Shown here piece after piece: positions 1 to 33,841 of a stretch of DNA of 33,841 nt (within the stretch, counting starts at the first letter, position 1; each line of letters starts with the position of its first letter). Both the position numbers and the translations under genes were made by a program. Origin of the DNA: Halobacteriales archaeon QS_8_65_32 (GTDB lineage: Archaea; Halobacteriota; Halobacteria; Halobacteriales; Halococcaceae); assembly GCA_003022925.1 (NCBI GenBank), contig PXRY01000093.1:1-33841 (forward strand), in the 5' to 3' direction. The notes beneath the pieces are model-generated. The model was not told where the DNA came from and did not search any database. It saw only the letters and a program-made list of their open reading frames with translations.

Positions 1-172
1 GATACGAACGGCCTACTACAGCGGCTTCTTCGAGACGCCGCGGCGGAACACCGGCGAGGATGTCGCCGAAACGCTCGGGGTCTCCCCCTCCGCCTTCTAC
101 CAACTCAACCGCACGGTACAGCGGAAACTGTTCGCGGCGCTGTTCGAGGGGGCAGCGGACGCTCGGAGCTGA
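1..172 (+). CDS. C-terminal end of a bacterio-opsin activator (HTH_10) type regulator, cut by window edge
   Basis: Reading from base 2, 56 codons run to a TGA at 170-172. The segment YYSGFFETPRR, then GEDVAETLGVSPSAFYQLNR and a closing VQRKLFAALFE is the characteristic end of the haloarchaeal bacterio-opsin activator helix-turn-helix (HTH_10). The second helix (SPSAFYQLNR) is the presumed DNA recognition helix. Proteins of this family usually carry PAS or GAF sensor domains in front of the HTH and act as transcription regulators. Those domains would lie to the left of the window, so the input signal cannot be told. The 246 bases after it (173-418) show no gene I can support. The family assignment is firm; the target genes are unknown. 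Confidence 0.85.
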   Translation, partial: IRTAYYSGFFETPRRNTGEDVAETLGVSPSAFYQLNRTVQRKLFAALFEGAADARS

Positions 173-418
173 CTTCTCTCTTGAAGCTAGTCACCCTAAC
201 TCACACTTCGATGTAGCAGTGTTCCGTACTTTCGAATCGAGAACGAACTGTCGGTATGGCCTCGAACGAAATAGCCCGTCCGGTTCCCTCGAACATCGAC
301 GACGACTGCCAAGAGCGGGGAAACCACCGGCGACGCGTACGCACGGATGATTCTATCGAGAGGTGCTACAACGGCATACGGAGGATCTCCTCTTCACGGA
401 ACGACCGATGCCCCGAGC

Positions 419-1486
419 CTACTGTAGTCGGTTCGCGATACGCTCGCCGGTCTCCAGCCCGTTTCGCAGCGCCTCGTGGACCCGACCCTCCCCGACGACC
501 CAATCGCCGGCGAAGAAGACGCCTTCGCCCTCCGCGCGCGCGAGCACGTCCGCATCCGCGCCGCTCTCGGGCAGGGCGAAGCGCCAGCGCTGGACGTCGG
601 TCCAGTCCGGGCTCGCAAAGCGGTCGTCGTCGAACAGCTCCCCGACGAGATCGGCCGCGGCGTCAGCTACGTCGTTCGCGGGTTCGTCGTAGCGTTCGAC
701 CGACCAGTCCGGGGCCATCTGGGCGATCAGGAGGCACTCCCCATCGGGGACGTGGCCGGCTTTGCACTCCTCGCGCGAGACCCACGCGATGTCGTGTTCG
801 TGATCGGTGTTCACGAGCGCGTAGTACGGCGGGTCGATCGCGAAGGGGTAGTGCAACACGGCGGTGAGCTGGGTTCGATACCCAACGTTCCCGATCTCGC
901 CTACCAGTTCGTCGCCTACCTCCTCGCCGAGGTCGGTCCAGCCGACGAGCGCGGCGGTCTGGGGGGCCGGGGGCGTGAGGAGCGCGGCGTCGTACTCGCC
1001 CAACTCGTTTCCGTCGGTATCGATCGGTCGCCACCGGTGGCTGCGGTCACTGCCATTGCTCTCGTCCGAGCGTCCGGTTCGTTCGACCTGTTCGACGCGG
1101 GTCTCGTGTTCGATCGCGGCATCGGTCCGGTCGAACAGCCGTTTCGCGAGGCCGGTGATGCCGCCCTCGTAGGTCCACTTGTGCTCGTCGCCGTTCCGTC
1201 CTTCCGAAATCTCGCCCTCGGCGTCGAACGTCCAGATCGGCTCGTCGATCTCGACCAATCCATCGCTTAGGGTCTCGCTGATCAGTGAAGCGACCCGCTC
1301 GTCGTCGCTTTTGACGTAGTTCGCGCCGTGGTCGTAGACGCAGCCGTTCTTCCGCCGGGTCGCCGCCCGCCCGCAGACCCCACGGCTCTTCTCGAAGACC
1401 GTGACCGCAGCGTCCGTCTCCCGAAGAGCATAGGCCGCGCCCGCACCCGCCGCGCCCGCGCCGACGATCGCTACTTCGTGTGTCAT
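419..1486 (-). CDS. FAD-dependent, renalase-like NAD(P)/FAD oxidoreductase
   Basis: This 355-residue protein opens with a Rossmann dinucleotide-binding loop GAGAAGAG (residues 9-16), a following glutamate (FEKS) that would bind the ribose of FAD, and SRGVCGRAATRR, which matches the renalase/amine-oxidase-like subgroup. It ends with FFAGDWVVGEGRVHEALRNG, the usual second FAD contact of this fold. The length is normal for renalase-like flavoproteins. The expected activity is oxidation of a small amine or a reduced nicotinamide isomer, but the substrate is not visible in the sequence. It is cytoplasmic, with no signal peptide. The ATG lies about 27 nt below a CTTTAG TATA-like box (1511-1516, minus strand), so the mRNA is probably leaderless. 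It is transcribed alone, 137 bases downstream of the Get3 gene. Confidence 0.85.
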   Translation of the reverse strand: MTHEVAIVGAGAAGAGAAYALRETDAAVTVFEKSRGVCGRAATRRKNGCVYDHGANYVKSDDERVASLISETLSDGLVEIDEPIWTFDAEGEISEGRNGDEHKWTYEGGITGLAKRLFDRTDAAIEHETRVEQVERTGRSDESNGSDRSHRWRPIDTDGNELGEYDAALLTPPAPQTAALVGWTDLGEEVGDELVGEIGNVGYRTQLTAVLHYPFAIDPPYYALVNTDHEHDIAWVSREECKAGHVPDGECLLIAQMAPDWSVERYDEPANDVADAAADLVGELFDDDRFASPDWTDVQRWRFALPESGADADVLARAEGEGVFFAGDWVVGEGRVHEALRNGLETGERIANRLQ

Positions 1487-1510
1487 TGTGCGAGGGACGA
1501 CCGCGAGCGG

Positions 1511-1516
1511 CTAAAG
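1511..1516 (-). promoter_or_regulatory. TATA box of the renalase-like gene
   Basis: CTTTAG on the minus strand is centred about 27 nt before the ATG at 1486, the spacing expected for a haloarchaeal leaderless transcript. It was found by eye only. Confidence 0.45.
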
Positions 1517-1623
1517 CCTTCAGCCAGGTGGGTCGAACTGCCGGTAGCCCGCCGCGCTGAAGAACGATCCAGTAGTCGAGCGCCACGACGACGGCGAAAC
1601 GCCCGGAGTCGCGGCCAGGGCCG

Positions 1624-3090
1624 TCAGGCGAGACAGGCGGCGACGACACGCAACAGCGCCTCGCCGCGAATCTCGGTCGCGAACAGAGGGACTCGTTTCA
1701 CGGTGCGGCCGCGAAAGAGGTCGTCAGCCCCGCTGAGTGCGTCCATCTGTGAGTGCAGCCGTTGTCGACAGAACGGACACGAGTCCGGTCGGGGCGCGAC
1801 GAACGCTCCACCGTCCTCGTTGCCATCGCCGTGAGCGTGTCCGTTCCCGTCGTCTGCGCCGATATCGTTCGCCCGGTCGTCGCTGTCGTCCTCCGGATCG
1901 ACGCCGAGAACGGTTCCGACGTCTTCCATGACGCGATTGACGACGATCGTTCCGACGGGGATGTCGAACGCGGCGAGGCGATCGAGCAGGCGTCGCGACT
2001 CGACGACGCTCGACTCCTCGGGGGTAACGACGATCCTGAAGTCGGTGCGTTCGGGGTCCGAAAACGCCGCGTCGAGCGCCGCGAACCGGTCGCGAAGCTC
2101 GCGGAGTTCCTCTAAGCCCGACCCCGCGCTAGCACCGAACGCGCCGCCATCGGCTTCGTCGTTGGTTCCACCGGTGCCGGCTTCACTACCCGTACCGTCG
2201 GCCTCGCCGCCCCCACCGAACCCCGGGAACCCCGCGAAACCGGGACCGGAGCTAGGGCCGTCGCTCCCCGCGAAGCCGCCCGGAAACCCTCCGCCGAAGC
2301 CGGCCGGTCCGCCGCCGGGTCCGGTATCGGTCCCGGCATCGGCGTCGGTCCCAGTGCCAGCGTTGGTTCCAGGGTTGCTGCCCGAAAAGGCCGAGAACAT
2401 CTCTTCGAGGCGCTCGCGAAAGGACACCATCCGGTCGAGCGTCTCGTCCAGTCGGTCGGGTAGCTCCAGCAGCCGCAGGGTGTGGCCAGTCGGGGCGGTG
2501 TCGACGACCACGCGCTCGAAACGGTCGTCGTCGAGATAGCGAAGCAACGCTCGGATCGCTGCGGCCTCGTCCGCGCCGGGCATCGGCGCGCCGAACGGAT
2601 CGCTTCCCTCGTCGAAGCCACCGAGGCCGCCGAGCCCGCCGACTCCGCTGGGACCGCCGGGGCCGCCAGCCCTACCACTGCCGGGGCCGCCGCCGAAGAG
2701 CCCGAGCCCTGCGAGCGGCGAGCCGAACCCGAAGAAGTCGTCGTTCTCGGCGAACCCGTCGGAGCCGTCGCTTCCGCTGGCATCGTCGTCGGGATCGATC
2801 TCGACGCCGTACAGTGGGAATTCGTCGTGAACTTGGGTGGGGTCTGCGGGTACGTCGCGGTCGAGCACATCCGACAGCGAGTGGGCCGGGTCCGTCGAGA
2901 CGACGAGCGTAGGCACGCCCTCGCGGGCGCTTTCGAGCGCGGTCGCGGCGGCCATCGTCGTCTTGCCAACGCCGCCTTTCCCGCCGTAGAGCACGTACTC
3001 CGGCGTGTCGATACCGTCCGTTCCGCCACCCGCGCTTTCGTCGGCCGCGTCGTCGAGGTTCTCGACGAACTCGACGTCGATCTCGCTCAT
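1624..3090 (-). CDS. Get3/ArsA-family ATPase with Gly/Phe-rich inserts
   Basis: 488 residues from the ATG at 3090. The frame is open to 3177, but the upstream part has no family character and MSEIDVEF is a good start. Get3/ArsA ATPases deliver tail-anchored membrane proteins (Get3) or energise arsenite efflux (ArsA). Visible motifs are the deviant Walker A GGKGGVGKTT (36-45) with signature lysine K38, switch I DPAHSLSDV (67-75), switch II DTAPTGHTLRLL (197-208), and VVNRVM (383-388). A CPFC pair (438-441) fits the Get3 dimer zinc site. Two low-complexity inserts stand out. Residues 101-172 are Gly/Asp/Phe rich. Residues 236-325 are Gly/Phe/Thr rich and lie just after the helix MVSFRERLEEMFSAF, where the client-binding helical subdomain sits. 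An Asp/Gly/His stretch (about 400-428) precedes CPFC. No arsenic genes adjoin it, so Get3 seems likelier than ArsA; this is inference. Confidence 0.88.
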   Translation of the reverse strand: MSEIDVEFVENLDDAADESAGGGTDGIDTPEYVLYGGKGGVGKTTMAAATALESAREGVPTLVVSTDPAHSLSDVLDRDVPADPTQVHDEFPLYGVEIDPDDDASGSDGSDGFAENDDFFGFGSPLAGLGLFGGGPGSGRAGGPGGPSGVGGLGGLGGFDEGSDPFGAPMPGADEAAAIRALLRYLDDDRFERVVVDTAPTGHTLRLLELPDRLDETLDRMVSFRERLEEMFSAFSGSNPGTNAGTGTDADAGTDTGPGGGPAGFGGGFPGGFAGSDGPSSGPGFAGFPGFGGGGEADGTGSEAGTGGTNDEADGGAFGASAGSGLEELRELRDRFAALDAAFSDPERTDFRIVVTPEESSVVESRRLLDRLAAFDIPVGTIVVNRVMEDVGTVLGVDPEDDSDDRANDIGADDGNGHAHGDGNEDGGAFVAPRPDSCPFCRQRLHSQMDALSGADDLFRGRTVKRVPLFATEIRGEALLRVVAACLA

Positions 3091-3158
3091 AACGCGGGTT
3101 GGCCGCGAACACAAGTGTACCCGTCGATCGCCCCGTCGCGAAGCCGGGCTTGGGCGGA

Positions 3159-4277
3159 TCAGGTCGATCGGGAGCAACGCTTGCGGATCCGTTCGCCGAC
3201 CGCCGCCGGCGAGACCCGTCGTTCGTGTCGCGTCGACATCCGGCCGTGGACGAGATCGAGTACCCCCAAGTCGTTCAATAGCTCGCGCGTCCGGTCGCGG
3301 TCGAGGCCGAACCGCGTCTGTGCCTCGTACAGCGTGTTCGATTCGGCGACGACCTCCTGGACTCCGTTGAGCGTCAGATCCCGCGGGAACCCGATTCCGT
3401 CCGGAATCGCGACCGGTTCGTCGGCCGATTCGGCTGTCGTCGAAGCCTCGTCGCTGCCCGCCGGGTCGTCGTCGCTCGCCGATCCGCTGTCGTTCACCGA
3501 CTCGTCGTCGCCCGAAGCGGTGGCGTCGCCGGAGGGCTCGTCGGCGTCGGCGGGAGCGCCGTCGTCTCGATCCCCGAGTTCGTGGTCGTCGTCGGAACCG
3601 GAACTGGGGCCGGAGCCGGAGTCGTGACCGTCATCGGAACCGGCGTCCGCGTCGGTGTCGCTGTCGTTGTCGCTCTCGCCCTCGCTGCCGCCGTCTACAT
3701 GGGCCGACGACCCGTTCGAGCGCGGTTCGTGAATCCCGTGTTTGATCATGTTGCGACGCACGGTCACCGAGGTGACGTCCGCGCCGAGGACCTCGGTCAT
3801 CTCGGCGAACGTGTCACAGGTCGCGTACACCTCGCGTAACCGATCGGGATCGCGGTGTACCGGTTCGCTTCCGTTCCCGTTCGTCGTCCGATTCGTCGCC
3901 CTCTCTGCGGTTCCCCCCGTCTCCCGCTCGGGGCTCCCATCCGGATCGCGGCCGTCCGCCCCCGCTGTCGATCGGGATCGGGACGGGGCCGAACGCGGGA
4001 TCGAGGCACTGAGTGCGACCGTCGCCGTCCCGTCCTCGTTCACGGTCGCGTCGCGAACGTCGAGATCGATTCCATCGGTTTCGATGTTGCCGAACAACGG
4101 TGTCCGAACCGAGAGATCGACGGTCAGCGGGTCGTCTCCGTCGTCGGCGGTCTCGCCAGCGTCCTCGCCGGCGACGTCCTCGGTTATGACCCGCCGTACC
4201 TCGCGCCCCGTCGCTTCGAAACGTTCGATGAGGTCCGTGAGCGCGCCGAACGCACTACCCACCGACATTGCATCCAT
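3159..4277 (-). CDS. Unrecognised haloarchaeal protein with two HTH-like segments and acidic linkers
   Basis: 372 residues; I do not recognise the family by name. The N-terminal part (1-95) looks folded: a helix (ALTDLIERFEATGREVRRV), then beta-rich text (DLSVRTPLFGNI, then DLDVRDATVNEDGTATVALS). A charged linker leads to a helical segment at about 142-186 (DPDRLREVYATCDTFAEM and VTVRRNMIKHGI) that resembles a winged or homeodomain-like HTH. Next come about 100 residues of Asp/Ser/Gly repeats. A second helical segment (about 297-345, VQEVVAESNTLYEAQTRFGL and RTRELLNDLGVLDLV) resembles another HTH. A DNA-binding role is therefore plausible but unproven. The gene lies 68 bases upstream of the Get3 gene on the same strand, so the two may be cotranscribed. 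An alternative start at 4268 (MSVGS) is possible. Confidence 0.7.
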   Translation of the reverse strand: MDAMSVGSAFGALTDLIERFEATGREVRRVITEDVAGEDAGETADDGDDPLTVDLSVRTPLFGNIETDGIDLDVRDATVNEDGTATVALSASIPRSAPSRSRSTAGADGRDPDGSPERETGGTAERATNRTTNGNGSEPVHRDPDRLREVYATCDTFAEMTEVLGADVTSVTVRRNMIKHGIHEPRSNGSSAHVDGGSEGESDNDSDTDADAGSDDGHDSGSGPSSGSDDDHELGDRDDGAPADADEPSGDATASGDDESVNDSGSASDDDPAGSDEASTTAESADEPVAIPDGIGFPRDLTLNGVQEVVAESNTLYEAQTRFGLDRDRTRELLNDLGVLDLVHGRMSTRHERRVSPAAVGERIRKRCSRST

Positions 4278-4302
4278 CCATGAGCGTTACAATGAAGTGA
4301 AA

Positions 4303-4310
4303 GTATAAAA
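4303..4310 (-). promoter_or_regulatory. Promoter of the two-HTH protein gene
   Basis: TTTTATAC on the minus strand, inside an unusually AT-rich patch (4290-4330), is centred about 30 nt before the ATG at 4277. This predicts a leader of only a few bases. The 206-base gap 4278-4483 holds no other gene I can support. Confidence 0.55.
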
Positions 4311-4483
4311 AATGTTACTATTCTACAAATAGAACCTCGCAATTCAATTTTCGATCGATAATGTGCTATTATCTCCGTCGCTTCTGCGCCGGTCGATTCG
4401 GAGCGCCGCCGGGAAGCGTCGTCGAAGCTTCGCCGATCGCACCGTCCCGAGGGCGGGTCGCGAGTCGCGGGGTCGCCGGTTGC

Positions 4484-5596
4484 TCATTCGAAGAAGGTCG
4501 TGAGCCTCTCGGCGGCTTCCTCGACCTTGGGCGTGACGAGCGCAAAGCGCAGCCAGTCGGCCCGCGCGCTCCCGAAGATCTCTCCGGGGCTTCCGGCCAC
4601 GCCTGCCTCGTCGATCAGGCGTTTGGCGTTCGCCATCGTCCCCGGGAAGTCGGGGAAGCGCGCGAGCACGTAGAATCCCCCGTCGGGCCGCGTGAACTCT
4701 GCACCGGCCCGGCGGAGCCCCTCGGTGAACGTTTCGACGCGTTCTGCGAGTATCTCCTTGGTGTTCTCGTAGTAGGTCTCGTCGGTTCCCCGGAGCGCGC
4801 GCAAAACGGCGTACTGAGCGGGGCGGCTCCCGGTGACGTTCACGAGCATGTGACGGGTCTTCGCTTTCTCGACTAACTCGTCGGGAAAGACGCCGTAGCC
4901 GACCCGAAAGCCGGTGATCCCCATCGACTTCGAAAACGAGTTCGTCACTACTCGGTGGGCGGAATCGATCGACAGGGCGCTTTCGAACGAGCCCGAGAAG
5001 TCGAACTCGCTGTAGACCTCGTCGCTCATTAAGAGGGCGTCGTGCTCCTCTGCGATCGCGACGAGCGCGCGCATCGTCTCCTCGTCGTATACCGCCCCCG
5101 TGGGATTGTTCGGCGAGTTCGTGACGATCAACGCCATATCATCGCTCGCGCGCTCGCGTACGCGGCTGGGGTCGAGACTTCCGTCGGTATCGACCGGGAC
5201 GTACGTGCTCTCGCCGCCGAGCAGCCCCACCTTACCGGGGTAATAGGGATACACCGGGTCGGTGAGCAGGACTTCGTCGCCGGCATCGCGATCGAGCGCG
5301 GCGGCCATCGCGAGGTAGTTCGCCTCGCCCGCGCCGTTGGTCACGATGACGTTCTCGCTTCCGACGCTCTGCCGAGCGGCGATCTCCGCCCGCAGGTCGG
5401 CGAGTCCCTCGCTCGGGGGGTATTGGAAGTCCGCGCCGCCGAGCGTCGCGTACTCGCGCAGTCCGTCGGCGATGCCCGGTGGTGCGTCCCAGTCGGGATC
5501 GCCGCTTACCATATCGATCACGTCGCCTTCCGCCCCCCGGGCGTACTGCATGAGGTGGAAGAAGAGCGGTTTTTCGTACGCTTGTGTATCTGTCAT
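4484..5596 (-). CDS. Class I/II pyridoxal-phosphate aminotransferase
   Basis: This 370-residue cytoplasmic enzyme would transfer an amino group between an amino acid and a 2-oxo acid using pyridoxal phosphate. The fold-type I landmarks are all present: NGAGEANYLAM (87-97) at the phosphate-binding turn, SPNNPTG (161-167) with the cofactor-contacting Asn, SDEVY (191-195) with Asp192 for the pyridine nitrogen and Tyr195, the Schiff-base lysine in SFSKSMGITGFRVG (K223), and the GFRVG arginine (R231). Length is normal for the family. The substrate cannot be fixed from sequence; aspartate/aromatic-type enzymes are the closest group in feel. It is a single gene between two apparently unrelated units. 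The ATG at 5596 begins MTDTQAYEKPLFFHLM, with no better start nearby. Confidence 0.88.
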   Translation of the reverse strand: MTDTQAYEKPLFFHLMQYARGAEGDVIDMVSGDPDWDAPPGIADGLREYATLGGADFQYPPSEGLADLRAEIAARQSVGSENVIVTNGAGEANYLAMAAALDRDAGDEVLLTDPVYPYYPGKVGLLGGESTYVPVDTDGSLDPSRVRERASDDMALIVTNSPNNPTGAVYDEETMRALVAIAEEHDALLMSDEVYSEFDFSGSFESALSIDSAHRVVTNSFSKSMGITGFRVGYGVFPDELVEKAKTRHMLVNVTGSRPAQYAVLRALRGTDETYYENTKEILAERVETFTEGLRRAGAEFTRPDGGFYVLARFPDFPGTMANAKRLIDEAGVAGSPGEIFGSARADWLRFALVTPKVEEAAERLTTFFE

Positions 5597-5679
5597 GGAT
5601 CCAGCTACTTCTCCGAAAACCTTCGAGGGCCGGCAGTATCAATCCCTGGGCGGATCGGGAGAACCTTGACCTCGGATGG

Positions 5680-5841
5680 TCAGAAGGGGGCTTTCAGATC
5701 GGCGATCACGTCGCTGTTGAGGTCGTGGCCGTGTTCGACGGCGTGCTCGATGGCGGCCATCGAGAGTTCCTGTTTCGTCCGGGTTTCAGTCGTTGCCGAC
5801 CAGTCACAGTCCTCGCAGTAGTTTCTGCGATGAGGACTCAT
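5680..5841 (-). CDS. 53-residue CxxC small protein (possible zinc finger)
   Basis: From the ATG at 5839-5841 the protein reads MSPHRRNYCEDCDWSATTET, followed by a helix-like AAIEHAVEHGHDLNSDVI. One Cys-x2-Cys pair (YCEDC) near the N-terminus plus two histidines (EHAVEHGH) would suit a single zinc site. This pattern, a C2H2-like start followed by a helix with H-x3-H, is common among small haloarchaeal zinc-finger proteins. The frame is open upstream of the ATG, but that part (FLCTSRDSRI and earlier) is poor in haloarchaeal codon character. It lies 83 bases upstream of the aminotransferase gene on the same strand and might share a transcript. Function is unknown; DNA or protein binding is a guess. 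Confidence 0.65.
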   Translation of the reverse strand: MSPHRRNYCEDCDWSATTETRTKQELSMAAIEHAVEHGHDLNSDVIADLKAPF

Positions 5842-5963
5842 TATCCGAGAATCGCGAGACGTACACAAAAAATTCGTGCGTGCACACGCACCCAACCCGC
5901 CGAAAAAGGGTTTTCTTATCATCGATCGGGAGGGCGGAAACAACACGTAAAATTATTTTACCG

Positions 5964-6194
5964 GTGAGTGTATGATACCTTATAACAACCATCGCACACC
6001 TCGCTGTCGACGCCGATGCCCTCGACCTCGACGGGGCGATCGAAGCGCTCGAAGGGAGCGCTATTGCAATCGTCGATACTGACGAGCGGAGCGTCGAACT
6101 CCGGGTCGACGAGCGGGACACGTTGGCTCGGTTCTATCGGTGGTGTGCCGAGCGGGAAATCACGCTCGACGTCGAACGCACCTACGACGGCTGA
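5964..6194 (+). pseudogene. Small gene of unknown function broken by an early TGA (or using a non-standard start)
   Basis: From 5976 to a TGA at 6192-6194 there is an open frame with strong haloarchaeal codon bias, for example HLAVDADALDLDGAIEALEG then TDERSVELRVDERDTLARFY. It contains no ATG or GTG before a TTG deep inside. If read from the GTG at 5964 the protein begins MSV, meets TGA at 5973-5975, and then continues YLITTIAHLAVD. One C-to-T change of a CGA arginine codon would explain this. The predicted TATA element (5953-5960) puts the transcript start near 5982, after the TGA. Translation from AUA or AUC is therefore an alternative to a dead gene. An intact protein would have about 76 residues, with a predicted alternating beta/alpha pattern. 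I recognise no family. Confidence 0.45.
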
Positions 6195-6425
6195 CGACCG
6201 ACTGACGCAACTCGCGTTCTCGCACGAGAGAGGACACGTAGCTCCACAAGGGCTTCGCGGTTGAATTGATAAGGGGGGGTTCCCGCCCGGCTGTGACGTG
6301 AACACATTGGGGGGAGGACCGAGCGGGTACATCGAGATCGATCAGGTGGTGGAGAGTACTTTGTGGCCTCTCGGGTTGCGCCGGTCCCGGTGGCCTCGTA
6401 GCGGTCGCCGGAAATCGCTTCGGGC

Positions 6426-6548
6426 GGGACTGGAAGGGGCCGGGCGCTCGGCGAACCCCGGCGAAGCAAGCACGCGAGCGAGCGGAGCGAGCGAACGCGC
6501 GCAGCGGGCCGCGGGAGTCGAGCGCCCGGGGGCTTCCGAAGCGGTCTC
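6426..6548 (+). repeat. Dispersed structured element, copy 1 (candidate non-coding RNA)
   Basis: Outer helix: GGGACT (6426-6431) pairs with GGTCTC (6543-6548). GGAAG (6432-6436) pairs with CTTCC (6533-6537). A symmetric GGG/GGG internal loop (6437-6439 and 6530-6532) follows. The inner stem CCGGGCGCTCG (6440-6450) pairs perfectly with CGAGCGCCCGG (6519-6529). The 68-nt apex is rich in GCGAGCGA repeats. GAAGC bulges out between the two outer stems on the 3' side. The same architecture recurs at 23271-23343 (minus strand) and 25867-26026. It ends 82 nt before the cinA start codon, upstream of that gene's TATA box. Confidence 0.7.
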
Positions 6549-6601
6549 GTCGCTCTTTCCTCCGGAAAATTTCCAGCTAAGCGCGGCCGCTCGCCCAACG
6601 G

Positions 6602-6607
6602 CTATAG
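6602..6607 (+). promoter_or_regulatory. cinA TATA box
   Basis: CTATAG is centred about 27 nt before the ATG at 6631, which predicts a leaderless mRNA. Confidence 0.45.
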
Positions 6608-6630
6608 GACCCGGAGCCGTCACTCGACCC

Positions 6631-7146
6631 ATGTCCGAGTCCGACGACCCGCCGGTCGAGAAACGCGTCGGCGACGCGCTTGCGGCCGCCGAGGAGACGG
6701 TCGCGGTCGCAGAGTCCTGCACCGGCGGCCGGATCACCTCGCTGCTCGCGAGCGTCCCCGGCGCGAGCGCGTATCTCACCCAGGGGCTCGTCGCCTACGC
6801 CTACGATACCCATCGCACGCTCCTCGGAGTGAGCCGCGAGACGCTGGACGCCCACGGCGCGGTGAGCACGGAGTGCGCGCGCGAGATGGCACGGGCCGCC
6901 CGGGACCGGGCGGATGCGACTTGGGGGGTCGCCGCGACCGGGATCTGCGGCCCGGGCGGCGGCACGCCCGAGAAACCGGTCGGCACGGCATATATCGCCG
7001 TCTCATATGCCGGCGGGTGGGGGACTGAAACCTCGAAAACCGTCGTCGAGGCCCACGAGTTCGACGGCGACCGACGGGAAGTGAATGAACGGATCGCACG
7101 CCGATCGATAGAAGCGCTCAACGAGGCGATCGCCGCGCGCCGATAG
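6631..7146 (+). CDS. CinA C-terminal-type nicotinamide-nucleotide amidohydrolase
   Basis: 171 residues from the ATG at 6631, matching the stand-alone CinA C-terminal (PncC) domain of about 160 residues. The family deamidates nicotinamide mononucleotide to nicotinate mononucleotide, recycling NAD breakdown products in the cytoplasm. The signature blocks are present: AESCTGGRITSLLASVPGAS (28-47), the segment around LTQGLVAYAYDTHRTLLGV, and TGICGPGGGTPEKPVGTAYI near residues 104-123, which carries the glycine-rich catalytic region. The N-terminal MoCF-like domain of bacterial CinA is absent, as is usual in archaea. The frame is open upstream, but the extension covers the structured element and lacks family similarity. 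The TATA box also supports the chosen ATG. It is transcribed alone. Confidence 0.88.
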   Translation: MSESDDPPVEKRVGDALAAAEETVAVAESCTGGRITSLLASVPGASAYLTQGLVAYAYDTHRTLLGVSRETLDAHGAVSTECAREMARAARDRADATWGVAATGICGPGGGTPEKPVGTAYIAVSYAGGWGTETSKTVVEAHEFDGDRREVNERIARRSIEALNEAIAARR

Positions 7147-7260
7147 ACCGCCTATCGGCCGATCGCCGAGGTCGCGCAACCGACTCGACGGCTCGTTCCT
7201 ACCCGGAACATCCGAACGTACGAACGTACCGTTGCTATTTGTTGACGACGAGCCGCAAAG

Positions 7261-7266
7261 TATAGT
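7261..7266 (+). promoter_or_regulatory. Promoter and ribosome-binding site of the surface protein gene
   Basis: TATAGT (7261-7266) lies 37 nt before the ATG at 7300. Unlike most genes here this predicts a short leader, and it holds a GGAG Shine-Dalgarno-like motif (7291-7294) five bases before the start. Confidence 0.45.
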
Positions 7267-7299
7267 ACCTCCACCCGAGCCGTATTCGGCGGAGATCAC

Positions 7300-8907
7300 A
7301 TGCGAACACATCTATTATCGAACGGGACGGGGGCCCTTTTGCTCGGCGCGCTCGTCGTACTCTCGGTTCTCACGGCGAGTCCGGTCGCGAGCACCGGGAC
7401 GACCGACGGCTACACTCAGTCAGGGACCGACGACGCAGCCAACGGCGAGGGGAACGAGACCGTCACTGATGGAGGGACGGCTACGGGGACGGAAAGCGCG
7501 GCAGACGACGGGAACGACGCCGACGGGACCGACGACGCGAGCGAGGACGCCGCTAGTACCGATACCGATGAGAAAACCGCCACCGCAACCGCTACCGCCG
7601 ACGGTGAGGCCGGCGACACGAGCAGCGAGACGGAAAAGGGGGGTGACGAGACCGCTACCGGCGACGCAGCCGGCGGCACGGACGGATCGAGCGACGACGA
7701 GGGGACCGATGGGACCGACGGAGCCAACGACGGCGACGACGGCGCGACTCCCCTCGACGACGCGGTCGCGGTCGATTCGATCGCGGCCATCGAGAACGAC
7801 GCGATCGGTGCCGACGGCGCGGCCGACGTCTACGCCTTCGAGTTAGAGGAGGGAACCCAGGTCGAGATCGCACAAGGGAGCGGCGGCGGCGCGCTGCCGG
7901 TGACGCTGCTCGACGAGAACGGCGATGTCCTCGGCCGGATCGCCGACCGGGACGTCTTCGAGGCCGGGCAGGGCGTGATCGTCGCGAACGCGAGTTACAG
8001 CGGCACCTACTACCTGCGGGTCGACGGCAAGGCCGGTGCGGCGTACTCGATCCTCCAGTCGGTCACCGAACCCGACGCGAACGAGCCAAACGACGCGATC
8101 GATACGGCGACCGACCTCGACCTCGGCGAACGCGCCGAGGGAACGATCGTGCGAGGCGACGCCGACGCCTACGCCGTTTCGCTGGACGCCAACGAGTCGA
8201 TCCTCTATCGGGCGAACGGAACGGCGGCGGCGCGACTGAGCGTCTACGGTCCCGCTACTCGGGCGCTCCCCGACGATCCCGGTCACGGCGACGGAACCCT
8301 CTTTTCCCGGACGATTCCCGCTCCCGGCGACCCGGACGATACCCTCGTCGGCCTGAGTCCGACGGCGGACGCGGGGACGTACGTCTTCGTCGTGCGGCCG
8401 GCAGCGAACGCGACGGGCTTTCTCAACGGCGAGTACGAACTCACGGTCGTCGACACGTCATCGAACGGCTCGGAGGCGATCGAGCGGCCGAACGGGACGA
8501 CCGGGACCGCGGACGACCGTTCGGACGACGCCGACGGTAGCACCGACCGGACGACGGCCACCGATAGTGCAGAAGGAACCGGCGCGACCGAAACGACGAC
8601 GACTGACACGTCGGCGACCGACGTGTCGATGACCGACGCATCGACGACCGGCGAGAGCCGGACGGCTACAAGCAGCCCGACTACCGGAGGCGAACCGACG
8701 CGAACGACCGGGACACCGGCTACCGAAACGAGCTCAGCCGGAACGGGAGACAGCGCGAGCGAGACGCCGGGCGAGGATATCGACACTACTGGGGACGGCG
8801 ACCGAAACCGCGCGGAGGAGACCGCGGTGAACGGACCGGGCTTCGGTGTCGCTGCGGCGCTGATCGCCCTGTTCGGCGCGGCGCTACTCGCGACCCACCG
8901 GAACTGA
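7300..8907 (+). CDS. Secreted surface protein with PPC-like beta domains and PGF-CTERM-like anchor
   Basis: 535 residues. A Sec signal peptide (about 1-31; hydrophobic ALLLGALVVLSVLTASPVAS) is followed by about 115 residues of Asp/Thr/Gly/Glu low complexity. The folded part (about 150-390) has two beta-rich repeats of prepeptidase C-terminal (PPC) character. The first spans ADVYAFELEEGTQVEIA to GTYYLRVDGKAGAAYSI; the second follows the linker DANEPNDAIDTATDLDLGE. A Thr/Ser-rich, probably O-glycosylated stalk (about 395-505) leads to PGFGVAAALIALFGAALLA then HRN. That tripartite tail, PGF plus a transmembrane helix plus a short basic end, fits the PGF-CTERM signal that archaeosortase ArtA processes before lipid anchoring. 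The protein is therefore expected outside the cell on the S-layer. Ligand and role are unknown, and no partner gene is visible. Confidence 0.8.
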   Translation: MRTHLLSNGTGALLLGALVVLSVLTASPVASTGTTDGYTQSGTDDAANGEGNETVTDGGTATGTESAADDGNDADGTDDASEDAASTDTDEKTATATATADGEAGDTSSETEKGGDETATGDAAGGTDGSSDDEGTDGTDGANDGDDGATPLDDAVAVDSIAAIENDAIGADGAADVYAFELEEGTQVEIAQGSGGGALPVTLLDENGDVLGRIADRDVFEAGQGVIVANASYSGTYYLRVDGKAGAAYSILQSVTEPDANEPNDAIDTATDLDLGERAEGTIVRGDADAYAVSLDANESILYRANGTAAARLSVYGPATRALPDDPGHGDGTLFSRTIPAPGDPDDTLVGLSPTADAGTYVFVVRPAANATGFLNGEYELTVVDTSSNGSEAIERPNGTTGTADDRSDDADGSTDRTTATDSAEGTGATETTTTDTSATDVSMTDASTTGESRTATSSPTTGGEPTRTTGTPATETSSAGTGDSASETPGEDIDTTGDGDRNRAEETAVNGPGFGVAAALIALFGAALLATHRN

Positions 8908-9128
8908 CTGCTGCTCACGGACACCGACCGCAATTTCCGAAACCGGCCCCATCCGGCCGATCGCCTCACGACCGGTTCACAACTACCCAATCCTGCTCCA
9001 CCCTGCTTTGCCTCGACGCGTCCCCCCGTCGTGTCTCGTGGCTCCGCCGACCGACGATCCGGACTCTCGGCGCTCGCGGCGTCGGGAGCACCCGATTGAC
9101 GGGAACAGACGGCTTGTCGGGTCGGCAA

Positions 9129-10127
9129 TCAGTAGACGCGGATGTCGTCGAACCGGCTCGCGTACAGCGGGTGGCCGGGATGGGTCGCCGGGAGTTGTGG
9201 GCGAAGCACGCGACGCGCCTTGGTGAGACTGTTCTCGTAGCCCAGATGAGCGAACTCCGCGATACATCGTACCCGGTGAGCGACTCCTTCGAGGTGCGAT
9301 GTCGACCGCCCGAGACCTTCCTTGAGCGCCGCGACGAACGCCGCGACGCGCACGCTCCACGCCCGATCGACGAGCCATGCGCTCGCCGACTCGCTACTCG
9401 TCGACTCGCCGTTCGCCGCTCTCCCTCCCGTCGGCCCGTCGTCCGCGACGCCGTTGGTCGCGGGCCGCGTGCTTCCCGGCCGACCGCCGTCGGAACGCTC
9501 GCGCCCCGACCTCGTGTCCGGTGATTGCTCGCCTACCGACCGGCCAGTCGGCCCGCGGGTCGCGAGCGCGTCCGCGTCGGGTTCGATGTCAGGGGGGTCG
9601 AACGCCGTCCAGGCCTCCCCGACGCTCCCGCGCAGGTGGGCGTACGAGGAGGCGAAGGTCGAAAGCCCGTCGTCCGCTGCGATCGCCGCCGCGCGACGGC
9701 CGTGATGGGGCCAGAACTTCGGGTTGTAGACTTCGATTCCGTCGATCAGCGACCGGTAGCGGTCGACGTCCGCGGCGTCGAGACTCACGGTTAAAAAGTC
9801 CGGGTGGGGAACGAGGGTCACCGCCCCCTGGTCGCGGAGTTCGAACAACGCGCCTTCGAGCGTCACGAAATCCGGGATCGGTCGACGCAATCCGACGGCA
9901 AGCACGTGTTTCCGGTCGCGCCAATCGCCCGTGAACACCTCGCGGGCGGGCACGACGAGTAGGTTCGAATCCGAAAAGGTCGCCGCCCGCCGTTCGATCT
10001 CGGGCAGCGGGGTGAAATGAGGCGCGTAGACGATCGCATCGAGGTCCCGTGCTTTCGCACGGCGGACGACGCGCTCGTCGAGCACTTTGACGTGCATGTC
10101 GGCCCGGAACTCCCTCGTTTCGGTCAC
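9129..10127 (-). CDS. PHP-domain metal-dependent phosphoesterase-like protein
   Basis: 332 residues from a GTG at 10127, which sits about 29 nt below a CTAAAC TATA-like box (10154-10159, minus strand). The PHP (polymerase and histidinol phosphatase) fold binds metals through scattered His/Asp. Visible candidates are the early ADMHVKV (D10, H12), APHFTPLPEIERR, VVPAREVF, VTLVPHPDF and FWPHHGRR. Members hydrolyse small phosphate esters or nucleic acids; the substrate here is not evident. A disordered insert of about 70 residues, rich in Gly/Arg/Ser/Thr (roughly 188-255), splits the domain from a helical C-terminus (WLVDRAWSVRVAAFVAALKE, then EFAHLGYENSLTKARRVL) that resembles the PHP-associated tail of archaeal homologues. 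It is transcribed alone and ends 221 bases from the surface-protein stop codon; that gap holds no visible gene. Confidence 0.78.
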   Translation of the reverse strand: MTETREFRADMHVKVLDERVVRRAKARDLDAIVYAPHFTPLPEIERRAATFSDSNLLVVPAREVFTGDWRDRKHVLAVGLRRPIPDFVTLEGALFELRDQGAVTLVPHPDFLTVSLDAADVDRYRSLIDGIEVYNPKFWPHHGRRAAAIAADDGLSTFASSYAHLRGSVGEAWTAFDPPDIEPDADALATRGPTGRSVGEQSPDTRSGRERSDGGRPGSTRPATNGVADDGPTGGRAANGESTSSESASAWLVDRAWSVRVAAFVAALKEGLGRSTSHLEGVAHRVRCIAEFAHLGYENSLTKARRVLRPQLPATHPGHPLYASRFDDIRVY

Positions 10128-10324
10128 GCTTTTGGACAGGTCGACCGGGTGGGGTTTAGCCGTGTTGATCGACGGCGAGAACCGGCGGTCGATGCGCCCC
10201 GCTGTACTGTGACTTGTTGCTACTGCTCACTCGACTGCTTCGATGAACGGTTCGCTTCCGCTCGCGGGTTCACTCTACTCCCCGTTCGCGTCTCCGCGAC
10301 GCTCCCTTCGGTCGCGCCGCGCTC

Positions 10325-10762
10325 TCAGCGTTCGTCGCTATCGAGCACACGGATCTGGTCGCCACGCACTGTCACGGGGATCGGGACCGTCGCCTCGTAG
10401 AGTTCAACGGTGACCTGGTCCTTGCCCTCGTCGATCCGCTGGACGCGGGCTTTCTCGCCCTTGAACGGGCCGGCGATGAGTTCGACGATGTCGCCTTCGG
10501 CGATGCCTTCGACGTCGGGTTTCGGCGAGAGGAAGTGTTCGACCTCCGTGATCGAACTCTCGCCGGGCACGAGGTTGCGCGCGTGGGGGATCTCCCCGAG
10601 TACCCGTTCTAAGGCGGCGTGGCCCTCGGCTTCGACCATCACGTAACTCGTTAGTGAGTCGGGCGCGAGCGCGGCGTGGATCTCCTCTTCCTCGCGGTTG
10701 ATGATCATGTCCGCGACAGTACGTTCCTGACTCGCCGTGGTCTTGACGGCGTACATCCCCAT
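10325..10762 (-). CDS. spt5: Transcription elongation factor Spt5 (NusG family)
   Basis: 145 residues from the ATG at 10762; a GTG three codons upstream would overlap secE. Spt5 binds the RNA polymerase clamp and keeps the enzyme processive. The NGN domain (about 1-85) begins [18 protein letters not shown] and contains [20 protein letters not shown], and then comes the proline turn NLVPGESSI. The KOW domain (about 86-140) reads [20 protein letters not shown], with the canonical GPFKGEKA loop. Length is typical for archaeal Spt5, which lacks the extra KOW repeats of eukaryotes. It follows secE with one base between (TGA-G-ATG), the conserved archaeal secE-spt5 order, so translation is probably coupled. 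The 197 bases after it (10128-10324) hold only short GC-rich palindromes. Confidence 0.95.
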
Positions 10763-10763
10763 C

Positions 10764-10937
10764 TCAGGCACCTCCGGGGAGAATAGTCATGAGTACGAAG
10801 ATCAGAAACCCAAGAAAGCCGACTAACAGGATGCCCGCGCCGGCGACCTTCGAGATCTGGGAGAACTCCTCCCAACTGGGCGTACTCGCGAGCTTCAGTA
10901 CCCGGACGTACGATGCCAAATCGAACGGAACTTCCAT
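10764..10937 (-). CDS. secE: Protein translocase subunit SecE (Sec61 gamma)
   Basis: 57 residues read from the ATG at 10935-10937: [20 protein letters not shown], an amphipathic helix, [20 protein letters not shown], then [17 protein letters not shown]. This is the single-span archaeal SecE: an amphipathic helix on the cytoplasmic face (about 7-28) followed by one transmembrane helix (about 31-52). It clamps SecY in the SecYE translocon at the plasma membrane. Its identity is supported by length, topology and position directly before spt5, a gene pair conserved through Archaea. The stop TGA at 10764-10766 is one base from the spt5 ATG. A TAAGTA element (10965-10970, minus strand) about 30 nt upstream is the likely promoter for both genes. 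Confidence 0.92.
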
Positions 10938-11092
10938 ACCGGCGGTAGAAACCGCTGGCTTTTCTACTTATTGGTCGCCCGAGCAGCAGTGTTGGCTCGA
11001 CGACAGTGCGAACACCGCTCGTCGCCGGCTGCGACTCCCGACCGGCTACATCCATCGCCGACCTGCGCCGGGCGTCCCCGGTTCGTCCGTTC

Positions 11093-11689
11093 TCACTCGA
11101 CGACGACCGCGCGTTCGGGGCCGCCCCCGTTCGACGCCGGCACCCGGGTTCCCTCCTGAGCCCCGAAGGCCGCGTGCAGTCGGTCGTACGAGTCCTCCAA
11201 GGCCTCGACGATCACCTGCGTGTCGCCGATCACCGCCATGAAGTTCGTATCGCCCTCCCACCGAGGGACGACGTGGCCGTGCAGGTGGGCAATCGACCCG
11301 CCGGCTCCCGTCCCGAGATTATAACCGACGTTCACCCCGTCGGGCGAGAAGGCCGTCTCGATCGCCGCTACCGTGCGCTGTGTGAGCAACGCATGACCGA
11401 GCAACTCTTCTTCGGGCAACGCGGTGTATTCGTCGGTGTGACGGCGGGGAATCACCATCGCGTGCCCCGGGTTGTAGGGGTAATTGTTCAGCAGAACGAA
11501 CCCGTGGTTACCACGCGCGACGACCCGGTTTTCCCGATCGTCCTCGCTCGCGGCGAAGGCACAGAACACACAGTCGTCTCCGTTCTCAGCGCCGCCATCA
11601 TCGCCGTCATCATCGCTGTCGCCGTCGTCGCCGGGCGGTGCGTCCCGCTCGACCCACTCGATCCGCCAGGGGGCGAACACCTGATCCAT
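11093..11689 (-). CDS. HIT-family nucleotide hydrolase/transferase with zinc CxxC
   Basis: 198 residues. The histidine-triad signature is HLHGHVV (H135, H137, H139), the nucleophile loop of HIT enzymes that cleave nucleoside phosphoramidates or dinucleoside polyphosphates. A CVFC pair (C40, C43) and NPGHAMVIPRRH (73-84) match the zinc-binding HIT subgroup common in archaea. Between the first strand (APWRIEWVER) and CVFC lies an acidic insert of about 20 residues (GDDGDSDDDGDDGGAENGDD), typical of halophile surface loops. The C-terminal tail (about 175-198) is extended relative to minimal HIT proteins. It is a single gene; 155 bases separate its end from the secE start, and 227 bases divide its start from lutC. 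No clear TATA box could be assigned. Confidence 0.88.
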   Translation of the reverse strand: MDQVFAPWRIEWVERDAPPGDDGDSDDDGDDGGAENGDDCVFCAFAASEDDRENRVVARGNHGFVLLNNYPYNPGHAMVIPRRHTDEYTALPEEELLGHALLTQRTVAAIETAFSPDGVNVGYNLGTGAGGSIAHLHGHVVPRWEGDTNFMAVIGDTQVIVEALEDSYDRLHAAFGAQEGTRVPASNGGGPERAVVVE

Positions 11690-11887
11690 GTTTCCCCCAT
11701 CTCGACTCCCGACGTATCGGTTCCCCGCTTCGAACCGTACTCGCGTTCCGTTACGAGAACCTCTCGTCTCAACACGACGTGTGAGGGGAGTACGGCGACG
11801 CGTGAGACGAGCATGGGCAACGCGGCCACTGTGGGCGGTGGTAACGTCGGCAACGGCAGCGGCGGCGACCGGCCCGGGACAAAGCAG

Positions 11888-11893
11888 TTAAAC
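11888..11893 (+). promoter_or_regulatory. TATA box of the lutC-lutBA operon
   Basis: TTAAAC is centred about 27 nt before the ATG at 11917, so the operon transcript should begin at or within two bases of that codon. Confidence 0.5.
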
Positions 11894-11916
11894 GGACGGC
11901 TGTGGGATGTACTGAC

Positions 11917-12456
11917 ATGAGTCTCGAAGTATCGTCGGAGACGGAAGCGACCACGGCGTTCGAATCGACGCTCGACGAACGGGATCTGGCGGCGTCGGTC
12001 ACGATCACGTCGACGGACGGGTTCGGGACGACGCTGTCGGGGCTCGTCGAACCGCCGGCCGTCGCCGCACCGCTTCCCTTCGAAGGAGTCTCGTACGACG
12101 TGATCGACACCGACGTGACGCTCTCGCCGTCCCCTGTGGAACTCGACGCCGCGCGCACCGGGATCGCCGCGGCCGGCCTCGGGGTCGCCGAGTACGGCAC
12201 CATCACGATCCGATCGACGCCCGGCGGCGACGAGTTCGTGAGCCTCTATCCCGAGCGCCACGTCGTCGTTCTCGCCGCGAGCGATATCGTTCCCGATATG
12301 CCCGCCGCCTTCGAGCGCCTCGCCGCCGAGTTCGACGAGGGGTTCGACTCACAGATCCTCGCGACCGGTCCGAGCGCGACCGGTGACATGGGCGGGCTGG
12401 TCCGAGGCGTCCACGGCCCACAGGAAGTCCACATCGTGATCGTGGAGGACCGCTGA
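11917..12456 (+). CDS. LUD-domain protein, LutC-like (lactate utilisation)
   Basis: 179 residues from MSLEVSSE at 11917, the codon fixed by the TATA spacing; a GTG five codons upstream is unlikely. It is a compact LUD (LutC/YkgG-type) domain. ELDAARTGIAAAGLGVAEYG then TITIRSTPGGDEFVSLYPER is the LUD core, and the domain ends GPSATGDMGGLVRGVHGPQE then HIVIVEDR, matching the SATADIE..LVxGVHGP pattern of LutC. In bacteria LutABC is a three-subunit iron-sulfur L-lactate dehydrogenase that feeds electrons to the respiratory chain. This gene is followed after one base (TGA-G-ATG) by the fused LutB-LutA partner, so the two are an operon and probably a complex. That the substrate is lactate is inferred from family and context. 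Confidence 0.88.
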   Translation: MSLEVSSETEATTAFESTLDERDLAASVTITSTDGFGTTLSGLVEPPAVAAPLPFEGVSYDVIDTDVTLSPSPVELDAARTGIAAAGLGVAEYGTITIRSTPGGDEFVSLYPERHVVVLAASDIVPDMPAAFERLAAEFDEGFDSQILATGPSATGDMGGLVRGVHGPQEVHIVIVEDR

Positions 12457-12457
12457 G

Positions 12458-14869
12458 ATGGCTTCGGAGAACCGCCCGGACCGGCAGAACCCCGCGACCG
12501 CCGCGAGCGAATCGGACGCCGACCGAACGAGCGACCCGGCGACCGAAACCCACCCTCGAGGGGAGCCCGGCGCGGCGGCGAACGCGGGCCCCGAGGAAGG
12601 CGAGCGGGGCACGCCGAGCCGCCGGGAGAAAGCAGCCGCGTTGCGCCACCTCATGGCGACCGAAGGCGAAACCGTCAGGAAGAACACCCGGGGGTTCAAC
12701 GAGGGCACCGAGGAGGCGATAAGTCATATCTCGAACTACGAGGACCTCCGGGAGCGCGCGCGGGCGATCAAGGAAGACGCCATCGCCGACCTCCCAACCC
12801 TCATCGACCGGGTAACCGACGCCGTCGAGGCCAACGGCGGATCGGTCTACCTCGCGCGCGATGCGGCCGACGCCAACGAGCACATCGCGTCGCTCATGGA
12901 GAACCACAGCGCGGAGAAACTCGTCAAGTCCAAATCGATGACCACCGAGGAACTGGAGACGAACGCTCATCTGGAGGGAGAGGGTTTCGACGTGATCGAG
13001 ACCGATCTGGGCGAGTGGGTGATCCAGATCGCCGAAGAAGCGCCCTCTCATCTCATCGGGCCGGCGATCCACAAGTCGCCCGAGGAGATCGCCACGCTGT
13101 TCAACGAGCACTTCGACCCCGACGAACCCTTCTCCGGCGATTCTGACGAGCTCACTGCCTTCGCCCGCGATGCGGTCGGCGAACACATCAAGGAGGCCGA
13201 CGTCGGCATGACCGGCGCGAACTTCGTCCTCGCCGAGTCGGGCTCGATCGCGCTGGTGACAAACGAGGGCAATGCCAGAAAGACGGCGGTCACGCCGCCC
13301 GTCCACATCGCGGTCGGCGGCGTCGAAAAACTCCTGCCCTCAGTCCGCGAACTCGCCCCCTTCGTCGAGTTGATCGGGCGGGCCGGCACCGGCCAGGACA
13401 TCACCTCCTACGTCTCGTTGCTCACGCCGCCGACCGACTCACCAGTATTGGACTTCGACGCGCCCGACGAACCGATGGGAGGCGGCGAGGGCGAAGACGG
13501 GGACGACCGGGATTTCCACCTCGTGCTCGTCGACAACGGCCGGATGGCGATGCGCGAGGACTCCCAACTGAAAGAGACGCTCTATTGCATCCGATGCGGG
13601 GCGTGTAACAACTCGTGTGTCAACTTCCAGAGCGTCGGCGGCCACGGCTTCGGCGGCGAGACCTATACGGGGGGTATCGGCACCGGCTGGGAGGCCGGCA
13701 TCGAGGGCGTGGAGACCGCCGGCGAGTTCAACGACTTATGTACCGGCTGTACCCGTTGTGTCGACAAATGTCCGGTGAAGATCGACATCCCCTGGATCAA
13801 TACAGTCGTTCGGGATCGGGTCAATCGCGGGAACGACTCGGGCGAGTACGACTTCCTCGTCGAAGGGCTTGCCCCGGACGCCGAACCGGGCGGACTCGAC
13901 CTCCAGAAACGCCTGTTCGGGAACGTCGAGACGCTCGCGAAACTCGGCAGCGCGACCGCGCCGCTATCGAACTGGATCTCGGGCTCTCGGCCCGCGAGGT
14001 TCCTGTTCGACCGCGCGTTCGGCGTCGATCCCCGCCGAGAGCTCCCCCAGTGGCGACGCGAGACCTTCCGCGACTGGGCAACGAACAGACCGACAGCGAC
14101 CGGTGATGGCGGTGCGGACGCGAATGCCGGTACCGGCACCGATACCGAGCACGATCAGGAGGTCATTGTCTACCCCGACGTCTACACGAACTACGTCCTT
14201 CCCGAACGCGGGAAAGCCGCCGTCAGGGTACTCGAAGCGCTCGGTTGTCGCGTACGTGTGCCCGACATCGGCGAGAGCGGGCGCGCACCGCTCTCACAGG
14301 GGATGATCGCGACCGCCGACCGAACGGCAAGCGACGTCTTTTCGGAGCTCGCCGAACACGTCGACGCCGGCCGCGACGTCGTGGTGATCGAACCGAGCGA
14401 CCTTGCGATGTTCAGAAGCGACTACGAGAAGTTCTTACCTCAAAAGTCGTTCGAGCGCCTACGAGACAACTCCTATGAAGTTATTGAGTACGTCTATGGC
14501 CTGCTCGAAAACGGTGCCGACCGCGAGACCCTCTCGAAAGCGAACGGCACGAGCGAAATCGCGTATCATAGCCACTGTCAGCAGCGCACGCTCGGGCTCG
14601 AGCCCTATACGACCGCCGTGCTCTCCGACCTCGGCTACGACGTAACGACGTCGGACGTCGAGTGCTGTGGGATGGCCGGCTCCTTCGGCTACAAATCGGA
14701 ATACTACGAGGTGAGCATGGACGCCGGCCGGCAACTCGAAGCGGAGTTCGAGGGTGCGAGCGAGAACGGTGCCGCGATCGTCGCGAGCGGAACCTCCTGT
14801 GGCGACCAACTCGAAGCGCTGTTCGGCGAGGCTGCGCCGCACCCGATCGAACTGCTCGATCCGCACTGA
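12458..14869 (+). CDS. Fused LutB-LutA-like iron-sulfur protein (LUD + 2x[4Fe-4S] + CCG)
   Basis: 803 residues that merge two LutABC subunits. After a disordered N-terminus (1-60) comes a LutB-type LUD domain (about 65-340; VGMTGANFVLAESGSIALVT, then TPPVHIAVGGVEKLLPSV). Two [4Fe-4S] motifs follow, CIRCGACNNSC (C377, C380, C383, C387) and CTGCTRCVDKCP (C428, C431, C434, C438). The last 240 residues are a LutA/GlpC-like CCG module with an intact second motif (C707, then ECCGMAGSFGY at C736-C737, then GTSCGDQLEAL). The first half-motif has lost its cysteines: SGRAPLSQG stands where CCGRP..SKG is usual, and EPSDLAMFRSDY lacks the expected EPSC cysteine. The expected role is passing electrons from 2-hydroxyacid oxidation to the membrane chain with the upstream LutC-like protein. 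It faces the large D-LDH-type gene, 141 bases away. Confidence 0.88.
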   Translation: MASENRPDRQNPATAASESDADRTSDPATETHPRGEPGAAANAGPEEGERGTPSRREKAAALRHLMATEGETVRKNTRGFNEGTEEAISHISNYEDLRERARAIKEDAIADLPTLIDRVTDAVEANGGSVYLARDAADANEHIASLMENHSAEKLVKSKSMTTEELETNAHLEGEGFDVIETDLGEWVIQIAEEAPSHLIGPAIHKSPEEIATLFNEHFDPDEPFSGDSDELTAFARDAVGEHIKEADVGMTGANFVLAESGSIALVTNEGNARKTAVTPPVHIAVGGVEKLLPSVRELAPFVELIGRAGTGQDITSYVSLLTPPTDSPVLDFDAPDEPMGGGEGEDGDDRDFHLVLVDNGRMAMREDSQLKETLYCIRCGACNNSCVNFQSVGGHGFGGETYTGGIGTGWEAGIEGVETAGEFNDLCTGCTRCVDKCPVKIDIPWINTVVRDRVNRGNDSGEYDFLVEGLAPDAEPGGLDLQKRLFGNVETLAKLGSATAPLSNWISGSRPARFLFDRAFGVDPRRELPQWRRETFRDWATNRPTATGDGGADANAGTGTDTEHDQEVIVYPDVYTNYVLPERGKAAVRVLEALGCRVRVPDIGESGRAPLSQGMIATADRTASDVFSELAEHVDAGRDVVVIEPSDLAMFRSDYEKFLPQKSFERLRDNSYEVIEYVYGLLENGADRETLSKANGTSEIAYHSHCQQRTLGLEPYTTAVLSDLGYDVTTSDVECCGMAGSFGYKSEYYEVSMDAGRQLEAEFEGASENGAAIVASGTSCGDQLEALFGEAAPHPIELLDPH

Positions 14870-15010
14870 GAACCGACCGTCCTCGCGCTTCCGATTCGGA
14901 GAGTTCGTGCGGTTAACGATACGTTAAAATCCCGGCACAAACGACCGATAGCCGGTTCTCGACGTGTGATCAGATGAGATACGAGCGCAGCGTCACCGAA
15001 CGGCGAGTCG

Positions 15011-18000
15011 CTATTGGGAAGCGACCGCCTCGGCGACCTTTTCGATCGGGTGAGGCGGCTCGTCGTAGCGTTCGCCCAGTTGCGTGCGACATGACGCGCC
15101 CGGCGCGACGATCCCGGTACCCGAACTCGTCTCGACCTGATCGTAGAGGATTCGGCCGATCGCCTTACTCATCGAGAAGTGTTCGGCCTCGTAGCCAAAG
15201 GAGCCAGCCATTCCACAACACCCCGAATCGAGCGGGTCGACCTCGTAGCCTGCGCGGCGAAGCACGCCGACGGCGTGGTGATCCTTCTTCGTCGCCTTCT
15301 GGTGACAGTGACCGTGATACGTGAGCGTCCCCCAGTCGGCGTCCCCCTGGCCGGCGTCCTCCGGACCGACATCGAACGCCAGTTCGCGATCGAGATCGAA
15401 CGTATCGACGTACTCACAGACGCTGTACGTCCCCGCGGCGACCCGCTCGACGTCGCGGTCGCGGTTACCCTCGTCCCCGTCGCGTCGGGTTCGGCGGCCG
15501 CCGTCGGTCGCCGGCTGGGGGCCGCTCTCGCCGGCCGCGACGGAGCCCTCGGGACCGCGATCCGGGCCGGGGAGCAGATCGAGGTAATCCGACTGGTACA
15601 TCACGGCGTCGGAGGGTTCGACGGTCACGACGTCCCAGCCCTCGGCGACGAGCGGCGCGAGCGAAGCGACGTTCGTCTCGGCGGTCTCGCGTGCCTCGCC
15701 GAGAAAGCCCTTCGAGAACGCCGGCCGGCCGCTGTCCGACAGGTCCGCCGGCACCCGACAGTGGACGCCGGCGGCTTCCAACACGTGGACCGCCGCCCGC
15801 CCTGCTCGGGGGTGGCTGTAATTCGTATACGTATCGGGCAGGAGGACGGCTCGACGGTCGGCCTCGCTTTTAGTAACTCGGGGTCCCCGATTCGCGAACC
15901 ACTCGGCGAAGGACGTCGAGTGAAAGGTCGGCAGCGTCCGCTCGCGGGCGATCCCGAGGAGCTCCTCCAAGGCCCGTCGGGAGCCCGGGACCTTCGTCGC
16001 GAGATTGGACAGCGGCGCGGTCGCGCTGCCGAGCGCAGAAAGGGAATCGATGTTCGCGAAGACCCGATCGCGAAGCGACGCGCCGTGGCGCTCGTGGTAC
16101 TCGTGAGTGACTTCGGCTTTGAGTTTCGCCATGTCGACCTCGCTCGGGCAGTTCTTCGCACAGCCCTTACAGCCGATACACAGGTCCATCACCTCGTGCA
16201 TGAACTCGGGGTCGAACTGCTCGTCGTCGGAGAGATCGCCGCTCATCGCCTGCCGGAGGAGGTTCGCCCGGCCCCGGGTGGAGGTGATCTCCTCCTCGGA
16301 CGCGCGATAGGTCGGACACATTACTCCCCCCGTCGTCTCCTGGGGACCGCGACAGCCTCCACAGCCGTGACAGAGTTCGACCATCCCCTGAAAGCCGTTC
16401 TCGTTGTCCCAGTCGAGTTCGGGCGAAAAGCCCGCGTCGAACTCGTAGTCGGGATCGAAGCGGAGGTGTTCGGTGAGGTCATAGGTCGAGTCGGCGTCGC
16501 CACAGACTGAACCGGGATTGAGCAGCCAGTCGGGGTCGAACGCCGACTTGAGGTCCCGGAAGACCCCCCAGAGGTGATCGCCGTACAGTTTCCGGTTCCA
16601 CTGGGTGCGCGCACGGCCGTCGCCGTGTTCGCCCGACACCGACCCGCCGTACTCGACGACGAGGTCGGTCACCGCTTCTGCGATCCGCTCCATCGCCGCG
16701 ACGTCGTCGAGTTCCTTCGTGTTGAGCAATGGGCGGATATGGAGCACCCCGGGACCGGCGTGAGCGTAATAGGACGCGAAGGTGTCCTCGGTGGCTAGAA
16801 TCTCCTGGAATCGCGAGACGTACTCGGGGAGGTGTGCAGCGGGGATCGCGGTGTCCTCGATGTAGGAGATGTGTTTTTCGTCCGACGTCCGCGAGAGAAG
16901 GATCGGGAGCCCGGATTTGCGCATCTTCCAGAACTTCGCGCGGGTGTCGCTGTCGTGGGCTTCCATCGCCGCTGCCGCCTGTATTGGAGCGTCAGTCGTC
17001 GTCGCGTGGTCGGTGGGTAAGGCTACGGAATCGCTCCCGGGAGCACGGTCGGCGATCAATTCGGCGGTCTTTCGTTCCCCCGCTTCGTCGGAGTCGGCGT
17101 AGAACTCGACGAGCAGCACCGAGTCAGTGCCCTCGGGGAGCATGCCGACCACGTCGGCGAACTCGGCGGTGTCCCGGGCGAGGCCCAACAACACGTCGTC
17201 CATCACCTCGACGGCCGCCGGGTCGTGTTCCAAGATGGGTGCAACGTCGGCGAGCGCATCTATGAGGTCGTCGTAGGTCAGCAAGCAGACCGCCTTCGTT
17301 TCGGGGACGGTCTCTAAGGACACCGTTGCCTCGGTGACGATCCCCAGGGTGCCCTCGCTGCCGGCCATGAGCCGTCCGAGGTTCACGGTGCCGGCGTCGG
17401 CGTCGGCGACGAGCATATCGAGATCGTACCCCGAGACGTTGCGCTTCAGGTCGGGGTAGGCTTCGTCGATCGCGTTGCGCTCCTCGTCGACGATTCGGGC
17501 GACTTCAGCGTGGATACGACCGAGGAGATCGCCCTCGGGGTCCGCACGGTCGCGGAGCGTCGGAACGCTCACCTCGCCGAATTCCTGTACGCTGCCGTCC
17601 GCGAGCACGACCTCGCACGACTCGATATAGGCGTCGGTCTTGCCGTAGACGAGCGAGTGCGCTCCTGTACTGTTGTTGCCGATCGCACCACCTAAAGCGC
17701 TCTTATCGCCCCAGGCGGGATCGGGCGCGAACTTCAGATCGTCGCCGGCGAGCGCGGCGTCGAGATCGCCCAAGTAGATCCCAGCTTCGGCGCGTGCCGT
17801 CCGGCCGTCGGGATCGACGTCGACGACGCCGTCCATGTGGCGGGTGAAATCGAGCACGACGGCCTCGTTGACCGCCTGGCCCGCGAGGCTCGTCCCGCCG
17901 CCTCGGGGCAAAACTGGGATCCCCTCCTCGGCACAGTAGGTCATTACATGGGCGACGTCGGCAGTCGATTTCGGGAGGACGACGCCGATCGGCGTCACCT

Positions 18001-18178
18001 CGTAGGCCGACGCGTCAGTTGCATATAGCTCGCGGGTGTAGGTATCGAACCGGACGTCGCCCGCGACCTGCCTTTCGAGGTCGCGAACCAGGTCGGGGCG
18101 CACAACGTCGTCGCTCCGATAGTCGTACGTTTCGCTCGCGGCGGCCGAATCGTCCGCCGGGTTCGTGCCCCGTGACAT
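15011..18178 (-). CDS. FAD-linked oxidase with Fe-S and CCG domains (D-lactate dehydrogenase/glycolate oxidase type)
   Basis: 1055 residues from the ATG at 18178, placed by a TTTATA box 27 nt upstream; a GTG at 18187 is less likely. The N-terminal PCMH FAD-binding domain shows PRGGGTSLAG (91-100), GGAIGNNSTGAHSLVYGKTD and MAGSEGTLGIVTE. The FAD-oxidase C domain includes GSVSGEHGDGRART, with the active-site histidine. An Fe-S part follows: CHGCGGC (603-609) with C621, and CIGCKGCAKNC (667-677). It ends with a GlpC-like CCG module (GHCHQKATK, then GCCGMAGSFGYE at C987-C988, then GASCRTQLG). As in the 803-residue protein, the first half-motif lacks cysteines (DSGRPAFSKG, EPSDAVMYQSDY). The family (Dld/YdiJ-like) oxidises D-lactate or D-2-hydroxyacids at the membrane. 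A disordered insert (about 865-905) interrupts the CCG module. Confidence 0.88.
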   Translation of the reverse strand: MSRGTNPADDSAAASETYDYRSDDVVRPDLVRDLERQVAGDVRFDTYTRELYATDASAYEVTPIGVVLPKSTADVAHVMTYCAEEGIPVLPRGGGTSLAGQAVNEAVVLDFTRHMDGVVDVDPDGRTARAEAGIYLGDLDAALAGDDLKFAPDPAWGDKSALGGAIGNNSTGAHSLVYGKTDAYIESCEVVLADGSVQEFGEVSVPTLRDRADPEGDLLGRIHAEVARIVDEERNAIDEAYPDLKRNVSGYDLDMLVADADAGTVNLGRLMAGSEGTLGIVTEATVSLETVPETKAVCLLTYDDLIDALADVAPILEHDPAAVEVMDDVLLGLARDTAEFADVVGMLPEGTDSVLLVEFYADSDEAGERKTAELIADRAPGSDSVALPTDHATTTDAPIQAAAAMEAHDSDTRAKFWKMRKSGLPILLSRTSDEKHISYIEDTAIPAAHLPEYVSRFQEILATEDTFASYYAHAGPGVLHIRPLLNTKELDDVAAMERIAEAVTDLVVEYGGSVSGEHGDGRARTQWNRKLYGDHLWGVFRDLKSAFDPDWLLNPGSVCGDADSTYDLTEHLRFDPDYEFDAGFSPELDWDNENGFQGMVELCHGCGGCRGPQETTGGVMCPTYRASEEEITSTRGRANLLRQAMSGDLSDDEQFDPEFMHEVMDLCIGCKGCAKNCPSEVDMAKLKAEVTHEYHERHGASLRDRVFANIDSLSALGSATAPLSNLATKVPGSRRALEELLGIARERTLPTFHSTSFAEWFANRGPRVTKSEADRRAVLLPDTYTNYSHPRAGRAAVHVLEAAGVHCRVPADLSDSGRPAFSKGFLGEARETAETNVASLAPLVAEGWDVVTVEPSDAVMYQSDYLDLLPGPDRGPEGSVAAGESGPQPATDGGRRTRRDGDEGNRDRDVERVAAGTYSVCEYVDTFDLDRELAFDVGPEDAGQGDADWGTLTYHGHCHQKATKKDHHAVGVLRRAGYEVDPLDSGCCGMAGSFGYEAEHFSMSKAIGRILYDQVETSSGTGIVAPGASCRTQLGERYDEPPHPIEKVAEAVASQ

Positions 18179-18202
18179 AGGGAACACTCCTTCCGGCGTC
18201 CG

Positions 18203-18208
18203 TATAAA
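18203..18208 (-). promoter_or_regulatory. TATA box of the D-LDH-type gene
   Basis: TTTATA on the minus strand is centred 27 nt before the ATG at 18178; a near-consensus haloarchaeal box. The 297-base divergent gap to 18476 holds this promoter and that of the PRC-barrel gene, and no gene of its own. Confidence 0.6.
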
Positions 18209-18445
18209 CCGCCCGACGACGCCGATCCTAACCTCGGTTCCGGTCTCTGAAGCGCCGGCCGCGAAACAGCGGACGATAGCGTCGAAAACCGGCTTCGAGC
18301 CTGGAGCGGGATTCGATCGACGCCGCCGAACGGACCTTAGGACTGTGAAGCTCCGACGTCACGGAACCGCGGAACCTTGGAGTTACAACGGACGAGAACC
18401 CATGTGACTCCCTCGCCGTCGTCGGTTCGACCGGTCTGCCAAGGG

Positions 18446-18450
18446 TTAAG
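18446..18450 (+). promoter_or_regulatory. TATA-like box of the PRC-barrel gene
   Basis: TTAAG inside GGGTTAAGACCC is centred about 28 nt before the ATG at 18476. Confidence 0.4.
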
Positions 18451-18475
18451 ACCCACCCCGTCTTGGCCCGCATAT

Positions 18476-18787
18476 ATGAGTGCAAGCGCGAGCGCGGACG
18501 AGGCGGAGGGGACGCGGCGAGCGCAGGACATCACGACGCTGATCGGCCGGGAGGTCTACTCGTCGAACGGGATCTACGTTGGCGAGATCGAGGACGTCCG
18601 CTTGGACCTGGACGCCGAACGGGTAACCGGTCTCGCGATGGCGGCGCTCAACGACGACCTGTTCGCGGACGTCGCCCGGGACGTTCGCGGCGTCATCGTT
18701 CCCTACCGGTGGGTCAGAGCCGTCGGCGACGTGGTTCTCGTCCACGACCTCGTCGAACGCCCGAGGGACCCCGACGAGGACGAGTGA
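18476..18787 (+). CDS. PRC-barrel domain protein
   Basis: 103 residues from the ATG at 18476, placed by the TATA-like element 28 nt upstream. The domain runs from about residue 18 to 95: DITTLIGREVYSSNGIYVGE, then IEDVRLDLDAERVTGLAMAA, and a VPYRWVRAVGDVVLVHD close. This is the strand order of the PRC barrel, a small beta fold first seen in photosynthetic reaction centres and in the RNA-processing protein RimM. Stand-alone PRC proteins are abundant in haloarchaea; a link to RNA metabolism or cell division has been discussed, but no function can be read here. It has an acidic N-terminus and C-terminus (DPDEDE). It converges on the DHH gene, whose stop lies 86 bases away. Confidence 0.82.
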   Translation: MSASASADEAEGTRRAQDITTLIGREVYSSNGIYVGEIEDVRLDLDAERVTGLAMAALNDDLFADVARDVRGVIVPYRWVRAVGDVVLVHDLVERPRDPDEDE

Positions 18788-18873
18788 GGTATCGGTCCTC
18801 TCGACGCTCGATCCTCCGACCACCTGTCAGTCGTCGGCCGTCGGTCGACTGTCGATCGGCTATCAACCGGCCG

Positions 18874-20319
18874 TCAGTCGCCGTTCCCGTTGCTCTCGAC
18901 GCCCATCTCGGTGAAGAGGCGTCGTCGAACCGCTTCCTCGGTGAGCGACAGGAGGGTATCGCGATTTTTCTCGCTCGTCTCGATCCCGGTGAAGATGCCG
19001 AGGGGGATGTCGATGGAGGCGTCCGTCGAGTGGCCGACCGCCTCGCCGTTCTCGCCGAAGGCGTCCTCGAGAACACGGCGGATATTGAGCCGGATGTCCT
19101 TCGAGCGGGCGGCCAAGTGAATCGTGTTCTCGCTGATCGCGAACACGGCGGTGGTAGTGATTCCTTCCAGGTTGAGCAGGTGTTGGGCCGCCCGGGCGAG
19201 CGCGTTGCGATCGCGGACGAACCCCGCGTTCGATATCAAGTGACTGCCCCGCACGTCGCGGTTGCCGATCGCTTCGGCGAGGACATCTAGGGTTTCGGGG
19301 GACATCGAGGGCGATTCGACCTGTTCTAAGGTGTCGTGATCGGCGAAGGGATAGAGATAGGCCGCCGCAGTCAGATCGGCGGGTCTGGTGTCGCGCTTGA
19401 AATCGAGCGTCTCGGCGCGAATACCGTACAGCAGTGCAGTCGCAACGTCTTCGGCGAGGCTCAGGTCGAGTTCCTGGACGTACTTGGTGACGATCGTCGA
19501 CGTCGAGGCGACGTTCGGGCGGACGTCGACGAAAGTGGCGTCGTACTCGACCTCCGGTTCGTAGTGGTCGATCACGACGTCGACCGGGCGATCGACCGGG
19601 GATTCGGCGGCTTTCGCGTGATCGACGAGCGCGATCGTGTCGTACTCCTCTAAGTCGACGTCCGAGCGCGCGAGCAGGTCGATCCCGAGCAGGTTCACGA
19701 ACGCGCGATCCTCCTGGTGGCCGATCTCGCCGTTGTAGACGATGTCGGTCTCTATGTCGCGGTTCCGACAGATCGCGCGCAACGCAACGGCGCTCGCGAT
19801 CGTATCCGGGCCCGGGTTGTCGTGGGTGAGAATCGCGAACTTACTACTCGTTCCGTCGATGACCTCGGCCAACTGGTCGGCTTTGTATTCGAGTTCGCCG
19901 GTCTCTAAGGCACGAAGCGCCGCGTTCGCGATTACCTCCGAGGGGTTGATCACGACGTCCGCACCGACGTCACGCAGGTCGTCGGCCGAGACCGGATCGG
20001 ATGCCCGGGCAACGACGAACTGGTCGCCGCCCTCCTCGCGGACGTTTGCAACGGCAGCACGGTTCGCTTCGATGTCCGAGGAGAGAACGAGGACCACGTC
20101 GCGTTCGGCGATAGCGTCGACGACCTCTCCCTCGCGGATGTCGGCGGCCTGGGCGTTCAGGTCTTGGTCACGAAGCGAGTCGACGCGTCCCTCATCGCGA
20201 TCGACGATGAACACGTCCTTTCCCTCCCCGACTAAGTCCTCGGCGACGGCGTACCCGACGCTCCCGCAGCCGAGGATCGCATATGAGGAGATCGACGCCA
20301 TCGTGATCCCGGAACTCAT
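18874..20319 (-). CDS. RCK (TrkA-N) - DHH - DHHA1 phosphoesterase fusion
   Basis: 481 residues from the ATG at 20319. A GTG one codon earlier and an ATG at 20301 are alternatives; TTAAGTA at 20342-20348 favours 20319. Domain order: an RCK/TrkA-N Rossmann domain (about 10-125; ILGCGSVGYAVAEDL with GCGSVG at 17-22, then VDRDE), a DHH phosphoesterase (about 155-300; LTHDNPGPDTIASAVALR, ALVDHAKAAE and VVIDHYEPEVEYD supply the metal-binding Asp/His), and DHHA1 (about 350-470; ARSKDIRLNIRRVLEDAF, then GEAVGHSTDAS). DHH-DHHA1 enzymes hydrolyse c-di-AMP, pApA, nanoRNA or pyrophosphate, while RCK domains bind NAD(H) or c-di-AMP and gate potassium transport. The fusion suggests a nucleotide-sensing phosphodiesterase, possibly for c-di-AMP; that is inference. 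It is cytoplasmic and transcribed alone. Confidence 0.88.
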   Translation of the reverse strand: MSSGITMASISSYAILGCGSVGYAVAEDLVGEGKDVFIVDRDEGRVDSLRDQDLNAQAADIREGEVVDAIAERDVVLVLSSDIEANRAAVANVREEGGDQFVVARASDPVSADDLRDVGADVVINPSEVIANAALRALETGELEYKADQLAEVIDGTSSKFAILTHDNPGPDTIASAVALRAICRNRDIETDIVYNGEIGHQEDRAFVNLLGIDLLARSDVDLEEYDTIALVDHAKAAESPVDRPVDVVIDHYEPEVEYDATFVDVRPNVASTSTIVTKYVQELDLSLAEDVATALLYGIRAETLDFKRDTRPADLTAAAYLYPFADHDTLEQVESPSMSPETLDVLAEAIGNRDVRGSHLISNAGFVRDRNALARAAQHLLNLEGITTTAVFAISENTIHLAARSKDIRLNIRRVLEDAFGENGEAVGHSTDASIDIPLGIFTGIETSEKNRDTLLSLTEEAVRRRLFTEMGVESNGNGD

Positions 20320-20679
20320 CACCAGGGTTCGTGACCGGCGGTACTTAACTCCGGACCTTTTACTCTGCGCTCAACGCGCTTCGCGCGTCTCGCTCGGTAA
20401 AAGCTCCACCAAAAGCACTCCTCGCTCCTGTCGCGCTCACTCGTGGTTCGAGACGGCTCCGCCGTCTCGTCATCGCAAAGGCGCTTCGCGCCTTTTGAAC
20501 GACTTCGCTCGTTCGCGCGGTAGTCGCTCGTCGGCCCGCTCGTTCGCCTGCGGCTCACTCGCGGTACGATCGCTCGTTCCTGCGGTGCCAGCGGATGAGC
20601 TTCCCTCGTTGCGCCGTCTGGAACGTGTGCCCTGACGTTCGATTCGCGGATGCGGTATCGAGTCGCTCTCCGTAGTCGC
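20320..20679. other. Non-coding, hairpin-rich gap with structured repeat family B copy 1
   Basis: 360 bases without a supportable gene. They hold the DHH promoter (TACTTAA, 20342-20348 on the plus strand), hairpin element B1 (20353-20407), and several perfect palindromic hairpins further right (GAGACGGCTCCGCCGTCTC, 20452-20470; AAAGGCGCTTCGCGCCTTTT, 20477-20496). The rest is CGCTCG-type sequence. Confidence 0.6.
20353..20407 (-). repeat. Hairpin repeat family B, copy 1
   Basis: Read on the minus strand, GGAGCTTTTAC (20407-20397) faces GTAAAAGGTCC (20363-20353), an 11-bp stem with one mismatch. The loop carries its own CGCGCGAAGCGCG hairpin. It is preceded by GAGTGCTTTTGGT. It sits immediately upstream of the DHH gene's TATA box. 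The same design recurs at 22078-22150. Confidence 0.55.
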
Positions 20680-21444
20680 TCAAGCGCCGGCGGCGTCGGT
20701 GCTCGGCTCCGGGCCCCTCCCGGGGCCGTCGTCGCCGCGCAGTTGCCGGTAGGCGTCGGTGATCACGGCCATGAGGAAGACGATCATGGCCGTGTTGAGC
20801 ACCGTCGAAACGGCGAGCGAAGCTAGGGAGTTCGCGGGAAAGAGGAAGCCAACGGCGAGCGAGACGGCAAGGAAACCCCCGAGAACCACCAGATAGAGTC
20901 CGAACAGCCGCCAGCGGTTGCCCGACGCGAGCCCCCAGCTACTCCGAATCGCGCTGAGGAAGTTCTCGTCCTCGTCGGCGATGTAGACGACGGCGAACAG
21001 CAGGCTGATCGTCAGAAAGAGCCCGGGAATCACGAACAGAAAGAGCCCGACAGTCGTCAGTGCGCCGACGAGGAACCCGGCGACGATCGAGTTGAGAAGA
21101 ACCCAGCCCATCCGCCGGGTGCAACTCTCGCGCGTGATAACCTGCCGGTCGGCCGCCATCACGCGGATCAGGACGATAGTGACGACCTGGATGGCCAGTA
21201 ACATCACGAGCGCGAGCACGCCGGCGACGGTCGTCGATATCGGCAGCGCGAGCGGGAGCGACGTTGACGCCTCCGTCACCCCGGCCGGGAGATCGACGCT
21301 CGCGAGAAACGCCTCGAAGAGCGTGTTGATCGCTGCGAGAAATCCCAACTGACCGAGCCCGAACAGGAGGACGAAGGCGAGTCCGGCCGTCGAGAGCGTC
21401 TTCGTGACACCGGCCCTGATTGCGCCACCGATCCGAAGTGTCAT
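20680..21444 (-). CDS. Polytopic membrane protein of unknown function
   Basis: 254 residues with about six hydrophobic segments, near 18-40, 66-94, 112-137, 139-158, 176-202 and 207-230. Between segments two and three lies a cytoplasmic-looking loop MAADRQVITRESCTRRMG, and between four and five YIADEDENFLSAIRSSWGLA then GNRWRLFGLYLV. A short disordered acidic tail (GDDGPGRGPEPSTDAAGA) ends the protein. The pattern resembles the haloarchaeal membrane proteins annotated only by DUF numbers (glycerophosphoryl-diester-phosphodiesterase membrane-domain-like), in which a helix starting E.F..ALR.SW recurs. I cannot assign a substrate. The ATG at 21444 is supported by a TTTTAA box at 21470-21475, suggesting a leaderless mRNA. 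It is a single gene. Confidence 0.72.
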   Translation of the reverse strand: MTLRIGGAIRAGVTKTLSTAGLAFVLLFGLGQLGFLAAINTLFEAFLASVDLPAGVTEASTSLPLALPISTTVAGVLALVMLLAIQVVTIVLIRVMAADRQVITRESCTRRMGWVLLNSIVAGFLVGALTTVGLFLFVIPGLFLTISLLFAVVYIADEDENFLSAIRSSWGLASGNRWRLFGLYLVVLGGFLAVSLAVGFLFPANSLASLAVSTVLNTAMIVFLMAVITDAYRQLRGDDGPGRGPEPSTDAAGA

Positions 21445-21469
21445 ATAGCAGTTGATAGACTAATGGTAC

Positions 21470-21475
21470 TTAAAA
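21470..21475 (-). promoter_or_regulatory. TATA box of the membrane protein gene
   Basis: TTTTAA on the minus strand is centred 28 nt before the ATG at 21444, in a locally AT-rich stretch. Confidence 0.5.
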
Positions 21476-21583
21476 TGTACGCTCGCTAACTTAACTGGTG
21501 GCGGAGCGAGCCTCGTCGTGTCGATCGTTCTACTCACGAGGAACATGTACAGCGTTCATTCGACCACTGCGGGTACTGGCCGT

Positions 21584-21932
21584 ATGGACGACGTGATCCT
21601 GATCGGATACGAGATTATCCTCAGAGAGCGAGCGACTTCGGAACTGGTTCGAGCACATCGAAGCGGATGGGACGAGCGAAATAGAGACGGTGCTCCGAAA
21701 GGAAGGAATGCTGGCCGAATCGCTGTTCACCGACGAGACGGGCGAGAGGGACCGTCTGCTATGGTACCAAGAGGCCGAAGACATGGATCAGGTCATGGAG
21801 GTGTGCGGCGAAGAGATCGGCGAGATAGCGGAAGAGCCGAGACGGTTGTTCGAGGACTCCCTCGTCAGTGACCTCGATTCTCCGGACACGTGCCTCGAAC
21901 CGATAACTCGCCTGATCGGTCCGGATCGGTAG
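21584..21932 (+). pseudogene. Frameshifted small cytosolic protein, DUF6176-like
   Basis: The frame starting at the ATG 21584 gives MDDVILIGYEIILRE. The frame one base on continues SERLRNWFEHIEADGTSEIE, then VLRKEGMLAESLFTDETGER then DRLLWYQEAEDMDQV, to the TGA-side stop TAG at 21930-21932. The joined product resembles the haloarchaeal DUF6176 pattern: a short beta strand, K/S-ERLREW, a helix, EGMLAES.F, then LL.Y.EAED. Neither frame alone makes sense. The second frame has no start codon before GTG at 21672 or ATG at 21690, and has TGA codons at 21594 and 21600. A single-base insertion around 21610-21640 explains this. A sequencing error or a shortened active form (80-86 residues) cannot be excluded. 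The C-terminal 25 residues (DLDSPDTCLEPITRLIGPDR) look unrelated. Confidence 0.5.
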
Positions 21933-22077
21933 ATTCCAAGTCGTCGCTTCCACTGCGACTCGTTGCCAGCGAGAGGAACTTCGAAACGTGAACCGATGCA
22001 TCCGCGAGCGAGCCGAAGGCGAGCGAGCGGTTCCCCGTGAACGAACCGTCGAAACGGTGAGTGAGCGGCCTTTTTAG

Positions 22078-22150
22078 TCCAATCTTTTGCGGCGAGCGGT
22101 GGGCGAGCGACTGAAAGGAGCGAGCGCATCCCGAGCCGCAAAAAATTGGA
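22078..22150 (+). repeat. Hairpin repeat family B, copy 2 (possible ribL terminator)
   Basis: TCCAATCTTTTGCGGC (22078-22093) faces GCCGCAAAAAATTGGA (22135-22150), a 16-bp stem with one mismatch and a 41-nt GC-rich loop. It is preceded by GAGTGAGCGGCCTTTTTAG, echoing GAGTGCTTTTGG of copy 1. It lies three bases from the ribL stop codon, so on the minus strand it would be transcribed straight after that gene. Confidence 0.55.
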
Positions 22151-22153
22151 GCT

Positions 22154-22582
22154 CTAACAGCGCTCCTCGCAGATCCGATCGACGATGGTGCCCGTTGAGA
22201 GCACGGCGTCGTCGAAGTCGGGCTCACAGGGCGAGGCCCGCCGGACCGCACAGTCGATTCCGCGCTCGGCGAGCGCACGTTCGATGGCCCGTTCGTCGTG
22301 GTGTTGGTCGTGGCCGAGCACGATCACATCAGGATCGATCTCCTCGATCGGCACGAAGATGTCCTCGGAGTGGCCGAGTACGGCGTGATCGACGGGATCG
22401 AGTGCGGCGACCACCGCCCGGCGCTGACGTGTAGGAACGATCGGTCGCTGCTTGTGGGTAACGTTCGTTTCGCGGCTGACGATCACGAACAGCTCCTCGC
22501 CCATCGCGGCGGCCTTCCGGAGGTAGTGGACGTGACCGGGGTGAAGCAGATCGAACGTGCCCTGGGCGACGACTTGAGTCAT
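22154..22582 (-). CDS. ribL: Archaeal FAD synthase RibL (nucleotidyltransferase)
   Basis: 142 residues. The cytidylyltransferase-like signature [18 protein letters not shown] carries HxGH (H14, H17), which binds the triphosphate of [13 protein letters not shown] and [14 protein letters not shown] supply the C-terminal motif equivalent to ISSTxL. Archaeal RibL adenylylates FMN to make FAD; length and the [11 protein letters not shown] segment agree with that subfamily rather than glycerol-3-phosphate cytidylyltransferase, although the two are close. The start overlaps the stop of the JAMM gene (ATGA, 22579-22582), so translation is coupled. A strong hairpin (22078-22150) follows the stop. The flavin link to the renalase-like and D-LDH-type flavoproteins elsewhere in the window is general, not operonic. 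Confidence 0.88.
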
Positions 22583-23181
22583 CTACTCGACCTGTCCGTG
22601 TCCGTGCCCGTGTTCATATCCGTATCCGAGTCGCGGTTCGCCTTCGTCCCCTCGTTGCGTCCCGGGTCACGGCCCTCGGCGGCGAGTTCGGCGTCGATGT
22701 CCGCCTGGGTGAAATCGAAGAAGTCGGCGTCGCGCTCGCGATGGCGGGCTTCGGTATCCACGTCGATGTCGAGCACTCGGAGGTCGGTGCGATACCCCTC
22801 GCGGTCGAACGCCCGCCAGTCGCGCTCGCGATACGGCGCGCCGACGATGATATGTACCTGGCCGCGCGTGAACGTACCGAGATCGGCGTCGCTCGGGCGG
22901 AGCACGCCATTGGGGTGGGAGTGAACCGAGCCCACCACCCGAAAGTCGTTCGGGACGAGGCTCGTTTTCACCGTTGCGCTCACCGGGTTGGTCTCGGTGG
23001 CCGGAACGACGAGCACCTCCGTTATCACCGTGCCCTCGCGATCGAGACCGACCGTGCTCGCGGGTTCGCCGCGCAGCAGTCCCATGTACTCGTTCGGGTG
23101 GCTGTCGGCGGCGGCTCCGAGACAGAGATCGAGAACGGGCGCGGCGATTCCGAGCAGTTCGCCCGACCGGGAGCGGCCCAT
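22579..23181 (-). CDS. JAMM/MPN+ metalloprotease (possible desampylase)
   Basis: 200 residues from the ATG at 23181. The JAMM zinc-protease signature is complete: Glu31 (NEYMGLL), then [14 protein letters not shown] with H87, H89, S97 and D100 in H-x-H-x7-S-x2-D spacing. In Haloferax, JAMM proteins remove ubiquitin-like SAMP modifiers from proteins, and this protein is comparable to that family's second member. After the domain (about 1-130) comes a helical stretch [20 protein letters not shown] and an Asp/Thr/Asn-rich disordered tail ([17 protein letters not shown]). A start eight codons upstream (23205) is open, but the TTAGAT box lies over it, favouring 23181. It forms an operon with ribL (ATGA overlap). 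Element copy 2 lies 90 nt upstream. The substrate is inferred from family. Confidence 0.88.
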
Positions 23182-23203
23182 ACGATAGATGGCTTTCGGT
23201 CGC

Positions 23204-23209
23204 ATCTAA
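23204..23209 (-). promoter_or_regulatory. TATA box of the JAMM-ribL operon
   Basis: TTAGAT on the minus strand is centred about 26 nt before the ATG at 23181. It lies between structured element copy 2 and the gene, and overlaps the alternative start codon at 23205, arguing against it. Confidence 0.45.
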
Positions 23210-23270
23210 GGGTTTTGACTTCCCGACCTGGGTCGTGTTTCGTGTAGCAGCTTTCGGGGAAAGAACCGCC

Positions 23271-23343
23271 GAGACCGTTTCGAAAGCCCCCGGGACGTTC
23301 ACGGGCGCGTCGCGCCTATGAACGCACGGCCCCTTCCAGTCCC
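23271..23343 (-). repeat. Dispersed structured element, copy 2 (candidate non-coding RNA)
   Basis: Minus strand. GGGACT (23343-23338) pairs with GGTCTC (23276-23271). GGAAG (23337-23333) pairs with CTTTC (23286-23282) through one G-U wobble where copies 1 and 3 have CTTCC. The GGG/GGG loop is kept (23332-23330 and 23289-23287). CCG (23329-23327) pairs with CGG (23292-23290). Then CGTTCA/TGAACG and an apical GGCGCG/CGCGCC-type hairpin replace the long apices of the other copies. A TTTTTA element (about 23362-23367, minus strand) lies just upstream and could be its own promoter. It lies between the divergent JAMM and tpiA genes. Confidence 0.7.
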
Positions 23344-23408
23344 GCCCGGAGCAGTTCGTAAAAACCTTTGTCGCCGGACGAAACACCGGCAACGGAAAAG
23401 AACGGACC

Positions 23409-23414
23409 TATTTA
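23409..23414 (+). promoter_or_regulatory. tpiA TATA box
   Basis: TATTTA is centred 26 nt before the ATG at 23438, predicting a leaderless tpiA transcript. Confidence 0.55.
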
Positions 23415-23437
23415 CCCGTCGAACGTGCGCGATCAGT

Positions 23438-24085
23438 ATGTTCGTTCTCGTCAATCTGAAGGCGTACGACTGCAATTCCGTCGCGATCGCCGAGGCAGCC
23501 CACGAGGTCGCCGAGGAGTCAGGAACTCGTATCGCCGTCTCGCCCCAGAGTGCCTACGTCGAGCGGGTGGCAGCAACCGGCGTCGAGACCTGGGCCCAAC
23601 ACGTTTCGCCTACTGGTTACGGCAGCCACACCGGCAGCGCGCTCGCGGAGGCCGCCGCCGCCGTCGGCGCGGTCGGTTCCCTGCTCAACCACTCCGAGCG
23701 CCGGCTGAAACTCGCGGACATCGCCGCCGGCGTCGACGCCGCGAGCGAGGCGGGTCTGGCGGTCGTGACCTGTGCGAACGATCCGGCGCAGTGTGCGGCG
23801 GTCGCCGCGCTCGGGCCCGACGCGGTCGCTGTCGAACCGCCGGCACTCATCGGCGGCGACGAGTCGGTGAGTACCGCCGATCCCGACGTCGTCACCGAAG
23901 CCGTCGGGGCGGTGGAGGAAGTCGACGAGGGTATCGACGTCTTCTGTGGGGCAGGAATCTCGACCGGTGAGGACGTCGAAAGCGCCTTAGAACTCGGTGC
24001 GTCGGGCGTGTTGCTCGCAAGCGGCGTTGCGAAAGCCGACGATCCCGAGAGCGTGCTGCGCGACCTCGTAGAACCGATTTCCTGA
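23438..24085 (+). CDS. tpiA: Triosephosphate isomerase, archaeal type
   Basis: 215 residues from the ATG at 23438, short as in archaea (bacterial enzymes have about 250). It interconverts dihydroxyacetone phosphate and glyceraldehyde 3-phosphate in central carbon metabolism. The TIM-barrel active site is complete: N6 and K8 (VNLKAY), the electrophile H85 in LLNHSERRL, the catalytic base E133 in VEPPALIGG (loop 6 follows), and the phosphate-binding [20 protein letters not shown] then [10 protein letters not shown]. The frame is open further upstream, but that part overlaps the promoter and has no family character. It diverges from the JAMM-ribL operon; the intervening 256 bases hold both promoters and element copy 2. 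No further glycolytic gene is in the window. Confidence 0.95.
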
Positions 24086-24417
24086 TCGTTCGATCGTATC
24101 CTGAAGCGATCCGTCGTCTCCGAAGTGGTCCACTAGCTTCTCGGGTCGGTTCGTCGATTTCCGGACGGTCCGTTGGTCTCGGGTGTGCCTCGCCGACGAC
24201 GACCCGATCCCGAGCGTTCGTCGTAGCGCGTGCCGCCGGAACCTAACCGAACAGTCAGCCTCAAGTCGGGCGAGTCCGAAAACTCAGTCGAGATCGATGA
24301 CCGGAGACCCGGCGGTCGGTGCGCGAGTGACGAGCGAACGGCAGGGCACAATCGGACAACGGTGGACGATCGGGCGGCGACGCGCTGATTACTCGGTCGA
24401 TCGGCGGGGGCGCTGAG
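24086..24417. other. Non-coding gap between tpiA and the MFS gene
   Basis: 332 bases in which I see no gene, RNA or long inverted repeat. The only element I can suggest is GATTAC at 24387-24392, about 28 nt before the GTG start of the MFS gene. Confidence 0.5.
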
Positions 24418-25710
24418 GTGGGCTTCGACACCGACCGACGGGTGTTTACGCTCGCCTTCGCCCGGATGGCCGACGCGCTCGGTAACTCCTTTCTCATCAT
24501 CGTGTTGCCGCTGTACATCGCGAGCGGCCAGGTCCGGATCGACGGGCTCGTCGGACTGAACGTCGGCGGATTCGTCCTCGGCGAGCAGTTCCTCATCGGG
24601 TTCGTCCTCTCGCTGTTCGGCTTTCTGAACAGCTTCGGCCAGCCATTCACCGGTCGGCTGTCCGATCGCAGCGGGAAGCGGCGAGTATATATCCTGCTCG
24701 GGCTCGGCATCTACGGCGTGGCGAGCGCGGCGTATCCCCTCGCGAGCGATTACGGTGCGATCCTCCTCGTCCGGGCGTTCCAGGGGATCGGGGCGGCCTT
24801 TACCATTCCCTGTTCGGTCGCGCTCGTCAACGAGTACGCCGGTGCCGACAGCACCCGTGGGGGGAGTTTCGGCGTGTTCAATACCTTTCGCCTGATCGGC
24901 TTCGGGTTCGGGCCGATCATCGCGGGCGCGGTGGTCGCCGCGGGACCGTACCGGACGCCGGCCGGGACGCTTTCGGGCTTCGACGCCGCCTTCGGGATCG
25001 CGGTGCTCGGCGCGGCCGTGAGTTTCACGCTCGTCACCGTCTTCATCAGCGATCCCGAATCGACCGAATCGGCGGCCGGCGACGACCTCTCGATCGCCGT
25101 GTTCGATCGAAGCGGATCGAACCTGTTCGATCCAGTGTTCATCCTCGGCGTCGGCACCTTTTTTATGGCGACGACGATCGCGCTGTACGCTACCTTGGAG
25201 GGCCCGCTCAGAGCGCGTCTCGACGAGGGCACGGTTCTATTCGGCGTGCAGTTCGCCGCAGTCGTGATCGCGAACGTCCTCTTGCAGGTGCCGATCGGCC
25301 AGGCCTCCGACCGGTACGGCCGCCGACCCTTCATCGTCGCGGGGTTTGCGATCCTCGTTCCCTCCGTGTTCGTCCAGGGGATCATCACCGATCCGTTCGT
25401 TATGATCCTCGCCCGCCTGATCCAGGGGGTCGCGGTGGCGCTCGTCTTCGCACCCGCGCTCGCGCTCGCCGGCGATCTAGCTGGGGACCGCCAATCGGGC
25501 ACGACGCTTTCGGTGTTGACGATGGCCTTCGGCCTCGGCGTGGCGGTCGGCCCGCTCGCGTCGGGCTTCCTCTACAGTATTGGCGGCCTCTCGACGCCGT
25601 TTACCTTCGGTGCAGTGCTCGCGACGCTCGCATTAGTGCTCACCTACACACAGGTCGAGGACGCGCCGAGCGATCCGCAGACCAGTCCCAAGCGCGCTCC
25701 ACAGGACTGA
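24418..25710 (+). CDS. Major facilitator superfamily transporter
   Basis: 430 residues from a GTG at 24418, with about twelve transmembrane segments in two six-helix halves and a central cytoplasmic loop (about 215-235, FISDPESTESAAGDDLSIAV). Loop 2-3 has the MFS signature FTGRLSDRSGKRRVYILLG (about 80-98), repeated in the second half as GQASDRYGRRPFIVAG. LVRAFQGIGAAFTIP in helix 4 and LARLIQGVAVALVFAPALAL in helix 10 resemble the drug/proton antiporter branch. It would export or import a small solute by ion-coupled antiport or symport; the substrate is unknown. It is transcribed alone, 332 bases after tpiA, and followed after about 155 bases by structured element copy 3. Confidence 0.85.
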   Translation: MGFDTDRRVFTLAFARMADALGNSFLIIVLPLYIASGQVRIDGLVGLNVGGFVLGEQFLIGFVLSLFGFLNSFGQPFTGRLSDRSGKRRVYILLGLGIYGVASAAYPLASDYGAILLVRAFQGIGAAFTIPCSVALVNEYAGADSTRGGSFGVFNTFRLIGFGFGPIIAGAVVAAGPYRTPAGTLSGFDAAFGIAVLGAAVSFTLVTVFISDPESTESAAGDDLSIAVFDRSGSNLFDPVFILGVGTFFMATTIALYATLEGPLRARLDEGTVLFGVQFAAVVIANVLLQVPIGQASDRYGRRPFIVAGFAILVPSVFVQGIITDPFVMILARLIQGVAVALVFAPALALAGDLAGDRQSGTTLSVLTMAFGLGVAVGPLASGFLYSIGGLSTPFTFGAVLATLALVLTYTQVEDAPSDPQTSPKRAPQD

Positions 25711-25866
25711 GAACTAAGCAATCGAGAAGCGGTAACAGTGAACCGAGAACCGACGGTGTTCGCGTCGCCCGGAAGCGAGAACACGAGCCACAGTCGAGCC
25801 CTAACGCCCGGATCGACGCGGCGGTATTTACTTACGCGATGAAGACCGGCGGGAACCGATCCGGGT

Positions 25867-26026
25867 GGGACTGGAAGGGGCCGACTGCGTGGCGGCGAAG
25901 CCGTGGTTCGAGAGACGCGAAGCGTCTTTCGGTCAGTGCTGGAAATCTACGATTTCCAGCTTGCAGCAGGCCTGCCACATCTGCTCGGCAGAAGCCGAGC
26001 GTGTCGGGGGCTTCCGAAACGGTCTC
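25867..26026 (+). repeat. Dispersed structured element, copy 3 (candidate non-coding RNA)
   Basis: GGGACT (25867-25872) pairs with GGTCTC (26021-26026). GGAAG (25873-25877) pairs with CTTCC (26011-26015). The GGG/GGG loop is at 25878-25880 and 26008-26010. CCGAC (25881-25885) pairs with GTCGG (26003-26007), a pair that differs from copy 1 yet keeps complementarity. The 117-nt apex carries several hairpins, including GCTGGAAATC/GATTTCCAGC, AGACGC/GCGTCT and GCTCGGC/GCCGAGC. Its 3' end is 88 nt before the ahcY ATG. Confidence 0.7.
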
Positions 26027-26084
26027 AACGGTTCTTCCGATGAAAGCTGCTATACGAAACGTGACTGTTCGCCGTCCGCGAACG

Positions 26085-26090
26085 CTTATA
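26085..26090 (+). promoter_or_regulatory. ahcY TATA box
   Basis: CTTATA is centred about 27 nt before the ATG at 26115, downstream of structured element copy 3, so the element should not be part of the ahcY mRNA if this box is used. Confidence 0.5.
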
Positions 26091-26114
26091 CGGGAACCGA
26101 CCGAGAGCGCGGAT

Positions 26115-27356
26115 ATGGACACCGAAGACGACGCGCTTGCCTGGACGCGCGATTACACCCCCATTCTGCGCTCGCTCGCCGCCGAACACGGCGACTCGCG
26201 GCCCTTCGAGGGGTATACGATCGCTGTGGCGTCGCACCTGGAAACCAAGACCGGCATCCTGATCGAGACGCTCCGGGACGCCGGGGCACGCGTGCTCGTG
26301 ACCGGCAGCGAACCCTACAGCACCGACGCCGCGGTGGTCCGCGCGCTCGACACACAGGAGGGAATCGAACTGTTCGTCGAAGCCGACACGACCGAGGAAG
26401 CCTGGGAGGCCGGCCAGCACGACCTCATAGAGCGCGAACCGGACTTCCTGTTGGACGACGGCTGTGAACTCATCGCCAAGGCCCACGCCGAGCACCCCGA
26501 GGTGTGTCGGCAGGTCATTGGTGGGGGCGAGCAGACCACCGCGGGCATCACCCGCTTGGAGGCAATGGAATCGGATGGCGTGCTCGAATTCCCAGTCTAC
26601 GGGGTGAACGACACCCCGATGAAGCACTTCTTCGACAACGTTCATGGTACTGGAGAGTCGGCGCTGTCGAATATGCAGATCACGACGAACACCATGCTCT
26701 CGGGCAAGACGGTCGTCGTCGCGGGATACGGCTACTGCGGCCGGGGGATCGCCCGCAAAGCGCGCGGCGTGGGTGCTCGAACGGTCGTCACGGAAGTCGA
26801 CCCTCGAAAGGCCCTCGAAGCACATACCGACGGCCATCGTATCACCGAGATGGCCGAGGCCGCCGAAATCGCCGACTACGTGATCACCTCGACGGGCAGT
26901 CGCGAGATCGTCCGCGCCGAACACGTCGAAGCGATGAGCGATGGCGTAATCCTCGCAAACGCCGGGCACTTCGACGTCGAGATCGACCTCGACGGGTTGG
27001 AGGCCCTCGCCGAACGCACTACGCAGCCGCGCGAGGGCGTCACCCGCTATCACCTCGCCGATGGCCGCCGGATCAACGTACTCGCACGCGGGCGGCTCGT
27101 GAACCTCACCGGCCCGCATAGCTCCGGGCACCCGGCGGAGGTGATGGACACCACCTTCGCGATGATGTTCGTCGCGGCCCAGGACCTGCTAACCGGCGAT
27201 CGCGAGTTGGCTCCGGGGGTGTATGCGATCCCCGACCGGCTCGATCGGGCGGTCGCAGAACGCAAGCTAGAGACTCTCGGCGTCGCGATCGACGCGCCGA
27301 CCGATAGCCAGCGCGAGTACGCCGCGGACTGGGAACACGCCGACAGCAGCTTCTGA
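26115..27356 (+). CDS. ahcY: S-adenosylhomocysteine hydrolase
   Basis: 413 residues from MDTEDDALAW at 26115. The enzyme splits S-adenosylhomocysteine to adenosine and homocysteine, relieving product inhibition of methyltransferases. Recognisable blocks are the substrate domain VASHLETKTGILIETL, then DDGCELIAKAHAEHP, EQTTAGITRLEAM, and VNDTPMKHFFDNVHGTGESA with the conserved Lys and Asp-Asn. The NAD-binding loop is VVVAGYGYCGRGIARKA. The C-terminal lobe holds ANAGHFDVEIDLD and HSSGHPAEVMDTTFAMMF. Length fits the shorter archaeal/thermophilic class that lacks the 40-residue insert of plant and bacterial enzymes. A longer upstream open frame covers the structured element and has no family similarity. 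It is transcribed alone from its own leaderless-type promoter. Confidence 0.95.
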   Translation: MDTEDDALAWTRDYTPILRSLAAEHGDSRPFEGYTIAVASHLETKTGILIETLRDAGARVLVTGSEPYSTDAAVVRALDTQEGIELFVEADTTEEAWEAGQHDLIEREPDFLLDDGCELIAKAHAEHPEVCRQVIGGGEQTTAGITRLEAMESDGVLEFPVYGVNDTPMKHFFDNVHGTGESALSNMQITTNTMLSGKTVVVAGYGYCGRGIARKARGVGARTVVTEVDPRKALEAHTDGHRITEMAEAAEIADYVITSTGSREIVRAEHVEAMSDGVILANAGHFDVEIDLDGLEALAERTTQPREGVTRYHLADGRRINVLARGRLVNLTGPHSSGHPAEVMDTTFAMMFVAAQDLLTGDRELAPGVYAIPDRLDRAVAERKLETLGVAIDAPTDSQREYAADWEHADSSF

Positions 27357-27381
27357 ACTTCAAAAGGTGGATCACATCATT

Positions 27382-27528
27382 ATGAGCGAAACTGACCACG
27401 CAACCAAACGGGAGGAGGAGGCTCTGACCCCGACGCGGGATCGGGCGAAGAGGCAAACGATAACGGAAGTGTTCGGGCGTCGCGAACCGGAGAAGCGCCG
27501 CACTCGAATTGATGTTCATCCCCAGTAA
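27382..27528 (+). CDS. Possible 48-residue basic protein
   Basis: An ATG at 27382 opens a 48-codon frame ending TAA at 27526-27528: MSETDHATKREEEALTPTRD then RAKRQTITEVFGRREPEKRR then TRIDVHPQ. It is highly charged, unlike the hydrophobic shadows around it. It starts 25 bases after the ahcY stop, so it could be cotranscribed. I recognise no family and see no good promoter or Shine-Dalgarno. Codon bias is weaker than in the neighbours (AAA, ATA and CGA appear). It may equally be part of the decayed region that begins here. Confidence 0.3.
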   Translation: MSETDHATKREEEALTPTRDRAKRQTITEVFGRREPEKRRTRIDVHPQ

Positions 27529-27601
27529 GGCAGTCGCCAGTCGAGCTCCGACTCGCCGCAGTTCGTCCGTCATTAGTCCGGCTCATAGCGACCTCGTTCT
27601 G

Positions 27602-29849
27602 CTAATCACCAGTCAGTCTGTCGAGAACCCCGCGCGCCCAAGGTCGTTCGGCGAGCAGTACGGAACACTCGTCGACGTCCAAGACCAGACTGCCACGAAT
27701 CAGTTGGGAGAACAATCCCCGTTCGGTCGCCCCAATAATCACCATCGAACTGTCGGTCGCCGCCCGCTCGATCGCTGACTCGACATCGCCAGTTCCGACG
27801 TGGAGCGCGACGTCTTCGAGGCCGTGCTTTTCGGCCTACGCTTCGAGGAACGCCTCGCCCTCGTCGTGTGAATCAGCAACGTGTAGGAGCGTTACGCGCG
27901 AACCGTATTCGCTCCAGAGGAGCTTTGCGACCTCCGCGCCCAGGTCTGAGTCGGGGCCGCCTGCTGTGGGCACGAGGATCCTCTCGGGCTCGAACCCGCG
28001 ATCCTTCATCACCAGGAAGTCACAGGGGAGACCATCGGTCAACTCGTCGAGCGCACTCTCGACTCGGCCGGGTGACCCATGGGTGTCGTCCTCCCAATTC
28101 ATCACCACGAAGTCGGCCCGATGACCGCGAGCGGCGTCGAAGATCTCTTCGAACAGCCGGTGAGAAAGGATCGTGTGCGTCTCGACGTCGACGCCGAACG
28201 TTTCGGTGTCACGCTTGGCCTCGTCGAGGAGGGCGTGATAGTCCTCTTCAAGGTTTTCGATGTGATCGGCGGCGTACTGGAGGGAGGTCTGGTCGGGCGC
28301 GGTAACGATGTGGACGGCATCAACGGTTCCACCGCGCTGTTTAGCGATTGTACTCGCTAGCGTGATGAGATCCTTCTCGGTTCGTGGGTTCGCCAGCGGG
28401 ATCATTACTCGGTAGCCCCCTCCCCCATCCGGCTGGACCGTGCTCGCTGCCGAGACGGCCGTAGCCGGCATCTCGTCGGACCGGTCGAGAATGTACTGGC
28501 TCAGGATTCCCTGCTTGTCAGCCTTGTTGCGGGCGTAGACGAAATACTAGACGAATCCACCGGCGACGAACACCAGAGAGCCCGATCTCGATCGGCTCCA
28601 TGAACGCGATCAATCCGAACGAGGTGTTGGCCCCCCAAGACTGGTACGACCGGATACAGTGGTACCTCGAACTCGGGCTAGTACTCCGGGGTATCCGCCT
28701 CCCGCGTTACGATCAGCGCGATATTGAGCAGGCCGTAGACGATGAGATGGAGCACACTGCCGGCCTTGGCGAGCGTCTCCACGTTACCGATGACGATGAA
28801 CAGGAGAATGAGCCCGCCTGTGACGGCGATGCTCCGGTACGGTGTTGCGAAGTTGGGGTGGATCGCGTTGAGCTTGTCCGAGACGAGCTCGTCCCGACCC
28901 ATCGCGAAGTTGATGCGCGGGGACGCAAGTATCGAGGCGTTCGCGCTGGAGACGGTCGCCAGCAACCCTGCGAACGTCAGCACGCCGACCCCAATACCGG
29001 CGATTCCCAGCGTTCCGAAGGCGACCTCGGCCACGTCCAGTACGGGCGTCGTACTTTTACCGAGGACGTCCCAGTTGACAACGCCCATCAGGACGACCAC
29101 GATGATTCCGTACATCACGGTCACGATGAGGACGCTCCCGACGACCGCTAAGGGCAGGTTCTGTCCTGGGTTCTTCAGTTCCTCGGCGACGGTCGTGATT
29201 TTCGCGAACCCAAGGAACGAGACGAATGCCAGTCCCGTCGCCGGGAGGACCGCCGCAGGCCTACCCGTCTCGGCTGGGAAGAACGGCTGCAGCGTCGAAA
29301 CGTCCGTCTGCAGGAATCCGAGATCGAAAACAACGTCAGGATGCCGACAAGGATCGTCACGATGACGACCTGAACGGCCCCGGTTTCCTTCGCCCCGACG
29401 TAGTTAATGGCGATGAACGCTGCACCAGTGAGCAGAGCCCCGAACTGGAACTTCGTAAGGCCGACCGAACCCAGCGCCAGAGCCGGCAACGGAAGGAACG
29501 TCGCGAGGTACTCGCCGAACCCGAGCGTGTAGAAGGCGCTCGCGAACGCGAGTCCCATCCAGTTCCCCCACCCGGCGACGGAGCCGAACAGCGGGCCCAG
29601 CGCGTGATTGACGTAGTAGTAGCTGCCTCCGGCCTTCGGCATCGCGGTGCCGAGTTCCGAGGCTGAAAGCACGGTGAACAGTGAGATGACGCCACCGAAG
29701 ACGAACGAGAGCGCGACTGCCGGGCCTGCAGCGGCTGCCGCCTGTCCGGGTAAGACGAAGATACCCGCGCCGATCATCGTCCCAACGCCGATAGTTAGTG
29801 CCGAGAGCAACCCGAGGTCCTTGGCGAGTTCCTCGTCGTCAGCGCTCAT
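27602..29849 (-). pseudogene. APC-family amino-acid permease with C-terminal UspA domains, multiply disrupted
   Basis: Start ATG at 29849 (MSADDEELAKDLGLLSALTI), then the APC signature GVGTMIGAGIFVLPGQAAAA and SYYYVNHALGPLFGSVAGWG. The frame breaks at an A4 run (29327-29330, plus strand) and resumes as FDLGFLQTDVSTLQPFFPAE, running through VVLMGVVNWDVLGKS to EADTPEY. It then hits TAG (28678-28680), shifts at C6 (28631-28636), shifts again near 28575, and hits TAG (28547-28549) in place of what is normally Trp. Two UspA domains follow (YRVMIPLANPRTEKDLITLA, then PERILVPTAGGPDSDLGAEV). They are cut by TAG at 27836-27838, beyond which AEKHGLEDVALHVGTGDVES and VIIGATERGLFSQLIRGSLV continue to a stop at 27602-27604. 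An intact protein of about 745 residues would be a membrane transporter with cytoplasmic nucleotide-binding regulatory domains. It overlaps the preceding UspA gene by ATGA. Confidence 0.85.
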
Positions 29850-30261
29850 GCACTTTCTCCCTCCCGTACCGGGATAACTGGTCGGTTCGCCTCCGTGAGC
29901 AGCCGGAGTGAACGGTCACCGGCGAGCCACTGGAGGGTTCGCGCGCCCCCTCGAGGTCCAAGGACGATAGCATTCGCGTCGATCTCGTTTGCGACCTCCA
30001 GGATGCCCTCGACGGCGTCTCGACGGTACGTAGTTTCGGTCTTCGCGTCGGGAAACGCCTCCCGAAAAGCGTAGCATGCTTCGGCGGCGACCCGTTCGGA
30101 CTGCTCGACGGGCATCTTGTCGGGGACCCCTCCTCCTTCTCGACGACGTATAAAACCGCAACCCGTTCGAACTCGTACGGTTCGAGGACCTGTGCCGTCG
30201 TCCATCTATCTTCCTGATCAGCGACGGGGACGAGGACGTGCTGTATGAATCGTGTGCTCAT
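29846..30261 (-). pseudogene. Universal stress protein (UspA), frameshifted
   Basis: The ATG at 30261 starts MSTRFIQHVLVPVADQEDRW then TTAQVLEPYEFERVAVLYVV and EKEEG. The frame then shifts by one base near 30126-30138, in a run of GGAGGAGGGG on the minus strand. The other frame continues GVPDKMPVEQSERVAAEACY, then EVANEIDANAIVLGPRGGAR then TLQWLAGDRSLRLLTEANRP and VIPVREGESA. The joined product, about 138 residues, is a single UspA domain with the GPRGG-type ATP-loop (G-x2-G-x9-G). It normally helps sense ATP or stress and, given the ATGA overlap with the permease gene that follows, probably regulated that transporter. The break falls within the domain, so it is likely dead unless the sequence has an error there. 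Confidence 0.75.
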
Positions 30262-30654
30262 ATGGTACGCACCTGAGGTCGTCGCAAGCGATCCCGTCGG
30301 CCCCGCAAACGCAACAGGAGTCCCGTTACTCGTCGCGTGTTGTGCCGCAGTTCCGGCATTCATCTATAACTAAACCTGAAACGCTGATCAACCGGCGTCG
30401 TACGCGCTGAATGAGTGGACGCATATCGGACGATCTGCCAAAGAGGTTTTACTGTGATTCCTGGAACAGTTGAAGGGCGCGAGTATCGGTTCGGTGGCGT
30501 GAAAGCAGCGTCACGATGCCGTCTGACCATGGTACCGTGTTACTGTGCAGCATGGTTCCGTCGTCGGCTCGCTCACTGTCGGAGACGGACTTCTCGCGTC
30601 GGGCGATCGTGGAGTTCAGATTTCTTCCGGCGTTGCAGTGTGGGTTACGTCGTG
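30262..30654. other. Gap between two UspA loci, no gene seen
   Basis: 393 bases without any frame that has family similarity or good codon bias. AACTAAACC near 30369 may be a decayed TATA element. Base composition is more balanced than in the neighbours, consistent with relaxed selection. Confidence 0.45.
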
Positions 30655-31497
30655 CTAGTTGGTTCGGTCGCCGACGATCCAGCGGTCGTATATCGACGCA
30701 CCTCCGGTGTCCTGCTGGGCGACGACGACCCCGCTTTCGGACTGACGGTTGACTGACTCGGGCACGGTTCCGAACGCGGACTGCCTGAGCAATCCGCCCG
30801 TCGGCGATCCCAGCACGGTCTTGTCGTACTCGTTCGAGCGGGTAACGATCGCCTCGGCGACGTCGCCCGGGGCTTCGGCGAGTTCTATCTCGACGTTCTC
30901 GACCCCCGAGAGGATGCGCTGTGCTGCTCCGAGGATCGCCTCTCCGTCCTCTCGGCTCTCGGCTCTCGGGTTCTCGTCGAGGAAGTGGACGATGTCAACG
31001 TGTGCGTCGGCGGCGAGCCTGGCGTGTGGCCCGCCGCTGGTCGCCAGCAGTATCCGCTCGATCGGCGTCTCCTCGCCTACATCTCCCTTCTCGCCCCGCT
31101 TCTCGGTGAAGACGTCACACTCCGTCCGGGCGAGAACTTTCTCGACGGTGTCACCGCTGAGCAGGCGTCGACGCTGGCTGTGTTCGGCCTGGGTCGCTAA
31201 CACGACGCCGTCACAGTTCTCGTTCTCGACGGCGTTGAGGATCGATTCCGCCTCATCGCGCGTCCAATACACCAGACCGTCGGCCTCCGTGCCCGTCTCC
31301 CTGGCGATTGCCAGCAGCTCTGCGAGTTCCTCGTGTGCCTCGATCGAGAGGGCGTCGTCCTCTGAGATGGCGTCGAGCGGCGTCGATTGGGGCACCGTGG
31401 CTAGATATAGTACTGTCAAAGTTCCCTCGCGCTCGCGAGCCAGGATCGGCTCCAGTGCCGTGATCGCGTTCGTCCTCGCCGCGATCATCGCGGGCAT
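30655..31497 (-). CDS. Double-UspA universal stress protein, 5'-truncated
   Basis: The frame is open for 280 residues, but family similarity begins only at about residue 17 (LAREREGTLTVLYLATVPQS). The first UspA domain therefore lacks its beta-1 strand (the usual xxILVPLA) and most of helix 1. The remainder is sound: EAESILNAVENENCDGVVLA, a degenerate ATP loop, then domain two IERILLATSGGPHARLAADA, and IVTRSNEYDKTVLGSPTGGL then LRQSAFGTVPESV. The apparent N-terminus MPAMIAARTNAITALEPI is the antisense of the permease fragment on the other strand, so it is not native. I read it as a gene that lost about 30 N-terminal codons and its promoter in the deletion near 31,445, although the open frame could still be translated. 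It is best called non-functional. Confidence 0.6.
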   Translation of the reverse strand: MPAMIAARTNAITALEPILAREREGTLTVLYLATVPQSTPLDAISEDDALSIEAHEELAELLAIARETGTEADGLVYWTRDEAESILNAVENENCDGVVLATQAEHSQRRRLLSGDTVEKVLARTECDVFTEKRGEKGDVGEETPIERILLATSGGPHARLAADAHVDIVHFLDENPRAESREDGEAILGAAQRILSGVENVEIELAEAPGDVAEAIVTRSNEYDKTVLGSPTGGLLRQSAFGTVPESVNRQSESGVVVAQQDTGGASIYDRWIVGDRTN

Positions 31498-33650
31498 TAC
31501 CGCCGGGGCCTACTCGGAGTTCGCTTCGGTCTACTCGGAGAACGGCGGGGGGTATCTCTTTACCTCCCGGACCTTCGGGGACCGCGACCTGCTTGCCTAC
31601 GCCATCGGGATGTCGCTCTTCTTGGGATATACGGGGACGACGGCCTTCTGCCTCGCGACGATGGACGAGTGGGTCGTCCGCTTCGTCCTTCCCGAGTCGC
31701 TTCACTTCCTGCCCCACGGCACCTTCGGCGTGCTCACTGCGATACTGCTGGGCGTGCTCAACGCTCGTGGCACCGAGGAGTCGGGGACCTCACCACGCGT
31801 TTCTCGACCGACGTCATAAGCATCGTAAGCGTCGCTGCGTTAGCCTTCATTACTTTCTTCGGATTTTCGGCGATCGCCGCGAGCGCCGGGGAGATCATCG
31901 AACCACGGAAAACGGTTCCCAGGGCGATCACTGCCTCGATGGTGACGGTCACGATACTCTATGCACTCGTGATCGTCGCGATGGTCAACTCGCCAGTACC
32001 CGCCGAGGTGGTCGCCCGCCAGGGTGAGACCGTAATGGGCACCGTCGCGGCGGCCTTTTTCGAACGGTTCGGGCTCGCCGCGGTAGGCCAGGGACTCATC
32101 GTCGCCGGGGCGATCTTCAGTATGGTCTCGGCGTCGAATGCCTCGATCCTAGCGGCGACCGGGATCGGCTCGCTTATGGGCCGGCAAGGGCAGGCCCCGC
32201 GGCGTTTCTCCTGCATCGATTCCGGTACGGAACGCCTACCTGGAGCGTCGGGACGGCGACGGCGGCGATCGTTTCCCTGATCGTCGTCTTCATGACCCTC
32301 TTCCCTGCCGAAGGCGGGCTCGGCGGTCTCCACCTCGGCCTCGAAGCGCTCACCGGTTTCGCAACGCTCAATCTCCTCCTGCCGCTCGCGGTCGTGAACG
32401 TCGCGCTCGTCTACTCTTGGCGGAAGTTCCCCGAAATCGAACGGGGTTTTCGGGTGCCCGGCGTTCCCCTCGTCCCGGCGCTCGGGGTGATCGCGAACCT
32501 CGCGCTGATCTACAACCTACCTCGGATCGGCGTCGTCACCGGACTGGTGCTCACAGCCACACTGATCGTCGCGTACCTCCTCTGGGGTGGGGCCCCCGAC
32601 ATCGAGGAGGTATTCGAGCGGGTCACGGAACCGACCGGCCCGGCGAGCACGAACGGCGGCAGCGCGAATCGTAGTCCTATGGGTGCCGACGGAACGAGTT
32701 CGCGATCGGAGAACAGTAGCACTGACCGAGACGGGACGGCAGACCGCTTTCGGGTGCTCGTCCCGGTCGCCCGCCCCGATCGGGCAGTGACCTACGCTCG
32801 GCTCGCGGCGACGATCGGCCGGTTCCGCGATGAGGACCCGCTCGTCGAGATCATCAACGTCACCACCATCCCCGACCAGACTCCGAACGAAACCGTCACG
32901 GACGTTGCTAAAGAACGTGCGGCACAGCTACGGGAGTCGTTGGCGGATGCGTCGATCGATGCCGACTACACTGTCGAGGGCCACATCTGTCGTGACATCG
33001 CGTTCGACGTGCTTCAAAGCGCTCGCGAGGACGAGGCCGACCTCATTGCCATGGGCTACCCCGAAGAGCACCAGGAGGTCGCCCAGAAGATCGAGTACAA
33101 CGCTCCCTGCGACGTGCTCTTCGCGTCGGGGCTCGCCGACAGGGAGGGAAGCACTGCGGACCCGCGTGAGATCTCGATCGTAAATATCGGCGCCGGTGGC
33201 GGTCCCCACCACAGAGCGCTGCTGCCGGTCGTGAACGCGATGGGCCAGCAGGGCACCGAGGTTCGCGTTATAAGCGTCGCGCCGACCGGTGATAGCGGCA
33301 CTGAAGAAAGCGTCGAAAGCACGATGGCGGGGCTTTCGGGGACCGAACGGGTCGAAGTTCACAACATCAGCGCGGCGAGCGTCGCCGAAGGGTTGGTCTC
33401 AGCGGCCGCGGAGAACGGCGGCGTGCTTTTGATCGGCGCGACCCGCACTCGGCGACTCCGTCAGTGGGTGTTCGGCAGCACACCCGACCGGGTGATCGCC
33501 CTCGCGGAGGACGCCGGCGTCCCTGTGTTCGTCTACGCTGGATCTACCAGTGTCGCTGGTAGTGTCGAAGATTTCCTCTTTCCGTTCTATCGCTACTACC
33601 AACGGCTACAGCGGAGCCGTCGCCCACTCAGTGGTTCCTCCGAATCCTGA
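31445..33650 (+). pseudogene. Second APC permease-UspA fusion, 5'-truncated and frameshifted
   Basis: Similarity to APC permeases starts abruptly at GSSAVIAFVLAAIIAGITAG; the first helix and the GxGxMIGAGIF motif are missing. The frame runs through YSENGGGYLFTSRTFGDRDL and LGVLNARGTEESG. It changes near 31785, where a stretch of helix also seems lost, to DLTTRFSTDVISIVSVAALA and FITFFGFSAIAASAGEIIEP, then IFSMVSASNASILAATGIGS. Near 32200 it changes again to LHRFRYGTPTWSVGTATAAI. From there a long intact frame (452 codons from the ATG at 32292) carries the last helices (GFATLNLLLPLAVVNVALVY) and two UspA domains (FRVLVPVARPDRAVTYARLA; SIVNIGAGGGPHHRALLPVV, then LLIGATRTRRLRQWVFGSTP). It has the same architecture as the pseudogene at 27602-29849 but is clearly a different paralogue. 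It ends FPFYRYYQRLQRSRRPL. Confidence 0.8.
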
Positions 33651-33841
33651 ACGACATAGATCCTATGCACCGTCTCGTTCAGCATCGCCCCGATGGGTGC
33701 GGTCATTGAGCGCTTAGCTCGGTCATTGGAAATCGTAGTAGCAAAGAGCAGGTTCTATACGGCACTCCTCGCACACAGCAGTACTATCTCGCTTGTAGTG
33801 GTTCCGGGTGAACTTCGACTAGTACCGAAACACCGGTTAGG
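33651..33841 (-). other. Tail of the window with a possible Cys-rich coding fragment
   Basis: On the minus strand a frame between a TAG at about 33816-33818 and TGA at 33723-33725 reads SKFTRNHYKRDSTAVCEECR then IEPALCYYDFQ. The CEEC pair and the aromatic-rich end look protein-like, perhaps a zinc-ribbon end, but there is no start codon and the frame is only 31 codons. It is probably another relic. Otherwise I see nothing here. Confidence 0.2.

Follow-up and report, generated by a model that had tools for sequence, protein, structure and literature searches.

With moderate confidence, and going by its residues, we read the RCK-DHH-DHHA1 protein described here as a catalytically disabled pseudo-phosphodiesterase which keeps an intact RCK domain and would function in nucleotide binding and signalling. 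The window (the whole 33,841-nucleotide stretch of haloarchaeal DNA that was analysed) encodes it on the minus strand, with an ATG at 20317-20319 and a stop at 18874-18876, giving 481 aa when counted from this ATG; an in-frame GTG lies just upstream. Translation of 18874-20319 on the plus strand has internal stops.

Table 1. Positions of the protein, its domains and active-site residues, and the neighboring PRC-barrel gene in the window.
Feature	Position	Strand	Basis
RCK-DHH-DHHA1 protein (family A; HVO_1690-like by synteny)	18874..20319	-	ORF, Pfam, orthologs
RCK_N / TrkA_N domain, residues 13-126	19942..20283	-	Pfam and fold match 3llv
DHH domain, ~residues 160-300, GdpP/NrnA-like fold	19420..19842	-	Pfam and fold matches
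DHHA1 domain, residues 368-439; RSKDIR and GHST regions conserved	19003..19218	-	Pfam (below cut-off), fold
His166, equivalent to H20 of B. subtilis NrnA; metal-2 ligand position, kept	19822..19824	-	motif alignment
Gly170 in place of the Asp of intact relatives (D24 of NrnA); metal-2 ligand, lost	19810..19812	-	motif alignment
Asp172, equivalent to D26 of NrnA; metal-1 ligand, kept	19804..19806	-	motif alignment
Asp233, equivalent to D80 of NrnA; motif II metal ligand, kept	19621..19623	-	motif alignment
Asp251-His252-Tyr253, degenerate DHH motif; second His (H104 of NrnA) replaced by Tyr	19561..19569	-	motif alignment
Glu303 (Glu in 99/99 family A) where NrnA has its motif IV Asp (D156)	19411..19413	-	motif alignment
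PRC-barrel gene, 103 aa from this ATG; convergent conserved neighbor	18476..18787	+	PRC PF05239 1.5e-11

Pfam matched TrkA_N (6.2e-21) and DHH (3.2e-11) in the window protein over their cut-offs and DHHA1 (0.0027) under it, whilst in the Haloferax ortholog (L036) all three domains were over their cut-offs. Upstream of DHH only TrkA_N and other Rossmann-type matches were seen, and no RCK_C/TrkA_C match was found by Pfam up to E 0.1. The RCK_N domain has both the GxGxxG motif and the acidic residue after strand 2 that are expected of a nucleotide-binding domain of this type. An AlphaFold2 model, for which the input was an alignment of 41 rows (the window protein plus 40 haloarchaeal orthologs), had a mean pLDDT of 73.4 and a pTM of 0.49. 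Its best PDB matches were GdpP catalytic-domain chains (5xsp, 5xsi, 5xt3; VIA Z 22.2-22.8 over 295-297 residues), spanning about residues 139-478 of the window protein, and residues 141-473 in the match at Z 22.8. Folds of NrnA, Rv2837c and TM1595 were also matched, and residues 10-141 matched 3llv, an RCK domain from Archaeoglobus. Overall rmsd against the GdpP chains was ~17 Å; as the DHH part alone fits other chains at 2.6-2.9 Å, this value probably reflects a differing arrangement of the DHH and DHHA1 subdomains. By fold, then, the protein belongs to the DHH-DHHA1 superfamily. Given the Pfam domains and a model that matches both GdpP and 3llv, the fusion proposed in the earlier note is real, far beyond chance, and it recurs nearly full length at 66-89% identity in the best 80 of the 104 confirmed genome loci.

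In B. subtilis NrnA, the ligands of metal 1 are the first DHH His, the second DxD Asp, and the Asp residues of motifs II and IV. Those of metal 2 include the motif I His and the first DxD Asp but not the second DHH His, which is free to meet substrate (PMC5593865). Equivalences were assigned by motif alignment, the same motifs being aligned also with a solved c-di-AMP phosphodiesterase. In window numbering this places metal 1 at 252/172/233/303, metal 2 at 170/166 and the substrate-facing His at 253. The eight active-site positions read H-G-D-D-D-H-Y-E (His166, Gly170, Asp172, Asp233, Asp251, His252, Tyr253, Glu303). The "complete DHH-DHHA1 hydrolase" of the earlier note was therefore wrong, as the motif is DHY and the first Asp of DxD is Gly; an active DHH phosphoesterase would have the second DHH His in addition to both metal sites, which HGDDDHYE does not offer. 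The same eight residues are found in three sister genomes (L085-L087), ruling out a sequencing error.

Mutation of the second His kills the activity of the P. yayanosii pApase, and mutations of the DxD Asp residues inactivate it (PMC8268124). With the second His and the first DxD Asp lost, the window protein should be inactive or nearly so by the standard of this distant relative. By the same kind of analogy DHH sites tolerate some damage, as mutation of the first His of that pApase had almost no effect (PMC8268124) and a B. subtilis NrnA H103A mutant had residual activity (PMC5593865).

We next set the protein among its relatives, using the letters A-D and M as our own labels for family A (that of the window protein), paralogs B, C and D, and clade M. 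Family A was present in all 53 phylum-sample genomes of the window's order (each with its best match at E 1.4e-163 or lower) and in 39/41 genomes of the nearest-relatives sample, both genomes without it belonging to one family (f2). In H. volcanii the putative ortholog is HVO_1690, by synteny: its locus number adjoins that of the PRC gene HVO_1691, and at the named Haloferax loci family A genes converge on a PRC gene. All 39 family A genomes carry at least one further DHH-DHHA1 homolog (counted by eye, with the active site read in part of them). Paralog B is itself an RCK-DHH-DHHA1 protein, about 35-42% identical to family A over its full length, and is encoded in the window genome with a complete DHH site (L114, contig C100:26249-27637). 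Paralog C is a haloarchaeal DHH-DHHA1 protein without a recognisable RCK domain, and in paralog D a hydrophobic N-terminal stretch (seen by eye) precedes DHH-DHHA1. The third DHH protein of the window genome (L115) gave no match to the window protein. A further DHH-DHHA1 paralog (L143; G033, C1:144542-145513) has lost nearly all catalytic positions (PSDARHRG) and has no recognisable RCK glycine motif. Among the matches listed, full-length RCK-DHH-DHHA1 homologs of ~40-50% identity are widespread elsewhere in the phylum; 20 of these non-haloarchaeal proteins, fetched and read, make up clade M.

Site conservation was assessed in 99 distinct haloarchaeal family A sequences (the window and named loci gave 70, other genomes 29; identical copies removed). 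The metal-1 site was kept in 94/99, which rules out a total loss of metal binding, the metal-2 site in 64/99 and His253 in 15/99; all positions, with Glu allowed at 303, were kept in only six. At an 85% identity limit 42 sequences were left, five of which have His166, Asp170 and His253 together. Position 253 is occupied by Y, F, H, N, L, A and others. Haloferax sequences read DHF and keep both metal sites; the window protein lacks D170 as well. Five deep-branching members were counted apart: one (L149) is intact except for Glu303, and the other four have lost at least three of the eight sites, L127 having two of the eight left.

Changes were then counted on a family A tree built without the eight active-site columns. 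Site 253 changed at least 28 times, at the 95th percentile of the DHH-DHHA1 region, and sites 170 and 166 changed seven and six times (66th and 63rd percentiles). Since five of the eight sites changed at most once, and changes over all eight sum to 43 against 79 for eight average DHH positions, the loss is selective and not general. In the same sequences RCK Gly17, Gly19, Gly22 and Asp40 and DHHA1 Gly429-His430 underwent no change (99/99), and the RCK motif YAILGCGSVG is unaltered in 99/99. Residues of NrnA that bind nucleotide in DHHA1 (Arg, GGGH; PMC5593865) have near-invariant counterparts, with R405 in 98/99 and R410, G429 and H430 in 99/99. This invariance of RCK and DHHA1 residues rules out drift of the whole protein. 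Many positions are also invariant in residues 292-350, which comprise motif IV and the following helices.

Controls behaved differently. In paralog B the eight sites were complete in 40/40 sequences, with zero changes at any of them, and in clade M His166, Asp170 and His253 were unaltered in 20/20, with Glu at motif II in 2/20 and at motif IV in 2/20. The active site was complete in 7/7 sequences of paralog D and in all 21 of paralog C, 20 with Glu and one with Asp at motif IV. As Glu occurs there in these 20/21 paralog C and 2/20 clade M sequences that are otherwise intact, Glu303 alone is probably tolerated and was not counted as damage. The trees had 99, 40 and 20 rows (A, B and M) with means of 9.9, 6.2 and 4.6 changes per DHH position, a difference in size that does not explain 28 changes at position 253 in A versus zero in B and M. 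Degenerate DHH ligands were what the earlier note had named as speaking against its proposal, and in sequence they are degenerate, at residues which do not vary in the paralogs and non-haloarchaeal relatives sampled. The RCK domain of paralog B showed eight changes at Gly22 and nine at Asp40, with Asp at position 40 in 11/40. To judge from these residues, family A has kept the sensor and lost the enzyme, whereas paralog B has kept the enzyme and relaxed the sensor.

A mixture-model tree was constructed from 81 rows (28/104 A, 16/40 B, 10/21 C, 7/7 D and 20 M, leaving out L143) by a quick method without bootstrap. Family A formed one clade (SH-aLRT 100), sister to clade M (98), with B and C outside A+M and the order of B and C supported at 24. 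Being sister to clade M, family A most likely descended from a protein with a complete active site. With A grouping with M (98), there is no support for a duplication within haloarchaea that would make A and B sisters. In sequence, family A thus combines what marks a pseudoenzyme: a conserved fold, lost catalytic residues and a sister clade with an intact site. Against this reading, the predicted loss is not uniform, as six of the 99 sequences keep everything but the D-to-E change at 303 and 64 keep both metal-2 ligands.

We consider it unlikely that the protein is instead still active as a c-di-AMP (or pApA) phosphodiesterase through a remodelled site, in which Tyr/Phe253 and Glu303 would substitute and the second metal would be weak or unneeded. 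Such an enzyme would agree with the listing of HVO_1690 as a predicted phosphodiesterase (PMC8305020), with the closest fold being the GdpP catalytic domain with pApA, with the co-occurrence of the family with diadenylate cyclase (below), and with a metal-1 site kept in 94/99 and a full set, including Glu303, in 6/99; the conserved metal-1 ligands may mean that some chemistry remains. However, the second His is essential in the P. yayanosii pApase (PMC8268124), the varied residues at 253 look like lost constraint and not like new fixed chemistry, and four of the five deep-branching members lack three or more of the eight sites. The likelier hydrolase, as predicted from its residues, is the intact paralog B on contig C100 (L114).

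More doubtful still is a structural or scaffold protein, in which DHH-DHHA1 would hold a dimer or partner, would bind no nucleotide and would leave sensing to RCK alone. The many invariant positions in residues 292-350 and the partly degenerate DHH ligand cleft would suit such a role, for which there is a parallel in haloarchaeal RecJ homologs with inactivated DHH that are thought to be structural (PMC3307487), but the near-invariant DHHA1 counterparts of the NrnA nucleotide-binding residues (R405 98/99; the other three 99/99) argue against it. Very improbable is an NrnA-type nanoRNase, pAp phosphatase or RecJ-like repair nuclease under RCK control, since, although the NrnA, Rv2837c and TM1595 folds match and HVO_1690 is grouped under DNA recombination/repair and goes up under hypochlorite in strain LM08, the same catalytic residues are lost, the "repair" label is probably a superfamily-based annotation, and the two archaeal pApases with motifs given in the literature covered have them complete.

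We also assessed the c-di-AMP setting. c-di-AMP is reported to be essential in H. volcanii, and its phosphodiesterase and targets are given as not known in papers of 2021, including PMC8406309. The window genome encodes a diadenylate cyclase (main match on contig C11), as do 53/53 sampled genomes of its order; a second, sub-threshold DAC-domain match lies at C90:58103-58342 (L155). In the 241 other genomes of the phylum sample, where RCK-DHH presence was taken as a match at E 1e-40 or better, a cyclase was found in 202/213 genomes with the family versus 8/28 without (Fisher p = 2e-15). This p overstates independence, because the co-occurrence is clustered in clades (all ten sampled genomes of family f33 lack both; in genus g55 two of ten have both and eight neither), and the pattern counts as a few events. 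The 31 cyclase-negative genomes are the complement of the listed positives, as 11 were missing from the listing. Exceptions were 11 genomes with the family and no cyclase match, and eight with cyclase and no family, six of those being <85% complete. As the 20 proteins read from this sample are all of the nearly intact form, it is for the ancestral family, and not for the haloarchaeal form itself, that the co-occurrence supports a role in c-di-AMP. Of what the earlier note had suggested, the c-di-AMP setting holds up through the genome's cyclase, the co-occurrence (mostly of the intact form) and the GdpP fold, and the phosphodiesterase activity does not, with a ligand and the second His replaced. 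Its remark that RCK regulators are c-di-AMP targets applies to the RCK_C domain as described in the literature seen, and not to this protein, in which RCK_N/TrkA_N alone was matched.

Between the end of the PRC-barrel gene at 18787 and the RCK-DHH-DHHA1 stop lie 86 bases, and a longer ORF at 18377-18787 also matched PRC PF05239 (3.5e-11). A convergent PRC-barrel gene of ~100 residues was found at 74/80 haloarchaeal loci and at none of the other six, with a 4-base overlap at 25 loci, a distance within 100 bases at 58 and 2 kb at the farthest. Five deep-branching haloarchaeal loci (L255-L259) also have this neighbor; L260 has neither a family A gene nor a PRC match. Outside haloarchaea the synteny is weak: at 19 loci (L236-L254, some ending at contig ends) a convergent PRC gene lay within ~1.1 kb in three (L236, L238, L250), two had a more distant same-strand match and 14 had none. 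Since convergent genes are not co-transcribed, we take the synteny as a lead and not as proof of partnership. We presume that HVO_1691 is CdpB1. In H. volcanii HVO_1691 is described as a "PRC domain protein", and the cell-division regulator CdrS is bound upstream of it, as it is for dacZ and ftsZ1 (PMC8406309). CdpB1 and CdpB2, both PRC-barrel proteins, have a role in division (PMC12186497).

Upstream neighbor clusters were identified by Pfam on one representative each. The commonest were a GNAT acetyltransferase (18/80 loci) and an IMP dehydrogenase with CBS domains (11/80), with no clustered upstream gene at 25/80; others, at three or more loci, were a UbiA prenyltransferase, an ABC-transporter ATPase (AAA/SMC-like), a class II tRNA synthetase and three Pfam-less families. 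An MFS transporter (cluster 9) was the upstream neighbor at one locus and present at 11. No K+ channel gene was found among the identified neighbor clusters in this partial check. Elsewhere in the window, the intergenic stretch 20360-20640, before the next membrane-protein gene, is by eye rich in short repeated motifs (variants of cgcttcgcg and ctcgctcg). At 22154-23205 on the minus strand the genes for a Prok-JAB (JAMM-type) protease and a cytidylyltransferase-like protein share 4 bases, which suggests co-transcription. A 1058-residue ORF at 15011-18187 (minus strand) combines, by eye, an FAD-linked oxidase with a cysteine-rich iron-sulphur/CCG-type half; in several other haloarchaea, genes resembling it (cluster 3) sit on the far side of the PRC gene.

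On the preferred reading, a disabled pseudo-phosphodiesterase, an ancestral RCK-DHH-DHHA1 protein with an intact site would have given rise to a family A that lacks the substrate-facing His, the second metal site or both, and whose DHH-DHHA1 module retains the fold, the metal-1 site and the chief residues by which DHHA1 binds nucleotide. Haloarchaeal hydrolysis would be left to the intact paralogs B, C and D. A small adenine nucleotide (c-di-AMP, pApA or AMP) would be bound between DHH and DHHA1 and left uncleaved, the RCK site would read NAD(H) or adenine nucleotide, and the combined state would be passed to a partner, the first candidate being the neighboring PRC-barrel protein. As a speculation to which we give little weight, haloarchaea may have made an ancestral RCK-coupled c-di-AMP phosphodiesterase into a receptor for c-di-AMP or pApA, reading NAD(H) or adenine nucleotide as well, with the PRC-barrel protein tying together c-di-AMP, redox and cell division; paralog B would have gone the opposite way, the enzyme kept and the RCK site decaying. 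If the HVO_1690 family is a pseudoenzyme, the phosphodiesterase should be sought among the intact paralogs, and HVO_1690 would be a candidate receptor instead. Whether c-di-AMP is linked to cell division in archaea could then be tested directly, given CdrS at HVO_1691, dacZ and ftsZ1.

Both the architecture and the hydrolase idea are already in print. DHH-DHHA1 proteins of arCOG01566, some fused to a Rossmann NAD-binding domain, were called likely enzymes in 2012 (Makarova 2012, PMC3307487); the window protein has this architecture and probably belongs to arCOG01566. The 2012 passage on arCOG01566 does not single out haloarchaeal members as degenerate, and the title of PDB entry 3llv names the NAD(P)-binding domain of an Archaeoglobus exopolyphosphatase-related protein. 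HVO_1690, HVO_0756 and HVO_0990 have been listed as predicted c-di-AMP phosphodiesterases (PMC8305020, citing PMID 32095817). In the titles, abstract openings and passages covered, we found no degenerate DHH site reported for the RCK-fused family. A haloarchaeal precedent for DHH with a lost active site exists in the inactivated RecJ homologs (arCOG00428; H. volcanii RecJ2 and RecJ4), regarded as structural components of the replication complex (PMC3307487), but these are of the RecJ clade and of replication or RNA-processing complexes, and no RCK domain is mentioned for them. GdpP has a PAS/GGDEF region before DHH-DHHA1, where the window protein has RCK, followed by a broken site, and the window protein does not qualify as a GdpP. 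The RCK gating proteins KtrA and TrkA share the RCK_N fold and glycine-rich motif with the window protein, but their c-di-AMP-binding part, as described, is RCK_C; having none, the window protein falls outside the RCK_C c-di-AMP receptors. Paralog B (L114) has the same RCK-DHH-DHHA1 arrangement as the window protein, with its active site complete and the RCK positions of Gly22 and Asp40 varying.
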